Shown here: positions 1 to 64,000 of the stretch, one piece after another | Position numbering within the stretch: the first letter of the stretch is position 1 | Layout of the letters: each line of letters opens with the position of its first letter | Assembly: GCF_003386795.1 (NCBI RefSeq) | Contig: NZ_QTUC01000001.1 | Location: forward strand, 1,426,001 to 1,490,000 | DNA from: Thermasporomyces composti | GTDB taxonomy: Bacteria; Actinomycetota; Actinomycetes; Propionibacteriales; Actinopolymorphaceae | DNA: 64,000 nt | Reading direction: 5' to 3' | Translations under genes and position numbers: made by a program | Notes under the pieces: model-generated | What the model was told of the DNA's origin: nothing | Database searches by the model: none | Seen by the model: only the letters and a program-made list of their open reading frames with translations

Positions 1-742
1 GCCGGCGAGCAAGGAGCTCGCGCGCCGCGTGGTACCCGCCGTCCCGGGTGAAGGCTCCCTCGACGATGGCCTCGGGCGCCAGCTCGATGCCCTTCTCCGC
101 CAGGCCGGCCCGGAACCCGGCGAGCCGGTCGCGAGCGGTGAGGATGGATCGGGAGCCGGCGAGGACGGCGAAGCGACGGTGTCCGAGCTCGGCCAAGCGG
201 ATGGCGAGCTCACGGGCGCCCGCGCGGTTCTCGGGGAGGACGGTGTCGGCCGGCAGCTTGTGCTGGCTGACGCAGGCGACCCGACCCCCGGTCCGACGGA
301 AGGCCTCGATTTCCTTGGCCAGCCGCTCCGTCTGCGCCTTGTCGGCCATCCGGCTCCCGGCCAGGATCACCGCCCGGGCCCGCTGAGCGCGGAGCATGGC
401 GACGTACTGGATCTCCCGGTTGGGATTACGAGAGGTGGTCCCGAGCGTGACGATCAGGCCTCGTTCGTCGGCGACCCGCATGACGCCGGCCGCGATGGCG
501 GAGAAGTACGGGTCGGCGATGTCGTGGACGACCAGGCCCACGGTGGAGCTGGTTCCGCGCGCCACCGCCTGCGCATGGAGGTTCGGGGTGTAGCCCAGCT
601 CGTCCGCGGCCTGGAGGACGAGCGCTCGGAGGTCCTCGTTGACCCGGCGCGTGCTGCCATTGAGCACTCGCGAGGCCGTCGCGAGCGAGACACCTGCACG
701 GCGCGCGACATCGCCGAGCGTGACCACCGAGTGAGCGCTCAT
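1..742 (-). CDS. LacI/GalR-family transcriptional regulator (C-terminus beyond window)
   Basis: A sugar-responsive repressor. About 247 residues are visible; the family is usually about 340, so the last quarter lies left of base 1. The ATG at 742-740 opens with the classical LacI helix-turn-helix: VTLGDVARRAGVS, then a second helix with SLATASRVLNGS, and a hinge region. It is followed by a periplasmic-binding-protein-like ligand domain (VGLVVHDIADPYFSAIA, ILAGSRMAD). It is divergent from the NgcE-like importer starting at 1120, across a 377-bp gap. A LacI-type operator lies at 4601-4616 inside that locus, so this protein is its most likely regulator (inference). The family call is firm; the inducer is unknown. 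Confidence 0.9.
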   Translation of the reverse strand, partial: MSAHSVVTLGDVARRAGVSLATASRVLNGSTRRVNEDLRALVLQAADELGYTPNLHAQAVARGTSSTVGLVVHDIADPYFSAIAAGVMRVADERGLIVTLGTTSRNPNREIQYVAMLRAQRARAVILAGSRMADKAQTERLAKEIEAFRRTGGRVACVSQHKLPADTVLPENRAGARELAIRLAELGHRRFAVLAGSRSILTARDRLAGFRAGLAEKGIELAPEAIVEGAFTRDGGYHAARELLARR

Positions 743-1119
743 TCCACGCGTCCTCACCTGCGACGTTGACCCGATCGTGACAGTCTCCAGCATGCCGCAT
801 CGTGGACCATGAGGGCCCGCATGGCGGCGATTTTCTCACCACCGGACGCGCTCGCCCACAACTCATCGAGACTTCCCGCGCGGGCGCTGGTGGATGAAAG
901 TTACGACTGTGCGACGTGCGGCCGAAAACCCTTGTTGGCAACCAGGCGCGGCACTACGCTGCCTCGCACTCCACCGACAGTGTGGAGCCCTTTGTGGCGC
1001 CCGCCGAGTGAAGCCGGCACGCCTGCATCAGCCACCTCCGGCCGCGACGTGGGGGCCGCGCACCGTGGCCCTCGACCGCGGCCTTCGAGGACCCTCGTTC
1101 GCATCAGCCAGGAGGCACG
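743..1119. promoter_or_regulatory. Divergent intergenic region, LacI gene / ABC importer
   Basis: This 377-bp region must hold the promoters of the LacI gene (leftward) and the importer operon (rightward). A perfect 6-bp inverted repeat, CTCCAC-N7-GTGGAG, spans 969-987, and a 10-bp palindrome CCCGCGCGGG lies at 875-884. Either may be regulatory or chance at this GC content. No TGGAAA-type LacI operator like the one at 4601 is visible here. A good SD (AGGAGG) precedes the ATG at 1120. Confidence 0.4.
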
Positions 1120-2562
1120 ATGACCACCCACCGAACGCACGCAGGCTTCGACCGCCGCGACTTTCTGCGGCGCGCCGCGTATCTCGCCGCGGCTGCTGGA
1201 AGTACCTCGCTGCTGGGTGCCTGCGCGACCGGTGGTGGTGGCGGCGGTAGCACCGTCCCGACCACGAAACCGTCCGGCAAGGTCGATCCCGACAACCCCT
1301 TCGGCGTGGACCCCAAGGCGCCGCTCGACGTCGTCATCTTCAAGGGTGGCTTCAGCGACGAGTACGCCAAGTACCACCAGCAGATGTACAAGCGGCGCTT
1401 CCCCGAGGCGGAGATCAAGCACCTGGGGACCCAGGAGATCACCGCCCAGCTCCAGCCGCGCTTCGTCAACGGCACGCCGCCCGACGTCTTCGACAACTCC
1501 GGCGCCCAGAACCTCGACACCGCGACGCTGGTCAACCAGGGGCAGCTCCTCGACATCACGCCCCTCCTCGAGGCGCCGTCGCTGGACTTCGAGGGCAAGA
1601 CCGTCGGGGAGACCCTCATCGAGGGCGCCCTGGATCCCCTCATCTTCGACGGCAAGCCTTACGGCATTCCCTACGCGCTCAACATCAGCGGTCTGTGGTA
1701 CGACGCCAAGCTGTTCCGCGAGAACGAGTGGGAGTTCCCGAAGACGTGGGACGAGCTCATGGCGCTCGGCGAGAAGACCAAAGCGGCCGGCATCCCGGTG
1801 TGGACGTACCAGGGGCAGTACCCCCAGTACATGCTGTCCGTCTTCAACCCCATGGTGCAGAAGCACGGCGGCAACGAGGTGATGCGCAACATCGACAACC
1901 TCGAGGACGGCGCCTGGCTGCAGGACGCCTGCAAGGACGTCGCCGAGGCCCTGCACGAGCTGAAGGTGAGGGGCTTCATCATGCCGGGCACCGCCGGCCT
2001 CACCCACATCCAGGCGCAGGTCGCGTGGGCGCAGCACAAGGCCGCCATCATCCCGTGCGGCTCGTGGCTGAAGAGCGAGCTGGGCAGCCAGCTCCCGGAG
2101 GACTTCGAGATGGCCATCGCTCCCACGCCGTCGCTCGACGCCTCCGACAAGCTGCCCTTCGAGGCGGTGCCGTACAGCTCGGGTGAGAGCTTCCTGGTGC
2201 CCTCGAAGGCGAAGAACATCCCCGGCGCGCTGGAGTACCTGCGCATCATGCTGTCCAAGGAGGGCGCGCAGAAGTTCGCCGAGCTCACCTACACGCTCAC
2301 GATCGTGGACGGCGCCCACGACGACCAGACGCTCGACAGCGTGCTCGTGTCCTCTCTGGAGCTCCTCAACGCCGCCCGGGAGGTCGAGCGGCTCGACTCG
2401 CCCAAGTACTCCACGTGGTACCGCCCGCTGTATGAGGAGGCCTGCGCGGCCTTGGGCGTCCTGCTCACCGGCGACCTCGACCCGATGGGCTTCCTCGAGC
2501 GGGTCCAGAAGAAGGCTGACGAGGTGAAGAAGGACCCGAAGATCAAGAAGTTCACGCGCTGA
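1120..2562 (+). CDS. ngcE: NgcE-like carbohydrate ABC transporter substrate-binding lipoprotein
   Basis: Extracellular solute-binding protein of 480 aa for a CUT1-type sugar importer. The N-terminus has a twin-arginine motif (DRRDFLRRAA), a hydrophobic stretch and a lipobox ending LLGAC, so it is probably a Tat-exported lipoprotein. A Gly-rich linker follows, then a family-1 binding domain. Segments such as DNPFGV, APLDVVIFKGGF, LGTQEI, GTPPDVFDNSGAQ and IPCGSWL match what I recall of NgcE, the N-acetylglucosamine/diacetylchitobiose-binding protein of Streptomyces. The start is set by an AGGAGG immediately upstream. It heads an operon with two permeases; no ATPase gene is present, as is usual where a shared MsiK-type ATPase serves several importers. 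The substrate is inferred from family likeness only. Confidence 0.8.
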   Translation: MTTHRTHAGFDRRDFLRRAAYLAAAAGSTSLLGACATGGGGGGSTVPTTKPSGKVDPDNPFGVDPKAPLDVVIFKGGFSDEYAKYHQQMYKRRFPEAEIKHLGTQEITAQLQPRFVNGTPPDVFDNSGAQNLDTATLVNQGQLLDITPLLEAPSLDFEGKTVGETLIEGALDPLIFDGKPYGIPYALNISGLWYDAKLFRENEWEFPKTWDELMALGEKTKAAGIPVWTYQGQYPQYMLSVFNPMVQKHGGNEVMRNIDNLEDGAWLQDACKDVAEALHELKVRGFIMPGTAGLTHIQAQVAWAQHKAAIIPCGSWLKSELGSQLPEDFEMAIAPTPSLDASDKLPFEAVPYSSGESFLVPSKAKNIPGALEYLRIMLSKEGAQKFAELTYTLTIVDGAHDDQTLDSVLVSSLELLNAAREVERLDSPKYSTWYRPLYEEACAALGVLLTGDLDPMGFLERVQKKADEVKKDPKIKKFTR

Positions 2563-2577
2563 GCGAAAGTCGAGTCG

Positions 2578-3498
2578 ATGCGCAAAGGCCGCGTTCCGTT
2601 CATCGTCACGTTTCTCGCCCCGGCACTCCTGCTGTACGCGGTTTTCGTCATCTCGCCGTTCGCGCAGGGGATTCAGATCTCCTTCACGAACTGGACGGGC
2701 TTCACGCCGGACTTCGAGTACGTCGGGCTCCAGAACTACGCCTCCCTCATCCGGGACTCGGCGTGGTGGCACGCGGTGGGCAACAACGTCAAGCTGCTCT
2801 TCGTGATCCCCATCGGGACGCTGGTGCCGGCGTTGGCGTTCGCGAGCCTGCTCACCCGCGGCGGCACGTCCGGGACCCGCGACGGCGTGTTCGGCGCGAA
2901 GCTGTACCGCGTCGTCTTCTTTTTCCCGCAGGTGCTGCCGGTCGTGATCGTGGCGATCATGTTCCAGTTCGTCTACAGCACCGACGGAGGGCTGCTCCAG
3001 CAAGTGCTGCGCGCGGTCGACGTCGACATGCTGGAGTTCCTCCCGAACGGGCCCCTGGGGACGCCCAGCGTCATCTTGTGGGCGATCGCGTTCGTCGCGA
3101 TCTGGTCCTCGGTCGGGTTCTACATGGTGCTGTTCATCGCGGGCATGCAGCAGATCCCCCGCGAGCTGTACGAGGCGGCCGCCATCGACGGAGCCACCCG
3201 GATACGCATGTTCTTCAACGTGACCCTGCCGCTGCTGTGGGGTCACCTCCAGGTGGCGATCGTCTACATCGGCATCAACACGCTCGACATGTTCGCTCTG
3301 CTGTCCGTCATGGCCCGCAACGGCGTGGTGGCGGACTACGGCGCCGACGTGATGGCGACCCAGCTCTACCGCACGGCGTTCTCGCTGAACTCACAGTTCG
3401 GCTACGCCTCGGCGATGGCCACCATGCTGCTGGTGTTCTCGATTCTGCTCGCCGCGTTGACCTTCCGGGTCACTCGACGGGAGCGACTGGAGTACTGA
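2578..3498 (+). CDS. Sugar ABC transporter permease, MalF/UgpA type
   Basis: Integral membrane permease of 306 aa, the first of the two transmembrane subunits of the importer. There are about six hydrophobic segments. The EAA loop that contacts the ATPase is visible as YEAAAIDGATRIRMFFNVTLP. It starts 15 nt after the binding-protein stop, so it is cotranscribed and probably translationally coupled. By position it corresponds to NgcF. Confidence 0.9.
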   Translation: MRKGRVPFIVTFLAPALLLYAVFVISPFAQGIQISFTNWTGFTPDFEYVGLQNYASLIRDSAWWHAVGNNVKLLFVIPIGTLVPALAFASLLTRGGTSGTRDGVFGAKLYRVVFFFPQVLPVVIVAIMFQFVYSTDGGLLQQVLRAVDVDMLEFLPNGPLGTPSVILWAIAFVAIWSSVGFYMVLFIAGMQQIPRELYEAAAIDGATRIRMFFNVTLPLLWGHLQVAIVYIGINTLDMFALLSVMARNGVVADYGADVMATQLYRTAFSLNSQFGYASAMATMLLVFSILLAALTFRVTRRERLEY

Positions 3499-3583
3499 GG
3501 GGGCTGTGGCCGGGCGCCAGGTCCGGCCACAGCCCAAAAGCCAGGGATCGAGCGCCCACCGCGAAAGAGAGGCGATAGGTTCG

Positions 3584-4519
3584 ATGACCACACTGCCCAC
3601 GCCGGCGCGGCCCACGCGGCCATCCCCTCCCGCGCACCCAGCGGCCGCCAAGCCCGCTCGCCGCTTCGCCGGTGCCCAGGTCCTGAGCGAGGGCATCCCC
3701 CAGATCTTCGTCATCACGTGGGCCGCGATGGTGCTCCTGCCGATGCTGTGGGTGCTCATCTCGTCGTTCAAGACCAACAGCGAGATCTACGCGAGCCCGT
3801 TCGCGCTGCCCAAGGAGTGGCACTTCCACACCTACGTCGACGCCTGGCAGACGGCCAACATTGGTCGCTTCTTCCTCAACACCGTCTTCGTGGTGTGCTG
3901 CGGGGTCTTCTTCACCCTGCTGCTGTCCTCGATGGCGGCGTACGTCCTCGCCCGGTACGAGTTCCCAGGTAGCCGGCTGATCTACTACCTGTTCCTCGTG
4001 GGCATGACCTTCCCGCTGTTCCTGGCGATCGTGCCTCTGGTCAAGGTCGCCCAGAACCTGGGCATGTACCAGAACCTGCCGGGTTTGGTGGTCATCTACG
4101 TCGCGTTCTCCCTGCCGTTCTCGGTCTTCTTCCTGACCGCGTTCTTCCAGTCCCTCCCCAAGGAGCTCGCCGAGGCGGCGTTCATCGACGGCGCCGGCCA
4201 CTTCCGCACGTTCTTTCAGATCATGCTGCCCCTGGCCAAGCCCGGCCTGATCAGCATCGGCGTGTTCAACTTCCTCGGCCAGTGGAACCAGTACCTGCTG
4301 CCCCTGGTGCTGAACACCCAGATCGACGAGGACCGCAGCAACTTCGTCCTCACCCAGGGGCTCGCGGACCTGGCGCTGCGGACGCGGTACGAGTCGAGCG
4401 CCACCTCGGTCGCGGAGCTGTTCGCCGGGCTGATCATCGCGATGCTGCCCGTGCTGGCCGTCTACATCGTCTTCCAGCGCAAGGTCGAGGAGGGCCTGAC
4501 CGCGGGCGCCCTCAAGTAG
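3584..4519 (+). CDS. Sugar ABC transporter permease, MalG/UgpE type
   Basis: Second permease subunit, 311 aa. An in-frame GTG at 3506 would add 26 residues but has no SD; the ATG at 3584 follows GAGAGG and gives the normal short Pro/Ala-rich cytoplasmic N-terminus. The EAA loop reads AEAAFIDGAGHFRTFFQIMLP, and the C-terminus (QRKVEEGLTAGALK) is typical of MalG-like proteins. There is an 85-nt gap after MalF that holds no separate gene. By position it corresponds to NgcG. Confidence 0.9.
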   Translation: MTTLPTPARPTRPSPPAHPAAAKPARRFAGAQVLSEGIPQIFVITWAAMVLLPMLWVLISSFKTNSEIYASPFALPKEWHFHTYVDAWQTANIGRFFLNTVFVVCCGVFFTLLLSSMAAYVLARYEFPGSRLIYYLFLVGMTFPLFLAIVPLVKVAQNLGMYQNLPGLVVIYVAFSLPFSVFFLTAFFQSLPKELAEAAFIDGAGHFRTFFQIMLPLAKPGLISIGVFNFLGQWNQYLLPLVLNTQIDEDRSNFVLTQGLADLALRTRYESSATSVAELFAGLIIAMLPVLAVYIVFQRKVEEGLTAGALK

Positions 4520-4571
4520 CCGACGCCAGCTACTCTCCGTGACCGGCTCGCGGGCGTGTCCGGGGGTGGCC

Positions 4572-4601
4572 TTGCTCGCGAGCCCGTCTCTCGTCTACGC
4601 T
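4572..4601 (+). promoter_or_regulatory. Probable sigma-A-type promoter for the Gfo/Idh operon
   Basis: TTGCTC at 4572-4577, an 18-bp spacer and TACGCT at 4596-4601 form a plausible -35/-10 pair. The LacI-type operator starts on the last base of the -10 and covers the expected transcription start. This would let the downstream three genes be controlled separately from the transporter. Confidence 0.5.
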
Positions 4602-4616
4602 GGAAAGCGTTTTCCA
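4601..4616. promoter_or_regulatory. LacI/GalR-family operator
   Basis: TGGAAAGCGTTTTCCA is a 16-bp palindrome with one mismatched pair and the central CG dinucleotide characteristic of LacI/GalR operators and CcpA cre-like sites. It is strikingly A/T-rich against its surroundings. It sits between the -10 box and the GGAGGG ribosome-binding site of the oxidoreductase at 4639, a position for steric repression. Confidence 0.8.
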
Positions 4617-4638
4617 CAGGCTGGAGCGGAGGGAACGC

Positions 4639-5790
4639 ATGACCACTCGCGAGATCGGCGTCGTCATGAACGGCGTGACCGGCCGCATGGGCTACAACCA
4701 GCACCTCGTGCGGTCGATCCTGGCGATCCGAGCGCAGGGCGGCGTCACCCTCTCCGACGGCAGTCGCGTCGTCCCGGAGCCGATCCTGGTCGGACGTTCC
4801 GAGCACAAGCTGCGCGTCATCGCCGACCGGCACGGGCTGACGCGGTGGACCACCGACCTCGACACCGCGCTCAGCGACCCCAAGGCGCCCATCTACTTCG
4901 ACGCCCAGGCCACCCAGGTCCGAGGCAAGGCCGTGCTCTCCGCTATCGCCGCGGGCAAGCACATCTACTGCGAGAAGCCGGTGGCCGACACCTTCACCGG
5001 CGCGATGGAGCTGGCGCGCGCCGCCCGCGACGCCGGCGTCAAGAACGGCGTCGTCATGGACAAGGTCTACCTGCCGGGCCTGCGGAAGCTGCGCCGCTTG
5101 GTCGACGGGGGATTCTTCGGCCGGATCCTGTCGATTCGCGGGGAGTTCGGCTACTGGGTCTTCGAGGGCGACTGGCAACCGGCCCAGCGGCCGAGCTGGA
5201 ACTACCGTGTCCAGGACGGCGGTGGCATCACGCTCGACATGTTCTGCCACTGGAACTACGTCCTGGAGGAGATCGCGGGACGGGTCGAGGCGGTCTACGC
5301 CCGTGCCGTCACCCACATCCCGCGCCGGTGGGACGAGGAGGGCAACCCCTACGACGCCACCGCGGACGACGCCTCGTACGCCATCTTCGAGCTGACCGGA
5401 GGCGTCATCGCCCAGATCAACTCCTCCTGGTGTGTGCGGGTTCACCGCGACGAGCTGGTGGAGTTCCAGGTCGACGGCACCGAGGGCAGCGCGGTCGCGG
5501 GCCTGCGGGAGTGTCGCATCCAGCACCGGGGCGGGACGCCGAAGGCGGTGTGGAACCCCGACCTCCCCGTGACCGAGCGCTTCCGCGACCAATGGCAGCC
5601 GGTCCCGAACAACGCCGAGTTCGACAACGGCTTCAAGGCGGAGTGGGAGGAGTTCCTCCGCCACTGCCTGGACGACGCCCCCTTCAAGTACGACTTCCTC
5701 GCCGCCGCCCGTGGTGTCCAGCTCGCTGAGCTGGGCCTCAAGTCCTCGAACGAAGGTCGCCGCATCGTCGTGCCGGAGGTCGCCCTGTGA
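4639..5790 (+). CDS. Gfo/Idh/MocA-family NAD(P)-dependent oxidoreductase
   Basis: Cytoplasmic sugar or inositol-type dehydrogenase of 383 aa. The N-terminal Rossmann segment contains GVVMNGVTGRMGYNQ. The signature EKPVAD, whose Lys takes part in catalysis in this family, follows at about residue 113. The C-terminal alpha/beta domain includes GGGITLDMFCHWNYV, where the family's catalytic histidine normally lies. SD GGAGGG precedes the ATG by 7 nt. It overlaps the next gene by GTGA. Together with the DUF993 protein and the isomerase it forms a catabolic module for the sugar brought in by the upstream importer. The exact substrate cannot be read from the sequence. Confidence 0.9.
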   Translation: MTTREIGVVMNGVTGRMGYNQHLVRSILAIRAQGGVTLSDGSRVVPEPILVGRSEHKLRVIADRHGLTRWTTDLDTALSDPKAPIYFDAQATQVRGKAVLSAIAAGKHIYCEKPVADTFTGAMELARAARDAGVKNGVVMDKVYLPGLRKLRRLVDGGFFGRILSIRGEFGYWVFEGDWQPAQRPSWNYRVQDGGGITLDMFCHWNYVLEEIAGRVEAVYARAVTHIPRRWDEEGNPYDATADDASYAIFELTGGVIAQINSSWCVRVHRDELVEFQVDGTEGSAVAGLRECRIQHRGGTPKAVWNPDLPVTERFRDQWQPVPNNAEFDNGFKAEWEEFLRHCLDDAPFKYDFLAAARGVQLAELGLKSSNEGRRIVVPEVAL

Positions 5791-6947
5791 GCCCTGTCAT
5801 CCACCTCCCGGCCTCGGATGGCTCGCTCCAGCCCTACCAGCTCCAGGAGCCGAGAGCCTGGCCGCGTCCATCGGGCCGACCCGCGCGCCGCATCGCCTAC
5901 GCCGCCGCCCACGTGGTCGCCGATCCCTACGCCGACAACACTCCAGGCGCGCCGGCGGTGCTCGACTGGGACGCCACCCTGGCCTACCGGCGGCACCTGT
6001 GGTCGTATGGCCTGGGCGTGGCGGACGCGATGGACACCGCCCAGCGCGGGATGGGTCTGACCTGGGATGCCACCGCCGAGCTGATCCGGCGCAGCGCCAC
6101 CGAGGCAGCGGCGTGCGGCGGGCTGCTCGCCTGCGGCGTCGGAACCGACCACCTGCCATCGAGCAGCATCGGACACGCCTCGCTGGACGAGGTGACGCGC
6201 GCCTACGAGGAGCAGCTCGCGGTGGTCGAAGACGCCGGTGCCCGGCCGATCCTCATGGCCAGCCGGCACCTGGCGGCCGCCGCCGCGGACGCGGAGGACT
6301 ACGCGAAGGTCTACGGGCACCTGCTCGGCCAGGTGAGCCAGCCGGCGATCTTGCACTGGCTGGGCCCCATGTTCGACCCCGCCCTCGAGGGCTACTGGGG
6401 GTCGGCCGACCTGGAGGTCGCCACCGAGGCGTTCCTGTCGATCGTCCGTGAGCACGCCGCGAAGGTCGACGGCGTCAAAGTGTCGTTGCTCGACGAGGAC
6501 CACGAGGTTCGGTTGCGAGCCGCGCTTCCCGAGGGCGTCCACCTCTACACCGGTGACGACTTCAACTACCCCCAGCTCATCAGGACCGGCTCGGACGCGC
6601 TCCTGGGCATCTTCGACGCGATCGCTCCCGCGGCGGCGGCCGCCCTTGCCGCCCTCGACGCCGGCGACGAGCAGGCCTATGACCAGGCGTTCGCACCCAC
6701 CGTGCCCCTGTCCCGGCACCTGTTCGAGACGCCGACCTACTACTACAAGACCGGCATCTGCTTCCTCGCCTGGCTGGCCGGTCACCAGAAAGCCTTCGCC
6801 ATGGTCGGCGGTCTGCAGTCGGCGCGGAGCGTGCCGCACCTGGTGCGGGCGTTCCAGCTCGCCGACCAGGCGGGCCTGTTCCCCGACCCTGAGCTGGCCG
6901 CGGCACGGATGCGCCAGTTCCTCGCCGTCCACGGAGTCGCCGCATGA
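5787..6947 (+). CDS. DUF993 family protein (dihydrodipicolinate-synthase-like TIM barrel)
   Basis: 386 aa, cytoplasmic. The sequence resembles DUF993, an actinobacterial family related to class I aldolase/DHDPS barrels. Recognisable segments are YGLGVADAMDTAQRGMGL, ILHWLGPMFDP, KVSLLDEDHE and YTGDDFNYPQLI. The conserved Lys in VDGVKVSLLD may be the Schiff-base residue (inference). The GTG start overlaps the TGA of the oxidoreductase, and the stop overlaps the ATG of the isomerase, so the three proteins are translated as a unit. The family has no established reaction; an aldolase or lyase step on a keto sugar acid or similar is a reasonable guess. Confidence 0.8.
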   Translation: MSPVIHLPASDGSLQPYQLQEPRAWPRPSGRPARRIAYAAAHVVADPYADNTPGAPAVLDWDATLAYRRHLWSYGLGVADAMDTAQRGMGLTWDATAELIRRSATEAAACGGLLACGVGTDHLPSSSIGHASLDEVTRAYEEQLAVVEDAGARPILMASRHLAAAAADAEDYAKVYGHLLGQVSQPAILHWLGPMFDPALEGYWGSADLEVATEAFLSIVREHAAKVDGVKVSLLDEDHEVRLRAALPEGVHLYTGDDFNYPQLIRTGSDALLGIFDAIAPAAAAALAALDAGDEQAYDQAFAPTVPLSRHLFETPTYYYKTGICFLAWLAGHQKAFAMVGGLQSARSVPHLVRAFQLADQAGLFPDPELAAARMRQFLAVHGVAA

Positions 6948-7807
6948 CCGACCCGAACGCGCCCTCGTCCATCGCGCCGGGCGACCCACGCCTGGCCCGC
7001 CTCAGCCTCAACCAGAAGACCACCAACCGGTGGGGTGTCGCGGAGGCCGTGGACGGCTGTGTGCGAGCCGGCATCCCCGCCATCGGGATCTGGCGGGAGC
7101 CGCTCCACGACATCGGCGTCGAGCGAGCCGTCAAGCTGGTGCGGGACGCCGGGCTGCGGGTGTCGTCGCTGTGTCGGGGCGGGTTCCTCACCGCGATCGA
7201 CCCGGCGGCGCGTCGCCGGGCGCTCGACGACAACCGTCGCGCCATCGACGAGGCGGCCGCCCTCGGCGCGCCGTGCCTCGTCCTCGTCGTCGGCGGCCTG
7301 CCCGAGGGCTCTCGAGACCTGGCCGGCGCGCGGGCCCGCGTCGCCGACGCGGTCGCCGAGCTCGCCCCCTACGCGGCGGCGAGCGGGGTACGACTCGCGC
7401 TGGAGCCGCTGCACCCCATGTACTGCGCGGACCGCGCGGTGCTGTCCACGCTCGCTCAAGCGCTCGACCTGGCCGAGGCGTTCCCGGTCGAACAGGTGGG
7501 GGTCGTCGTCGACACGTTCCACGTCTGGTGGGACCCCGCCGTCTGGGAGCAGATCCGTCGCGCCGGCTCGCGGATCGCGTCGTTCCAGGTGTGCGACTTC
7601 AACCTGCCCATCCCGGCCGATGCGCTGCTGGCGCGCGGCATGATGGGCGACGGCGTGATCGAGTTCCGGCCGTTCCGCGAGGCCGTCGACGCGGCGGGCT
7701 ACACCGGCGACATCGAGGTCGAGATCTTCAACGCGGACGTGTGGGCGCAAGACCCCGACCAGGTGCTGGCGACGATGAAGCAGCGGTATGTCGACCTGGT
7801 GCTCTGA
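6944..7807 (+). CDS. Sugar phosphate isomerase/epimerase (xylose-isomerase-like TIM barrel)
   Basis: 287 aa, AP-endonuclease-2/IolE-like barrel. Candidate metal ligands are the Glu in LALEPLHPMY, the Asp/His in VVVDTFHVWWD, the His/Asp region in FQVCDFN, and the final EVEIFN Glu. It is the third gene of the oxidoreductase-DUF993-isomerase operon, joined by an ATGA overlap. The family interconverts aldoses and ketoses or epimers, usually with a divalent metal. The convergent aldolase gene ends 47 bp downstream; no clear terminator is visible in that gap. Confidence 0.88.
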   Translation: MTDPNAPSSIAPGDPRLARLSLNQKTTNRWGVAEAVDGCVRAGIPAIGIWREPLHDIGVERAVKLVRDAGLRVSSLCRGGFLTAIDPAARRRALDDNRRAIDEAAALGAPCLVLVVGGLPEGSRDLAGARARVADAVAELAPYAAASGVRLALEPLHPMYCADRAVLSTLAQALDLAEAFPVEQVGVVVDTFHVWWDPAVWEQIRRAGSRIASFQVCDFNLPIPADALLARGMMGDGVIEFRPFREAVDAAGYTGDIEVEIFNADVWAQDPDQVLATMKQRYVDLVL

Positions 7808-7854
7808 CCCGTCGAGGACCGCCGCCGGAGCGCCGCGACCGGTCGAGCCGCCGG

Positions 7855-8694
7855 TCAGGCGGCCTTGAGGACGCCGAGCAGCCGCGTCACCTCGGCGGCC
7901 ACCGCCTCCCTGCCGGGCGCGAGGTACTTGCGGGTGTCGACCACCGTGGGGTTCGCCGCCAGGTAGTCGCGCACCGCCTTCGTGAACGCCTGGTTGAGCG
8001 CGGTTGCGATGTTGATCTTGGTCATCCCGGCCTCGACCGCCCGGGTGAGGTCGTCCTCGGGAACGCCGGACGAGCCGTGCAGCACGAGCGGCACCGGGAC
8101 GACGGCGCGGTGCGCGGCGATCAGGTCGAGGTCGAGCGCGGCGGTCTTCTCCAGCATGGCGTGCGAGGTCCCCACCGCGATGGCGAGCGCGTCGACACCG
8201 GTCGCGCGGACGAACTCCACCGCCTCGTCCGGGTTGGTCCGGGCACCCGGCGCGTGGACGCCGTCCTTGCCGCCGACCTCACCCAGCTCCGCCTCCACGA
8301 AGACACCGCGCGCGTGGCAGTACTCGGTGACCTCCTTCGTGGCCGCGACGTTCTCCTCGTACGGCAGGACGGACGCGTCGAACATCACCGACCCGAAGCC
8401 GAGCGCGACCGCCTCGTGAACCAGCTCGGGCTTGGTGGCGTGGTCCAGGTGCACCGCCACGGGAACCGCCGCCGACCGGGCGATGGCGAGCGTCGCCAGC
8501 GCGATGGGCTCCAGCGCGCCCCCGTGGTACTTCACGGCGTTCTCGCTGATCTGGAGGATCACGGGCGCGCCTGCCCGTTCGGCGCCAGCGACGAGCGCCT
8601 CGGCATGCTCGATCTGGATGACGTTGAACGCGCCCACGCCGCGGCCGTCCGCGGCCGCGGACCGAACGATGTCTCCGGTCGGGGTGAGAGGCAT
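7855..8694 (-). CDS. Class II fructose/tagatose-bisphosphate aldolase
   Basis: Zn-dependent ketose-bisphosphate aldolase, 279 aa, cleaving fructose- or tagatose-1,6-bisphosphate to DHAP and glyceraldehyde-3-phosphate. Family motifs: FNVIQIEHAEA, AVHLDHATKPE (catalytic Asp and Zn His), VEAELGEVGGKDG (Zn Glu), PLVLHGSSGV (Zn His) and KINIATALN. The length matches KbaY/GatY/AgaY rather than the longer glycolytic Fba. It is last in the amino-sugar operon; its ATG shares one base with the nagA stop (TGATG). Position beside an AgaS-like deaminase suggests tagatose-1,6-bisphosphate as substrate, but no tagatose-6-phosphate kinase is seen nearby. Confidence 0.9.
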   Translation of the reverse strand: MPLTPTGDIVRSAAADGRGVGAFNVIQIEHAEALVAGAERAGAPVILQISENAVKYHGGALEPIALATLAIARSAAVPVAVHLDHATKPELVHEAVALGFGSVMFDASVLPYEENVAATKEVTEYCHARGVFVEAELGEVGGKDGVHAPGARTNPDEAVEFVRATGVDALAIAVGTSHAMLEKTAALDLDLIAAHRAVVPVPLVLHGSSGVPEDDLTRAVEAGMTKINIATALNQAFTKAVRDYLAANPTVVDTRKYLAPGREAVAAEVTRLLGVLKAA

Positions 8695-9851
8695 CAGCTG
8701 CCCTCCTTCGTCCTGGTCGGGTCACCCGACACCCATGAACCGCGCCGCATCACCGCGGTCACCTGCAAGTCGGCGTCGAGCACGACGAGGTCGGCGCGCA
8801 TGCCGGGCTGCAGAGCCCCCACGTCCGAGAGTCCGAACGTGCGCGCGGGCGTGGTCGAGGCGACGCGAGCGGCTTGCTCGAGCGACAGCCCCACCGTCTG
8901 CACGGCGAACCGGAACGCCGCGTCCATGGTGAGCGTGCTGCCGGCGATGGAGTCGCTGTCCGCCAACCGCGCCACGCCGTCGACGACACGCACCGGGAGA
9001 CCACCCAGCGTGTAGTCACCGTCGCCCATGCCGGCGGCGGTCATGGCGTCGGTGACCAGGGACACCCGGTCGGGCCCAGCGGCTCGAATCGCCAGGGCGA
9101 CGGTGGCGGGGTGCAGGTGGATCCCATCGGCGACGAGCTCCACGACGACGCGGGGATCCTCGAGCAAAGCGCCCACGACACCCGGCTCGCGGTGGTGCAG
9201 CGGCGGCATCCCGTTGAACAAGTGGGTGCCGACGGACGCCCCGGCGTCGACAGCCGCACGGACCGTCTCGTAGGAGGCGTCGCTGTGGCCCACCGCGGCC
9301 ACCACGCCGGCGTCGACGATCCGCCGGACCGCGTCCAGCGCTCCCGGCAGCTCGGGTGCGAGCGTCACCATGCGGATCGTGCCGCGCCCCAGGGCGAGCA
9401 GGCGCTCCAACTCCTCGGTCGTGGGCGGACGAAGGACAGCCGGGTCGTGCGCGCCGCGACGGGCCTCGGAGATCCAGGGACCCTCGAGGTGGAGGCCGTC
9501 GACGAGACCGTCGGCGGCGAGCTCCGCCAAGGCCGCCACCTGGCGCTCCAGCTCCGGCGCCGTGGTCGAGATGAGGCTGGCGAAGGTCGTGGTGGTTCCG
9601 TGCGAGCGGTGGAACTGGACGACCGTGGCGGTCTCCGCCTGCGTGGCGGAGAGGTACGACGCGCCGCCGCCACCGTGCACGTGCGTGTCGACGAAGCCGG
9701 GGACGACAACGCGCCCGGCGAGGTCGACGTCGAGAGGTCTGGCCGCCTCACCTGACCCGACCTCCACGATGCGCTCCCCCGAGATCTCGATCCAGCCCGG
9801 GTCGAGCACCGCCTCGGGGGTGACCACACGCCCGTTGCCCAGCAGCGTCAC
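8694..9851 (-). CDS. nagA: N-acetylglucosamine-6-phosphate deacetylase
   Basis: Amidohydrolase of 385 aa that removes acetate from GlcNAc-6-P (or GalNAc-6-P). The start is the GTG at 9851, which overlaps the upstream stop as GTGA; longer frames run into the ROK gene. Motifs: VDTHVHGGGG (metal HxH), HLEGPWIS (metal Glu), AVGHSDAS (metal His), HLFNGMPPLHHREPG (metal His and substrate loop) and LVTDAMTAAG (catalytic Asp). It is the third gene of the amino-sugar operon. NagA versus AgaA cannot be separated by motif; the context allows either sugar. Confidence 0.93.
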   Translation of the reverse strand: MTLLGNGRVVTPEAVLDPGWIEISGERIVEVGSGEAARPLDVDLAGRVVVPGFVDTHVHGGGGASYLSATQAETATVVQFHRSHGTTTTFASLISTTAPELERQVAALAELAADGLVDGLHLEGPWISEARRGAHDPAVLRPPTTEELERLLALGRGTIRMVTLAPELPGALDAVRRIVDAGVVAAVGHSDASYETVRAAVDAGASVGTHLFNGMPPLHHREPGVVGALLEDPRVVVELVADGIHLHPATVALAIRAAGPDRVSLVTDAMTAAGMGDGDYTLGGLPVRVVDGVARLADSDSIAGSTLTMDAAFRFAVQTVGLSLEQAARVASTTPARTFGLSDVGALQPGMRADLVVLDADLQVTAVMRRGSWVSGDPTRTKEGS

Positions 9852-10891
9852 GGTGTCGCCTTCCGTTCGTATCCCTCGAACTCGTCGTGCTTCCGATCGT
9901 GCCCGCCCTGGTCGTCGCTCGAGGCTTCCTCGTCGGACGGCTCCTCGAGAGCGTCGACGAGGCTCCACGCCAGCAACGCGGCGCCGAGGCACCCGGCCTG
10001 GTCACCGAGCGCGGCCTGGACGAGACGCGGGCGACGCTGGAACGAGAGACGCTCGTCGAGTCCCGTCCGCAGCGGCTCCAGCAGGAGATCACCGGCCTCG
10101 GCGAGCCCGCCTCCGAGGACGACGACCTCCGACCCGAGGAGGGTGAGGCTGGTGTGGAGGACGTCGACGAGCGCCGCGACCGCCTCCTCCCAGACGGCGA
10201 CCGCCACCGGGTCGCCGGCGCGCACCTTCGCCGCGACCTCCGCGGCGCCGGTCACCGCGACACCGCTACGGCTGGTGTACCGGCGCGCGATCGCGGCGGC
10301 GGACGCCACGCGCTCCAGACAGCCACGGCCGCCGCACCCGCACGGCTCACCGTCGGGCTCGACGACCACGTGGCCGACCTCGCCGGCGTACCCGCCGGCG
10401 ATCAAGGGGCGGCCGTCGACGATGCAGCTGGCGGCGATGCCGGTCCCGAGCGCGACGAACAGCACGTCGCGGGCGCCCTTCGCCGCGCCGAGGCGGCTCT
10501 CGGCCAGACCACCCGCGCGCACGTCGTGCCCGAGGGCGACCGGAAGCCCGAGACGTTCTCGCAGGACGCTCGCCAGCGGGGCATCCCGCCAGCCGATGTT
10601 GGCGGCGATGACGGCGACCCCGCGCGCCTCGTCGACGATGCCGGGAACGACCACGCCAGCCGCCTGCGGGGGTGCCAGCCCTGCCTCAGCGGCCCGCGCG
10701 GTGAGCGTGGCGATCGCCGTCGCCATCTGGTCGAGGACGGCCTCCGGGCCCTGGACGGCTGGCGTGGGGAACGATTGCCGCAGGCGAACACGTCGGTGCT
10801 CGTCGACCAGCGCACCCTTCATCGACGTCCCGCCGACGTCGAGCGCGACGACGCACCGCGACGTCTCAGGAGGCGCCGGGGCGGCGTTCAC
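9848..10891 (-). CDS. ROK-family sugar kinase (N-acetylhexosamine or glucokinase type)
   Basis: 347 aa cytoplasmic kinase. The N-terminal phosphate loop is ALDVGGTSMKGALV. The catalytic Asp lies in LGHDVRAGG. The ROK zinc motif CGCGGRGCLE is intact, and EVGHVVV precedes it. There is no N-terminal helix-turn-helix, so it is a kinase rather than a repressor. The GTG start overlaps the SIS gene stop as GTGA, and its own stop overlaps nagA. In this operon it most likely phosphorylates GlcNAc or GalNAc at C6 before deacetylation. The last 40 residues are acidic and unlike the core family. Confidence 0.9.
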   Translation of the reverse strand: MNAAPAPPETSRCVVALDVGGTSMKGALVDEHRRVRLRQSFPTPAVQGPEAVLDQMATAIATLTARAAEAGLAPPQAAGVVVPGIVDEARGVAVIAANIGWRDAPLASVLRERLGLPVALGHDVRAGGLAESRLGAAKGARDVLFVALGTGIAASCIVDGRPLIAGGYAGEVGHVVVEPDGEPCGCGGRGCLERVASAAAIARRYTSRSGVAVTGAAEVAAKVRAGDPVAVAVWEEAVAALVDVLHTSLTLLGSEVVVLGGGLAEAGDLLLEPLRTGLDERLSFQRRPRLVQAALGDQAGCLGAALLAWSLVDALEEPSDEEASSDDQGGHDRKHDEFEGYERKATP

Positions 10892-11805
10892 GACGTGCTC
10901 GCTCCCTTGTCGTGAGTCGTCGCGTCGGACAGGATGACGGACCGGGTGAGGTTGCGGGGCTGGTCAGGGTTGAGCCCTTTGCTGACGCCGATCTCGACCG
11001 CGAGCCGCTGGGCGCGGATGAGCTCCGCGAGTGGGTCACGCTCGGGCTTCGTGACGACCATGGCGCCGAGCCTCCGGACCTCCTCGGGAAGGTCGGGCGG
11101 GGGCGTGCCGAGGAACCACACGACCGACGACGCGTCGGTGATGCTCATGGGACCGTGACGGTACTCCATGGCGGGATAGGACTCGGTCCACGACAACGAC
11201 GCCTCGCGCATCTTCAGCGCGGCCTCGTTGGCCAGACCCACGGTCCATCCGGTGCCGAGGAAGGTGAACTGGCGACGCTCGGTCGCGCCGTCCGGCAGCG
11301 GCTCGGCGAGCGCCTGTTCCGCGTCCGCGACGGCGGCATCGACGTCGGCACCCAGGTGAGCGCGCAGGAGGGTGAGGGCCGAGGTGGCGAACCTGGTCTG
11401 GACGACCGAGCGCTCGTCGGCGAACTCGAGGACGACCACCTCGTCAGCGAGGTCCATGACCGGCGTCTTCGGGTCCGCCGTCACCGCGACGGTGGGAGTA
11501 CGACCACGCAGGTCCGACAGCCGCGCCAGGACCTCGGTCGTCGTACCGGACCGAGTGAGCGCCACCACCCGGTCGTAGCGCCGCCCGGCCGGGAACTCGC
11601 TGGCGGGGAACGCGTCGGTCTCGCCGTGCCCCGCGGCCTCGCGGAGCACGGCGTAGGACTGAGCCATGAACCACGAGGTGCCGCAGCCGATCACCGCCAC
11701 CCGCTCGCCCTCGCGGGGGAGGACGCCACTCGCCGTCCGCGCCAGCGTCGCGGCCTGCCGCCAGCACGCCGGCTGGCTGGCGATCTCCTCGGTCACGAAC
11801 TGCAT
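10888..11805 (-). CDS. SIS-domain aldose-ketose isomerase/deaminase (AgaS / NagB-II type)
   Basis: 305 aa, two SIS domains. Motifs: GCGTSWFMAQSYAVL, ALTRSGTTTEVL, TESYPAMEYRHGP and a C-terminal GLNPDQPRNLTRSV. No glutaminase domain is present, so it should act as a hexosamine-6-phosphate deaminase/isomerase rather than a GlmS synthase. The ATG at 11805 is chosen because GGAAGGGG lies just upstream; an in-frame TTG 12 codons earlier lacks an SD. It is the first gene of the operon SIS-ROK-nagA-aldolase. Upstream lie a -10-like TATGCT and two TTGTGCAC repeats that also occur near the deoR gene at 22.6 kb. Confidence 0.85.
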   Translation of the reverse strand: MQFVTEEIASQPACWRQAATLARTASGVLPREGERVAVIGCGTSWFMAQSYAVLREAAGHGETDAFPASEFPAGRRYDRVVALTRSGTTTEVLARLSDLRGRTPTVAVTADPKTPVMDLADEVVVLEFADERSVVQTRFATSALTLLRAHLGADVDAAVADAEQALAEPLPDGATERRQFTFLGTGWTVGLANEAALKMREASLSWTESYPAMEYRHGPMSITDASSVVWFLGTPPPDLPEEVRRLGAMVVTKPERDPLAELIRAQRLAVEIGVSKGLNPDQPRNLTRSVILSDATTHDKGASTS

Positions 11806-11836
11806 GAACGCCCCTTCCGTGATCGGCTGGCCCCTG

Positions 11837-11842
11837 AGCATA
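11837..11842 (-). promoter_or_regulatory. Candidate -10 box of the amino-sugar operon
   Basis: TATGCT on the minus strand, about 32 nt upstream of the SIS start codon. The proximal DeoR-like repeat (11859-11867) lies where the -35 would be, so a bound repressor would mask the promoter. Confidence 0.4.
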
Positions 11843-11858
11843 CGCCATCGAGCGCTCG

Positions 11859-11899
11859 TTTGTGCACGCTACAAGAGCGGATCGAGCAGTCTTGTGCAC
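11859..11899. promoter_or_regulatory. Pair of TTGTGCAC direct repeats, probable DeoR operator
   Basis: TTTGTGCAC at 11859-11867 and CTTGTGCAC at 11891-11899 are spaced 32 bp start to start (three helical turns). The same 9-mer TTTGTGCAC occurs at 22500-22508 upstream of the deoR gene. Direct repeats at whole-turn spacing upstream of an amino-sugar operon fit a DeoR-family operator. Confidence 0.65.
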
Positions 11900-12006
11900 C
11901 TTGCCGTGACCGAGCGCCACGGCAGCGCGCCAGCCCGAGCACGCTGGGTGTCCGGCCCCGTCGTGTCGAGCGAGCCGCCGGCACCGCCCGTGTGGTGGCC
12001 AGAGAC

Positions 12007-13269
12007 CTAGCGGCGCTTGGTGAACAGGGTGTTCAGCCGCCGTTGGAGGCCGAGGTCGGCCCACATCGGGTGGTGCGGCGCCGCGTTCGAGCACACCACG
12101 GTGCCCCACGCGGCGAGCTCGGCCGCCCGCCGAACCGCACGCTCACAGATCGCCGCACCCACTGGCCCTTCCTCGAACGTGCCGTGGAGCGGTGTGTAGC
12201 CCACGAACCCCTCGCCCAGCACGAGCGGCACCTGGTGGGCGGCGGCCCAGTCCGCGGCGGCGGCGAGCCAGAGGTCCAGCTTGACGTCCATGGCGTGCCG
12301 GTGCTCGCCGTAACGCTCGTAGAGCCACCGGTCCCAAGCCTGCGGATCACACCAGTCGTGGACGTAGATCTCACGCTGCTTCACCACCGTCGCGTCCAGC
12401 CGCCAGGCCGCGTCGCCGGTGAGGGTCCACTCCTCGAGCGGTGGGGCGTCGGGGCGCAACAGCTCGGCCCGCGCCGGCTCCTGCGGGAACGGCCGGGACG
12501 GGTCCCGCAACGCGAACTCCTCGATGAGCTGGCCGAGGACGCCGTAGACGTAGGGGTGGAACACCGCGACGTCGACGTTCTCCGGCACGCCCCTCAGCTG
12601 GCCGACCGGGACCCCGGCGTAGTTGACCGTCACCGGTATCCGCGGGTGACGAGCCTTGAACGTCTCGATCGCGTTCTCGAGCAAGGGGCGAAGAGCGACG
12701 ACCGTGTCCGGCCCTTCGACGGCCTCGGTGAGCCGACCGGCCTGCACCTCGTTGTGGAGCTCGACGAACGCGATCCGGTCGGCCAGCCCGTGTCGGTCCA
12801 GGAAGGACACGAGCTCGGCGTGGGCGAGCGCGAGCGCCTCCGGCCGCTGGGCGGGATCGACCGCACGGAGCGCGTCGTGCCAGGCGCGGTCCCGCGCGAA
12901 GCTCGCGCTTTGCTGGTACTCCCAGCTCGACACGATCACGTAGCAGTCGTGCCGGCGCGCCGCCTCGAAGAGGGCCAGCAGGTGGGCCCGGGCGTCCAGG
13001 GTCGTGGTCGCCTTGACGTCGTACCACCGGGTCTGCTGGCCGTACTCCCCGCCGAGCGGGCCCAGGGTGAGCGCGGAGGTGTCCAGGCCGGAGCCGAACA
13101 GCAGGTACGGCATGGCGCAGATCCGCACCGTGTTGTAGCCGCGCGTGACCGCCTCGGCGAAGGCTCGGTCGAGGTTCTCGAACGGCTCGCCGGGACCGGT
13201 GCGCGTGTACCAGGTGAAGTCCCACAGGCTGATCGTCAGCGACGAGGGCAGGTGGTCAGGGACCGGCAC
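12007..13269 (-). CDS. Clan GH-A cellulase-like glycoside hydrolase
   Basis: 420 aa, no signal peptide, so probably cytoplasmic. A (beta/alpha)8 retaining hydrolase: the acid/base Glu is in AFVELHNEVQ (about residue 170) and the nucleophile Glu is expected in LVLGEGFVGY (about residue 355). The N-terminus (LTISLWDFTWYTRTGPGEPF) resembles the sugar-binding cellulase-like family rather than classical GH5. The GTG start follows GGAGG with good spacing. It diverges from the GH59 gene, sharing a 75-bp A/T-rich promoter region, which suggests the two enzymes work on one substrate. The specificity is unknown. Confidence 0.8.
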   Translation of the reverse strand: MPVPDHLPSSLTISLWDFTWYTRTGPGEPFENLDRAFAEAVTRGYNTVRICAMPYLLFGSGLDTSALTLGPLGGEYGQQTRWYDVKATTTLDARAHLLALFEAARRHDCYVIVSSWEYQQSASFARDRAWHDALRAVDPAQRPEALALAHAELVSFLDRHGLADRIAFVELHNEVQAGRLTEAVEGPDTVVALRPLLENAIETFKARHPRIPVTVNYAGVPVGQLRGVPENVDVAVFHPYVYGVLGQLIEEFALRDPSRPFPQEPARAELLRPDAPPLEEWTLTGDAAWRLDATVVKQREIYVHDWCDPQAWDRWLYERYGEHRHAMDVKLDLWLAAAADWAAAHQVPLVLGEGFVGYTPLHGTFEEGPVGAAICERAVRRAAELAAWGTVVCSNAAPHHPMWADLGLQRRLNTLFTKRR

Positions 13270-13286
13270 GGTCCACCTCCGACAGA

Positions 13287-13314
13287 CGATTAAACATACT
13301 TAATGACTATTATC
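13287..13314. promoter_or_regulatory. A/T-rich divergent promoter/operator between the two glycosidase genes
   Basis: An unusually A/T-rich patch. It holds an inverted repeat ATTAA-N6-TTAAT (13289-13304) and TATTAT at 13308-13313, a good -10 candidate 31 nt before the GH59 start. The core CTTAATGACTATTAT resembles CTTTTATGACTAATTATT on the minus strand at 21593-21576, upstream of the ABC/PL8 operon. Confidence 0.5.
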
Positions 13315-13344
13315 TGAGCCGACGCCGGACCGGTGGAGGAGCCC

Positions 13345-15813
13345 ATGACGCAGACCTTCGTGCTCAGCGACGACGCGCCCGGCCGGCGATTCGACGGCGT
13401 CGGAGCGTTGTCCGCCGGCGCGTCCTCGCGCCTGCTCCTCGACTATCCCGAACCGGAGCGCACGCGGATCCTCGACCTCCTGTTCAGCCCGAATCACGGT
13501 GCCGCCTTGCAGATCCTGCGCGTGGAGATCGGCTCCGACATCAACTCCACGGCGGGATCCGAGCCGAGCCACATGCGCACCCGTGACGACCTCGACCACG
13601 ACCGCGGCTACGAGTGGTGGATCATGCGCGAGGCCCGGCGGCGCAACCCGCGCATCGCGCTCTCCGGTCTGGCATGGGGCGTCCCGGGATGGCTCGACGG
13701 CGGCTTCTGGTCGCGCGACACCATCACCTACCACCTGGCCTGGCTGGACTGCGCCCGTCGCCACGGACTCGCCATCGACTACCTCGGCGGATGGAACGAG
13801 TCGGAGGACTTCGACGCGGACTGGTTCGTGGCGTTGAAGCACGCCTTGCGCGAAGCCGGCCACCACGCCGTCAAGCTCATCGCCGCCGACGGCTGGGGCG
13901 AGGATCTCCCCGAGCGGTGGAAGGTGGCGGACGCCATGGCCGCCGACCCCGCCTTCTACGACGCGGTCGACGTGGTCTCGGTGCACTACCCGTGCGGCCA
14001 GCAGTTCAACGGAGCGCCCTATGACCACGGGCCCAGCACGCCGACCGCGCAAGGCCTCGGCAAGCCACTGTGGGCCGGCGAGCAAGGCAGCCAACGGTAC
14101 GACATCGGCGCCGCTCCGCTCGCCAGAGCCATCAACCGGGTCTACATCGACGGACGCATGACCGCTACCGTCAACTGGGCGTTGACGGCATCCTTCTATA
14201 CCTCTATCGAGGGAGCGGGCGTCGGACTGCTGCGCGCCTACGAGCCGTGGTCCGGCTACTACGAACCCAGCCTCTCGGTGTGGGTGGTCGCCCACACCAC
14301 GCAGTTCGCCCAGCCCGGCTGGCGCTACCTCGACCCGGCGTGTGGGTACCTCGAGGGGGGCGGCAGCATCGTGACGTTGCGCGACCCCGCCACGGGGCAC
14401 TACAGCGTCGTCATCGAGACCGTGGACGCCACCGAGCCTCAGCGCGTCCGGTTCCGACTGCCCCACCCGCGCCACGCCGACCGCCACCGGAGCCACGCGC
14501 GTCCTGGTGACGCGCCTCGGACTGGTCCGGAGCAGGCCAGCTCGGTCCCGAGCGACCGCGGCTCGGCGCAGACCGGCCGGGACCGACCTGACGCGGGGAT
14601 CGCGGGCTCCGCGACCGTCCACGTGTGGGAGACCGACCTCCGCTCCGACCGCTACCAGGACTGGTTCCGCCAGGTCGGGCAGGTCGAGCCGACCAGCGGC
14701 GAGTACGAGGTGGTCCTGCCACCCGGCCGTCTCCTCACCCTCACGACGACCCGGGGCCAAGGCAAGGCGGCGTGGGAGCCACCGGCCCGACCGCGAATCT
14801 TCGCGCTGCCCTACCGGGAGAGCTTCCGAGACGTCGCGCCCAAGCGGTCGCCGCGACTGTTCTCGGACTTCAACGGCGCGTTCGAGGCCACGCCTCGGCC
14901 CGACGGCGACGGCCAGTGCCTGGCGCAGACCGTCACGATCCGCCCGCTCGACTGGCGGTACACCGTCGACACCTCACCGTTCACCCTCCTGGGCGATCCC
15001 ATGTGGTGGGGTGACTACGCCGTGTCGGTCGACGTCCGCCTCGACGAGGCGCCCTTCGTCGACCTCCTCGGCCGGGTCGACTACGTGATGCGTGGCTCAG
15101 GAGGACAGACCGGCTACCGCCTCCGACTGTCCCGCGATCACAGCTGGGCACTGCTGCGAACCGGCCCGGACCGAACCGAGGACACCCTGGCCCACGGTCG
15201 ACTCGACGTCGAACCCACGCGGTGGTACCGACTCCACTTGTCCTTCACCGGCACGACGATCGTGGCACGGGTCGACGACACCACGGTGGCCACGGTCGAC
15301 GACGACCGCCACAATCGAGGTCAGGTCGGGCTCCTGGTCGGCGCGTGGCGACGAGCCCAGTTCGGCGACCTGGCGATCGAGCCGACGGCGCCCGCCCCGA
15401 CGCTCCTGCCGCAGGAGGAGATGCGCGCCACCGCAACCCGCGCCGACCTCGGCTGCGAGGCGAGCAACGCGCTCGACGCCAACCCGACGAGCCTGTGGCA
15501 CGCGTCGAGCTCCCCGGAGGACCCGCCGGCGTCCATCACCCTCGACCTCGGCCGGTCCCGGTCGGTGCACTCCCTCCTCTACACGCCACGCCCCGACGCG
15601 GACCTCCGTGGCAAGCTGACCGCCTATCGCGTGCTCACCAGCACCGACGGCACGACCTTCACCGAGGTGGCCAGCGGCACGTGGCCCGCGACAGCGGCCA
15701 CGAAGGTGGTAGCACTCGCCGCGGACCACGTTCGCCACGTCCGGCTGGAGGGAGCGAGCCCCGACGGTGCCGCCGGCGCGGCCGAGCTCAACGTCGCCCT
15801 CGCATGGGAGTGA
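13345..15813 (+). CDS. GH59 galactocerebrosidase-like beta-galactosidase with C-terminal F5/8 (CBM32-like) domain
   Basis: 822 aa, homologous along its length to animal GALC. The barrel opens with GRRFDGVGALSAGASSRLL and includes EPSHM and RGYEWWIMREA. The acid/base Glu is E152 in GWNES and the nucleophile is E246 in WAGEQGS, matching GALC WNE and SED. TASFYTSIEG, EPWSGYYEPSLSVWVVAHTTQF and GQPGW-like segments follow. A lectin-like domain lies at about 480-690 and a discoidin/F5-8 type C domain at about 690-822. ATG 13345 is chosen for its GGAGGA; the in-frame GTG at 13333 lies inside that SD. No signal peptide. Residues 373-422 are an odd Arg/Pro/Ser-rich segment (see findings). It releases beta-galactose; the natural substrate is unknown. 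Confidence 0.88.
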   Translation: MTQTFVLSDDAPGRRFDGVGALSAGASSRLLLDYPEPERTRILDLLFSPNHGAALQILRVEIGSDINSTAGSEPSHMRTRDDLDHDRGYEWWIMREARRRNPRIALSGLAWGVPGWLDGGFWSRDTITYHLAWLDCARRHGLAIDYLGGWNESEDFDADWFVALKHALREAGHHAVKLIAADGWGEDLPERWKVADAMAADPAFYDAVDVVSVHYPCGQQFNGAPYDHGPSTPTAQGLGKPLWAGEQGSQRYDIGAAPLARAINRVYIDGRMTATVNWALTASFYTSIEGAGVGLLRAYEPWSGYYEPSLSVWVVAHTTQFAQPGWRYLDPACGYLEGGGSIVTLRDPATGHYSVVIETVDATEPQRVRFRLPHPRHADRHRSHARPGDAPRTGPEQASSVPSDRGSAQTGRDRPDAGIAGSATVHVWETDLRSDRYQDWFRQVGQVEPTSGEYEVVLPPGRLLTLTTTRGQGKAAWEPPARPRIFALPYRESFRDVAPKRSPRLFSDFNGAFEATPRPDGDGQCLAQTVTIRPLDWRYTVDTSPFTLLGDPMWWGDYAVSVDVRLDEAPFVDLLGRVDYVMRGSGGQTGYRLRLSRDHSWALLRTGPDRTEDTLAHGRLDVEPTRWYRLHLSFTGTTIVARVDDTTVATVDDDRHNRGQVGLLVGAWRRAQFGDLAIEPTAPAPTLLPQEEMRATATRADLGCEASNALDANPTSLWHASSSPEDPPASITLDLGRSRSVHSLLYTPRPDADLRGKLTAYRVLTSTDGTTFTEVASGTWPATAATKVVALAADHVRHVRLEGASPDGAAGAAELNVALAWE

Positions 15814-15853
15814 GGCCGGTGCTCGCCGGAGGCCGCGGACGCGAGCACCGGCC
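15814..15853. terminator. Bidirectional intrinsic hairpin between GH59 and PL8 genes
   Basis: A perfect 13-bp inverted repeat (15814-15826 with 15841-15853) around a 14-nt loop fills the 45-bp gap between two convergent genes. There is no T-run, as is common for actinobacterial terminators. Confidence 0.85.
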
Positions 15854-15858
15854 CCGAG

Positions 15859-18195
15859 TCACGCCAGGGCGACCACGGCCCGCTGGGTCATGCCCGCGGT
15901 CTCCTCGACCGTGACGTCGAGGACCAGCCGCTCTCCCGCCTCGACGACACGGACGGTCGGATCACTCGAGACGACCGAGGCGACCGGACGGTTCCACGTC
16001 ACCCGAACCGTCGAGCCGTCCTGCCGCGGGTCGCTCACGCAGATCGTCGCCCGCCCGTCGGCGACGCGAACGAGCACGCTGCACGGCTGGTCCACGGTGA
16101 GCGCGTCGACCGTTCCGGGGGCGAAGAAGTTCGCGCCGACGAAGCCCAAGGACGGGACCGAGATCGCCTGCCGGTCCGCGGTATTGGCCAGCACGCGGAG
16201 CCACCGGCGGTCGGCGGCGCGGCGGATCGTCTCCTGCCGGGTCGCCCCGGGCATGACGAGGTAGACGTAGCTCGCGTCGACCGGGTCGACACCGTGGTCG
16301 AGGTACACCGTGACGTAGCGCCGGCGCAGCTCATCCCTGGGCCCGCCGACGTTGATGTCGTACCAGCTGCCGGTGCGGGTCTCCCGGATCGCGCTCACCC
16401 GCGCGCCCCCCGGGAAGACGTAGCCGCCGAAACCCTCGAGGTGGGCCCACCGAGCGTTCGGGACGGTCAGCGACCAGGTGCCCGAGGTGGGCGAGGGGAT
16501 CCCGTTGAGCCGGAAGTCGTGGACGCCGTTCTCCCCCAGGTTGCGCTGGTCGACCGTGGTGTCGACCGCGTAGCCGTCCGCGCACGTGATGCCGGCACCG
16601 AGGCAGACTACGGCGTCGTCGAGGCAGAACCACGACTTGCGACCACGCAGAGTCGACTCGAGCGCCTGGATGCTCTGGCCGACCGCCGCGAACTCCCCGT
16701 CCGTCGTCCCCCCGGCCCAGGCCTCGGTCGGCAAGACGTTGTTGCCGACGCCGTCCTCCAGCGGCTTGCGGGACACGGTCGTCCCGGGCAGCCGGTAGGG
16801 ATCCGCGGTGGGCCAGAAGCCGTCGGTGTAGTGGTCGTTGCCGAAGTCCGCGCCCCACCAGTACGTCATGCCGACACCGGTGTGCCAGCCCTTGAGGTTC
16901 TCGCCGTTGATGGTCTCGTAGAAGGCGGTGCGGACGCTCCGCATGGAGATGGAGAACGCCCAGGTCGGACGACGGTGCACCGCCTGGTCCATGGCGGCGA
17001 AGATGCGATGCTCGACCGGCTCCGGCAACGGCTCGATCGTGGGGTCGTCGAGGACGGCCTGAGCGTCGGCGACCGCGGCCATGGTGAGGGTCTGGTCGCC
17101 CATGTAGCGGGGCTCCGATTCCCGGAGCAACCATCCCTTGACGATTCCCCGCCAGCGCTTGGCCTCCTCCGGCGAGCCGGCCTCGGCCATCCTGAGCACC
17201 GACGCAGCGAGCAGGTGTCCGCGCCAGTGGTCGTGCTCCGCTTCCCGGCTGATCACTCGGCCGGCCACCGCGTCCATGAGGAGACCGTTGTAGACGAACG
17301 GCGCGAAGCTGTTCTCGATGCTGTCGAAGAGCACCTGGCGGTTCGGGTCCACGATCTCCCACGTCGACCCGGCGAGCAACGCGAAGAGCCCGGACACCGA
17401 CTGGAGGAGCGAGATCCCGTAGGAGCCGGTGTAGGCGTAGTACTCGTGCTGGATGAACGAGCCGTCGCGGTAGAACCCGTCGCCGTCGGTGACGTACACC
17501 ATGATCGGCGACAAGCCGTCCCGCGCCTTCGCCATCATCTCCGGTGACTTGCCCAGGACGCCCCGCACCGCGGTGACCTCGCACAGCCAGCCGCGGTTGG
17601 CTCCGGTCGTCCGGTCGATCGCACCCGGGTCGACGTAGTGATCGACACGCTGGACGTACCGGTCGATGAGCTCCGGACCGAGCTGCTCATAGAGCAGGGC
17701 ACAGAAGTCGTTGAGCGCCTGCGGAGTGCCGATGAGCCAGTCCCACCAGTTCCCCCACCAGTGGGGCGGCGCGTAGAACCGAGTGGTGAGCTCGTCGAAG
17801 GCGGTGACCGCCGCCTCCGCCATCGCCGAGTTCCCGGTGTGCCCCGTGCCCGGCACCAGGTACGCGACCGCCATGGTCCGCAAGCGTCGGGCGCTCAGCG
17901 TCATGTTCCAGGTCGAGGTGTCGAGGGGCAGATCCGGCCACAGGGATGTCTCACCCGGCGCCAACGTGGTGAGGTACTGCTCCGCCTCCGCGCCGAGAGC
18001 GGCCAGCCGGGACTTGAACGGCTCCACGTCCGGGTCGTATCCCGACCCGGTGACCAGCGAGCACCAGCGTTCGCGAAGCAGGTCGAACTCGTCGGCGGCC
18101 GCCGCCGTCCGTGGCCGTACGATCGGCACCATTCCCGCTCCGGCCAGGCAGGTCACGCCCAACGCGCCGAGGAAAGACCTGCGGTTCCAGCTCAT
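15859..18195 (-). CDS. Secreted polysaccharide lyase family 8 (hyaluronate/chondroitin/xanthan lyase type)
   Basis: 778 aa. A Tat signal peptide (RRSFLGALG, cleavage near AAAAD about residue 35) sends it outside. The alpha/alpha toroid carries the PL8 features HWWGNWWDWLIGTPQ, N200 in TGANRGW, H250 in SFIQHEYY and Y259 in TGSYG as the probable catalytic trio, and YNGLLMDAVAGRVISRE. The beta-sandwich half follows, ending with a PL8 C-terminal domain. It cleaves uronic-acid-containing glycans by beta-elimination, leaving unsaturated oligosaccharides. It is the last gene of the operon SBP-permease-permease-lyase, so its products are probably the importer's cargo. Hyaluronan, chondroitin and xanthan activities cannot be told apart here. 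No GH88 unsaturated glucuronidase gene is in the window. Confidence 0.9.
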   Translation of the reverse strand: MSWNRRSFLGALGVTCLAGAGMVPIVRPRTAAAADEFDLLRERWCSLVTGSGYDPDVEPFKSRLAALGAEAEQYLTTLAPGETSLWPDLPLDTSTWNMTLSARRLRTMAVAYLVPGTGHTGNSAMAEAAVTAFDELTTRFYAPPHWWGNWWDWLIGTPQALNDFCALLYEQLGPELIDRYVQRVDHYVDPGAIDRTTGANRGWLCEVTAVRGVLGKSPEMMAKARDGLSPIMVYVTDGDGFYRDGSFIQHEYYAYTGSYGISLLQSVSGLFALLAGSTWEIVDPNRQVLFDSIENSFAPFVYNGLLMDAVAGRVISREAEHDHWRGHLLAASVLRMAEAGSPEEAKRWRGIVKGWLLRESEPRYMGDQTLTMAAVADAQAVLDDPTIEPLPEPVEHRIFAAMDQAVHRRPTWAFSISMRSVRTAFYETINGENLKGWHTGVGMTYWWGADFGNDHYTDGFWPTADPYRLPGTTVSRKPLEDGVGNNVLPTEAWAGGTTDGEFAAVGQSIQALESTLRGRKSWFCLDDAVVCLGAGITCADGYAVDTTVDQRNLGENGVHDFRLNGIPSPTSGTWSLTVPNARWAHLEGFGGYVFPGGARVSAIRETRTGSWYDINVGGPRDELRRRYVTVYLDHGVDPVDASYVYLVMPGATRQETIRRAADRRWLRVLANTADRQAISVPSLGFVGANFFAPGTVDALTVDQPCSVLVRVADGRATICVSDPRQDGSTVRVTWNRPVASVVSSDPTVRVVEAGERLVLDVTVEETAGMTQRAVVALA

Positions 18196-18243
18196 GACGA
18201 GCTCCCTTCGCGTCGAGACGGCAGCGGCTGGGCCTTCGCCGAT

Positions 18244-19131
18244 TCACCGGATGCCAGCGCTGCCGGCGCCGAGGTTGACTTGGTAGATGTACTTCTGGCT
18301 GAAGAAGTAGACGAGGAGCATCGGCACGGTGAGGAAGAGCGCGCCGACCATGACGAGGTTGTACGGCGGGGTCTGTGCGTTCGTGGTCGTGCCGGAGAGG
18401 AACTGCACACCCAGCGCCAGCGGGAACTTCGACTCGGTGTTGAGGTAGATCAGCGGGCCGAAGAACCATCCCCACGCCCACGCGAAGCTGAACACCCCAA
18501 CCGCGACCAACACCGGCTTCATGAGCGGCAGGATGATGCGCACCAGAAGGCCGAAGTACCCGAGCCCGTCGACCTGCGCCGCCTCGTCCAGCTCTCGCGG
18601 AATGCGGGCGGTGAACTGCCGCATCAGGAAGATGTTGTACGCGCTGCCGAACAAGCTCGGCACGACGAGCGGCAGCAGCGTGTCGATCCAGCCCAGGTGC
18701 CGGAACAGGATGAACTGCGGGATGATCGTCACCTCGATCGGCACCATCATGGTGGCGAGCAGGATGCCGAAGAGCAGCCCACGTCCTGGCGCCCGGAGCC
18801 GGGCGAAGGCGAACGCCACCATCGCGCTCACGAACGTCTGTCCGACGCACGCGAAGGCCACGATGATGAGGCTGTTGAGGATCCAGCGGGCCATCTGCGC
18901 GTCGGAGGTCATGACCCGCACGAAGTTCTCGACATGGAACTCGCGTGGGATCAGCGTGAACGCGGCCTTCTGGACGGTGGCGTCGCTGGACAACGCGATC
19001 GACACCATGAACAGGAACGGCGCCGCCAGCACCGCGGAGACGACCGTCAAGATGGCGTAGGTCGCCGCGGCGTCGAGTCGGGAGCCGCTGCCGACTGGTC
19101 GACTGCGTCGATCCTGCGCGAGCAGGCTCAT
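18244..19131 (-). CDS. Sugar ABC transporter permease, MalG type (PL8 operon)
   Basis: 295 aa, six predicted membrane segments, EAA loop DEAAQVDGLGYFGLLVRIILP. The ATG at 19131 overlaps the MalF stop (ATGA) and has GGAGG 7 nt upstream; a longer frame from 19161 is less likely. It sits directly before the lyase gene (48-nt gap). Confidence 0.9.
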   Translation of the reverse strand: MSLLAQDRRSRPVGSGSRLDAAATYAILTVVSAVLAAPFLFMVSIALSSDATVQKAAFTLIPREFHVENFVRVMTSDAQMARWILNSLIIVAFACVGQTFVSAMVAFAFARLRAPGRGLLFGILLATMMVPIEVTIIPQFILFRHLGWIDTLLPLVVPSLFGSAYNIFLMRQFTARIPRELDEAAQVDGLGYFGLLVRIILPLMKPVLVAVGVFSFAWAWGWFFGPLIYLNTESKFPLALGVQFLSGTTTNAQTPPYNLVMVGALFLTVPMLLVYFFSQKYIYQVNLGAGSAGIR

Positions 19132-20093
19132 CGGCGTACCTCCGACTCGTAGAACACCCACCGCGACGACGTTTTGAACACGATCGCGGTGCAGGTCATG
19201 ATGATGAGGAAGAGCAGCCAGGACAGGGCGCTGGCGTAACCCATCCGGAAGTTCCGGAACGCCTCTTCGAAGATGTAGGGGACGAGCATCATGCTCGCGT
19301 CATTCGGCCCACCGCCGGTGAGGATGTAGACCTGGCTGAAGACCTGGAACGTCCCGATCAAGCCCATGATGACGTTGAAGAGGATGACCGGCGACAGCAT
19401 GGGCAGCGTGATCTGAAAGAAGCGCTGGCGAGGATTCGCTCCGTCGATCGTCGCGGCCTCGAGCAGCTCCGGCGGGATACCCTGCATCCCGGCCAACAGC
19501 AACACCACGCCGGTTCCCACGCCCCAGACGGACATCATCACCAAACCTGGGATGACCCAGGTCTCGTCCAGCAGCCACGCCGGTCCGTCGATGCCGACGA
19601 GCGCGAGGGTTCGGTTGAGCAACCCCGCGTCGGGCGCGAGCACCCAGGAGAACAGCATCGCGCTCGCCACGATCGGCACGAGAGCCGGCACGTAGACGAT
19701 CGTCCGGAAGACGCGCATGCCCTTGAGGGGCTTGTGCAACAGGGCGGCTAGCCAGACCGACAGGACGGTCGTGATGGGGACGACGAGGAGGGTGTAGACC
19801 GTGGTGTTGCGGAGCACCTTCCAGAAGCGCGGATCGTCGGTGAACATCCGCACGTAGTTGTCCAGCCCGACCCACTCCGGCGGGGTGAGCAGGTCGTAGT
19901 CGGTGAAGCTGAGGTACAGCGAGGCGACCAACGGTCCGCCCATGAACAGCAGGAACCCCGCGATCCACGGCGAGGCCATGATGTAGAACCACAACGCCTC
20001 GCGGCGCCGTTGGGTCCACCATGGCTTGGCAGTCGGCCGCTTCTCGACCATCGGTGCGACTGACCGCACCCTCACGTCGACGCCTTCACCCAT
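19128..20093 (-). CDS. Sugar ABC transporter permease, MalF type (PL8 operon)
   Basis: Up to 321 aa with six membrane segments; EAA loop LEAATIDGANPRQRFFQITLP. The start is uncertain. ATG 20093 has an SD abutting it (no spacer). GTG 20075 has GAAGG at a better distance, and ATG 20051 is also possible; the first 15-20 residues are therefore unsure. It lies 81 nt after the binding-protein gene. Confidence 0.88.
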   Translation of the reverse strand: MGEGVDVRVRSVAPMVEKRPTAKPWWTQRRREALWFYIMASPWIAGFLLFMGGPLVASLYLSFTDYDLLTPPEWVGLDNYVRMFTDDPRFWKVLRNTTVYTLLVVPITTVLSVWLAALLHKPLKGMRVFRTIVYVPALVPIVASAMLFSWVLAPDAGLLNRTLALVGIDGPAWLLDETWVIPGLVMMSVWGVGTGVVLLLAGMQGIPPELLEAATIDGANPRQRFFQITLPMLSPVILFNVIMGLIGTFQVFSQVYILTGGGPNDASMMLVPYIFEEAFRNFRMGYASALSWLLFLIIMTCTAIVFKTSSRWVFYESEVRR

Positions 20094-20174
20094 CTCCTCG
20101 AGCGCCCTCGATCGACGAATCTCTTCACCAGTTCTCGGCTCACCGCGGTGGCCCGACCAGCGTCCGCGGTGCGA

Positions 20175-21476
20175 TCAGTTGCGTCCCATGATGCGCTCGA
20201 GCTCAGTCTGGATGGTGTCCAAGGCCTTCTTCGGGGTGACCTCGTTGTTCATCATGAGCTGGATGTTGTCACCGCAGACCTTGAGCATCTCGTTCCAGTG
20301 CACGGTGATCGGCGGGATGAAGATGAAGTCCGACGACTCGGCGAAGGCCTTCATGTTGACCTCGCGCTTGGCCCAGACGGGCTTGAGGAAGGCGTCGCTC
20401 TCCTGCACCTTGATGTTGGCCGGAGCGTCCTCGCCGTTGTCGATGATCGGGCGCTGACCCTCCTCGCTCACCATGTACTCGATGACCTTCCACACCTCGT
20501 CCGGGTGCTTGGTGTTCGCCGAGATCGCCAGTCCGGTGAAGAAGGCGCTGGTCGCCGCCTCCTTGCCGTGCCACAGCGGTGCGATGTCCCAGTCGAGTCC
20601 GTCGACGCTGTTCGCGGCGGCGATGTTCCAGAAGCCGGTGATCTCCATCGCGAGCTTCCCCTGGGCGAACAGCTGGTCCGGCCCGACACCCTCGCCGTAG
20701 TTGGCGAAGTCCCGTAGCGTCGGCGACACCTTGTGCTTCCAGGCCAGGTCGTTGTACCACTCCATGGCCTCGACGTTCTCCGGGCTGTTGATGACCGGCC
20801 GGTTGTCGTCGTCGAGCACGCGCCCGCCGTTCTGGTACATGAAGGTCATCCAGTACGGCCACCACGTGATCGTGGCGAACCCCCACTGCTTGACCTCGCC
20901 GCCCTCGCGGATGGTGAGCTTCTTCGCCGCGTTGAGCAGGTCGTCCCAGGTCCACTCCTTCGACGGGTACTCGACCTCGGCCGCGTCGAACATCTTCCGG
21001 TTGTAGTAGACGACCATCGCCCCGGAGCGGTCTGGCAGGCCGTACTGCTTGCCCTCGTACTGGAAGATCTTCGGCGTCCGATCACCGAACATCTCCGTCA
21101 AGTCCATGCCGGACTGCTCGATGTAGTCGTCGAGCGGTCGGATCTGGTTCTTGCTGGCGAACGCGGGCACGTGGTCGGCGATCTCCAGCAGGTCGGGGCC
21201 GGCGCCTCCGGCGATGGCCGTCGTCAGCTTCTGCAGGTAGTCCCCGGGCGTCAGTTGGACGGTGCCCTCGATGTGGGGGTACTTCTTGGACGCCATGTCG
21301 AGGCGCTGCTTGTAGGTCTTGCGGTCGATGTCGCCGCCCCAGGCGGTCATCGTCAGCGTGATCGACTCGCTGTCCCCACCGGCGCCGCTGCCGCTGCCAC
21401 CGCAACCGGCCATCGTCCCACCCAGCAGCAGGGCTCCCGTCGCGCCGAGAAAACGTCGACGAGCCAGCGCACTCAT
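20175..21476 (-). CDS. Sugar ABC transporter substrate-binding lipoprotein (PL8 operon)
   Basis: 433 aa family-1 solute-binding protein. The N-terminus RRRFLGATGALLLGG ends in the lipobox MAGC (Cys about 25), followed by a Gly/Ser linker. The mature domain includes EGKQYGLPDRSGAMVVYYNRKMFDAA, typical of sugar-binding proteins. It is the first gene of SBP-MalF-MalG-PL8; GGGAGGGG precedes the ATG. The operon layout implies uptake of lyase-generated oligosaccharides. No ATPase gene is nearby. Confidence 0.9.
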   Translation of the reverse strand: MSALARRRFLGATGALLLGGTMAGCGGSGSGAGGDSESITLTMTAWGGDIDRKTYKQRLDMASKKYPHIEGTVQLTPGDYLQKLTTAIAGGAGPDLLEIADHVPAFASKNQIRPLDDYIEQSGMDLTEMFGDRTPKIFQYEGKQYGLPDRSGAMVVYYNRKMFDAAEVEYPSKEWTWDDLLNAAKKLTIREGGEVKQWGFATITWWPYWMTFMYQNGGRVLDDDNRPVINSPENVEAMEWYNDLAWKHKVSPTLRDFANYGEGVGPDQLFAQGKLAMEITGFWNIAAANSVDGLDWDIAPLWHGKEAATSAFFTGLAISANTKHPDEVWKVIEYMVSEEGQRPIIDNGEDAPANIKVQESDAFLKPVWAKREVNMKAFAESSDFIFIPPITVHWNEMLKVCGDNIQLMMNNEVTPKKALDTIQTELERIMGRN

Positions 21477-21565
21477 GATCTCGATCCCCTCCCATGCCTG
21501 CCGCCCCGCAGGTTGGGCAGCGCCGCCACCTCATGCGATGTGGGGCAGATCTTGCTGGAGCGTAA

Positions 21566-21593
21566 CGTCGATGTCAATAATTAGTCATAAAAG
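21566..21593. promoter_or_regulatory. A/T-rich divergent promoter/operator, ABC-PL8 operon / SDR
   Basis: The minus strand contains a consensus -35 TTGACA (21577-21572) reading toward the binding-protein gene, with a weak -10-like CAAGAT about 17 nt downstream. The patch AATAATTAGTCATAAAAG (21576-21593) overlaps this -35 and resembles the element at 13300-13314. A repressor bound here could control both directions. Confidence 0.5.
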
Positions 21594-21623
21594 ATGCAGA
21601 GATGATAGCTAGGAGGGCGACCG

Positions 21624-22355
21624 GTGGGCAGGCTCGAAGGCAAGCGAGCGGTCGTCACCGGCGCGGGCTCGGGCATCGGTGCCGCGACCGCCGAACGCCT
21701 CGCTGCCGAAGGCGCCACGACGGTCCTGGTCGACGTGAACGCCGAAGGCCTGGCCGCGACGGCGGAGCGGATCGGCGCTGCCCGCACCGTGGTCGGTGAC
21801 GTCGGGGATCCGCATCTGTGGACTCAACTCGCCGAGCACGTGCTCACCGACGGTCTCGACATCCTCGTCAGCAACGCAGCCGCCCAGATCGTCGCGCCGG
21901 CGCACGAGCTCTCCGTCGAGGACTGGGACCGTCAGCTGGACGTCAACCTGCGCGCGCTCTACCTGGCGTTCCGGGCGCTTCACGGGCGCTGGCGGCCCGG
22001 TGCGGCGGCGGTCGCGGTCTCCTCCGTGCACGCCCATGCGGGTCTCCCCGCCCATCCCGCCTACGCGGCCTCGAAAGGCGGACTGTTGGCCTTGGTCCGC
22101 CAGCTCGCGGTGGACTACGGCCCTGCGGTCCGCGTCAACGCGGTGGTCCCCGGACCAATCCTGACCGCCGCGTGGGATCGGGTGAGCGAGCCGGACCGCG
22201 CCCGCAGCATCCGCCAGACGGTGCTGGGACGCTTCGGGCGGCCGGACGAGGTCGCGTCCGTGATCGCCTTTCTCGCCTCCGACGACGCGTCCTATGTCAC
22301 CGGATCCAGCATCGTCGTCGACGGTGGTTGGCTGATCACCAAGGACTCCGCGTAG
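21624..22355 (+). CDS. Short-chain dehydrogenase/reductase
   Basis: 243 aa classical SDR. Cofactor motif TGAGSGIG, structural NAA (SNAAAQIV), Ser in [10 protein letters not shown], and the catalytic YAASK; the C-terminal PGPILT and [14 protein letters not shown] are typical. The Asp ending the second beta strand (VLVDVN) suggests NAD(H). The GTG start has AGGAGG at 7 nt. It is divergent from the PL8/ABC operon across 147 bp. A role like KduD/DhuD in breaking down unsaturated uronic acids would fit the lyase but is only inference. Confidence 0.88.
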
Positions 22356-22593
22356 CCAGCCGACTGCCGGCCCACCATCACCGACTCCCCACCAATCCCC
22401 TCGCGGGCGAGACGGACAGGCGGCGCCGAACGTGCACCTGAGCCGAGACCTGACCGGTTCTGGTCGGTCAACACCGGGACTGGCCACAGTTTTCACGAGT
22501 TTGTGCACTGACTGCGCAGAGCCGAAGCTTCTTCGCAGCCTATGATCGGTTGCGCACAGACCTGTGCAGCTTCGAGCAACCGGACGGTGCACA
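22356..22593. promoter_or_regulatory. deoR upstream region with repeated GTGCAC-type sites
   Basis: Contains TTTGTGCAC at 22500-22508, a -10-like TATGAT at 22541-22546, TTGCGCAC at 22550-22557, and a perfect inverted repeat GCACAG-AC-CTGTGC at 22554-22567. A GGTGCACA copy lies at 22586-22593 just before the deoR start. The sites flank the predicted promoter, consistent with autoregulation. The first part (22356-22480) shows nothing recognisable. Confidence 0.6.
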
Positions 22594-23379
22594 TTGAACC
22601 GTTACGAGCGTCTGAACGCCATTCTCGAGCTCGTCGCCGAGCGGGGGCAGATCGACGTCGAGACCTTGGCCGGTGAGCTGGAGGTGTCCACGGCGACGAT
22701 CCGCCGAGACCTCGATCACCTGGCCCAGCAGCAGTTCCTGACACGGACGCGTGGCGGTGCTGTGGCGCACAGCGTGGCGTACGACCTCCCGCTGCGGTAC
22801 AAGACCGCGCGCCAAGCGACGGAGAAGCAGCGCATCGGCAAGGCGGCCGCCGACCTGGTGAGCGCCGGCATGGTCATCGGCATCAACGGGGGCACCACCG
22901 CCACCGAGGTCGCCCGAGCCATCGCCACCCGCACCGACCTGCGCGCCTCCCACGGAAACCACGCGATCACCATCGTCACGAACGCCGTCAACATCGCGAG
23001 CGAGCTCACCGTCCGGCCTCACGTCAAGATCGTCGTGACAGGAGGAGTCGCCCGTCCGCAGTCCTACGAGCTCGCCGGCCCTCTCGCGACGCACATCCTC
23101 GAGGGCGTCAGCCTCGACATGGCCTTCCTCGGCGTGGACGCGGTGGACGCCACGTACGGCGCCAGCACACACCACGAAGGGGAGGCCATGATCAACCAGC
23201 TCATGGCGGAACGGGCCGGCCAGGTTGTCGTGGTGGCGGACAGCTCCAAAGTGGGAGCACGTGCATTCGCACGCATTCGGCGAGCTCAGGAGATCGACCT
23301 CCTCATCACCGACTGTGGCGCACCGGAAGAGGAGCTGCGTCGGTTCGAGGAGATCGGCGTCAAAGTCGTCCGGGTTTGA
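22594..23379 (+). CDS. DeoR/GlpR-family transcriptional repressor
   Basis: 261 aa. The TTG at 22594 begins the usual DeoR N-terminus (NRYERLNAILELVAERGQ). A GTG at 22564 would add ten residues unlike the family. Helix-turn-helix: IDVETLAGELEVSTATIRRDLDHL. The DeoR C-terminal sugar-phosphate sensor domain shows GINGGTTATEVARA, VTNAVNIA, VTGGVARPQSYELAG, FLGVDAVD and VVADSSKVG. Members bind direct repeats and are released by phosphorylated sugars. The shared TTTGTGCAC repeats point to autoregulation and control of the SIS-ROK-nagA-aldolase operon 10.8 kb away. Confidence 0.9.
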   Translation: MNRYERLNAILELVAERGQIDVETLAGELEVSTATIRRDLDHLAQQQFLTRTRGGAVAHSVAYDLPLRYKTARQATEKQRIGKAAADLVSAGMVIGINGGTTATEVARAIATRTDLRASHGNHAITIVTNAVNIASELTVRPHVKIVVTGGVARPQSYELAGPLATHILEGVSLDMAFLGVDAVDATYGASTHHEGEAMINQLMAERAGQVVVVADSSKVGARAFARIRRAQEIDLLITDCGAPEEELRRFEEIGVKVVRV

Positions 23380-23468
23380 CCCGAGCACGTGCGCACCTCG
23401 AGCGGTTCTCGGGTGGCGAGCATGCCGTCACCGCAGGACGGCCAGCGAGGAGCGCCGCCAAATTCTTG

Positions 23469-23497
23469 TTGTCAGGACCGCCTTTCCGGCGTACGGT
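23469..23497 (+). promoter_or_regulatory. Predicted promoter of the micro-ORF transcript
   Basis: TTGTCA (23469-23474), an exact 17-bp spacer and TACGGT (23492-23497). Transcription should start near 23504, leaving about 27 nt before the ORF. Confidence 0.6.
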
Positions 23498-23510
23498 CGG
23501 GCGTACACGG

Positions 23511-23528
23511 GAAAGGAGGTGATCCAGC
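23511..23528 (+). promoter_or_regulatory. Extended Shine-Dalgarno, 18-nt complement of 16S rRNA 3' end
   Basis: GAAAGGAGGTGATCCAGC is the exact reverse complement of the conserved actinobacterial 16S tail (GCTGGATCACCTCCTTTC). Ordinary SDs in this window match 4-6 nt. The sequence before and after does not continue as rRNA, so it is not an rRNA fragment. Confidence 0.8.
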
Positions 23529-23530
23529 GC

Positions 23531-23569
23531 ATGCATAGCTCTGGGACTCGTGAGGTGGCTGTCCGTTAG
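23531..23569 (+). CDS. 12-residue leader-like micro-ORF
   Basis: ATG through TAG encodes MHSSGTREVAVR. The case for translation is the exceptional ribosome-binding site just upstream and a well-spaced promoter. It is far too short for a folded protein; a regulatory leader peptide, ribosome-stalling element or translated small RNA is possible. No gene on the same strand follows for more than 1 kb, so it is not an obvious attenuator for a neighbour. The function is unknown. Confidence 0.5.
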   Translation: MHSSGTREVAVR

Positions 23570-23694
23570 CCGCCGTCCACACGTTGAGGACCGACTGCCG
23601 ATCACCGGCGCGTCCCGACCGCGTTCGTCGCTGAGAAAGACCGTCCTTTCCACTGAACGCCGACGGCGGCCGGCGAATCCCAGGCAGCCACCCG

Positions 23695-23740
23695 GCCCGC
23701 GGGCGCTGGACTAGTCCCCCAGCCTTGCCAGCCCGCGGGC
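23695..23740. terminator. Hairpin downstream of pdxH / micro-ORF
   Basis: 23695-23709 pairs with 23728-23740 (13 bp with a 2-nt bulge; loop 18 nt). Each arm also contains the palindrome GCCCGCGGGC. It lies 80 bp beyond the pdxH stop and can end transcripts from both sides. Confidence 0.65.
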
Positions 23741-23820
23741 TGCCTCATCCCCGGAGCGATCCCCAACACCCCAGCCCTGGCCTCGAGCGGTGCATCCCTC
23801 CCCGTCATCGGAGATCCCGG

Positions 23821-24516
23821 CTAGGGAGCGAGACGCTCCATGACCCACTGGTCGTTGACCTTGCGATAGCGGATCCGATCATGCAAGCGGCCCTTGCGCC
23901 CTTGCCAGAACTCGAACATCTCCGGTCGGATTCGGTAACCACCCCAATAGTCCGGCACCGGGATGGCCGTGCCTCGCGGCCACCGCGCTTCCGCCGCGGC
24001 GTACTCCCGATCAAGCGTTGCGCGGTCGGGAATGACGCGGGACTGTCGGCTCACCACCGCACCCAGCTGACTCTCCCACGGCCGGCTGGCGAAGTACGCC
24101 GCCACTTCCGCGCGGTCGACCTCGGTCACCCCACCGGTGACCCTCACCTGTCGGGCCATCGCGTGCCACGGGAACACCACGGCGGCCACCGGACGGACAG
24201 CCAGATCAGCGGCCTTGGCGGACTCGAGGTTGGTGTAGAACGTCAGCCCCCGGTCGTCGACGGACTTGAGCAGGACCGTGCGGGCGGACGGTGTGCCGTT
24301 CGCGTCCGCGGTCGCGAGCACCATGGCATTGGGTTCGGGCACGCCCGCCGCCACGGCGTCGTCGAGCCACCGCCGGAACTGCTCGAGCGGGTCCGCGGCC
24401 ATCTCGGCCTCGACGAGCGCACCGTCGCCGTAGTCGCGCCGCATCGCCGAGAGGTCCCGGCCACTCCTCGGCTCAGGCGAGTCGGACCGGGCGTCGGCAT
24501 GAGGTCGTTCGCCCAC
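23821..24516 (-). CDS. pdxH: Pyridoxamine 5'-phosphate oxidase
   Basis: FMN-dependent oxidase making pyridoxal 5'-phosphate. The sequence has MRRDYGDGALVEAEMAADPLEQFRRWL-type N-terminal features, VLLKSVDDRG, YTNLESAKA, FPWHAMARQVRVTG, SRPWESQLGA, and the C-terminal PxxWGGYRI-type segment followed by FWQGRKGRLHDR. With the GTG at 24516 it is 231 aa; TAAGGT eight nt upstream suggests a leaderless transcript. ATG 24444 (207 aa) is the alternative. It diverges from serC, whose product needs the PLP made here. Confidence 0.9.
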   Translation of the reverse strand: MGERPHADARSDSPEPRSGRDLSAMRRDYGDGALVEAEMAADPLEQFRRWLDDAVAAGVPEPNAMVLATADANGTPSARTVLLKSVDDRGLTFYTNLESAKAADLAVRPVAAVVFPWHAMARQVRVTGGVTEVDRAEVAAYFASRPWESQLGAVVSRQSRVIPDRATLDREYAAAEARWPRGTAIPVPDYWGGYRIRPEMFEFWQGRKGRLHDRIRYRKVNDQWVMERLAP

Positions 24517-24586
24517 GAGGTCCGACCTTAGTCCCGGCTCGACGTCGGGACCACGCGCCGGCGCCGGCCCGGACGTGGGCTGGTGA

Positions 24587-25774
<1,188 letters not shown>

Positions 25775-25843
25775 GGGACGGCCGCGGGTCACCGTGGCTG
25801 GCGCCTCGCGCACCGCCCCTCTCCCGAGAAACCGCTCGGCTCG

Positions 25844-28363
25844 TCACCGGTCGAGATCATCGTCGCGGTAGGGTCGCCAACGGCTGTCACCCTCGGACCA
25901 CCGCCGCGGCTCCATCGCCTCCTCACCGGGCCAGCTCGGCTCGGTCGGGATGGGCGGCCTCGACCAGAAGTCGGCCTCGTCCTGCTGGCCAGCGAAGGGC
26001 CGCCGCGACGGATCCGCGGACTGCCGCGGTGGTTCCCAGGACTGTCGGGCATCCCAGGAGCCACGGTGCGGCACGTCGTCGGACCGCTGCCACTGTCCGG
26101 TCGAGTCGCCGGGACGCTCCCAGGTGGGCTGAGCGGAGCCGCGCGACGCCAGCCGCTCTTCGAGCCAGTCCACGTTCGCCCGGGAGTGGCCCGCCTGTCG
26201 CGCTCGCTGCGCTTGGTCGCCCCACCACTCCCGGCGGGTGTCTCCACCTGACTCGTGCCATTCCCGCGAACCGGCGTTGGGCCAGGCTTCCTCCGCGGAG
26301 CCCCACTCCCTGGGCCATGCCTCGCCCGTCGACGAGTGTGCCGACCAGCCCGCTGGGGCCGCGCCGGCCGATCGCCGAGGCGTCTCCCAGTCCTCCTCGA
26401 CGGCCTCTCTCCAGTCGCGGCCTCTGCGGGTGGCGTCCGGCTGCCGCTGCGAGGGCCACTCCGGTCGCTGCGCGGACTCCCACGACGACGGAGCGGCCAT
26501 CCCCGACGAGTCTCCCGACCGTGTCCATGGGGCCTCGCCGGACCCCTCAGGCTCCCTCGACCATTCCGTTCCCCGGGACCACCCCGGCCCCTGGGACCAC
26601 TCCTGCTCCTGAGACCACTCCTGCCCTCGAGACTGGACCGGCTCCGTTGACCACGCCGACGAGGAGCCGTCACGCGACGACCACCGGGACGCGTCACCGG
26701 CCGCCTGCCCGGCCCGCTCGGACCACTCCGGTCCCGAGCGGGCCGGTCCCTCCGCGTCAGCGTGAGCGTCCACGTCTGCGCCCCAACGCTCGGCGGGCGG
26801 CCAGCTCACGTCGGCATCCCACCGCTCACGGGCTCGCCGGTCGTCACCCGTCTGCCAGCCGTCGTCAGCCCGCCAACTCTCGGCGGCCCGCCAGCGGTCG
26901 TCCGCCGCGCCATGGGGCCCGACGACCTGGCGGGGGTCGGATCCGTCCTGGTCCGCGCGCCACTCCGACCACGCCTGCGGGTGCCGCTCTCGGTCGTCTG
27001 GCCAGGCGCCGGCGTGCTCGTACTCCGCTCGCTCGGGAACGGGGAACTCCGGGCTCCCGTGCGGCCACCGCGACTGCTCCGGCCAGGAGCCCTCCTGCGG
27101 TTGGGACGTCTCCCGCTGCCAGGGCGTCGCGGCACTGTGCGTCCACTCCGGCGCGCCTTCCCACGTCGGGCGTGCGCCGACCTCGTCCTCCGGGTCCTCG
27201 TCCGCGACGCGACGTCGACCCACGGGCGGCTCCTCTTCGTCCGCGTCGGACCGTCTGCGGAAAGCCAGCACCCGTGGGAACGCCAGGACGCCCGCACCGA
27301 CCGCGACCACGACCACCGCGACGAGGACCGCCGGGTGAAGGCCGCCGAACAGACCGCCACCGGAATCCGCCGCCTCGGCGGCGTTCTCTCCGCGCGCGTC
27401 GTCGGCCCGCTCGGCCCGAGGCGTTCTGGTCGGCGTGGCCGTGGCGGTCGGGCTCGGGCTCGCCGCCTGGGCGCCGCCTGACAACGGCACGAGGTTGACC
27501 ACCGAGTTCGCGCCCTCACTCCCCGCGTAGAGGTACTCGCCGTCCTCGCTCACCGCGAGCGACTCACCCAGGCAAGGAAGCTCCGCGGTCCTGTCGCAAC
27601 GCTGAGGCGGCAGCGGGATGGTGCGCTTGACCTCCGCGCTCGGCCAGTCGAGCAGGTACACCTCGTCATCGTCCCGCAGCACGACGCCGGAGCCGTCGGG
27701 AAGGAAGGCCCCATCGGTGATGCGAGGCGGAGCGTCAGCCACCCGGACGAGCTCGTTCTCGACCGCGCCGCTCACCGGCTCCTCGGGAGCGGCGTAGATC
27801 GCGCCGCCGTCCGGATGCTTGGTGACGATGAACGGCTGCCCGGTCTCCGGGTGGATGAGCAGCGTCTCGGCGTCGTGTGGACCGTCCGGGTACACCAGGG
27901 GGAAGCGGCTCCACTGCTGCTGAACGTCGCCGAGCTCGTCCGGCTCCCGGAAGCGGTAGAGCGTGATGGTCTCGCGGACCCGGTCGTTGTCGCCGATGTC
28001 GGCGACCCAGATCCGTTCGTCGGGCCCGCTCGCCACCGCCTCGATGTCCTGGGCGTCCACCTCGGCGAGCCTGATGACACCGATGACCGTGCCCTCGTCG
28101 TCGAGGGCGAAGACCCGCGCCTCGTCACCGGAGTCATTGACGGTGTAGAAGACGTTCGGGTGCTTCGTGCTCAGCGTGAGCCCGCTCGACTCGACGATCC
28201 GCTCGTCACTGATGGTGAACGCCTCGCGCGGCTCCTCGGGCGAGGGCTCGTCGGCGTGTGCCGCGGTGAACGACGACGCGGCGATCAGTGACCCGGCGAG
28301 GGCGGCGAGCACGACCCGCCTGTGGTCGCGCACCGACCAGGAACGGCGCCGATGTGAGTTCAC
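25844..28363 (-). CDS. Membrane protein: extracellular beta-propeller-like domain, one TM, Trp-rich cytoplasmic tail
   Basis: 839 aa. A signal peptide covers about 1-37. Residues 45-300 look like a propeller sensor or scaffold (ESSGLTLSTKHPNVFYTVNDSGDEARVFALD, WVADIGDNDRVRE, DAETLLIHPETGQPFIVTK, LPCLGESLAVSEDGEYLYAGSEG), with one Cys pair (C256, C264). A Ser/Pro/Thr linker follows, then a single TM at about 343-363. The last 470 residues are disordered, rich in S, E, D, R and G, with about 42 tryptophans in motifs such as EWSQ, GWSR and EWSR. The GTG start overlaps the stop of the 77-aa gene upstream. I do not recognise the family beyond the propeller part; the function is unknown. Confidence 0.8.
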   Translation of the reverse strand: MNSHRRRSWSVRDHRRVVLAALAGSLIAASSFTAAHADEPSPEEPREAFTISDERIVESSGLTLSTKHPNVFYTVNDSGDEARVFALDDEGTVIGVIRLAEVDAQDIEAVASGPDERIWVADIGDNDRVRETITLYRFREPDELGDVQQQWSRFPLVYPDGPHDAETLLIHPETGQPFIVTKHPDGGAIYAAPEEPVSGAVENELVRVADAPPRITDGAFLPDGSGVVLRDDDEVYLLDWPSAEVKRTIPLPPQRCDRTAELPCLGESLAVSEDGEYLYAGSEGANSVVNLVPLSGGAQAASPSPTATATPTRTPRAERADDARGENAAEAADSGGGLFGGLHPAVLVAVVVVAVGAGVLAFPRVLAFRRRSDADEEEPPVGRRRVADEDPEDEVGARPTWEGAPEWTHSAATPWQRETSQPQEGSWPEQSRWPHGSPEFPVPERAEYEHAGAWPDDRERHPQAWSEWRADQDGSDPRQVVGPHGAADDRWRAAESWRADDGWQTGDDRRARERWDADVSWPPAERWGADVDAHADAEGPARSGPEWSERAGQAAGDASRWSSRDGSSSAWSTEPVQSRGQEWSQEQEWSQGPGWSRGTEWSREPEGSGEAPWTRSGDSSGMAAPSSWESAQRPEWPSQRQPDATRRGRDWREAVEEDWETPRRSAGAAPAGWSAHSSTGEAWPREWGSAEEAWPNAGSREWHESGGDTRREWWGDQAQRARQAGHSRANVDWLEERLASRGSAQPTWERPGDSTGQWQRSDDVPHRGSWDARQSWEPPRQSADPSRRPFAGQQDEADFWSRPPIPTEPSWPGEEAMEPRRWSEGDSRWRPYRDDDLDR

Positions 28364-28593
28364 GACCGCACCACCTCCGCGAGGTCGGACTCCAGCGTGC
28401 GCGCCGACGCGGGCGTCACTCCCGACACGGCGACGAGCTCCCGGCCCGCGCGTACCCCCTCAGCGAAGGGTGTCACGCGGGCACCGCACTGCGGAACCCC
28501 GGGTGACGCGGGGGCCGATTCGTCGAACCTCATCACATCGACGCGGTGGTCCACAAGCCTCCCTTCGCGGCCCCGCCGAGCATCGACGATCAT
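28360..28593 (-). CDS. Small conserved-looking hypothetical protein (77 aa)
   Basis: Begins MIVDARRGREGRLVDHRVDV and ends RTLESDLAEVVRS. It is soluble with one Cys. The case for a real gene is the GTGA overlap with the following membrane-protein gene, the GGAGGT for that gene lying inside it, and its GC3-biased codons. It has no recognisable domain. A longer upstream extension of the frame runs antisense through the DUF624 gene and is not credible. Confidence 0.5.
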   Translation of the reverse strand: MIVDARRGREGRLVDHRVDVMRFDESAPASPGVPQCGARVTPFAEGVRAGRELVAVSGVTPASARTLESDLAEVVRS

Positions 28594-28770
28594 GCCTGCC
28601 AGCCTCTCACGATGACGACGGTCGCCAGGAGCGAGGGCTCCGTCGCGCTCTCGGTCGCACTTCCGGGCCCGCGTGAGACGACCTAGGCTGGCTCGCGCCG
28701 CAAGCCAGGCGCTGCTCTGCCACCTGTGGGCATGCGCGACCGCGCTGGACGACCTCGGAAGGGACCGACG

Positions 28771-29388
28771 ATGACGATCCTGACCAGGCTCACCGACGCG
28801 CTGCTCGCGGTCGTGTTCGCCGGTTTGCTCTGGACGCTCGCCAGCATCCCGCTGGTCACCGCCGGTCCGGCGTGCGCCGGCCTGTGCGCGGTGATGACCG
28901 CCTGGGACGAGGACGGCCCGCCCCGGGTGTGGTCGACGTTCTGGTCGGGGTTCGGCCGGAACTTCCGGCAAGGCGTCTGGTTCAGCCTGCTCACCGCGGT
29001 CGCGGCGGCGCTGCTGTCCATCGACGTGCTCTACGCGTTCCGGGCCGAGGACGCGCCGCTGCGAGTCCCCGTGCTGACGGTCGCGCTCCTCGGCATCCTG
29101 GCGGTCAGCGGCACGCTCGTGTACCTCTACCCGTTGCTCGTCCGCTACCCCGGCCCGTGGCGGCGCACCCTGCGGAACGCCGCCCTGTTCGCGGCTGCCC
29201 ATCCGCTCACGTCGCTGGCTGGGCTCCTGCTCACGCTCGCCGCCGCCGTCGGGGTCCTCATGGTCCCGGTGAGCTTGCCGCTCGCCGCCGGCCTCGTCGG
29301 CTGGGTGATCTGCCGGCTGACCGGTCGGGTCTTCGACCGCTTCGAGGCCAGACAGGCCAGTCTCCAGCGGGCCGAGACCAGCGCCTGA
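28771..29388 (+). CDS. DUF624 (YesL-type) membrane protein
   Basis: 205 aa with five or six hydrophobic segments. LLWTLASIPLVTAGPACAGL near the N-terminus, followed by FWSGFGRNFRQG, is the DUF624 pattern; members often sit with sugar ABC transporters and are of unknown function. ATG 28771 is chosen for GGAAGGG just upstream; an earlier GTG at 28726 lacks one. It converges on the aldo/keto reductase with 10 bp between stops. Confidence 0.8.
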   Translation: MTILTRLTDALLAVVFAGLLWTLASIPLVTAGPACAGLCAVMTAWDEDGPPRVWSTFWSGFGRNFRQGVWFSLLTAVAAALLSIDVLYAFRAEDAPLRVPVLTVALLGILAVSGTLVYLYPLLVRYPGPWRRTLRNAALFAAAHPLTSLAGLLLTLAAAVGVLMVPVSLPLAAGLVGWVICRLTGRVFDRFEARQASLQRAETSA

Positions 29389-29398
29389 CGACCGCCCG

Positions 29399-30403
29399 TC
29401 ACGGCCGGCTCGGTCCCTCACCCGCCCCCGTTCGCTCGATCGCCGCCGCGATCTCGAGCAGGTCGGTGTCGGTGAGCCGCAGCCGATCGGCAGGAAGCCA
29501 AGCCTCGACCTGCTCCTCGCGCCGAGCACCCACCATGACCCCCGAGACCCCCGACCACGCGAGGGTCCAGGCGACGGCGAGCACGCCCACGGAGACGCCG
29601 TGTCGCTCCGCGACCGGTCTCACCGCCTCCACGAGCGCGGCGTTCGCCTCTTCCTTGTCCGTGAAGTGGGGTCGCCTCGACCGCCAGTCCTCCGTCGGCA
29701 CGGTGACCGCTGTGCGGCGGGTGAAGCCGAGCGAGAAGAGCCCGGCGCGCATCGGTCGATAGACCAGGACACCCGTGCCGTGCTCGAGGCACCACGGCAG
29801 CTCACGGCCGGCGAACTCGCGCTGCGCTATCGAGAACGGCTGCTTCACCGCGTCGACGTGGCCGAGCCGCTCGGCAGCGTGGAGCTGGTCCACGGAGTGG
29901 TTGGCCAAGCCGACGTACCGCGCGACACCCTCGGCCTTCAGGTCGAGCAAGGTCTGCCAGTAGTCCTCGACCGGTGTCCCGTCCTGCGGTGGCCAGTGCA
30001 TCTGCAAGAGGTCGAGGTGCTCCACCCCCAGCCTCCGCAGCGAGGCGTAGGCGCCGGCACGAAGGCTCGCCGCGTCCCCGACGCGACGCGGAGGCGCGCT
30101 CGGGCGGGTGTCGTCCCACACGACGCCGCACTTGGTGAAGACCGCAGGGCGTTCGTCCGGCGGGAGCGGCTCGAGCGCGCGGCGGATCAGCGTCTCGGAG
30201 TGCCCCAAGCCGTAGACCGCGGCGGTGTCGATCCAGTTCACCCCACGCTCGACCGCCAGACGGATGGCCTTGATCGCGCGCTCGTCGGCCTCTGGATGTC
30301 GGGCGGCGTCCCGAGGTCCGAGCGTCCAGAGCCCGAGGCCGAGCCGCGTGATCGAGAGGTCGGTTCGCCCGAGTCGGGCGGTGGTGATGCCTGTGCCCAG
30401 CAT
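29399..30403 (-). CDS. Aldo/keto reductase
   Basis: 334 aa NADPH-dependent oxidoreductase barrel. The catalytic tetrad is visible as Asp and Tyr in NWIDTAAVYGLGHSE, Lys in VFTKCGV and His in LLQMHWPPQDG. The C-terminal GVMVGARREEQVEAW is the usual cofactor-binding loop. ATG 30403 has GAGGGGGAG upstream; a longer frame has none. Substrate unknown. Confidence 0.92.
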   Translation of the reverse strand: MLGTGITTARLGRTDLSITRLGLGLWTLGPRDAARHPEADERAIKAIRLAVERGVNWIDTAAVYGLGHSETLIRRALEPLPPDERPAVFTKCGVVWDDTRPSAPPRRVGDAASLRAGAYASLRRLGVEHLDLLQMHWPPQDGTPVEDYWQTLLDLKAEGVARYVGLANHSVDQLHAAERLGHVDAVKQPFSIAQREFAGRELPWCLEHGTGVLVYRPMRAGLFSLGFTRRTAVTVPTEDWRSRRPHFTDKEEANAALVEAVRPVAERHGVSVGVLAVAWTLAWSGVSGVMVGARREEQVEAWLPADRLRLTDTDLLEIAAAIERTGAGEGPSRP

Positions 30404-30514
30404 CGCACTCCCCCTCGTCGGGGTCTCGCTTCCAGCCAGGCTATGTCGTCGTCGGCGGGGCCCTCGCGGCAGGCCCGCGGGTCGGCGGTGGCGAGGCTGT
30501 CGGAGGATGAAGCA

Positions 30515-31567
30515 GTGACCGGAACCCGCGCCGCTCTCGCCCAAACCAGTCGTTCTCCGTCATCCCGGACCCTCCTCCTCGGCATCCTCGCGACGATCGG
30601 GATCGGCCTGGTCCTATCCGTCCAGAGCCGGATCAACGGTGAGCTCGGGAGCCGGTTGAGCGACGGGGTCCTCGCTGCTCTCATCTCGTTCGGGATCGGC
30701 CTCGTGGTGCTGACCGTGCTCGTCGGCACGAACCCGGACGCGCGCCGCGGGGTTCGGGCGCTCCTCGCCGCGATCCGCCAGCCGCGCGTGACGAGCCCGG
30801 ACGACTCACCACGGCTGCGCTGGTGGCAGTGCCTCGGCGGGGTCTGCGGCGCGTTCCTCGTCGTCACCCAGGCGACCACGGTGGGCGTGGTGGGTGTCGC
30901 CGTCTTCACGGTGGCGGTCGTCGCCGGCCAGACCGCCAGCAGTCTCGTCGTCGACCGGCTGGGTGTGGGCCCGGCCGGGCGGCAGCGCGTGACGGCGAAC
31001 CGCGTCGTCGGCGCGCTGGTCGCACTGGTCGCGGTCGCCCTCACGGTGTCCGACCAGCTGCGCGCTCCCTCGGCACTCGCGCTCGCGCTCCTTCCCGCAC
31101 TCGGAGGCGTGGGGACGGCATGGCAGCAGGCGGTGAACGGCCTCGTCGCGGCGGCCGCGCGAGGTGGCGCGGCGCGGAGCTCGGAGAGAGCCGCACGGGC
31201 GCCGAATGGCGCCACCGGGGCGCTCGTGGCCGCGCTGGTCAACTTCGCGGTCGGGACGGTCGCCCTCCTCGTGGCGGTCGGGGTGGACGTCGCCATCCGC
31301 GGTCTTCCCGACGCGCTTCCCGCCAACCCGGTGCTCTACCTCGGCGGCGCGTGCGGTGTCGTGTTCATCGGGACATCCGCCTTCCTCGTGCGCTACACCG
31401 GCGTACTCATCCTGGGTCTCGGAGCGGTCGCGGGTCAGGTGATCGGCGCGCTGGCGCTGGACGCGGTGCTGCCGGTCAGTGACGCCGAGCTGACCGTGCT
31501 CACCATCGTGGGAGCCTTGCTCACGCTCGTCGCGGTCACCGTCGCCGCCCTACCCCGCCGCGGGTAA
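30515..31567 (+). CDS. DMT-superfamily transporter (DUF606/YdcZ type)
   Basis: 350 aa, ten hydrophobic segments in two repeats: INGELGSRLSDGVLAALISFGIG in the first and AWQQAVNGLVA...ALVNFAVG in the second, the DUF606 double-repeat signature. The GTG start has GGAGG 8 nt upstream. It is divergent from the aldo/keto reductase. The stop codon lies inside a 21-bp tandem duplication. Confidence 0.82.
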   Translation: MTGTRAALAQTSRSPSSRTLLLGILATIGIGLVLSVQSRINGELGSRLSDGVLAALISFGIGLVVLTVLVGTNPDARRGVRALLAAIRQPRVTSPDDSPRLRWWQCLGGVCGAFLVVTQATTVGVVGVAVFTVAVVAGQTASSLVVDRLGVGPAGRQRVTANRVVGALVALVAVALTVSDQLRAPSALALALLPALGGVGTAWQQAVNGLVAAAARGGAARSSERAARAPNGATGALVAALVNFAVGTVALLVAVGVDVAIRGLPDALPANPVLYLGGACGVVFIGTSAFLVRYTGVLILGLGAVAGQVIGALALDAVLPVSDAELTVLTIVGALLTLVAVTVAALPRRG

Positions 31568-31594
31568 GGCCGCCCCCGCCGCGGGTAAGACCGC
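31553..31594 (+). repeat. 21-bp tandem duplication spanning a stop codon
   Basis: Two copies (31553-31573 and 31574-31594) with one mismatch. The first copy contains the TAA that ends the DMT transporter gene. Confidence 0.85.
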
Positions 31595-31643
31595 CGATCG
31601 TCGAAGTGGTGCCATCGGTGTCCGCCGTGCTTGGATCCCGGGC

Positions 31644-33338
31644 GTGAGTACGGATTGGCCACCGACGCGTGGCGAGACTGTGACCGAGTACGGACCCGCT
31701 CCGCGCCGCAGGCGACGTCTCCGCGTGATGGTGTACGTCGTCTGTGTGGCGCTCCTGGCCTCCGGCGCCCTGGGCGGCTACCGGATGCTCAAGGGCTCGG
31801 CGGACGCGCGCCGAGCCGAGCAGCTCGCGCAGCACGTCGCGCGCGCTGAGCGACAGATGCACGCGTTCGCCACCGCGTGGGCGAACGAGGACTGGACCAC
31901 CGCGGCGCGGCACACCGACAGCCCGGAGGCCGCGGCGTCGCTCCTGGAGTCCGTTGATCGGAACCTCGACCCCAGCGCGCTCACCATCACGGTCGGGGAC
32001 GGTGTGGCGGAGCGAGCGGACGAGGACGACGGCGTCGTCGTCGTGCCGTTCACCGTCCGGATGACGGTGCCGCGCGTCGGAGGCTTCGCGTACTCCTCCA
32101 AGGCGCGGCTCGTTCCGGCCGCCGAAGGACCGCTCGTTGCGTTCGACCCCTCGGTCGTCCATCCCGAGCTCGGGGCTGGGCAGACCCTCGCGGTGGCGAA
32201 GGTCCAAGAGCGCGGGGCGATCCTCGACCGCACCGGCGCCGAGCTCGTCGCGTCGTCCCTCGTGGGCGAGGTCCAGGACGGTCGAGGGGTGTCCGGACTC
32301 CAGAAGCGGTACGACGAGACGCTCCGCGGCTCGGCGCCCCCGTACGCGGTCGCGGTGACCGACCGACAGTCCGGGAAAGCGGTGAAGCCGCTGCTCCAGT
32401 CCGACGTCCGGCCTGGGCGTGACGTCCGCACGACCATCGACCCCGACGTCCAGCGCGCCGCAGCGGCGGCGCTGGACGTGGCGGCGACACCGGCGTCGCT
32501 CGTCGCGATCAAACCTTCGAACGGAGACATCCTGGCCGTGGCCAACCAGCCTGGCGGCGGGTTCAACCGTGCCCTGGTCGGGACATACCCGCCAGGGTCG
32601 ACGTTCAAGGTGGTGACCGCCGCCGCCCTGCTCGAGACCGGCCTCCAGCCCTCGGACGCACTCGAGTGCCCCCGGTTCGCATGGGTGGACGGCTACCGCT
32701 TCACCAACCAGGACGAGTTCACGTTGCCGGCCGGGTCGACGTTCCAGGACGCCTTCGCTCACTCGTGCAACACCGCGTTCATCGAGGCGCGCGACCGACT
32801 CGACGAGGACACCCTGGCCGAGACGGCCGCGGCTTTCGGCATCGGAGGCGAGTGGGATACGGGTGTCGGCACGTACGACGGGTCGGTCCCGGTGAACGTC
32901 AGCGACGTCGACAAAGCGGCAGCGATGATCGGCCAAGGCCGCAATCTCGCCTCACCGTTGGTCATGGCGTCGGTCGCCGCCACCGTGAAGTCCGGTCGGT
33001 TCGTCCAGCCGAGGCTCGTCCCGGACGCCGTCGACCGGCCTCACCAGGCGCCTCGCGACCTCGACCCGGAGGTTCTGCGTGCCCTCCGGTCGATGATGCG
33101 CGCGGTCGTCACCGAGGGTTCAGGCGACGCGCTGCGTGGGCTGCCCGGCCGACCGCACGCCAAGACGGGCACCGCCGAGTACGGCGACGAGCAGCCGCCC
33201 CGCACGCACGCGTGGATGATCGGCTACCAGCAGGACGATGACCTCGCCTGGGCCGTCCTCGTCGAAGACGGCAGCTCCGGCGGCACCGACGCCGGAGCCG
33301 TCGCCGCCGAGTTCCTCCGGCAGCTCGCGACGCGGTGA
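31644..33338 (+). CDS. Class B penicillin-binding protein (MecA_N + transpeptidase)
   Basis: 564 aa peptidoglycan D,D-transpeptidase. One N-terminal TM (about 29-46), a MecA_N NTF2-like domain (about 58-165), a linker/dimerisation part, then the transpeptidase: S319-T-F-K322, S374-C-N and K507-T-G-T. All active-site motifs are intact. The GTG start lacks a strong SD. Monocistronic; the next genes converge. A divisome or elongasome role cannot be assigned from sequence. Confidence 0.93.
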   Translation: MSTDWPPTRGETVTEYGPAPRRRRRLRVMVYVVCVALLASGALGGYRMLKGSADARRAEQLAQHVARAERQMHAFATAWANEDWTTAARHTDSPEAAASLLESVDRNLDPSALTITVGDGVAERADEDDGVVVVPFTVRMTVPRVGGFAYSSKARLVPAAEGPLVAFDPSVVHPELGAGQTLAVAKVQERGAILDRTGAELVASSLVGEVQDGRGVSGLQKRYDETLRGSAPPYAVAVTDRQSGKAVKPLLQSDVRPGRDVRTTIDPDVQRAAAAALDVAATPASLVAIKPSNGDILAVANQPGGGFNRALVGTYPPGSTFKVVTAAALLETGLQPSDALECPRFAWVDGYRFTNQDEFTLPAGSTFQDAFAHSCNTAFIEARDRLDEDTLAETAAAFGIGGEWDTGVGTYDGSVPVNVSDVDKAAAMIGQGRNLASPLVMASVAATVKSGRFVQPRLVPDAVDRPHQAPRDLDPEVLRALRSMMRAVVTEGSGDALRGLPGRPHAKTGTAEYGDEQPPRTHAWMIGYQQDDDLAWAVLVEDGSSGGTDAGAVAAEFLRQLATR

Positions 33339-33377
33339 GCCGAGACCCGACACCTGCCCGGACCACGGTGGAGACCC

Positions 33378-33467
33378 CTACCAGTCGAGGAGCGTGCCTA
33401 GGACGACGACGAGCAGGAGCAGCACCAGCACGCCGGGGATGACCAGTCGACGGTACTTCGGGTGCAC
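33378..33467 (-). CDS. 29-aa single-TM microprotein
   Basis: From GTG: VHPKYRRLVIPG followed by a run of Leu/Val and ending GTLLDW. It has a positively charged cytoplasmic start and one membrane helix. It begins 10 nt after the thpR stop on the same strand, suggesting an operon. Too short for homology judgement; the charge-then-helix pattern in so short a frame is what makes it credible. Confidence 0.5.
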   Translation of the reverse strand: MHPKYRRLVIPGVLVLLLLVVVLGTLLDW

Positions 33468-33477
33468 TCGTTGGACG

Positions 33478-34101
33478 TTACTCCGCCGCCGAGCCGGGCC
33501 GACCCAGTGGCCAGGCGTGGATGGTCTCGTACCGCGAGCCGCCGTTCGGCCCCGCGCGCAGGTACGACCGCACCAGCTCCAGCCGATCCGCCTCCCAGAC
33601 CGGCCCCGTGTAGTCCGACAGCCACTCCACCACGGGCCTGACGTCGGCCGGCACCCGCAGCCTGGCGAGGGTGAGGTGGGGCCGGTACCGACGGTCGGGC
33701 ACGTCGATGCCGACGCGCCGGGCGGCCGCGGCCACCGACCCCGCCAAGCGCCGTAGCTCGTCGACGTCTCCGTGCACGCCGCTCCAGAGCACACGCGCGT
33801 TGCGAGCGGAGCCGAAGCCACCACCGCCTCGAACATGGAGGTGGAGGGGCTGCGAGCGACGGGCGACCCGCGCGAGCCTGGCCTTCAGTCCAGGCACGAC
33901 GTCGTCACCGACCTCCCCCAGGAAGGCGAGCGTGAGGTGCCATTGGGCTCGCTCGGTCCACCGCCACTGCTCCTGCCGCAGTCGGACGTCCGCGTCCACC
34001 CGGCCGCGGATGTCGGAGACGACGACCGCGACGTCATCCAGGACGGACGCTGGAGGGACGAGCGCGACGAACAACCGCACCTGCCAGGCCTCCCCGCTCA
34101 C
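33478..34101 (-). CDS. thpR: RNA 2',3'-cyclic phosphodiesterase
   Basis: 207 aa LigT-like 2H phosphoesterase. Both catalytic HxTx motifs are present: HLTLAF (about 55) and HLTLAR (about 150). RLFVALVPP at the N-terminus is typical. Acts on 2',3'-cyclic phosphate RNA ends. Confidence 0.9.
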   Translation of the reverse strand: MSGEAWQVRLFVALVPPASVLDDVAVVVSDIRGRVDADVRLRQEQWRWTERAQWHLTLAFLGEVGDDVVPGLKARLARVARRSQPLHLHVRGGGGFGSARNARVLWSGVHGDVDELRRLAGSVAAAARRVGIDVPDRRYRPHLTLARLRVPADVRPVVEWLSDYTGPVWEADRLELVRSYLRAGPNGGSRYETIHAWPLGRPGSAAE

Positions 34102-34129
34102 ACCACCCCGTCATCCCGCGACGAGCAGC

Positions 34130-35761
34130 TCACGAGAGCGTGGGACCCGCCTGGCTTCGCCGGGACGAGCGTCTCGACGCGCTGTGTCGCCACCGTCGCG
34201 AGGACTGGGTGAGACCGGTGGTCCGCTTGCACGCCACCACTCTCTCACCCGAGCCCAGTCGTTCCCCCCGCGTCGTGGACGACCGGAGGCCTCGGGCGTT
34301 CTGACCGGAGGGAACCGACGTCTCGGGCGTCGATCCCGGCCCTCGCATGCCGGGGAGCCGCGGCCGTGAGTCGGTCACGGGTGCCCACGCGTCGCGCTCC
34401 GCTGGACGACCATCGAGTCGCTCCACGTTCGGGCCATTCCGAGAGCCGGAGCCGTGCAGCTCGCCGGTACGTTGCCGAAGCGCCGCGTCGTCCGCGTCCA
34501 TCGCCTCGCGGCGGCTCCACACGTGCAGGTGCGGCCGCGGCCGCAGGCACGGTCGGATGACGATGTCTCGGACCCGCATGACGACGAACGTGGCGAGCAG
34601 CGTCCCGAGCAGGCTGATCGCGCCACCGCCGATGAGCGTCCACCGGGCGCCGAAGGCCTCGCCGACCCAACCGACGATCGGCGCGCCCAGCGGCGTGCTG
34701 CCGATGAACACCATGCTGTAGAGGGCTATCACCCGACCGCGCATCTCGGCCGCCACCTTCAGCTGCATCATCGCGTTCGCCGCGGTGATCATGGTGAGCT
34801 GGGCGTAGCCGAGGACCGGGAGCGACAGCGCGAACGTCAGGTACGTCGGCATCACCCCGGACAGCATCTCCAGGACGCCGAAGCACACGGCCGCACCGAC
34901 CACGAGACGCAGGCTGGTCGTGCTCCGACGTGCCGCCGAGAGCGCACCGGTCACCGCGCCGATCGCGAGGACCGAGCCGAGGACACCGTATTCGCCGGCG
35001 CCCTTGCCGAAGACCTGAGTGGCCATGAGGGCGCTGGTCATCTGGAAGTTCAGCCCGAAGCAGCCGACGAAGAAGACGACGGCCAGGACCAGCATGAGGT
35101 CGTGGCGCCGGCCGACGTACCGCAACGCGTCCACCATCATGCCGGGCTGCCGCGGAGCGAGCTTCGGGGCGTGGAGCTCCGAGGCGCGCATGCGAGCCAG
35201 GGCCCACACCGTCGCGGAGTAGCTGAGGGCGTTGAGGAGGATCACCCAGCCGGTGCCAGCGATGACGATGAGGAACCCGGCCACGGCGGGACCGATGACC
35301 CGAGCGCCGTTGAACGACGCCGAGTTGAGCCCGACGGCGTTCGGCAGGTCCTCCTTGCCGACCATCTCGACCACGAACGACTGGCGGGCCGGGTTGTCGA
35401 TCGCACTCGCCACACCGAAGAGGAAGGCGAGCACGTAGACATGCCAGACCTGGACGACGCCGGTCAGGTCGAGCACGGCGAGTACGCCGGCGGTCACGCC
35501 CATCGCCACCTGGGTGCACTGCAGCACCTTCCGCTTCGGGAAGCGGTCAGCGATCACGCCGCCCCACGGCGCGAGCAACAGGAACGGAAGGAACTGCAGC
35601 GCCGTGGTGATCCCGAGCGCGGTTCCGCTGTTACCGGTGAGCTGCAGAACCAGCCAGTCCTGCGCGATCCGTTGCAGCCACGTCCCGATGTTGGAGATGG
35701 CGGAGCCGGCGGCGTAGAGGCGGTAGTTGCGGTTCCGGAGGGATCGGAACATCGCCTTCAC
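34130..35761 (-). CDS. MFS exporter (enterobactin-exporter-like, MFS_3)
   Basis: 543 aa. Twelve TMs over the first 410 residues; SLRNRNYRLYAAGSAISNIGTWLQRIAQDWLVLQLT and WGGVIADRFPKRK are MFS_3 hallmarks. The last 130 residues form a basic, low-complexity tail not needed for transport; it may be real or read-through of a lost stop. The GTG start overlaps the marR stop (GTGA), so a MarR repressor probably controls it. A drug or metabolite efflux role is inferred. Confidence 0.88.
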   Translation of the reverse strand: MKAMFRSLRNRNYRLYAAGSAISNIGTWLQRIAQDWLVLQLTGNSGTALGITTALQFLPFLLLAPWGGVIADRFPKRKVLQCTQVAMGVTAGVLAVLDLTGVVQVWHVYVLAFLFGVASAIDNPARQSFVVEMVGKEDLPNAVGLNSASFNGARVIGPAVAGFLIVIAGTGWVILLNALSYSATVWALARMRASELHAPKLAPRQPGMMVDALRYVGRRHDLMLVLAVVFFVGCFGLNFQMTSALMATQVFGKGAGEYGVLGSVLAIGAVTGALSAARRSTTSLRLVVGAAVCFGVLEMLSGVMPTYLTFALSLPVLGYAQLTMITAANAMMQLKVAAEMRGRVIALYSMVFIGSTPLGAPIVGWVGEAFGARWTLIGGGAISLLGTLLATFVVMRVRDIVIRPCLRPRPHLHVWSRREAMDADDAALRQRTGELHGSGSRNGPNVERLDGRPAERDAWAPVTDSRPRLPGMRGPGSTPETSVPSGQNARGLRSSTTRGERLGSGERVVACKRTTGLTQSSRRWRHSASRRSSRRSQAGPTLS

Positions 35762-36204
35762 GAAGCGGCCAACCTTTCCAAGATCGGTGCGGCTGCGCGC
35801 AGGATCTCTTTCTCTTCCGGGGACAGTTCACGAAGACGTCGCGCCAACCAGGCGTCGCGACGCTTGCGATCTTCAGCGAGCAGGCGGCGTCCCGCCTCGG
35901 CCAGTCGGACCACGACCTGACGACGGTCCGTGGGATGCGGCTCGCGCACCACCAGTCCGAGTTCCTCCAAGGACGTCACTGTCCGCGTGGTGGACGGAGG
36001 ACGGACCTTCTCGGCGGCGGCGATCTCGCCGATAGTCATCGGACCGTGCCCATGCAGCGTCGACATGACGCTGAGCTGGTTAGCCGAAAGCCCATGGTCC
36101 TCGGCTCGCTGGTTTCGGAGCCGACGGGACAGCCGCATCACTGAGATTCGGAGAGCACTTGCGAGGCCTGCGTCAGACCTCACGGGCATAGTTGATGACG
36201 GCAT
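35758..36204 (-). CDS. MarR-family transcriptional regulator
   Basis: 148 aa winged-helix regulator. LSANQLSVMSTLHGHGPMTIGEIAAAEKVRPPSTTRTVTSLEELGLV is the DNA-binding helix set, followed by the wing PHPTDRRQVVVRL. ATG 36204 preferred, 36222 possible. It leads the marR-MFS operon. The A/T-rich stretch upstream (36218-36250) has TTGCTAACAA (36228-36237), a near-palindrome that may be its own operator. Confidence 0.9.
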   Translation of the reverse strand: MPSSTMPVRSDAGLASALRISVMRLSRRLRNQRAEDHGLSANQLSVMSTLHGHGPMTIGEIAAAEKVRPPSTTRTVTSLEELGLVVREPHPTDRRQVVVRLAEAGRRLLAEDRKRRDAWLARRLRELSPEEKEILRAAAPILERLAAS

Positions 36205-36227
36205 GCCTTTACCGTACCTCATTACTC

Positions 36228-36268
36228 TTGCTAACAACCAGTTCTCGTGGTAATGGAAAGCGCTCTCC
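36228..36268. promoter_or_regulatory. marR upstream region: TTGCTAACAA near-palindrome and LacI-like half site
   Basis: TTGCTAACAA lies at 36228-36237. GGAAAGCGCTCTCC at 36255-36268 is a 14-bp palindrome with one mismatched pair and central CG, sharing TGGAAAGCG with the operator at 4601. Confidence 0.4.
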
Positions 36269-36332
36269 CAGTCCGGGAGTGGTCGCGATCCCACACGAAC
36301 CACCCGAGGCGGCGACCGCGGCCGGAAAGACG

Positions 36333-36372
36333 GTGGGGGCAGGCCCACCCGAAAGGTCGAGCCTGCCCCCAC
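36333..36372 (-). terminator. Intrinsic terminator of the NCS2 permease gene
   Basis: A perfect 12-bp inverted repeat (36333-36344 with 36361-36372) around a 16-nt loop, about 75 bp beyond the permease stop. On the minus strand it is followed by a short T-containing stretch (CGTCTTTCC). Confidence 0.8.
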
Positions 36373-36446
36373 TCGAGAGGGTCGCCACCCCCGGGATCAG
36401 ATGGACGATGGTCCCCCGATCGTTGGGATGCGGCGCACGCCGTATG

Positions 36447-37925
36447 TCAGAGGAGCCCCAGCACCTGCTGGATCGGGTCGATCGCGAAGTAGACGACGAA
36501 CAAGGCGGCGACCACCCAGAGCAGCGGGTGCACCTGGCGCGCCTTGCCCCGGGCGACCGTGAGCACCACGTAGCTCACGAAGCCCGCGCCGATACCCACG
36601 CTGATCGAGTAGGTGAACGGCATCAGAATGATCGTCAAGAACGCCGGGAGAGCGATCTCGAACCGATCCCAGGCGATCTCCTTCACTTGGGTCATCATCA
36701 AGAATCCGACGACCACCAGAGCCGGTGTCGCCGCCTCGTACGGGATGATCTCGACCACGGGCGCGAAGATCGTGGCCAGCAGGAAGCAGATGCCGGTGAC
36801 GACACTCGCCAGGCCGGTGCGGGCACCCTCGCCGACACCGGCGGCCGACTCGATGTAGGACGTGTTGGACGAGACACCCGCCGCACCGCCGGCCGCCGCG
36901 GCGATCGAGTCCACGACCAGGATGCGCTGGGTGTGGGGTGGCGTGCCGTCCTCTCGGAGCAGGTTGGCCTCGGCACCGATGGCCGTCATCGTGCCCATGG
37001 TGTCGAAGAAGTCGGCCAGCATGAGGGTGAACACCAACAGCACGACCGAGGCGATCCCGATCCGCTCGAACGACCCAAGCAGGGAGAAGTTCCCGAGGAG
37101 CGAGAAATCGGGCACTTGCACCCAGGACTCCGGCAGCCGCGGCACGTTGAGGCCCCAGCCCTTGGGGTTGTCGGCGTAGCCGGCTCCGGCCGGCCCGACC
37201 TTCGCGATCGCCTCGATGATGATCGCGAGCACGGTGGCGCCGACGATGCCGTAGAGGATCGCGCCCTTGATCTTCTTGAGCATCATGACGCTGATCGCGA
37301 GCAGCCCCAGGATGAAGACCAGGACGGGCCAACCGCCGAGGAAACCGTTGACGCCGAACTGCACCGGAACGGGTGGATTGGCCGTGCGTCGAACCACACC
37401 GCCGTCGACCAGGCCGACGAGGGCGATGAACAGGCCGATACCGACGCTGATGGCTGTCTTGAGCTCCGCCGGGATGGCGTGGAAGACCGCTCGGCGGAAA
37501 CCGGTGAGGACCAGCAGCAGGATGATGAGACCTTCCAAGACGACGAGTCCCATCGCGTCGGCCCAGGTCATTTGGCTGGCGACGCTGAAGGCCACGAAGG
37601 CGTTCAGACCGAGCCCGGTGGCCAACGCGAGGGGGAAGTTGGCCACGACGCCCATGAGCAGCGTCATGACGCCCGCGACGAGCGCGGTCGTCGCTGCCAC
37701 CGCCGCGAGGTTCGGCTCGTCCCCACCGCCGAGGTACTGACCTGTCGCGTCTTGCGCGGTCCCGATGATCAGCGGGTTGAGGGCCACGATGTAGGCCATC
37801 GCGAAGAACGTCACGATGCCACCGCGAATCTCGCGGCCGACAGTGGAACCACGCTCTGTGATCTTGAAGTACCGATCGATAAAGCCGTTTGATCGCTTGG
37901 CGGTCGTCGTCGCCGACCCGACCAT
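36447..37925 (-). CDS. NCS2-family purine permease (AzgA type)
   Basis: 492 aa membrane protein importing adenine, guanine or hypoxanthine with protons. ITERGSTVGREIRGGIVTFFAMAYIVALNP at the start, ATGLGLNAFVAF, and ADFFDTMGTMTAIGAEANL are the AzgA signatures. ATG 37925 follows GAAGGGAAG; an ATG ten codons earlier lacks an SD. No riboswitch fold is evident in the 200 bp upstream. Confidence 0.92.
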   Translation of the reverse strand: MVGSATTTAKRSNGFIDRYFKITERGSTVGREIRGGIVTFFAMAYIVALNPLIIGTAQDATGQYLGGGDEPNLAAVAATTALVAGVMTLLMGVVANFPLALATGLGLNAFVAFSVASQMTWADAMGLVVLEGLIILLLVLTGFRRAVFHAIPAELKTAISVGIGLFIALVGLVDGGVVRRTANPPVPVQFGVNGFLGGWPVLVFILGLLAISVMMLKKIKGAILYGIVGATVLAIIIEAIAKVGPAGAGYADNPKGWGLNVPRLPESWVQVPDFSLLGNFSLLGSFERIGIASVVLLVFTLMLADFFDTMGTMTAIGAEANLLREDGTPPHTQRILVVDSIAAAAGGAAGVSSNTSYIESAAGVGEGARTGLASVVTGICFLLATIFAPVVEIIPYEAATPALVVVGFLMMTQVKEIAWDRFEIALPAFLTIILMPFTYSISVGIGAGFVSYVVLTVARGKARQVHPLLWVVAALFVVYFAIDPIQQVLGLL

Positions 37926-38128
37926 CGAGCTTCCCTTCTCGAGGAACTTGACCATCGGCCGGGCAGGACGACGCCGGCCCCCGGCCCGTGAAGCGTGAGC
38001 ATCGTACGGCCGCGAGGGAAACGCTGTGTAACGGGCACCCGTGAGAGGTGCCGCGTCCTCGCGACGGGTGATCTCCTCGCCACGATGCCGGGCGAGCGCC
38101 TCGATCCTGGCGGGCTAGGCTCAACGGC

Positions 38129-38413
38129 GTGAGCCGCGCCCGGAAACGTCGTCTGCCCCTCCTCGCTCAGGCGGAGGTGGAGCCGTTGGACGTGGACGGC
38201 GTCCGCGCCCTCGCAGTGGGCACGGTCCTCTGGCTGGTCGCGTTCCTCATCCTGCTGCCCTTCGCGGAGCACCTGCGCGAGGACGGCCGGGAGTGGTGGC
38301 TCGCTACCTGCCTCACCGGAGTCGGCCTCGGCCTCATCGGCCTCGGCTATTGCGTGTGGCGACGATCCCGTCGGCCATCGAACGCTCAGGAGTCGTCCGA
38401 CGACGAGGGGTAG
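38129..38413 (+). CDS. DUF2530 family membrane protein
   Basis: 94 aa, two TMs (about 28-46 and 58-77). EPLDVDGVRALAVGTVLWLVAFL and GLIGLGYCVWRRSRR match the actinobacterial DUF2530 family, of unknown function. TAGGCT at 38116-38121 followed by 7 nt and GTG indicates a leaderless mRNA. Its 3' end overlaps the convergent DUF3027 gene by 28 bp. Confidence 0.85.
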   Translation: MSRARKRRLPLLAQAEVEPLDVDGVRALAVGTVLWLVAFLILLPFAEHLREDGREWWLATCLTGVGLGLIGLGYCVWRRSRRPSNAQESSDDEG

Positions 38414-39177
38414 AGCGGGTCGAGCGACGGCTCGGCCGGCTCGGCTCGCCGCGTCGACGGTTTCGGCAGCAACGCCTCGGAGTGAGCTCCACACCCGTGG
38501 TCGAAGGAGACCACCTTGCCGTCGCTGGGCGAGTACTCGTTGGCGCACACTCCGAACACCGTGCCGAGCGGTCCGCTCAGCCGTACGAGGAACCCGCAGG
38601 TCGAGCACGGCGCCGGAGCAGCCTTCGCGACAGGGTCCGTAGGCCCTCCCGAGCCGGCGTACCAACGCTCCGCCGCCTTGTCCCGGCCCTCGCGCGACAG
38701 CACGCGTGCCCGTCCCAGACCGAGCTCCTCACTGACCCAACGGAGCTGCTCGGCGTCGTCGCTGGGCTGCTCGTCGGCGGCGGTGTAGCCGGGCGCGAGG
38801 CGCGGGTCGTCCGGCGGTGTTGGCAGCAGGTCTCCCGGACCCAGGTCCCCCGCGCGCACCCGCTCGGACCACGGGACCCACGGCGGCGCGAGGATGGAGT
38901 CAGGTCCCGGAAGCAACACCACCTCGTCGACCGTGACGGTCCGGCTGCGCGGGGCGCGTGCCACCGTCACCGCCCAACGCCACCCGATGTAGCCCGGATG
39001 GGTGCAGGTGAAGTAGTGGGTGACGACCCGGTCGTCCTCGGGGTCGCAGCTGAGGTGCGCGCCGAGGCCGTCAGGACCGGCAACCTCGAGCGCGGCCTGC
39101 CGCGCCACGTCGACCGCAGCCGCGCACACGGCGTCGAGGCGGACGGGTCGCGAGGGTCGACGGGTGGTGGTACTCAC
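38386..39177 (-). CDS. DUF3027 family protein with putative zinc site
   Basis: 263 aa soluble protein. YIGWRWAVTVARAPRSRTVTVDEVVLLPG is typical of DUF3027. A C-terminal knuckle CSTCGF with later Cys/His (VCANEYSP, DHGCGAHSE) could bind zinc. The family is actinobacterial and usually next to DUF2530 and a cold-shock gene, as here; its function is not established. Confidence 0.85.
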   Translation of the reverse strand: MSTTTRRPSRPVRLDAVCAAAVDVARQAALEVAGPDGLGAHLSCDPEDDRVVTHYFTCTHPGYIGWRWAVTVARAPRSRTVTVDEVVLLPGPDSILAPPWVPWSERVRAGDLGPGDLLPTPPDDPRLAPGYTAADEQPSDDAEQLRWVSEELGLGRARVLSREGRDKAAERWYAGSGGPTDPVAKAAPAPCSTCGFLVRLSGPLGTVFGVCANEYSPSDGKVVSFDHGCGAHSEALLPKPSTRRAEPAEPSLDPLYPSSSDDS

Positions 39178-40038
39178 GATGGTTCATTGTCGCACGGAGC
39201 GCGACAGGTCCCGACAGCCCACGCGGCGCCGACCAACGCTCGCACCAGATGCTGGCGACGGTGGCCGTTCGTCCGCGCCGCACCAGGACGGGAGAAGCCG
39301 CACCAGGACAGGGAAATCCGCCGGACGGCTGGGACATTCGGGGTGAGAACGGACAACCATCGCGTGCCACAACGACGATTGTTCTAAGCCACGATACGGA
39401 TCCGACCAAACGCCACAACTGGGCGAACGACGCCCGACAACACCGCCCCTCGCGGTCCGACCACCGCGACCTCGACACCCTGCCTGCTCAAGCGAGCGCC
39501 TCGCTGGCGAGGATTGCAAGCCGGCTCCGCACGACGTCGTGCCCCACCGGACGAGAAACCTGCGACGACGACCGCGCCAGCGGCAGACACGTTGCGTGGA
39601 GGGAGAACGGCCAGAAAGCCTCTCGGCGTCCGGAACTGGCGCAGACGTCGGCAGCCCTTTCCGGGCAGGATGAGGACGGTGACGCCACCCGATCACCGGC
39701 ACGAAGGACCGGCCCCGGGATCGGGCGGACCACGGCCGGTAGGGCCCCTCGGTCCGCCCGGGCGTCGGGCTGCCCGCCGGCGTGCCGCCCACCTGGGGAA
39801 CGGCATCGGTGCCGATGAGCGAGTGGGGTGGCCCCGAACCAAACGTCTCGAACCGTCCGAGGCCCAACCGTCGGCACGACAGGCGGAATGGCCCGATCGA
39901 CGCGCGCGAGACGTGGGACAGCCCGAACAGGTGCGAGAACAGCCGACGTCGCGTCAGGGAGAGCCGCCAACCCCTCAGCGGGCGAGTGTGGAGGCGCTCG
40001 AGACCGAACCGGTCGGCCGGTCGAGGACCGATCGGCGC
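39178..40038. other. 861-bp region without a convincing gene
   Basis: Between divergent DUF3027 and an MFS gene. Open frames exist, but the third-position GC preference is weak and none shows a family pattern. It holds two direct copies of CCGCACCAGGAC (39278-39289, 39298-39309; 20-bp period), a partial GCACCAG at 39242-39248, and a more A/T-rich patch around 39350-39400. The MFS frame stays open back to 39514, so part could encode a long disordered N-terminus. Confidence 0.5.
39278..39309. repeat. Two 12-bp direct repeats at 20-bp spacing
   Basis: CCGCACCAGGAC at 39278-39289 and again at 39298-39309, upstream of both divergent genes. The two-turn spacing would suit a DNA-binding protein. 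Confidence 0.5.
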
Positions 40039-41349
40039 CGAATGGCGGAGACTGCGCGCACCGCGGTCGGCGTGATCGGTCGGGCGCTCAGCCGAACCGG
40101 CGGTGCCCTGGTCCGCTCGGTGCGCAAAGTGACGCACGCGCAGGGCATGGGCGAGTCCGGCTTGGCCAAGCTGATCGAGCTGAACGTCTTCCACGCCGGC
40201 GGTGACGCCGCCATGGCGGTCGGACTCGCCGGCACCCTCTTCTTCGCGGTCCCGACCGGCGAGGCCCGCGGACGAGTCGCGCTCTACCTCCTCGTCACGA
40301 TGGCGCCGTTCGCGGTCGTGGCACCGTTGATCGGTCCGTTCCTCGACCGGGTCCGCCACGGACGGCGTTGGGCCATCGGCCTCACCATGGCCACGCGAGG
40401 GTTTCTGTGCTGGGTGATGGCCGGCGGGGTCGCGACCGGGGAGCTGTGGCTGTACCCGCTGGTGTTCGCCTGCTTGGTCGCGTCAAAAGCACACAACGTG
40501 ACGCGAGCCGCGGCGGTACCCCGCCTGCTGCCCGGCGACGTCCCGCTCGTCACCGCCAACTCGCGCATCTCCTTGGCTGGAAGCATCGGCGCAGGCGTCA
40601 CGGGAGCGGTCGCCGTGGGCGTCGCGACCTTTGGGCCGCAGTGGGCACTGCGGTTAGCCTTCGTCGTCTTCACGGCGGGCACGATCCTGGCGATCACCCT
40701 TCCCGCCCGGGTCGACTCCGCGGAGGGCGAGGAGCCTCTCCCCCTCGTCGACGTCGGGCGAACGCTGCGCCGCATCCCGACGCTCGTCGTCCTCGGCCTG
40801 CAGGGCAATGCCGCGTTCCGGGCGTTCTCGGGCCTGCTGCTGATGTTCATGGCGTTCCTGCTCCGCGAGACGCCACTGGCGGGCCACTCAGCGACCGTGC
40901 AGGTCGCCGCGGTCGCCACCGCCGCGGGGGCGGGCAACCTCTGCGGCACCGCGCTCGGTGCGGTGGCACGGGCACGCCGGGCGGACGCGGTGATCCAGCT
41001 GCTGCTGGTGATCAGCGCCATCACCGCCGCGGTCACGGCGGTCTTCTACGGCCTCGCCACCGTGGGAGCGCTCGCGTTCGTCGCCGGGTTCGCTCAGCAG
41101 CTCGGCAAGCTGTCCCTCGACGCGCTCATCCAGGCGGAGGTACCAGAGCAGGTCCGCACCAGCGTCTTCGCACGGTCGGAGACCGTCCTCCAGCTGTCCT
41201 GGGTCGTGGGCGGGTGCGTCGGCATCGCGCTGCCGCTGATCCCGCAGCTGGGCCTCGGCCTGTGCGTGGTCGGCCTGACAGCCGCGCTCACGGTCGTCAT
41301 CCGTACCCACCGGCGAGCGCGCGCCGTCCCCCGCCCCTCACCCTCGTGA
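40039..41349 (+). CDS. MFS transporter
   Basis: 436 aa from ATG 40039, giving a short basic N-terminus (VIGRALSRTGGALVRSVRKVTHAQG) before GESGLAKLIELNVFHAGGDAAMAVGLAGTLFF. That order is characteristic of the MFS protein commonly next to DUF3027 in actinobacteria. Twelve TMs follow. The SD is weak. The frame runs open upstream to 39514 but with poor codon bias. Substrate unknown. Confidence 0.8.
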   Translation, partial: RMAETARTAVGVIGRALSRTGGALVRSVRKVTHAQGMGESGLAKLIELNVFHAGGDAAMAVGLAGTLFFAVPTGEARGRVALYLLVTMAPFAVVAPLIGPFLDRVRHGRRWAIGLTMATRGFLCWVMAGGVATGELWLYPLVFACLVASKAHNVTRAAAVPRLLPGDVPLVTANSRISLAGSIGAGVTGAVAVGVATFGPQWALRLAFVVFTAGTILAITLPARVDSAEGEEPLPLVDVGRTLRRIPTLVVLGLQGNAAFRAFSGLLLMFMAFLLRETPLAGHSATVQVAAVATAAGAGNLCGTALGAVARARRADAVIQLLLVISAITAAVTAVFYGLATVGALAFVAGFAQQLGKLSLDALIQAEVPEQVRTSVFARSETVLQLSWVVGGCVGIALPLIPQLGLGLCVVGLTAALTVVIRTHRRARAVPRPSPS

Positions 41350-41400
41350 GTCCCTCGCCTGACCAGCAAGGGACCGGCACTGGGTGGTGCATGGGGGGAG

Positions 41401-41416
41401 GCCGGCGCACGCCGGT
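41401..41416. terminator. Small hairpin between convergent MFS and cold-shock genes
   Basis: CCGGCG-CA-CGCCGG with a flanking G:T pair lies in the 79-bp gap between convergent stops. A probable terminator but with a very tight loop. Confidence 0.4.
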
Positions 41417-41428
41417 CGGACGGCTGGC

Positions 41429-41812
41429 TCACAGCTCCAGCTCGTCCGCCAGCGCGCGCAGGACCGCCGACACCTTCTTCGCCGTCCGGCTGTCGGGGTA
41501 GCGACCGCGGCGATAGGTGTTCTCCAAGCCGTCGAGGAGCCGAATGAGGTCCTCGACGATCACCACCATCTGCTCCGGCGACTTCCGCAGCGCCTTGGAG
41601 ACGCTGGGTGGAGGATCGATCAGACGAACGGAGAGGGCCTGGTCGCCCTTACGGCCGGCGACGATCCCGAACTCGACGCGCTGCCCGGCCTTGAGAGTTG
41701 TGACGCCGGCGGGCAGCGCTGACGCTCGCACGTAGACGTCGCCTCCCTCGTCCTTGGTGAGGAAGCCGAAGCCCTTCTCAGCGTCGTACCACTTCACCTT
41801 GCCAGCCGGCAC
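41429..41812 (-). CDS. Cold-shock-domain protein with C-terminal helical extension
   Basis: 127 aa. CSD with [29 protein letters not shown] (RNP1 KGFGF; RNP2 varied, VYVRAS rather than VFVH). The 60-residue C-terminus ([49 protein letters not shown]) is the actinobacterial long-Csp type. GTG 41812 has GAGGT 5 nt upstream. Binds single-stranded nucleic acid. Confidence 0.9.
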
Positions 41813-42001
41813 ATCGACCTCGCTCGCGACAAGACACGTCATTGGGTCAGCGGGCAACACGGCCCATGCGCTATGACACAGCCCCCGACGACCGGGGGCC
41901 GCATCCAAGGGTAGACGGCCTTCTCACCAGTGCTCCACCGCATACCAGCCAAGACGGGCAGCCACGTTCGGTCGCGGCGGACGCGTCGGGTGGGGCCACG
42001 G

Positions 42002-43444
42002 CTACCGATATCGTTCGGGATCTGGCAACAGCTCGTTCATCGACCCGGACCGGAAGCCTCGGGGATCGACCTCGACCGTGTCGAATCCGGCTGCGCGGAC
42101 AGCAGCGTGAGCATCGCCCAGCGCCGCCACGTCGGCGACGAGCTCGGCGTCCACCTCGATCCGGGCTCGATCGCCCATATCACGGACCCGCAGGTTCCGG
42201 ACGGGGACACCGTGCTGCTTCAGCGCCGCGCGCAGCGCGGTCTCCGCTCGCTCCACGCGCGCCAGTCGCGCCGGGGTGATCGTCAGGCCGTAGGCGATGC
42301 GGCTCGAGAGGCAGGCCGCGGCGGGCTTGTCCCAGGTCGGCAGGCCCCAACGCCTGGAGACCTCACGGATCTGCTCCTTGGTGAGGCCGGCGTCCTTGAG
42401 CGGTGTCGCCGCGCCGCGTTCGGCCGCCGCGCGGATGCCGGGCCGGAAGCCGGCCCGCGCGTCGTCGGCGTTCGTGCCCGTCACCACGTGGGCGAGGCCG
42501 AGCTCCCGGGCCAGCGGCGTGACCACGTCGAGCAGCTCCGCCTTGCAGAAGTAGCAGCGGTCGCCCGCGTTGGCGCGGTATCCCTCGCGCGCCATCTCGT
42601 GCGTGCGTGGCGTCAGGTGCCGTACCCCGAGTGACTCGGCGAACGCCCGCGCCGACGCGAGCTCCGCGGCGGGGAGCGAGGGCGAGACGGCGGTGACCGC
42701 GGCGACAGACGCCGCCCCCAGCGTGCGCACCGCGGCAGCCAAGAGGAAGGCCGAGTCGGCGCCACCGGAGAACGCCACGAGTACCGACCCCAGCTCCCGC
42801 AGCCGATCCCGCAACGCGGTCAGCCGACGCTCCAGGACGTACTCGTCCAGCCAGGACGGGAAGTCAGCCAGGTCCGCGAGGACCGCATCGGCGCCGGCGG
42901 CGCGCAGCTCCTCGGCGGAGGCCGGGCCGGTGGGAACCCCGACTGCGACGGCTCCGGCCGCCCGGGCACCCCGCACATCCCCCACGTGGTCGCCGACGAA
43001 GATCGTCGCGCCGCGGGCGCGGAGGACCTCGCCCTTCTGCTCGGCCCACACGTCGCCGATCACCTCGTCGACGTCCAAGCCGAGGTGTTCGATGTGCAAC
43101 CGAGCGTGCGGCTCGTTCTTCGCCGTCACGACGAGCACCTTGCCGTCGTGTCGGCGTACCGCCTTGATCGCCTCGCCCGCGCCCGGCAGGAGCGTGGCGG
43201 CCCTGATGGCCAGGTCGGGATACAGACTGCGGTAGAGGTCGACGACAGCGTCCACCTGGTCGGGTGGGAACCACTGCGCAGCCTCGTGGGCCAGTGGAGG
43301 ACCCAGTCGGCTCACCACGACCGCGCTGTCGACGTAGACGCCGGTCCGCTCGGACACCGCGTCCCAGACAGCGGCGATGCCGGGTCGCGAGTCGATGAGG
43401 GTCATATCCAGGTCGAAACCGACCACCAACGCATCTGAGGCCAC
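42002..43444 (-). CDS. Fused HAD phosphatase - LarE-type ATP-dependent sulfur transferase
   Basis: 480 aa. Residues 1-200 are a phosphoglycolate-phosphatase-like HAD domain: DLDMT (nucleophile D11, acid D13), VTAKN and GDHVGD. Residues 206-480 are a PP-loop LarE-like enzyme: FSGGADS (226-231), CYFCK (C297, C300) and ACLSSR (C378). Three cysteines match the [4Fe-4S]-binding LarE type rather than the single sacrificial-cysteine type. LarE makes the thio groups of the nickel-pincer cofactor of lactate racemase, but no larA, larB or larC is in the window. The junction (LDEYVLERRLTALRDRLRELGS) has no stop or internal start with an SD. Domain calls are firm; the joint function is unknown. Confidence 0.87.
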   Translation of the reverse strand: MASDALVVGFDLDMTLIDSRPGIAAVWDAVSERTGVYVDSAVVVSRLGPPLAHEAAQWFPPDQVDAVVDLYRSLYPDLAIRAATLLPGAGEAIKAVRRHDGKVLVVTAKNEPHARLHIEHLGLDVDEVIGDVWAEQKGEVLRARGATIFVGDHVGDVRGARAAGAVAVGVPTGPASAEELRAAGADAVLADLADFPSWLDEYVLERRLTALRDRLRELGSVLVAFSGGADSAFLLAAAVRTLGAASVAAVTAVSPSLPAAELASARAFAESLGVRHLTPRTHEMAREGYRANAGDRCYFCKAELLDVVTPLARELGLAHVVTGTNADDARAGFRPGIRAAAERGAATPLKDAGLTKEQIREVSRRWGLPTWDKPAAACLSSRIAYGLTITPARLARVERAETALRAALKQHGVPVRNLRVRDMGDRARIEVDAELVADVAALGDAHAAVRAAGFDTVEVDPRGFRSGSMNELLPDPERYR

Positions 43445-43520
43445 ACCTCGACTCTACGTCCTGACGCCGCGTAACGGGCATGCCACGATTCGCACGGCCT
43501 GCCGCGTGAGCGATGGCCCG

Positions 43521-44561
43521 TCAGCCCGCGTTCTCCGCACTGTCCTCGCCGGTGGCCTCATCAGCCTCGCCGGTGGCCTCATCAGCACCGGTGCCGTTCG
43601 CGCCGGCACCGTCAGGAGCCGCGGGGCTGCCGTCGTCGGTGGCCCTGTCATCGTTGCGGGCCCTGTCATCGTCGGTAGCCCCGTCATCGTTGCGGGCGCT
43701 GTCATCGTCGGTGGCGCCCTGTGCGCCGGCGTCGTCGGCGCGAAGCACGAGGCCCTTGCCGCCCGGGTGGTCGAGTCGGAGCTGGCCGCCCTCGATCCCG
43801 AACCGGACCTCGCCGTCGAGCACCGCGAGGATGTGACGCTCGACCTTGGTCACCTCGGGCTCACACGCCCGGCGGGTCGCGATGACCTCCCCGAACGTGA
43901 TCGTGGAGCCCGACACCGTCGCGCTGCCCCGGAACTGGTTGCACCCCGTGGACCCCAGGACCGCGCCCTCCTCCACGATCTGCAGGGTCGCGTCCGGCGT
44001 GTCGGCCCCGACCGTGGACACTGTGGACGAGGCGACCTCGCCGTCGATGAGGGTGTCGACGATCCACAGCGTGCCGACCAGCGGCCGGTCGGGGTCGGCG
44101 ATCCTCCGGTCGAGCAAGGTGAGCGTGGTCCCGCCCCCGCTGACGACCAGTCGGTCCCCCTCGAGTCGCCAGGTCGGACGCCGTGCGAGCAGCTCGGCCA
44201 GCCAGGCGTCCTGCTCGTGCAGCGCCTGGTGACACCCGATCTCGGTCGCGGCGAGGTTGTCGACGGCGATCGTCCCTTCCCCCAGGTCGACGGTTCCCTG
44301 CATGCTGTTGCACCCAGCGTCGGCGACGAGCCGTCCGTCCTCGGTGAACGCGAGCCGCACGCGGGTGCCGTCCACGAGCTGGCGCGGCTTGCCGCCCGTG
44401 GTCACCTCCGTGGACAGGAACGTCCGACCCCGCATCTCCTCACCCTGGGAGTCCTCGGGTGCGGCGACGACACCGGTCCCGGCACCGCAGGCTGACAGCA
44501 GGAACGCGGCGGCGAGGACGACCGACGCGCGACGGGCCCACGACGGTGGCAGAAGTCTCAT
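43521..44561 (-). CDS. META-domain lipoprotein (two META/HslJ-like domains)
   Basis: 346 aa. A lipoprotein signal ends LLSAC (about residue 25). Two META domains follow: one with DAGCNSMQGT and IGCHQALHEQD, the second with GSTGCNQFRGS and RACEPEV; the paired cysteines are typical. The C-terminal 70 residues are a low-complexity Asp/Ala/Asn/Thr tail encoded by DNA repeats. ATG 44561. Surface-anchored; function unknown. Confidence 0.85.
   Translation of the reverse strand: MRLLPPSWARRASVVLAAAFLLSACGAGTGVVAAPEDSQGEEMRGRTFLSTEVTTGGKPRQLVDGTRVRLAFTEDGRLVADAGCNSMQGTVDLGEGTIAVDNLAATEIGCHQALHEQDAWLAELLARRPTWRLEGDRLVVSGGGTTLTLLDRRIADPDRPLVGTLWIVDTLIDGEVASSTVSTVGADTPDATLQIVEEGAVLGSTGCNQFRGSATVSGSTITFGEVIATRRACEPEVTKVERHILAVLDGEVRFGIEGGQLRLDHPGGKGLVLRADDAGAQGATDDDSARNDDGATDDDRARNDDRATDDGSPAAPDGAGANGTGADEATGEADEATGEDSAENAG
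43545..43586. repeat. Perfect 21-bp tandem duplication in META gene tail
   Basis: 43545-43565 repeated exactly at 43566-43586, in frame, giving two copies of a 7-residue ADEATGE-type unit. A slippage-prone site. Confidence 0.9.
43647..43718. repeat. 36-bp tandem repeat in META gene tail
   Basis: Two copies (43647-43682, 43683-43718) with three mismatches, encoding imperfect 12-residue Asp/Arg/Ala/Asn repeats; a partial third copy precedes them. Confidence 0.8.
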
Positions 44562-44653
44562 GCCCCACGGACGGCTAACCGGCACCGAAGGTTGCCCACG
44601 GTCAGCGCCGGTGACCGACACTCGCGGCAACCGAGACGCCCGACCACATCGCG

Positions 44654-45160
44654 CTAGCTCAGGTGACGTAGCAGAGCGTCACAGAACGCCGGCAGGTCAT
44701 CCGGGCGGCGCGAGGTGATGAGGTTTCCGTCCTCGACGACCTCCTTGTCCACCCAGGTAGCCCCGGCGTTGACCAGGTCGGTGCGGATCGAGTGGTACGA
44801 CGTGACCGTTCGACCGCGCACGACGTCCGCCTCGGCGAGCACCCACCCGGCGTGGCAGATCGCGGCGATGGGCTTGTTCGCGTCGTTCGCCTCGCGGACG
44901 AGCCCCACGAGCTTCTCGTCGGTCCGCACCTTGTCCGGCGAATAGCCTCCCGGGACCACGACCGCGTCGAAGTCGTCCGGACGCACGTCGCCGGAACCCT
45001 TCTCGATCGTGACCTTCGTCCCCTTCTTCCCGGTCACCTGTGCCCCAGCGCTCTTCCCCACGATGACCGCCTCGTGACCGGCCTTCCGAACCGCGTCGTA
45101 AGGCACCTGCAACTCGGAGTCCTCGAACATCTCATCGACGAGAAATGCGACTCGCGCCAT
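44654..45160 (-). CDS. DJ-1/PfpI-family protein
   Basis: 168 aa. Nucleophilic-elbow Cys in AICHAGW, Glu near the N-terminus (EMFEDSE), and GGYSPDKVR with VTSYHSIRTDL are PfpI/YraA-like features. ATG 45160 has GGAGGAG upstream. Family roles include deglycase- or chaperone-like activity and cysteine protease; which applies here is not clear. Confidence 0.88.
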   Translation of the reverse strand: MARVAFLVDEMFEDSELQVPYDAVRKAGHEAVIVGKSAGAQVTGKKGTKVTIEKGSGDVRPDDFDAVVVPGGYSPDKVRTDEKLVGLVREANDANKPIAAICHAGWVLAEADVVRGRTVTSYHSIRTDLVNAGATWVDKEVVEDGNLITSRRPDDLPAFCDALLRHLS

Positions 45161-45297
45161 CGCTGACTCCTCCTCGTGGTCGGCGGCTCCGGTCCCCTCC
45201 ATCCTCTACCCACCCCGTCTACCCATCCCGTCCCCGTCCACCCGACGGCGGTCCGACCCCGGCTGAGGACCGTGAGGCACATCAACCGGAGGTCGCG

Positions 45298-47328
45298 TCA
45301 CAGCTCCCCACGCCGTCGCAGCACGCCGACGCTCACCAAGCCGGCGGGAAGCAGCAGCCACAACGTCACGAGGCGGAACAACGCCACCGCCGGCAGCGCC
45401 ACCGTCAGCGGCGTCCCAGTGGCGGTGAGCGCAGCGACCAGCGCGGCCTCGACGGAGCCGAGCCCGCCAGGCACCGGAATCGCGTTGCCGGCGGTGCTCC
45501 CGAGCAGCAGCACGCCGAACGCCGTGAACGGACTCAACGAGCCGCCGAACGCGAGCACCGACGCCCAGAGAGAGATGGCCAGCCCCGCGGAGACGAGGAC
45601 CGCACCAGCCACGCTCACCGCGCCCCGCCACGGGTCGGCGGCCATCGCGCGCAACGAGCGCGTGAGCTCGCCCACGAGCGCGTCGACACGATCCCGCAGC
45701 CCAGGTGAGCGTCGGACGACGACGAACGCCACCCCGGCGAGCATCGCCACCACAGCCGCGGAGTAGAACGCGATGCGCACGCCGTTACCGCCGAGCACCG
45801 TCACGTCGGTGCCCGCGGCGAACGCGACGGGCGGGAGAAGGGCGACGGTCAACAGCAACTGCACGGCCTGGGCGACCGAGACCGTGCCGACCGCCGCGGC
45901 GTCACCCAGGCCGACCCGGCGCAGATGCTGGACGTTGACGGCCGCGTTGCCGACCGCCGCGGGCGAGACGACCCGGAGGAGGGAACCAGCGACCTGGACG
46001 ACGAACGTCGACCCGAACCTCAACCGGACCGGGCTGGCGCCCATGAGGTTCCAGGCGTTCCCGACGAGCGTCGCGACCACGCCGAGGACGGCGAGGGTCA
46101 CCCAGCCCACGTGCAGGCTGTCCCACCAGGCTCGAGGATCGATGGCGTGACGGTTCTGGTACGCCAGGAAGCCAACGAGCGTGGTGACCGCGACGAGGAC
46201 GAGCACGTGCGTGGCTCGCCAGCCCAACCGAACATCGGTGCTCGTCGACGGACCCGTGCTCGCGGACGCTGCCGCGCCCTGATGTGACGTCGCCGGTGGC
46301 GCTCCTGTCGCCGTTCGAGCGCCAAGGCCGCTCCGTCCGTCCGCGACGCGAGGCGACGTGGACGCGGCGCGGCGCGCCACTACTTCGACGACCGAGGGGA
46401 CGCCCTGCTCGACGTCCAGCGCGGTACCCGTTCGGACCATCACTGCACCCCCGCCTTGTCGGTCCGCCCCATCGTCACGTATCCCTTCGGCTCGCGTCCC
46501 ATCAGTCCGGAACCTGTCCTCGACTCGGGGCCCGTCGACTCTCCCACCTGTCCGGGTCCCGTCGGTCCTGGCATCCCCGGCATCGACAGCCGTACCCACG
46601 TCGGTACCCACGTCCGGGCGCACGATCGCGTCGACGCTTGCCCTCTCGACAGCGAGCTCAGCGACCGCGTCTCCCGACGACGCAGATGCGCGCTCGCCCA
46701 CCGCGCTCTCCAGGCGCTGGAGCTGGCGGCGACCGAAGGCGCCGACGCACACCATGCCGAACGCGAGCAGCGCTCCCACGCCGAGCAGACCGAGCACGCT
46801 CTTGACCCGAGTGAGCTGGCTGCCGGCGACGGCGCCGAGCCCTGTGTAGACCACCGCCCACACCGCGGCAGCGACCGCGCACCAGCTGATGAACCGCCGG
46901 TACGGGAAGCGCAGGGTCGCGGCGACGACCGGGAACATGGCGTGGACGACCGGTGTGAACCTGGCGAGCACGACCGCGCGCGGCCCCCACTGGCCGATCG
47001 TCTGGGCAGCGTTGTGCCACCTCCACTCCCCGAGCCGACGCCCGAGGCGGCTGCCACGCAGCGCGGGGCCGAACCGCCGACCGATCGCGTATCCGACCGA
47101 CTCCCCGAGTAACGAACCCAGGACCGCCGCCACGACGACGGTGCCGAACCGTGCGGGCGTGACGGCGGCCGTCGCAACGACGAGGACGACGACGTCGCCA
47201 GGCACCAGGAGTCCAACGAACAGCGAGGTCTCCAGCGCCATGGCGAGGAGGGTGACCGCGAACAGGACGCCGAGGGGGAGAGACGTCAACGCGGCATGAA
47301 CATCGGTCAGCACCCCCGGCACCGGCAT
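45298..47328 (-). CDS. Fused DedA/VTT protein - LPG-synthase-like (UPF0104) membrane protein
   Basis: 676 aa. Residues 1-200 are a DedA (SNARE-associated) domain: LLVPGDVVVLV, GESVGYAIGRRFG and ARFTPVVHAMFPVVAA. Residues 200-368 are a hydrophilic linker with Asp/Thr/Gly/Arg repeats. Residues 369-676 are a lysylphosphatidylglycerol-synthase-type TM region with SPAAVGN and GNAIPVPGGLGSVEAAL. DedA proteins scramble or flip undecaprenyl-phosphate and phosphatidylethanolamine-like lipids. UPF0104 proteins are MprF-like flippase relatives. A single lipid-handling machine is a plausible inference. AGGAGG precedes ATG 47328. Confidence 0.87.
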   Translation of the reverse strand: MPVPGVLTDVHAALTSLPLGVLFAVTLLAMALETSLFVGLLVPGDVVVLVVATAAVTPARFGTVVVAAVLGSLLGESVGYAIGRRFGPALRGSRLGRRLGEWRWHNAAQTIGQWGPRAVVLARFTPVVHAMFPVVAATLRFPYRRFISWCAVAAAVWAVVYTGLGAVAGSQLTRVKSVLGLLGVGALLAFGMVCVGAFGRRQLQRLESAVGERASASSGDAVAELAVERASVDAIVRPDVGTDVGTAVDAGDARTDGTRTGGRVDGPRVEDRFRTDGTRAEGIRDDGADRQGGGAVMVRTGTALDVEQGVPSVVEVVARRAASTSPRVADGRSGLGARTATGAPPATSHQGAAASASTGPSTSTDVRLGWRATHVLVLVAVTTLVGFLAYQNRHAIDPRAWWDSLHVGWVTLAVLGVVATLVGNAWNLMGASPVRLRFGSTFVVQVAGSLLRVVSPAAVGNAAVNVQHLRRVGLGDAAAVGTVSVAQAVQLLLTVALLPPVAFAAGTDVTVLGGNGVRIAFYSAAVVAMLAGVAFVVVRRSPGLRDRVDALVGELTRSLRAMAADPWRGAVSVAGAVLVSAGLAISLWASVLAFGGSLSPFTAFGVLLLGSTAGNAIPVPGGLGSVEAALVAALTATGTPLTVALPAVALFRLVTLWLLLPAGLVSVGVLRRRGEL

Positions 47329-47540
47329 CGAGCAACCTCCTGACGGTCCAGCCCGTGGTCGCGCGACCCCCGTTCGTCCTTGCGCTGGAGCCCGTGACCT
47401 CGCACCTCACACGGTGCCGGCTGGAGACGGTCAGGGACATCGGGGACGTGCCGTGGTCGACCCCTGGGAGATCCCGGAGGCGCCACCAGGGACGCCCGAG
47501 GTGCCCAGCGCCCCGGTGACCGGGCGCTACCGTGGAGGGA

Positions 47541-49805
47541 ATGTGCAGCGCCGCCGCGTCCTCGGCACTGTCCGACGCCCTCCGCGAGCGTTCCGACGAT
47601 GAGCTCGCCACGCTCCTCCACGCTCGACCGGACCTGATGACGCCATTGCCGTCCACCGTCGAGCAGCTCGCGGCGAGGGCGTTGACGCGCAGCTCGACGG
47701 CACGGGCACTCGACCGGCTGGACCGACTGGCCCTCGCCGTCATCGAAGGCCTGGTCATCCTCGGATCGCCGGCCTCGTCGACGGCGTTGGGCGAGCTGCT
47801 CGGCCTCGACGAGTCCGACTTGCGACCGGCGCTCGACCACGTGCGTGCCCTGGCACTGGTGTGGGGATCGCCCGACGCCTTGTACGTGCCTCCCGTGGCC
47901 GCTGATCTGCTGGGCCCGCACGTCGCCGGGCTCGGGTCCCCCTCCGACGATCCCGCGCTCACCGACCCGACGGAGGTCGCGGCTCGGCTCGAGGCAGCCG
48001 GCCCAGATGCCCGCGCGGTGGCCGAGCGGCTCGCCGCCGGCCCACCGGTGGGACGGCTCAGCAACGCCGACCGCCCGGTCACGGTCGAGACGGCACGCAG
48101 CCCTGTCGAGAAGCTGCTCGCGCACCGGCTGCTCACCGTCGTCGACGCGCGCACGGTCGCGCTTCCCCGCGAGGTCGGCCTGTATCTGCGAGGTGGCCGC
48201 CTCTTTCCTCCCGACGCGCTCACCCCGCCCGCACTCACCGGTCCGGTCCGGGAGAAGGCGCTCGTCGACCGGACCGCCGCCGGCACCACGCTCGATGTGG
48301 TCCGCCGCGTCGAGCAGCTCCTCGACACCTGGGCCGCCCATCCCCCTGGTGTCTTGCGGTCCGGGGGAGTCGGCGTCCGCGACCTACGCCGCGCCGCTGC
48401 CTTGCTCGACGTCGACGAGTCCGTCGCGGCCGCGCTGCTCGAGTGCGCGTTCGCCGCCGGGCTCGTCGCCACCGGTGAGGACGGTGCGGTGTGGCTGCCG
48501 ACTCCCGCCTTCGACCTCTGGCTCGCCTCCGACTTGGCGCAACGCTGGGCCAGTCTCGCCCACGCGTGGCTGCGGTCGACCCGAGTCGCGGCACTGGTCG
48601 GGACACGCGACGACCGTGACCGCCCGATCGCCGCTCTGTCGGCCGGCGTGGAACGGCCCGTCGCGCCCGAGGTTCGGCGGCTCACCCTCACCGCCCTGGC
48701 GGCCGCTCCCCCGGGCACGGCGCCTGACGTCGACGCGGTCGTGGCGCGAGTGCGGTGGCTGCGGCCTCGACGAATGACGAGTCTCGTGGAGCGACTGGTG
48801 ACGTGGACGATCGACGAGGCGGCAGTGCTCGGCGTCACCGGGCTCGGCGCGCTCGCCACGCACGGGGCCGCGCTCGTGCGTGGTGAAGCCGAGGCGGCGG
48901 AAGTACTCGCGCCGCTGCTGCCCGAGCCGGTCGACCACGTGCTGCTGCAGGCGGACCTGACCGCGGTCGCACCGGGGCCGCTCCGCCCCGAGCTGGCTCG
49001 CAGTCTGGCCGCCATGGCGGACGTGGAGTCCCATGGTGGCGCGACCGTCTACCGGTTCAGCGCCGCCTCGATCCAACGCGCGTTGGACGCCGGGCACACC
49101 GCGGCCGAGCTCCACGACATCCTCGCTCGACACTCGGCCACCCCCGTCCCGCAACCGCTGTCGTACTTGGTGGATGACGTGGCTCGAAAGCACGGCCGAC
49201 TGCGCGCGGGGACGATGACCGCCTACCTACGGTGCGACGACCCGCCCTCGTTGGACGCGTTGATGGCCGACCGCCGGGTCGGGCACCTCGGCCTCCGTCG
49301 GATCGCGCCCACGGTGCTCGTCTCACGACTCCCGGTCCGCGTCCTCGTCGACGAGTTGCGTGCCCTCGGATACACCCCTGTTCCCGAGACGCCGGACGGC
49401 GCGCTCATCCTGAGCGAGGCGCGTGCTGGTCGGACGGCGGAAACCCCAACCCGAGAGACCGCGACCAGTCGTCCCGAGCCCGATCCCGACGTGGTCGCCG
49501 CCGCTGTCCGCGCGCTGCGCGCCGGTGACCGCGCCCGTGCCAGCCGTCCGGCTGGTTTCGACATGCAACGGCGTCGTCGGACCGGAACGGCCGAAACCGT
49601 GGAGGTATTGCGCGACGCGGTCGAGGGAGGCTACTCGGTCTGGGTTGGGTACGTGGATGAGCAGGGGGGTACCCGTGATCGGATCGTGGACCCAATCCGC
49701 ATCGAGGGTGGCTGGCTGACGGCGTACGACCACACGGTGGGTGAGACACGTGCGTTCGCCCTGCACCGGATCATGGGCGTCGCACCAGTCGACACAGCGG
49801 ATTGA
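47541..49805 (+). CDS. Helicase-associated protein (Helicase_C_3 / XPB-Ssl2-like N-terminal domain), no ATPase
   Basis: 754 aa. No Walker motifs. The C-terminal third has the Helicase_C_3 pattern (LSYLVDDVARKHGRLRAG, YLRCDDPPSLDAL, LVSRLPVRVLVDELRALGYTPV) and ends in a WYL-like beta segment (VWVGYVDEQGG..RDRIVDPIRIEGGWLTAYDH). TACCGT (47528-47533) followed by 7 nt and ATG points to a leaderless message. Usually neighbours the XPB helicase, here 5 genes away at 52539. Probably a partner in DNA repair. Confidence 0.85.
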   Translation: MCSAAASSALSDALRERSDDELATLLHARPDLMTPLPSTVEQLAARALTRSSTARALDRLDRLALAVIEGLVILGSPASSTALGELLGLDESDLRPALDHVRALALVWGSPDALYVPPVAADLLGPHVAGLGSPSDDPALTDPTEVAARLEAAGPDARAVAERLAAGPPVGRLSNADRPVTVETARSPVEKLLAHRLLTVVDARTVALPREVGLYLRGGRLFPPDALTPPALTGPVREKALVDRTAAGTTLDVVRRVEQLLDTWAAHPPGVLRSGGVGVRDLRRAAALLDVDESVAAALLECAFAAGLVATGEDGAVWLPTPAFDLWLASDLAQRWASLAHAWLRSTRVAALVGTRDDRDRPIAALSAGVERPVAPEVRRLTLTALAAAPPGTAPDVDAVVARVRWLRPRRMTSLVERLVTWTIDEAAVLGVTGLGALATHGAALVRGEAEAAEVLAPLLPEPVDHVLLQADLTAVAPGPLRPELARSLAAMADVESHGGATVYRFSAASIQRALDAGHTAAELHDILARHSATPVPQPLSYLVDDVARKHGRLRAGTMTAYLRCDDPPSLDALMADRRVGHLGLRRIAPTVLVSRLPVRVLVDELRALGYTPVPETPDGALILSEARAGRTAETPTRETATSRPEPDPDVVAAAVRALRAGDRARASRPAGFDMQRRRRTGTAETVEVLRDAVEGGYSVWVGYVDEQGGTRDRIVDPIRIEGGWLTAYDHTVGETRAFALHRIMGVAPVDTAD

Positions 49806-49865
49806 GGCCATGTCCTAGGGTGTCCGCCTGAAGGGGGTGCACCTGCCGGGGAGGAGCAACCTGAC

Positions 49866-50771
49866 ATGGCCGTTCGACGATCGAGACCCAAGGCGATCCG
49901 CCGTCGCGTTCTCCGCACACTCGCCGTCCTCGCGTCGGCGGCCACGTTGGGCGCCGCCCTCCTCGCCGGCTGGTTCGGAGCCGTGACACCCTCGACGCCC
50001 CTGGAGACCACCGCGGCGCTCCCAGCCAAGGAGGACTCCCCACGGTCCGTCGACGATCCCGCCGACGCCAGCCCTCGTCCATTGGCTGAGAAGCGGGTCT
50101 CGCGAAGTGACCAACGCCGTCCCGCACCGCGCGAGGGCACACCGACGCCAACACCCACGACCTCCCCGCCCCCCACTCCGACGCCCGTCCCAACCCCGAC
50201 GCCCGTCCCAACTCCGACCACCGTGACGATTCAACACGAGGGGTCCGGGAAGCTCACGCGCGTACCCGGCCAGACCCGGGCGTTCGGCACGGGACCGCTG
50301 ATTCGGTACCGGGTCGAGATCGAGGAAGGACTCCCCTTCGATCCCGCCGAGGTCGCGAAGGTGGTCGACGAGACACTGTCGGATCCACGGAGCTGGGCCG
50401 CAGCCGGACGGGCGAGGTTCATGCGGACCGACGACGACGTGGACCTGCGCATCATCGTGGCCAGTCCGGCGACGACCGATGAGCTGTGCGAGCCGCTCGG
50501 CACCGGTGGCGAGCTCTCGTGCCGCATCGACGACCGGGTCGCGCTCAACGCGAAGCGCTGGGCGTTCGGCGCGGAGGCGTTCGGTGATGACGTCGAGAAC
50601 TACCGCCACTACCTGGTCAACCACGAGGTCGGGCACGCCCTCGGGGAGGGGCACCGTGACTGTGGCGGAGAGGGCGAGCTGGCGCCGGTGATGATGCAGC
50701 AGACCAAGGGAGTCGGGGCCTGCCTGCCCAATCCCTGGCCCTTGTCGTGGGAGCTTTCGGCCTCCGATTGA
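49866..50771 (+). CDS. DUF3152 secreted metzincin-like protein
   Basis: 301 aa. N-terminal signal anchor (about 15-38), then a Pro/Thr repeat linker (TPTPT, VPTPTP). The C-terminal domain carries HEVGHALGEGH (253-263), the full HExxHxxGxxH zinc site of metzincin proteases, with C266 beside it. Usually annotated as DUF3152. GGGGAGGAG precedes the ATG. Extracellular; activity untested from sequence. Confidence 0.88.
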   Translation: MAVRRSRPKAIRRRVLRTLAVLASAATLGAALLAGWFGAVTPSTPLETTAALPAKEDSPRSVDDPADASPRPLAEKRVSRSDQRRPAPREGTPTPTPTTSPPPTPTPVPTPTPVPTPTTVTIQHEGSGKLTRVPGQTRAFGTGPLIRYRVEIEEGLPFDPAEVAKVVDETLSDPRSWAAAGRARFMRTDDDVDLRIIVASPATTDELCEPLGTGGELSCRIDDRVALNAKRWAFGAEAFGDDVENYRHYLVNHEVGHALGEGHRDCGGEGELAPVMMQQTKGVGACLPNPWPLSWELSASD

Positions 50772-50838
50772 TGACGTGGACTCTTCGACTGAGCGCGTGG
50801 ACCGCGAGTGACTGAGGACGCCCGCGCCCTCGACCTGG

Positions 50839-51660
50839 TCAGCGTCCCAAGACGACGGAGGGAAGCTCCGCGAGGCTGCCGAGAACGTACACCGGTCGCG
50901 GGTCGACGTGCTCGCTCTCCGATGGAGTGGTGACACCCGTGAGGACGAGGGCGGTGTCGACGCCGCCCTGGTGACCGAGAGCGAGATCGGTGCCGGGGCG
51001 ATCACCCACCACGACCACCTCGTCGGGCCCCTTTCCCAAGCGCGCGAGCGCGGCGGCCAGCATGAGCGACGACGGCTTGCCGGCGACGGCCTCGACACGC
51101 CGTCCGGAGGTGGCCTCGAGCGCCGCGATGATGCCACCGCAGTCAGGAATCTCCCCACCTTCGACGGGGCAGGTCGGATCAGGGTTGGTGGCCACGAAGC
51201 GAGCGCCCGCGCGCAGTGCTCGGAACGCCTCGAGCCACTTGTCGTAGGTGAACGTCCGGTCGAACGACGCCACGACGACGTCCGCCTCGAGCCCGCGATG
51301 GACCACCTTGACGCCGACCTGCGCGAGCTCCTCGCGCAGACTCTCTTCTCCGAGCAGCAGGACGCGGGCGTTCGGCGTGTGCTCCCGCAGCCATGACGCC
51401 ATCACCGCGCCCGAGGTGAGCACGTCGTCCGGTGTGACGGGAATCCCCAGAGCCGAGAGCTTCGTCGCGTACGCCTCGGCGTTCTGGAGGGGGTTGTTGG
51501 AGACGAAGAGCACGCGCACGCCAGCCGCGCGCAAGCGTTCCAAGGCCTCGACCACACCGGGGAACGGGCGACCCGAACGGTAGACGGTGCCGTCGAGGTC
51601 GCAGATCACCCCCGTGTACCTCGGGCGTTCCTCCGTCCCGCCATCCGCGTGGTCGCTCAC
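50839..51660 (-). CDS. HAD-IIA family phosphatase (NagD-like)
   Basis: 273 aa. CDLDGTVYRS is motif I, FVSNNPLQN motif II, AGKPSSLML holds the motif III Lys, and VVGDRPGTDLALG motif IV. NagD-like cap between. GTG 51660 has GGAAAGGA at 7 nt; earlier in-frame starts lack an SD. Dephosphorylates small metabolites. Confidence 0.92.
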   Translation of the reverse strand: MSDHADGGTEERPRYTGVICDLDGTVYRSGRPFPGVVEALERLRAAGVRVLFVSNNPLQNAEAYATKLSALGIPVTPDDVLTSGAVMASWLREHTPNARVLLLGEESLREELAQVGVKVVHRGLEADVVVASFDRTFTYDKWLEAFRALRAGARFVATNPDPTCPVEGGEIPDCGGIIAALEATSGRRVEAVAGKPSSLMLAAALARLGKGPDEVVVVGDRPGTDLALGHQGGVDTALVLTGVTTPSESEHVDPRPVYVLGSLAELPSVVLGR

Positions 51661-51671
51661 CGGCTCGTCCT

Positions 51672-51714
51672 TTCCTGCGGACCCATTCCTGTGGGCCCAG
51701 CTCCTGCGGGTCCC
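51672..51714. repeat. Three imperfect 14-15 bp repeats upstream of HAD-IIA gene
   Basis: TTCCTGCGGACCCA (51672-51685), TTCCTGTGGGCCCA (51686-51699) and CTCCTGCGGGTCCC (51701-51714), each containing GG(G/A)NCC-like dyads, lie immediately upstream of the gene on the minus strand. Confidence 0.6.
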
Positions 51715-51846
51715 TTCCTCGGGCACAGTCCCGCCATGGTTCGCCTGTCGGTTCAGTGCCCGTGCCGTCCTGCGGCTCCTCGGCGTTCGCCGCGGTCGAC
51801 CTGATCGCGGCAGTGCTCGTACCGGGCGCGAGCGAAGCGTACGCCC

Positions 51847-52302
51847 TCAGGTCGCCGACGAGTCGTTCAAGGCGTACTCCAGCAATCGGGAGGCGGTGAC
51901 GACGCCGGTCAAGCGCCCGTTCTCGACAACCGCGACGAGCGGGCACCGCAGCCGGGCCATGACCGCGGCGACTTCGAGCGCGGTGTCGTTCGCGTCGACG
52001 ACCGCGACCTCCATGGGTGGCTGCGGCAGCATGTCGCGTACCTTGAGCCGGTTGAGCTGGTGGACGATCTGGTCGGAGGCCTTCTCGTCCAGCACGCCAG
52101 CCAGCACCGGGTCCTGCTGGACGTACTGGGGCACGACGGAGCGCACCACCTGGGATGTGGGCAGGATGGCGACGGGATGGCCGTCCTCGGCGGTGACGAC
52201 GAGGCCGGGGAGACGGTGCTGGGCGAGGAGCTGGGCCGCCTCGAGACCATCGGACTCAACGCTGACGGAGGGGTACTCCTCGACGAGGCCGCGTGCCCGC
52301 AT
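51847..52302 (-). CDS. CBS-pair protein
   Basis: 151 aa composed of two CBS domains (about 8-85 and 95-147; GHPVAILPTSQVV, VRDML.., LVAVVENGRLTGVVTASRLLEYAL). Binds adenine nucleotides in other members. TAGCGT six nt before ATG 52302 indicates a leaderless message. Stand-alone regulator, target unknown. Confidence 0.88.
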   Translation of the reverse strand: MRARGLVEEYPSVSVESDGLEAAQLLAQHRLPGLVVTAEDGHPVAILPTSQVVRSVVPQYVQQDPVLAGVLDEKASDQIVHQLNRLKVRDMLPQPPMEVAVVDANDTALEVAAVMARLRCPLVAVVENGRLTGVVTASRLLEYALNDSSAT

Positions 52303-52538
52303 ACCTGAACGCTACCGCGCCCCGCTCTCCATGCGAAGCTCGCCCCAGTTGCCGGAGTCACCACGCTTCGCGACGCCGAACGTACCCTCGGCGACCAGAA
52401 CTCGTCTCGGCCGCCGTCGCCGGTCCGGCGGCGAACGGCCGCGGCCAGGGTCCGGCTCCTCGACGCGCCGGAGCCGGAACACCGCAGAGGGTCGCGTAGT
52501 TGGACACTGGAGTCCCCGAGACCTTCCTGGAGTGTCGC

Positions 52539-54194
52539 GTGAACGACGGCCCGCTCATCGTCCAGTCCGACAAGACCTTGCTTCTCGACGTCAGCCACCC
52601 CCTGGCCGACGAGGCGCGCAAGGCGATCGCGCCGTTCGCTGAGCTCGAGCGCGCTCCTGAGCACATCCACACGTACCGACTGACCCCACTCGGCCTGTGG
52701 AACGCCCGCGCCGCCGGGCACGACACCGAACAGGTCGTCGACGCACTCCTGCGCTACAGCCGGTTCGCCGTCCCTCACGCACTCCTCATCGACATCGCCG
52801 AGACGATGGCCCGGTACGGGCGACTCCGGCTGGAGAACCACCCCACGCATGGACTGGTGCTGGTGAGCACCGAGCAGCCGGTCTTGGAAGAGGTGCTGCG
52901 CAGCGCCAAGCTCAAGCCCATGCTGGGCAAGCGGATCGACGCCAGCACCGTGCTCGTTCACCCATCCGAACGCGGTCGCGTCAAGCAAGCCTTGCTCAAG
53001 CTCGGCTGGCCAGCCGAGGATGTCGCCGGGTACGTCGACGGCGAAGCCCATCCCATCGACCTCGTGCAGGAAGGATGGTCGCTCCGCCCCTACCAGGTGC
53101 AAGCCGCGGAGGCGTTCTGGCACGGCGGTTCCGGCGTCGTCGTCCTGCCCTGCGGCGCGGGCAAGACTCTGGTCGGCGCGGCCGCGATGGCGCACGCGAA
53201 GGCGACGACGCTCATCCTGGTCACCAACACGGTCTCGGCCCGGCAGTGGAAGGACGAGCTGGTCCGGCGAACCACCCTGACCGAGGACGAGATCGGGGAG
53301 TACTCCGGCTCGCGCAAGGAGATCCGGCCCGTCACGATCGCGACCTACCAAGTCATGACCACCCGCCGCAAGGGCGCCTACACCCACCTGGAGCTGTTCG
53401 GCGCCCGCGACTGGGGCCTGGTGATCTACGACGAGGTGCACCTGCTTCCGGCGCCCATCTTCCGGATGACCGCCGAGCTGCAGGCCCGACGCAGGCTGGG
53501 TTTGACGGCCACGTTGATCCGCGAGGACGGTCGGGAAGGAGACGTCTTCAGCCTCATCGGACCCAAGCGCTACGACGCGCCGTGGAAGGACATCGAGGCC
53601 CAAGGGTGGATCGCCCCGGCGGACTGCGTCGAGGTGCGCGTCACGCTGACCGACGCCGAGCGCCTCGCCTACGCCACCGCCGAGAGTGAGGACCGCTACC
53701 GACTGGCGTCCACGACCGAGACCAAGGCGCGGGTCGTGTGCCGCCTCGCCGAGCGACACCGTGGCGAGCCCACGCTCATCATCGGGCAGTACATCGAGCA
53801 GCTCGACGACCTCGCCGCGCGTCTCGACGCCCCGATCATCAAGGGCGAGACGACCGTGCGGGAGCGGCAGCGCCTGTTCGAGGCGTTCCGCAGCGGGGAG
53901 ATCGACCTGCTCGTCGTCTCGAAGGTCGCGAACTTCTCGGTGGACCTGCCGGAGGCCGCGGTCGCCATCCAGGTGTCGGGCACCTTCGGCTCGCGCCAAG
54001 AGGAGGCGCAGCGGCTCGGCCGGCTGCTGAGGCCGAAGCGCGATGGCCGGGCCGCGCGGTTCTACGCCGTCGTGGCGCGTGACACCGTCGACCAGGACTT
54101 CGCCGCGCACCGACAGCGGTTCCTGGCCGAGCAGGGATACGCGTACCGCATCGTCGACGCCGACGACGTGCTGTCCGGCGAGCTGCCGATCTGA
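52539..54194 (+). CDS. Bacterial XPB-family DNA helicase
   Basis: 551 aa SF2 helicase, 3'-5' unwinding in repair. N-terminal DRD-like domain; Walker A GAGKT (206-210); DEVH box (298-301); TATLIRED with the XPB-specific RED motif (about 328-330); motif VI QRLGRLLRPK. All motifs are intact. GTG 52539 chosen: GGAG lies 7 nt upstream and family members begin VxDGPLIVQSDKT. Its usual partner is encoded at 47541. Confidence 0.95.
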   Translation: MNDGPLIVQSDKTLLLDVSHPLADEARKAIAPFAELERAPEHIHTYRLTPLGLWNARAAGHDTEQVVDALLRYSRFAVPHALLIDIAETMARYGRLRLENHPTHGLVLVSTEQPVLEEVLRSAKLKPMLGKRIDASTVLVHPSERGRVKQALLKLGWPAEDVAGYVDGEAHPIDLVQEGWSLRPYQVQAAEAFWHGGSGVVVLPCGAGKTLVGAAAMAHAKATTLILVTNTVSARQWKDELVRRTTLTEDEIGEYSGSRKEIRPVTIATYQVMTTRRKGAYTHLELFGARDWGLVIYDEVHLLPAPIFRMTAELQARRRLGLTATLIREDGREGDVFSLIGPKRYDAPWKDIEAQGWIAPADCVEVRVTLTDAERLAYATAESEDRYRLASTTETKARVVCRLAERHRGEPTLIIGQYIEQLDDLAARLDAPIIKGETTVRERQRLFEAFRSGEIDLLVVSKVANFSVDLPEAAVAIQVSGTFGSRQEEAQRLGRLLRPKRDGRAARFYAVVARDTVDQDFAAHRQRFLAEQGYAYRIVDADDVLSGELPI

Positions 54195-54207
54195 ACCGCC
54201 GGCCGGA

Positions 54208-54221
54208 GGTCCGTGAGGACC
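54208..54221. terminator. Small GGTCC-GTGA-GGACC hairpin after XPB gene
   Basis: A 5-bp stem with a GTGA (GNRA-type) tetraloop in the gap between the convergent XPB and DUF1906 genes. Weak as a terminator. Confidence 0.3.
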
Positions 54222-54270
54222 CGACCGACGTCCGCTCCAGGGGCGGCCAGCCAGGGGAACGACACCGCCG

Positions 54271-56262
54271 TCACGGACAGCGTGGGATCGGTTTGGTGTA
54301 ACCCGGCCGACCTGGTGTGTGGATGTACCAGTCGGCGACCCAGCCATTGGTGTCGATCCGGCTCCACACCCTGCTGCCACCGGCTGAGGCGCCCGGCGCC
54401 TGGCACACCACGTAGGCCAGGCCGCCGTAGGCGATGGCGCCCAACTGCCGGTGCGAGGTGCTCGGCCCGGCGCGCACCCGCAGGGCGTCGACCCAGACCG
54501 CGTAGGGGTACCGGCACGTGGGAACCGCCGCCAGCCGGTCGGGTGTGGTGACGTAGCGAGCGCTGACGTACGTGCCGTCCAGGAGCTTGTACCACCGTCG
54601 TGTCGAGCCGACCTGGCTTCCGGTCGCGTGGCAGACGACGTTCAAGGTCGCGCCGTTCGGCCAGACCCGGGCGGTTGGGTAGCCGGTCCCGGGTCCGGTC
54701 CGCGCCCGGAGCCCACTACGGGCGGTCACCTTGAACCTGTACCGAACCAGGCTGAGCGGCGCGTCGACCACGTTGCTGTCGATCTCGATCGTGCGGCCGC
54801 CCCAGCGCTCGGTGTGCGGCCCACGGTACTGCTTGATCCGCTGGTGGGTGCCCCACCGGTTGTTCGGCACGTACCGCTCGCCCCAGACCGACGCCTTGCC
54901 GTCCCACCGGGCGATCCAGATCGCGTCCGGCTGGACGTAGGACCGGGACGTGTAGACGCCCGACAGGTGGCGGATCCCCGAGGCGGCGCTGGAGTAGACA
55001 CCGGACAGGTAGCCCCCCTGGTGCAGCCGTCTCGTCCAGGCGCTGAGGAACGTGAGGACGATGGCGCGGCAGTTCGCGTCGTTCGGGTCGTACGCCTCCA
55101 TGTCGAAGTAGATCGCGGTGCCGCCGTACAGACCGAACCGCTGCGCCCGCCGCATGGCGTCGACGGCCGCGGCCTTCCCCTGCTGCGCGACCTCGCGCGG
55201 TCTGATCCGGCCGAGGTTGCCCTGCACCGCGCAGGGCGCCTGGCGGCCGACGTAGATCGGCAGCAGCCGCCAGCCCATACCGGAGACCGAGCGCACCCAC
55301 GCGGCGGAGAGGTTGCCATCGGGGCAGGCCCGGTTGACCCCGCCGATGTAGATGCCGACGGTACGGTGCGGTGACTCCAGCCACGCCCGCATGGTGGACG
55401 TGGACGGCGCGGCGCAGGTGTCGAATCCGCTCCCGCGCACCCGGGCCGTCGCGCCACCGGTCGCGATGCGCGGTGGGGTGGTCAGGGTGGTGGCGACGTC
55501 AGGGTCCTCCGTCCCGGGCGCCCCCTCCTTGGGCAGCACCCGCTCAGCCGCACTTTCGGGCACGACGACGTCTGGTCCGCCCGCGCCCGGTGACTCCGGG
55601 GACGTCAGTGGCGCGAACCCCGCCTGCGCGGGCTGCGCGGGGTACCGCGTCGCGAACGGTGTGGGTCGAACCGGCCCGTCGTACCGCGCCGTGGCCAGGA
55701 TGTCGTCGAGAAGCTCGGGTTGATCGGCGTACGCCGCTGTCACGGCGACGCCGGTGCCGCGCAGCGCGAAGGTGAGCTCCTGGCTCGCGTCGTCGACGGT
55801 ACGAGCCGCCGTGACGACGGAGAGGTCGCCGCTGCCGAGAGCCGCCGGCCGGGCCACCAGGTCCGGTTCGGCCGGTCGCAGGTGAAGGACCTCGGCCCGT
55901 CCGACCGCACGGGCCGGGCAGCGTTGCTCCTCGCCGGGTGGGCCCAGGTAGACCGCGGGCTTGTCGTACCGGACACAGGTCTCGGGGTTCTTTGTGAGGT
56001 CGTGCACCGCCCAGTGCTTCGGCACCTCGAGCCGCAGTCCGCGATAGGTGACCGTCTGCCCCGAGGTCGGGCCGGCGCCCGACGGCGGGCCGAGACTTCG
56101 CGGGTCACCTTTCGCCACCGTGGTGAGCGTCACCGTCGATGCTTGTCCGACGGGCACGACGGCCACGGTCACGAGTGGCGTGGCCACGATCAGTCCGGTC
56201 AGCACGAGAACGCCGATCCTCGTTCCTGGCCGTCTCCGTCCAGGACCTTTCGTTGTGTCCAC
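54271..56262 (-). CDS. Secreted DUF1906 (Rv2525c-like glycoside-hydrolase-like) protein with SH3-type repeats
   Basis: 663 aa. N-terminal signal/anchor (about 15-42). Residues 280-500 form a DUF1906 GH25-like barrel: GFDTCAAPSTSTMRAWLESPHRTVGIYIGG, IYFDMEAYD (acidic strand end) and IWIARWDGK. Two bacterial SH3-like modules follow (LRARTGPGTGYP, ALRVRAGPSTSH), suited to cell-wall binding. A domain of unknown type lies before the barrel. Probably acts on peptidoglycan or envelope glycans; catalysis is not proven for the family. Confidence 0.85.
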   Translation of the reverse strand: MDTTKGPGRRRPGTRIGVLVLTGLIVATPLVTVAVVPVGQASTVTLTTVAKGDPRSLGPPSGAGPTSGQTVTYRGLRLEVPKHWAVHDLTKNPETCVRYDKPAVYLGPPGEEQRCPARAVGRAEVLHLRPAEPDLVARPAALGSGDLSVVTAARTVDDASQELTFALRGTGVAVTAAYADQPELLDDILATARYDGPVRPTPFATRYPAQPAQAGFAPLTSPESPGAGGPDVVVPESAAERVLPKEGAPGTEDPDVATTLTTPPRIATGGATARVRGSGFDTCAAPSTSTMRAWLESPHRTVGIYIGGVNRACPDGNLSAAWVRSVSGMGWRLLPIYVGRQAPCAVQGNLGRIRPREVAQQGKAAAVDAMRRAQRFGLYGGTAIYFDMEAYDPNDANCRAIVLTFLSAWTRRLHQGGYLSGVYSSAASGIRHLSGVYTSRSYVQPDAIWIARWDGKASVWGERYVPNNRWGTHQRIKQYRGPHTERWGGRTIEIDSNVVDAPLSLVRYRFKVTARSGLRARTGPGTGYPTARVWPNGATLNVVCHATGSQVGSTRRWYKLLDGTYVSARYVTTPDRLAAVPTCRYPYAVWVDALRVRAGPSTSHRQLGAIAYGGLAYVVCQAPGASAGGSRVWSRIDTNGWVADWYIHTPGRPGYTKPIPRCP

Positions 56263-56627
56263 GTCACACCGTCCGACGTGTCGGTGGCACGACGCGCCCC
56301 CGCGCCGCGGCGGTCTCCCTCGCGTGTCAGCGCTGCGTCGGGACGACCGGCCATGCCGTCGATCGGTTCCGTGTCAGATCCGCTCTGTTCGAACCGGTCA
56401 AGCCCCGCCCAACCACCGCCGACGCCGCGAACACCGCGATGTATAGATGACCGGACCCCACCCGACCATGCATGGGGCTCGGTGAGAATCGCCTCCCAGT
56501 CCCGCCTCACGCGACTCGATCTCGCGACGCCCTCCCACGGCGCGAGCGGCGACCACTGCCGCAGGCGGCGAGCGGCCGGTGGTTTCCGATTCGCCTGGAA
56601 TGAGGTTGTTCTGGTATGCGTGGGGCC
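56263..56627. promoter_or_regulatory. Divergent promoter region, DUF1906 gene / DinB-like gene
   Basis: 365 bp with no gene. TATAGA at 56442-56447 (TATACA-like on the other strand, about 180 nt from the DUF1906 start) is the most A/T-rich spot. An extended -10 TGGTATGCG at 56612-56620 lies 7 nt before ATG 56628. Confidence 0.45.
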
Positions 56628-57317
56628 ATGGGGAAGCTGCACCACCGGGTCGCCTGCACCGCCCTCGTCGACGCCTACACCGAGCTGTCCCGGCTGGTCA
56701 GCACTCTCGACGAGACCGACTTTCCCCGCGCAAGCCGGTGCGCCGGTTGGACCGTGGGTGACGTGTTGTTCCACGTCCTGCTCGACGCGCAGCGGGCGCT
56801 CGTCACCTTCGGCACGCCGGCGTCGACCCCACCGACGGCCGACTACATCTCGTACTGGCGGGACTGGGCGAACCACCGGTCGGAGGCGGCGGCCGCGGCC
56901 CACGCGCGCTTCGTCCGGATCGGAGCGTCGGCCTACGCGGACCCTCGGGCGCTGGCCGCCCAGTGGCATGAGACCGCGCAAGCGGTGCTGCGGTTCGCCT
57001 CGGTCATGCCAGGCTCCGACCACGTCGCCACCCAGGGCTACTCGCTCACGGTGACGGACTTCCTCGCCACGCTCGCGGTCGAGGCGACCGTCCACCACCT
57101 CGACATGCTCCTGGAACTCCCCGGGCGCCCCCAACCCCGGCCGGGCCCCATCGAACTCACGGTCGACGTCCTCGACGCCCTCCTCGGCGACGTGGACGTG
57201 CGTCCCGCCTGGGACGACCTGACGTGGTTGCTGAAGGGCACCGGACGGTTGCCACTCACCCCCGCCGAGGCGCGTGGCCTCGGCGCCGTCGCGAACCGGT
57301 TCCCCCTGCTCGGGTGA
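56628..57317 (+). CDS. DinB/maleylpyruvate-isomerase-like (mycothiol-dependent type) protein
   Basis: 229 aa. The N-terminal four-helix bundle ASRCAGWTVGDVLFHVLLDAQRAL and VEATVHHLDMLLEL give the three metal-binding His pattern of this family. ATG 56628 fits a leaderless message: TATGCG, 7 nt, ATG; an ATG four codons earlier falls inside that box. Mycothiol-dependent transferase or detoxification role inferred. Confidence 0.82.
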   Translation: MGKLHHRVACTALVDAYTELSRLVSTLDETDFPRASRCAGWTVGDVLFHVLLDAQRALVTFGTPASTPPTADYISYWRDWANHRSEAAAAAHARFVRIGASAYADPRALAAQWHETAQAVLRFASVMPGSDHVATQGYSLTVTDFLATLAVEATVHHLDMLLELPGRPQPRPGPIELTVDVLDALLGDVDVRPAWDDLTWLLKGTGRLPLTPAEARGLGAVANRFPLLG

Positions 57318-57377
57318 GACCTGCTCCCGGCATGGCCTGCGCGGGTAAGAGCTGTCAGCGACGCCCCACCACCCTCG

Positions 57378-58034
57378 ATGCCCCCCACACCCTCGATGCC
57401 GCAGCCGCCCTTTCTGCCGCCGCCACGCGTGGACGACCTCCGCTCCCGCTGGACCGCGCTGGTGCCCGACGCTCCAGGCGTCGCCGACGACCTGCTCGCG
57501 CGATACGTCGAGCCGACCCGCCACTACCACGACCAGCGACACCTCGCCGAGGTCCTCGAGGCGATCGACCTGCTGGCGGCGGAGGCAGACGACGTGACCG
57601 CCGTCCGCTTGGCTGGTTGGTTCCACGACGCCATCTACGATCCGCGCCGCTCCGACAACGAGGAGGCGTCCGCTCGACTCGCGGACGAGCTGCTGCACGG
57701 AACCAGCGTCAGCGGCCGGCGAGCCGAGGTCGCCCGCTTGGTCCGGCTCACCGTCCACCACGCCCCCGACCCACGCGACGTCGACGGCGGCGTGCTGTGT
57801 GACGCCGACCTGGCGATCCTGGCCGCTTCGCCGGTGCGGTACGGCGAGTACGTCGCCGGAGTCCGCGCCGAGTACGCCCACCTCGACGACCCGGCGTTCC
57901 GCGCGGGACGTTCGGCGATCCTCGATCGGCTGCTGTCGCGTGAGCGGCTCTACACGACTCGCTATGGGCGCGAGCACTGGGAGGAGCGCGCCCGGCGCAA
58001 CCTCACCGCGGAGCTGGCCCTCCTCCGACGCTGA
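57378..58034 (+). CDS. Predicted HD-superfamily metal-dependent phosphohydrolase
   Basis: 218 aa. HYHDQRHLAEVL, LAGWFHDAIYD (the HD pair), TVHHAPD and LCDADLAIL are the usual metal ligands of this COG4339-like group. Two in-frame ATGs (57378 and 57396) sit in a duplicated CACCCTCGATGCC segment; either may be the start. Substrate unknown. Confidence 0.85.
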   Translation: MPPTPSMPQPPFLPPPRVDDLRSRWTALVPDAPGVADDLLARYVEPTRHYHDQRHLAEVLEAIDLLAAEADDVTAVRLAGWFHDAIYDPRRSDNEEASARLADELLHGTSVSGRRAEVARLVRLTVHHAPDPRDVDGGVLCDADLAILAASPVRYGEYVAGVRAEYAHLDDPAFRAGRSAILDRLLSRERLYTTRYGREHWEERARRNLTAELALLRR

Positions 58035-58064
58035 TCCTTGACCAGTCTGCGCGAATGTGAGCCA

Positions 58065-58100
58065 AACAGTCTGTTGCCGAACACGATCGGGCACTAGGCT
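58065..58100 (+). promoter_or_regulatory. Leaderless promoter and palindrome of GH20 gene
   Basis: TAGGCT at 58095-58100 lies 8 nt before the GTG start. AACAG-T-CTGTT (58065-58075), a perfect 11-bp palindrome, overlaps the -35 position and may be an operator. Confidence 0.5.
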
Positions 58101-58108
58101 GGCGGATC

Positions 58109-59671
58109 GTGATTCTGCCGAAGCCGCACCAGCTGACGCGCCTCGATGGCGCCTTCACCTTGACCAGCAGCGCCCGAGTCCGCGCTGACGAGGCCGCGGG
58201 GCCCGCCGTCGCGGCGCTGCGGCGAGCGCTCGAGCCCATCACGGGGGGAACCATCGCGCGCGCCGTGGACGGGGAGCCCGCCGCCATCACCATCACGGTC
58301 GACGCGGAGAGATTCGGACCCGAGGCCTACTCGCTGACCGTCACCCCAGAGGGCATCGAGATCGTCGGTGGCGACGCGGCCGGTGCCTTCTACGGCGTCC
58401 AGTCGTTGCGCCAGCTCCTGCCCGCCGAGACGTTCAAGCCCGCCGACCGCCCCCAAGGCGATCGCACCTTCGAGGTGCCAGCGGTCCGCGTGACCGACCG
58501 GCCGACGTTCCGGTGGCGGGGCACGATGCTCGACGTCGCCCGGCACTTCATGCCCAAGGAGTTCGTGCTCCAGCTCATCGACCTGCTGGCCCTGCACAAG
58601 CTCAACGTCCTTCACCTCCACCTCACCGAGGACCAGGGGTGGCGGATCGAGATCCCGAAGTACCCGCGACTCACCGAGGTCGGCGCCTGGCGTCCGGAGA
58701 CGCTGGTCGGCCACGCGCACCGACCGGAGAGCGAGTACACCTTCGACGGCACGCCCCACGGCGGCTTCTACACCCAGGACGACATCCGCGAGATCGTCGC
58801 GTACGCCGCGGAGCGGTTCGTCACCGTCATGCCCGAGATCGACATGCCGGGCCACATGCTCGCGGCGATCGCCGCCTATCCCGAGCTGGGCAACGGCCTC
58901 AAGCCGGCCAAGGTCTGGACGCGGTGGGGCATCAGCGAGCAGATCCTCAACGTCGAGGACTCCACCCTCGACTTCTGCCGCGACGTCCTGGCCGAGGTGA
59001 TGCGGCTCTTCCCGAGCCAGCTCATCCACTGCGGCGGCGACGAGGTCCCCAAGGCGGAGTGGAAGGTCAGCCCTTCCGCGCAGCGGCGCATCCGGGAGCT
59101 CGGTCTGGCCGACGAGAACGAGCTCCAGGCGTGGTTCACCGCGCAGATGGCGACGTACCTCGCCGAGCACGGCCGTCGCTTCGTGGGCTGGGACGAGGTG
59201 CTCGAGGGCGGCGGTCCGGCCAAGCTGCCCGACGACGTCGTCGTCATGTCATGGCGCGGCGAGGAAGGCGGGATCCAAGCCGCCCAGGCGGGCCTCGACG
59301 TCATCATGGCGACACGGACCCACCTGTACTTCGACTACTACCAGAGCGAGGACCACGAGGCGGAGCCGCTGGCCATCGGTGGGTTCACTCCGCTGGAGAA
59401 GGTGTACGGCTACCGACCGGTCCCCGCCGCGCTCGACGCCGACGCCGCCAAGCACGTGCTGGGCGCCCAGTGCCAGCTGTGGACCGAGTACGTCCCCACG
59501 GTGGAGCACGCGCAGTACATGCTCTTCCCGCGGCTGTGCGCGTTCGCCGAGACGGTCTGGCGGGACGAGAGCCAAGGCATCGACGACTACGCCGTGTTCC
59601 TCAACGAGCGGCTACGTCCGCACCTCGCGCGCCTGGACGCCCTCGGGGTGAACTACCGACCGCTCGACTGA
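58109..59671 (+). CDS. Beta-N-acetylhexosaminidase, GH20
   Basis: 520 aa, no signal peptide, so intracellular. An N-terminal GH20b domain (1-130) is followed by the barrel: FRWRGTMLDVARHFMP, LHLTEDQGWRIEIPKYPRLTEVGAWR, MPEIDMPGHM, and the catalytic Asp-Glu pair D311-E312 in HCGGDEVP. Trp and Tyr of the substrate pocket (GWDEVLEGG, YFDYYQ, QLWTEYV) are present. Releases terminal beta-GlcNAc or GalNAc from imported oligosaccharides, feeding the nagA operon at 8-12 kb. Confidence 0.95.
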   Translation: MILPKPHQLTRLDGAFTLTSSARVRADEAAGPAVAALRRALEPITGGTIARAVDGEPAAITITVDAERFGPEAYSLTVTPEGIEIVGGDAAGAFYGVQSLRQLLPAETFKPADRPQGDRTFEVPAVRVTDRPTFRWRGTMLDVARHFMPKEFVLQLIDLLALHKLNVLHLHLTEDQGWRIEIPKYPRLTEVGAWRPETLVGHAHRPESEYTFDGTPHGGFYTQDDIREIVAYAAERFVTVMPEIDMPGHMLAAIAAYPELGNGLKPAKVWTRWGISEQILNVEDSTLDFCRDVLAEVMRLFPSQLIHCGGDEVPKAEWKVSPSAQRRIRELGLADENELQAWFTAQMATYLAEHGRRFVGWDEVLEGGGPAKLPDDVVVMSWRGEEGGIQAAQAGLDVIMATRTHLYFDYYQSEDHEAEPLAIGGFTPLEKVYGYRPVPAALDADAAKHVLGAQCQLWTEYVPTVEHAQYMLFPRLCAFAETVWRDESQGIDDYAVFLNERLRPHLARLDALGVNYRPLD

Positions 59672-60020
59672 GGACATCGACCTCCGCCGACGGCCAGGGC
59701 CTGGTGCCCTGGCCGTCCCTCTTCGCGGCGCGGGTTCGGCGATCGCTCAGCACGCCCCCACCGCACCTACCGCAGACGGCGAGGCGCTCGCCTGCAGTGA
59801 GGCGCATTACCTCGACCCCGCCGAGGCGGGTGCGCCGTGGTTACTGGACCCGGCGGTCGCGGCCGACCGACTGCGCGCGGCCGGCGAGGACGAGGACCTG
59901 CTTCGCCGGATCGACGTCGCGGCGCCGAGCCGGTGTGCGCGCGACGAGCGCCGGACGACGAGCAGCGGTGAGGCTGTCGTCTCCGCCGAGCGGTGTCGTG
60001 CTCCGTTCGAGGGTCGCTAG
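59652..60020 (+). pseudogene. Start-less coding-like fragment
   Basis: A frame ending TAG at 60018-60020 has good codon bias from about 59790 on, reading LACSEAHYLDPAEAGAPW, LLDPAVAADRLRAAGEDEDLLRRIDVA. No ATG or GTG start exists in frame after the previous stop, and the GH20 terminator hairpin lies inside it. Most likely the decayed 3' end of a former gene; family not recognised. Confidence 0.35.
59689..59717 (+). terminator. Intrinsic terminator of GH20 gene
   Basis: A perfect 12-bp inverted repeat (59689-59700 with 59706-59717), loop CTGGT, followed by a pyrimidine stretch (CCTCTTCG), 18 nt beyond the stop. Confidence 0.85.
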
Positions 60021-60286
60021 CGATCGGTCGGCGTCCTTCGGCGTCGCAACCCGGCGGCCAGGATGCGCGCCACCAGCTCACGGCTGGAGACCGGTGTCGC
60101 TCCCGCCGCGACCGCCCGGGCGTACAGCTCCTCGGGCAGGTCGTAGTGGTCGCGGTGGAAGCCCCGCGCCGGCAGGCCGAGGCGTTCGGCGAACGCGTGC
60201 AGCTCCTCGAACGACGTGTCGCTCACCAGGTGCGACCAGCGACGGCCGTACGCCGTCCACATCGGCGGGTCCACCAGGATGCTCAT
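60017..60286 (-). CDS. DUF4031 family protein
   Basis: 89 aa. SILVDPPMWTAYGRRWSHLVSDTSFEELHAFAERLGLPARGFHRDHYDLPE is the DUF4031 consensus style; small soluble protein of unknown function. Shares strand with cutC (28-nt gap), so likely one operon. Confidence 0.85.
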   Translation of the reverse strand: MSILVDPPMWTAYGRRWSHLVSDTSFEELHAFAERLGLPARGFHRDHYDLPEELYARAVAAGATPVSSRELVARILAAGLRRRRTPTDR

Positions 60287-60314
60287 CCCGGCCCCTCCGC
60301 CGCCGTCGACGAGC

Positions 60315-61088
60315 TCACCGGGACGAGGCGAGGTCGATGGCCCGCGCCACCTCGTCGTCCACGAGGGTGCGCCAGGCGCGGACGTAGCCGGGGTCGACGG
60401 ACGCCTCCCACGAGCCGCCCGGCCGGACGGCGGTTCCGACGTGGAAGGCCCGAATGCCGGCGTGGGCGAGCCAGGGCACGTGCTCGGCGCGCAGTCCGCC
60501 GCCGGCCATGATCCGGTCGGCGACCATCGGGTCAGCCTTCGCTCGGGCGACCAGCTCGTCCATCCCCGCGTCGACTCCGCGGGCCGACCCGGCGGTGAGA
60601 ACCTCTGTCAGTCCGGGCAGGGACGTCACAGCGCGCCAGGCGGCGTCCGTGTCGAGCGCGTGGTCGATCGCACGGTGGAAGGTCCACGGCGCCCCGGCGA
60701 GTCCCTCCACCAGCGCCAGGGTGGCCGCGCCATCGATCTCGAGGGTGGGCGTGAGGAAGCCGAGCACGAAGCCGTCGGCCCCCGCCTCGGCGTACTCGCT
60801 CGCCAACCCGCGCAGCCGCGTCAGCTCGGACGGGGTAGTGGTGAAGCCCTCGTTGGCGCGCAGCATCACCCGGATCGGAATCGGGGTTCGGCGCCGGATC
60901 GCGGCCACCACCGAGGGGTCGGGGGACAACCCGTCCGCCTCCATGGCCGTCACGAGCTCGATGCGGTCGGCGCCTCCCTCGTCCGCCGCGACCGCGTCAG
61001 CCGGCCCAAGCGCGATCACCTCGAGCAACGGCCGGGTGCGACGCGGCCTCGCCTGCCCCTCACCGACGTGGGTGCCCTGAGATGTCAT
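60315..61088 (-). CDS. cutC: CutC-family protein (putative copper homeostasis)
   Basis: 257 aa TIM barrel. LLEVIALGPADAVAADEGGADRIELVTAMEADGLSPD, IRVMLRANEGF, ADGFVLGFLT, FHRAIDHA, VLTAGSARG and MAGGGLRAEHV are CutC signatures. ATG 61088 is preferred. The family name rests on an old E. coli copper phenotype; its enzymatic role is unsettled. Confidence 0.92.
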   Translation of the reverse strand: MTSQGTHVGEGQARPRRTRPLLEVIALGPADAVAADEGGADRIELVTAMEADGLSPDPSVVAAIRRRTPIPIRVMLRANEGFTTTPSELTRLRGLASEYAEAGADGFVLGFLTPTLEIDGAATLALVEGLAGAPWTFHRAIDHALDTDAAWRAVTSLPGLTEVLTAGSARGVDAGMDELVARAKADPMVADRIMAGGGLRAEHVPWLAHAGIRAFHVGTAVRPGGSWEASVDPGYVRAWRTLVDDEVARAIDLASSR

Positions 61089-61115
61089 GGGCGCAAGCCT
61101 GCCAGGATCGTCCTC

Positions 61116-61457
61116 GTGACGGTGGACGACCCGCTCATGAGAGTTCGCGCTCAGGTGCTGCACGACCTGGAGAAGGAGGGGCGTGCGGACGCCCGCTGCG
61201 TCTCGATCTTGGAGGACGCGCTCGCCGAGCGGCGCTGGTGGCTGTCGCAGTGGCCGGAGGGTGCCGAGTACGTGGCCGGGCAGGTCGCCCAGGACGTCCA
61301 GGACGCCATGCTCGACACCGTGGGTCGCTGGCCGCTGTGCCGGGTGTGCGAGAACGCCGAGCCGCACGAGCTGCGGATCACGCCCGAGCTGGGGCCCGAC
61401 CCGCACTGGGTGTGCGAGCGGTCCGGCACCGTCGTCGCACCTCTGGGTGAGCTGTAA
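61116..61457 (+). CDS. Hypothetical protein with cysteine cluster
   Basis: 113 aa. Helical N-terminal half, then LCRVCENAEPHELRITPELGPDPHWVCERSG, a possible zinc knuckle (CxxC..C). GTG 61116 is preceded at 7 nt by CAGGAT, fitting a leaderless start, and diverges from cutC by 27 bp. No family recognised. Confidence 0.65.
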   Translation: MTVDDPLMRVRAQVLHDLEKEGRADARCVSILEDALAERRWWLSQWPEGAEYVAGQVAQDVQDAMLDTVGRWPLCRVCENAEPHELRITPELGPDPHWVCERSGTVVAPLGEL

Positions 61458-61514
61458 GCCTCCGACGCCGGTTCCCACCAGGCCCGCCCAGACAAGGCGC
61501 GCGGAGCCGCCCTC

Positions 61515-61904
61515 TCACACCCCGTGACCCTGGTTACCAGGCGCCGTCCCACCACCACTGGGCCGCGGACCCTTGGCGGCCTGCAGCCTCGGCTCGACGA
61601 CAACCTTCACGTGCGTCTCGACCCAGACGAGCAACGCCGAGAGCTGGAGCAACGCGAAGAAGATGGTAGGTCCGAGAAAGTCCCCGGACACCACCTTCGT
61701 GGACACCCAGGCACCCAGGAGCGTTGCCCCGAGCTGGACCGGGAACGTGTAGACGTCTCTTTGCCAAGCTTGCCGCAGCCGACCGACATCCGTCTCCTCT
61801 CGCTGGCGCGCCGCCGAGCGCATCAGACGAAGACAGCAGCCGACGACCACGGCGACGCAGAGCACGATGACAAGGTAACCAGCGAGCGAACCAGCTCGGG
61901 ACAT
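61515..61904 (-). CDS. Small membrane protein at end of YbaB/WXG-like cluster
   Basis: 129 aa, three predicted TMs (about 8-27, 53-73, 80-97) with a basic cytoplasmic loop RSAARQREETDVGRLRQAW and a Gly/Pro-rich tail. It follows the 62689-61940 gene by 35 nt on the same strand. Not recognised. Confidence 0.6.
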   Translation of the reverse strand: MSRAGSLAGYLVIVLCVAVVVGCCLRLMRSAARQREETDVGRLRQAWQRDVYTFPVQLGATLLGAWVSTKVVSGDFLGPTIFFALLQLSALLVWVETHVKVVVEPRLQAAKGPRPSGGGTAPGNQGHGV

Positions 61905-61939
61905 CGTGACCGCCCGTCCAAGTGAATCGCGTCTACCTA

Positions 61940-62689
61940 CTAGTAAATGTCCTCGGGAAACTCGATCGTGATGTCCTCGAAGTCGATCTCCCTCTCACCG
62001 CCGTAGACGTTGGTGGAGTCAGACGAGAAGGCCACCTTCTGGGTCCCGAAGATGAGCGACGACACCGCCTCCAACACCGGCTGCAGCTGTTGGAACATGA
62101 AAGCCACGACGGCGACCAGCCCTGCACCCACGGCCACCGACGCAGCGGCCGCCTGGGCAGAACCCAACACCGAATTGAGCAACGGCACGAGAACCAACGC
62201 TGCCCCGACACCCACGATCACTGCCTGGAGCAGTTGATCGGCGAGCTCGTTCATCTGGTTGATGGCTTCTTTGACCGCGTCGCTGTTGGTGTCGCAGGCT
62301 TGACCGACGGCCTTCGCCTCAGCGAGGAACTTCTGGATGAATGTGTCGAAGGCCTCTCTGTCAGCGAGCTCTTCCGGAGGCCCCCACTTCTCGCCGTCCT
62401 TCCCAAGGGCGTTCTTGATCGCCTCCTCAACCTGCTTGGGAAAGTCTTCGGACAGGGCCTTGCCGGCCGCGCCCCACTTACCGGCGGCCTCCTGCAGCTT
62501 CTCCTCGTCGACATCGGTGAGATAGAAGAGGAAAAGACTCGCTGCGACACCGAAAGCGATCCACGCCCAGTTGGCCTTCCCAGCATTGAGCAGGGCCTGC
62601 GCCGTCGTCATCTTGGGTGCGACAGTGCCGGTCTCCCCTAAGATGACCGCGCCTCGGGTGAGGGCTGGGGGAAGCTCGGGTACGGCCAC
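61940..62689 (-). CDS. WXG-like membrane protein, putative type VII-associated
   Basis: 249 aa. One TM near 41-57, a helical central part with KWGAAGKALSEDFPKQVEEAIKNAL and EKWGPPEEL, then two adjacent TMs (about 153-198) and an acidic C-terminus ending EFPEDIY. It resembles ESX/WXG100-related proteins with inserted membrane helices. AGGAG 6 nt before GTG 62689; two consecutive TAG stops. GC is visibly lower than in its neighbours. Function unknown. Confidence 0.6.
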   Translation of the reverse strand: MAVPELPPALTRGAVILGETGTVAPKMTTAQALLNAGKANWAWIAFGVAASLFLFYLTDVDEEKLQEAAGKWGAAGKALSEDFPKQVEEAIKNALGKDGEKWGPPEELADREAFDTFIQKFLAEAKAVGQACDTNSDAVKEAINQMNELADQLLQAVIVGVGAALVLVPLLNSVLGSAQAAAASVAVGAGLVAVVAFMFQQLQPVLEAVSSLIFGTQKVAFSSDSTNVYGGEREIDFEDITIEFPEDIY

Positions 62690-62707
62690 GTCTTACTCCT
62701 AACCTGT

Positions 62708-63007
62708 CTACTCCCTCACCACCCAGGGCTTGTCGGAGTTCTCCCAGTTCCTCGCGACGGTTTTCAGCTTGTTGCCCAAGGCCTCGAATCCTTCGATGCC
62801 CTTCGTCAGGTTCTCGACGTGGGTCTTCCTGGCCTCCTCGTGCTGGTTCCGCGCACGAATGCCCACCAAACCCATATCCAAGGTGCCGAGCTCGGCCTCG
62901 TCCAAGGCCCGTTTGGCGCCACGGAGCAGCACGATCGGGCCGTCTTCCTTCGTGAAGGCATCCGCCAGCTTCTTGATGGCGTCAGGGTGAACCTTCTTAT
63001 CCCCCAT
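62708..63007 (-). CDS. ESX-associated-like (DUF2580-like) small protein
   Basis: 99 aa, all helical. Begins GDKKVHPDAIKKLADAFTKEDGP and ends NWENSDKPWVVRE. Size, the N-terminal VHPDAI pattern and the two Trp near the end resemble ESX-1-associated/WXG-type proteins. Sits 6 nt after the YbaB-like gene, a pairing known around type VII systems. Confidence 0.55.
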   Translation of the reverse strand: MGDKKVHPDAIKKLADAFTKEDGPIVLLRGAKRALDEAELGTLDMGLVGIRARNQHEEARKTHVENLTKGIEGFEALGNKLKTVARNWENSDKPWVVRE

Positions 63008-63013
63008 CGTCGG

Positions 63014-63409
63014 TCACCGCCCCAGGTCACGCAGCCGCGACGGGACATTGACGCCTTGGCTGGCGAAGAACTCGTAGGGGTCGATGGAGCCGCCTCGAGC
63101 CAGCTGACCGAGCACACTGTCAGGGCCCCAGCACTCACCGATAGCTTCCTGGCTCCTCTGCACGAGTGCCTCCTGAGCGTCGTTGATGGCGGTGAGGATT
63201 GCCTCCGCGAGTTCCTCGCTTCCGAGCCGTAGGGCTCGAGGGTCGATCGTGAGGCTCTTCACCTTTCCTCCGGACCCGACGACGACCGAAACCCGCCCAT
63301 CGGCCGCCGACGCTTCCGCCTCCAGCGAGGACAGCTGTTCTTCCAGCTCCTTGCTGCGTTCGATCGTGCGTTCCGCTTCCTCGAGCAGTCGATCGAGCCC
63401 TGACGACAT
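63014..63409 (-). CDS. YbaB/EbfC-family protein
   Basis: 131 aa. N-terminal coiled coil (LDRLLEEAERTIERSKELEEQLSSLEAEASAADGRV) then VVVGSGGKVKSLTIDPRALRLGSEELAEAILTAINDAQ, the YbaB fold signature. Family members bind DNA, or in ESX loci act as EspL-like partners. First gene of the four-gene cluster; AAGGG precedes ATG 63409. Confidence 0.8.
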   Translation of the reverse strand: MSSGLDRLLEEAERTIERSKELEEQLSSLEAEASAADGRVSVVVGSGGKVKSLTIDPRALRLGSEELAEAILTAINDAQEALVQRSQEAIGECWGPDSVLGQLARGGSIDPYEFFASQGVNVPSRLRDLGR

Positions 63410-63499
63410 TCGGACATCCCTTCGGTCACGCGGACGATGTCACAGACGATACAGAGTCATGCACGGTCGTGAAGGGTCCCGCGTTCGGGCTGTGGACAC

Positions 63500-64000
63500 T
63501 CAGCCCGTGCTGGGGCCGGGGGCGCGGTCTCCGTCGAGGTCCGCGTAGGTCGCGAGCGACGCGGGTCGGCGAGCCTGCAGGTCGCGGGCCACCGCTTCGG
63601 CGTCACGCAGCACGCGGATGACGTTGGCGCCCGCCAGTCGGACGAGATCCTTCTCCGACCATCCGCGCTCCAGCAGCGCCGCGAACAGCCGCGGGTAGCC
63701 GGAGACGTCCTCCATGCCGACCGGGAAGGTGTCGGTCCCGTCGTAGTCGCCGCCCAACCCCACGTGGTCGATGCCGGCGACCTCGCGGACGTGCTCGATG
63801 TGCGCGACGACGTCCCCGATCGTCGCGGCCGGCTTGGGGTGGTCGCGCCGCCAGACCTTGGTGAACTGCTCGAACGCCTGGAGGTCGGTGTGCTTGACCC
63901 CCTGTGCGGCGGCGGCCTCGGCAGCCTCCGCACGCCAGCGCGCGCAGGCCGGCGACACGAACTCGGGCACGAACGTCACCATGCACACGCCGCCGTTGTC
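63500..64000 (-). CDS. Membrane dipeptidase, peptidase family M19 (N-terminus beyond window)
   Basis: The last 166 residues of a zinc dipeptidase; the start lies right of base 64000. DNGGVCMVTF, IDHVGLGGDYDGTDTFPVGMEDVSGYPRL (metal/substrate Asp) and LAGANVIRVLRDAE are M19 hallmarks. No sign of truncation at the C-terminus. Confidence 0.92.
   Translation of the reverse strand, partial: DNGGVCMVTFVPEFVSPACARWRAEAAEAAAAQGVKHTDLQAFEQFTKVWRRDHPKPAATIGDVVAHIEHVREVAGIDHVGLGGDYDGTDTFPVGMEDVSGYPRLFAALLERGWSEKDLVRLAGANVIRVLRDAEAVARDLQARRPASLATYADLDGDRAPGPSTG

Follow-up and report, generated by a model that had tools for sequence, protein, structure and literature searches.

The 64,000-nt window of Thermasporomyces composti DNA analysed here encodes, on its + strand, an RNA that, judged by homology, is a member of the sRNA family RF02471. 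Its anatomy almost certainly comprises a translation-like reading frame, two SD elements (SD1 and SD2), the helices P0, P2 and P3, and a stand-alone context. The fold and the translation are well supported by sequence comparison, and for the function we infer a stand-alone, usually single-copy structured RNA that quite possibly works as a ribosome-gated switch, a reading we advance tentatively. Set against the published passages available, what is new is a micro-ORF that by comparison is translated, a pair of SD elements, a structure made up of P0, P2 and P3, and members of the family in spirochaetes. The features are as follows (window positions).

23469-23474 (TTGTCA) and 23492-23497 (TACGGT), + strand: putative promoter with a 17-nt spacer; from sequence, the layout recurring before ACAC in relatives
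23505-23748, + strand: whole RNA (~244 nt), match to RF02471 Ms_IGR-5; 87.5 bits, single-sequence fold z = -3.0
23506-23509, + strand: P0 5' strand, CACG, pairing with 23549-23552; covariation AU/CG/GC/UA
23511-23528, + strand: SD1, conserved core 23511-23525; mismatch search, 16S ends, genome search, family comparison, duplex energies
23531-23569, + strand: 12-codon ORF MHSSGTREVAVR, ATG to TAG; frame and stop conservation, 12 of 12 spirochaete loci
23544-23548, + strand: P3 5' strand, GGACT, codons 5-6, pseudoknot with 23713-23717; covariation
23549-23552, + strand: P0 3' strand, CGTG, spanning codon 7 plus the base that opens codon 8; covariation
23552-23557, + strand: SD2, GAGGTG, within codons 8-9, the stop following after 9 nt; found at all loci examined, where its codons show no synonymous change
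23554-23563, + strand: P2 5' strand GGTGGCTGTC, codons 8-11, pairing with 23683-23692; covariation, fold
23564-23576, + strand: P4 5' strand, holding the stop codon; single-sequence fold, analogous stems by eye in relatives
23662-23674, + strand: P4 3' strand; single-sequence fold
23675-23682, + strand: unpaired bulge GAATCCCA (GNAANNCC in relatives, GCAATCC in spirochaetes); conserved across sequences
23683-23692, + strand: P2 3' strand GGCAGCCACC, anti-SD-like; covariation, single-sequence fold
23693-23742, + strand: terminator-like hairpin; single-sequence fold, the 3' hairpin of the Rfam model
23693-23704 with 23731-23742, + strand: P5; single-sequence fold
23705-23709 with 23719-23723, + strand: P6, loop 23710-23718; single-sequence fold
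23713-23717, + strand: P3 3' strand, AGTCC, in the hairpin loop; covariation, single-sequence fold

The micro-ORF and its SD elements within RF02471

The RF02471 covariance model matched the window at 87.5 bits (gathering cut-off 45, E 5e-18) over model positions 1-184. This was the only Rfam match in the window at the gathering cut-off, and the genome carries one copy. Rfam annotates this same RNA as a non-coding sRNA. An earlier reading, made from the sequence only, had described the micro-ORF by itself; the ORF does not stand in isolation but forms the 5' third of an RNA of this known family. According to the published passages available, Ms_IGR-5 is the M. smegmatis sRNA IGR-5, first seen in mycobacteria, also named ncMSMEG15794c, and SLIV_16488 in S. 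lividans. The same kind of source reports a transcript of the family in M. smegmatis (PMC10454040), S. lividans, where RNA-seq backs it (PMC8079986), and S. avermitilis (PMC8780764); the transcript family is real. A link to the ribosome, also supposed by the earlier reading, is likely: significant ribosome reads are described on the homologues of M. abscessus and M. smegmatis (PMC4974804, in the part available), with the authors' caution that many non-coding RNAs carry such reads and that co-sedimenting RNPs are a possible source. The passages available on the family mention neither the ORF, nor SD1 or SD2, nor spirochaete members, and in such passages we found no description of covariation in P0, P2 or P3. 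A search for M. tuberculosis names for the RNA locus found none.

SD1 (GAAAGGAGGTGATCCAGC) is an exact 18-nt complement of the 16S tail. The sequence-only reading had claimed this, and the claim holds in full, since each of the two 16S genes finishes with ...GCTGGATCACCTCCTTTCT and all 18 nt pair. It is the sole site in the window at up to 3 mismatches, where shuffled sequences lead one to expect a mean of 0.02. Exact matches to AAAGGAGGTGATCC in the whole genome were confined to the SD1 site and, in antisense, the ends of both 16S genes; allowing one mismatch gave 4 sites in 4.37 Mb, these three and a mismatched one. The duplex of SD1 with the 16S tail has an energy of -38.0 kcal/mol, compared with -27.8 for the next best + strand site of the window; the family median is -30.1 kcal/mol versus -17.5 for AGGAGGUGA. 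The widely conserved part, GAAAGGAGGTGRTCC (23511-23525), corresponds approximately to the free single-stranded 16S tail, while the last three bases (AGC), which would invade 16S helix 45, are common only to near relatives and some others. The window locus alone forms 18 Watson-Crick pairs with the tail, and most loci form 16-18 when G-U is counted. An origin from an rRNA gene, as a fragment or an antisense copy, was rejected, since only the SD stretch matches and everything else belongs to a distinct conserved RNA. In S. aureus, initiation with an extended SD likewise involves extra pairs (two SD-aSD pairs towards the start codon) and tolerates G-U (PMC13009471, in the part available), but here the complement spans the whole tail.

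The reading frame was assessed in 179 orientated loci by asking for a start (ATG, GTG or TTG) 4-20 nt after SD1 and a frame open through GAGGTG. Both were present in the ORF frame in 174 loci, compared with 37 for one alternative frame and 1 for the second, and the ORF had 12 codons in 166 of the 174. A stop triplet lay 15 nt past the first base of GAGGTG in 178 of the 179 loci (other offsets each gave at most 11), so that the distance from SD2 to the stop is 9 nt in these loci and in 12/12 spirochaete loci, all of which keep the reading frame and GAGGTG. TAG, TGA and TAA interchange as stops, and ORF lengths vary by whole codons. The start follows SD1 by 8, 9 or 10 nt in 46, 78 and 43 loci, respectively, and by 5-8 nt in spirochaetes. 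On these frame and stop statistics we rejected a chance micro-ORF, and the comparison indicates that selection maintains the reading frame of the ORF. The sequence-only reading had named lack of conservation of the ORF or SD in relatives as what would undo it; this comparison left it standing, with 174 of 179 loci keeping the start in frame.

The loci were not all independent of SD2: 120 of the 179 were chosen with a pattern requiring GTGAGGTG, and the constancy of SD2 therefore rests on the other 59 and the spirochaetes. Glutamate is encoded by GAG and valine by GTG throughout, save at a single locus that carries an additional codon. Codon 7 is variable (CGT, TGT, AGT and others) and changes its residue in step with P0; these patterns indicate looser constraint on the peptide than on the RNA. 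The consensus peptide is M-x-x-x-R-T-R-E-V-A-A/V-R. The peptides are polar and often basic (MHSSGTREVAVR, MNSSRTREVAAR), not hydrophobic as in type I toxin mRNAs with fold-back inhibition (hok type).

Helices P0, P2 and P3

In P0, nucleotides 2-5 of the transcript pair with the four bases ending at the first G of GAGGUG. P2 joins GGUGRCUGC (codons 8-11) to GCAGYCACC, and P3 is a pseudoknot in which GGACN (codons 5-6) pairs with NGUCC from the terminator hairpin's loop. We tested the three helices for covariation in a MAFFT alignment of 49 sequences built without structure. Of the cells in the three helices together, 95.3% were paired, and 10 of the 18 pairs had both sides changed. Both-side changes occurred in 55 cells, versus 13.9 in shuffles, and 0 of 500 shuffles reached the observed values on any of five measures, although, with helices picked after viewing the sequences, the shuffles fall short of a formal test of significance. 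Sliding the helices by 1-3 columns reduced pairing to 44% or less. The fifth pair of P3 takes all four Watson-Crick types (GC 20, UA 11, AU 5, CG 4), and its first pair is CG rather than GC in two loci (L019 and L021). The formal counts for P3 and the other helices use the window row in its original register; a separate tabulation shifted this row by one column to set its register right. P0 was confirmed with a second alignment.

The structure drawn for RF02471 differs: its 5' helix, between SD1 and codons 9-11, showed no covariation family-wide, no both-side change and nothing above shuffles, whereas P0, P2 and P3 covary. Because the 5' pairs of the Rfam model are different ones, the covariation signal was not built in by the Rfam-based collection of sequences. 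The window sequence folded alone gave P2, P4, P5 and P6, with an open loop ACUAGUCCC containing the 3' strand of P3. The ORF and SD of the earlier reading are conserved, but the second half of the ORF is taken up in pairing, with partners in the 3' half of the RNA and at its 5' end.

GGAC could alternatively pair with GUCC of SD1. This P1 hairpin around the start codon had a mean z of -0.55, one double change and little covariation of its own; we set it aside as the main switch on account of its weak excess stability and single double change, and as an optional state it is only plausible. The bulge GNAANNCC, conserved and unpaired in both phyla, is a possible contact site for a protein or tertiary interaction. 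GGUG of SD2 does not change even at loci where the P2 strand opposite it does, and this suggests a second role for it beyond P2.

Distribution and genomic context

Our sample covered Actinomycetota and Spirochaetota. The Rfam model matched 57 of 296 phylum genomes and 45 of 58 near relatives. R1, a model of the 5' domain of the RNA built from 39 sequences, matched 193 of 297 class genomes, 152 of 396 phylum genomes and 11 of 296 Spirochaetota genomes. A pattern scan of named genomes found at least 120 loci; among the matches listed, all were actinobacterial (mycobacteria, Streptomyces, Nocardioides, Frankia, Micromonospora, Cellulomonas and others) save one MAG, 'Spirochaetia bacterium' (L111), which is among the R1 sequences. 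BLAST with the window RNA led to Nocardia farcinica (R1, 75.7 bits), and with a spirochaete copy to a 350-kb replicon of Leptospira interrogans (R1, 42 bits). With G+C contents between 28 and 66%, the spirochaete loci retain the parts: promoter, SD1, start, GAC, GAGGTG, stop, a GCAA/GCAG..CC bulge, a partner strand for P2, (A/G)GUC in a hairpin loop and, often, a T-rich terminator. The MAG locus is therefore no stray contaminant.

The L. interrogans homologue (NZ_CP020413.2, about 192137-192427; L227 1501-1740) is unannotated, encodes the ORF MNDSCCKQLTCEVAEQ and lies upstream of a same-strand patatin-like gene. Most spirochaete copies (L216-L220, L222, L224) share GCAGUCGCU or a variant, absent from actinobacterial copies, in the terminator hairpin between P6 and the 3' arm. 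A few genomes had more than one R1 match (G988 with three, G246, G057, G422, G943 and a few others), some of them weak; these may be second copies or paralogues.

R1 had no match in roughly one third of class genomes and in the majority of the Spirochaetota sampled, so the RNA is dispensable in many lineages. Family f9, the greater part of genus g2 and several families with small genomes are among those without a match. The Rfam model found no match in the control genome of Corynebacterium glutamicum. The pattern of absence suggests repeated loss. A phage element was rejected, as three patterns found no match in viral contigs. The sole match in the phage collection (MT835602.1, 15373-15437; L229 2501-2565) lies in an unannotated entry labelled 'Bacteriophage sp., unverified' whose ORFs look bacterial by eye, and which is probably a mislabelled actinobacterial contig. 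A weak match in Collinsella (10.7 bits, E 0.017) and matches in Vibrio were taken as chance.

Upstream of the RNA, the promoter-like TTGTCA-17-TACGGT ends 7 nt before ACAC and has 8 of 12 consensus matches by eye. The earlier reading called it consensus-like. A consensus promoter scanner run on the window gave it no score, but TTG... and TAnnnT recur at about the same spacing upstream of ACAC in relatives. Transcription presumably starts at A23505. Downstream, the convergent pdxH ends at 23821, and no same-strand gene follows the RNA in the window; the downstream gene is also convergent in near relatives. Across lineages the neighbours include pdxH and genes for heme-binding THAP4-like, metallo-beta-lactamase/RNase Z-like, M24 peptidase and TetR proteins, as called with a crude script and checked in part with Pfam. 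These varied flanks argue for a stand-alone RNA. They also bear out the earlier statement that this is not a standard attenuator, and we rejected an attenuator of a fixed gene on the same grounds, as a conserved same-strand downstream gene is absent.

Proposed function and its alternatives

An initiating ribosome covers the start codon and about 15 nt beyond. A footprint set from SD1 and the start would overlap the 5' strand of P3 and come near the 3' strand of P0, and a ribosome further on would displace P2; on steric grounds we infer that the fold and translation would be mutually exclusive. In the switch that we propose, SD1, lying 6 nt from the predicted 5' end, would capture a 30S subunit as the RNA leaves RNA polymerase, pairing with the whole free 16S tail. 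The ribosome would read the 12 codons, and GAGGUG, 9 nt before the stop, would hold it as it terminates. This pairing with the anti-SD is geometrically likely, since the spacing is close to the 8-10 nt between SD1 and the start in most actinobacteria. With a ribosome present, P0, P2 and P3 would be blocked and the anti-SD-like 3' segment GCAGYCACC left free, while in its absence the pseudoknotted fold would close and seal codons 5-11. The open or closed state would then be the signal, with RNA stability, other mRNAs or the holding of 30S as candidate outputs. The pairing with the full 16S tail and the use of codons as pseudoknot strands could mean that the fold reads the supply of free, 3'-mature 30S, although we regard this more specific proposal as rather doubtful.

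The strength of SD1 had led the sequence-only reading to suggest a possible ribosome-titrating or sensing RNA, and both ideas are hypotheses here too. As a 30S decoy or store, the RNA would hold ribosomal subunits through tight binding of SD1 and SD2 to 16S tails, with the ORF secondary. SD1 is indeed the strongest site of the window, its exact complement occurs elsewhere only antisense to rrs, and the duplex energies (-38.0 kcal/mol here, family median -30.1) compare with -17.5 for AGGAGGUGA. Such a decoy needs neither the frame, nor the fixed stop, nor a pseudoknot over the ORF, all of which are conserved, and a single gene copy would have to near the abundance of ribosomes, so that we consider it quite improbable. 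Somewhat less so, but still unlikely, is a trans-acting sRNA in which P2's 3' strand or the GAAUNCC bulge pairs with mRNAs and translation merely controls exposure or stability. This would fit the Rfam annotation as an sRNA, the resemblance of UCACC in that strand to an anti-SD, the conserved unpaired GNAANNCC and the stand-alone unit with its own terminator-like hairpin. The conservation of the strand is already explained by its P2 partner, and we know of no actinobacterial Hfq.

Conservation of frame, start and stop in two phyla, with a T-x-E-V-A/T core kept, could point to the peptide M-x-x-x-R-T-R-E-V-A-A/V-R as the active product. The N-terminal residues vary freely, though, residue 7 may be R, C, S, Y, E, L or P, and the conserved residues coincide with nucleotides of P3, P0, P2 and SD2, with E and V confined to one synonym each, which makes an active peptide very unlikely. 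Least credible is a cis-acting leader or attenuator: a terminator-like hairpin does follow the micro-ORF, and a same-strand gene follows in some lineages (RNase Z-like in Micromonospora, M24 peptidase in Cellulomonas, patatin-like in Leptospira), but the downstream genes differ by lineage and are convergent in the window and near relatives.

The ribosome-gated switch that we favour has partial parallels. In RNAIII, fold and translation compete. RNAIII/hld of S. aureus and SgrS/SgrT likewise carry a small ORF within a structured regulatory RNA; here, by contrast, the long-range helices and a pseudoknot are built from the coding codons, little seems to depend on the peptide and the SD complementarity is extreme, and the likeness is one of description only. 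As in dual-function RNAs, the ORF appears to be translated, from comparison (frame, start and stop) and from published ribosome reads (PMC4974804, in the part available). Leader-peptide attenuators (trp, erm), and in the passages available the attenuator-like uORF of S. aureus rbf (PMC13009471), also let the position of a ribosome on a micro-ORF decide RNA folding, as proposed here. The RNA described here, unlike the leader peptides, stands alone, lacking a conserved downstream gene, a codon run or a known stalling signature. A reader of 30S supply might, with considerable doubt, represent a class of regulator in its own right, whose age or mobility would account for its presence in both phyla.

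Altogether, an sRNA family catalogued as non-coding appears to hold a conserved, translated micro-ORF whose codons are also strands of a pseudoknot. As a natural case of pairing with the full length of the 16S tail, it bears on what over-long SD helices do. If the proposed switch is true, a conserved and unexplained RNA would gain a testable function, and ribosome supply would be coupled to RNA folding in much of the actinobacteria (mycobacteria, Streptomyces, Nocardia, Frankia and others) as well as in some spirochaetes, Leptospira among them.
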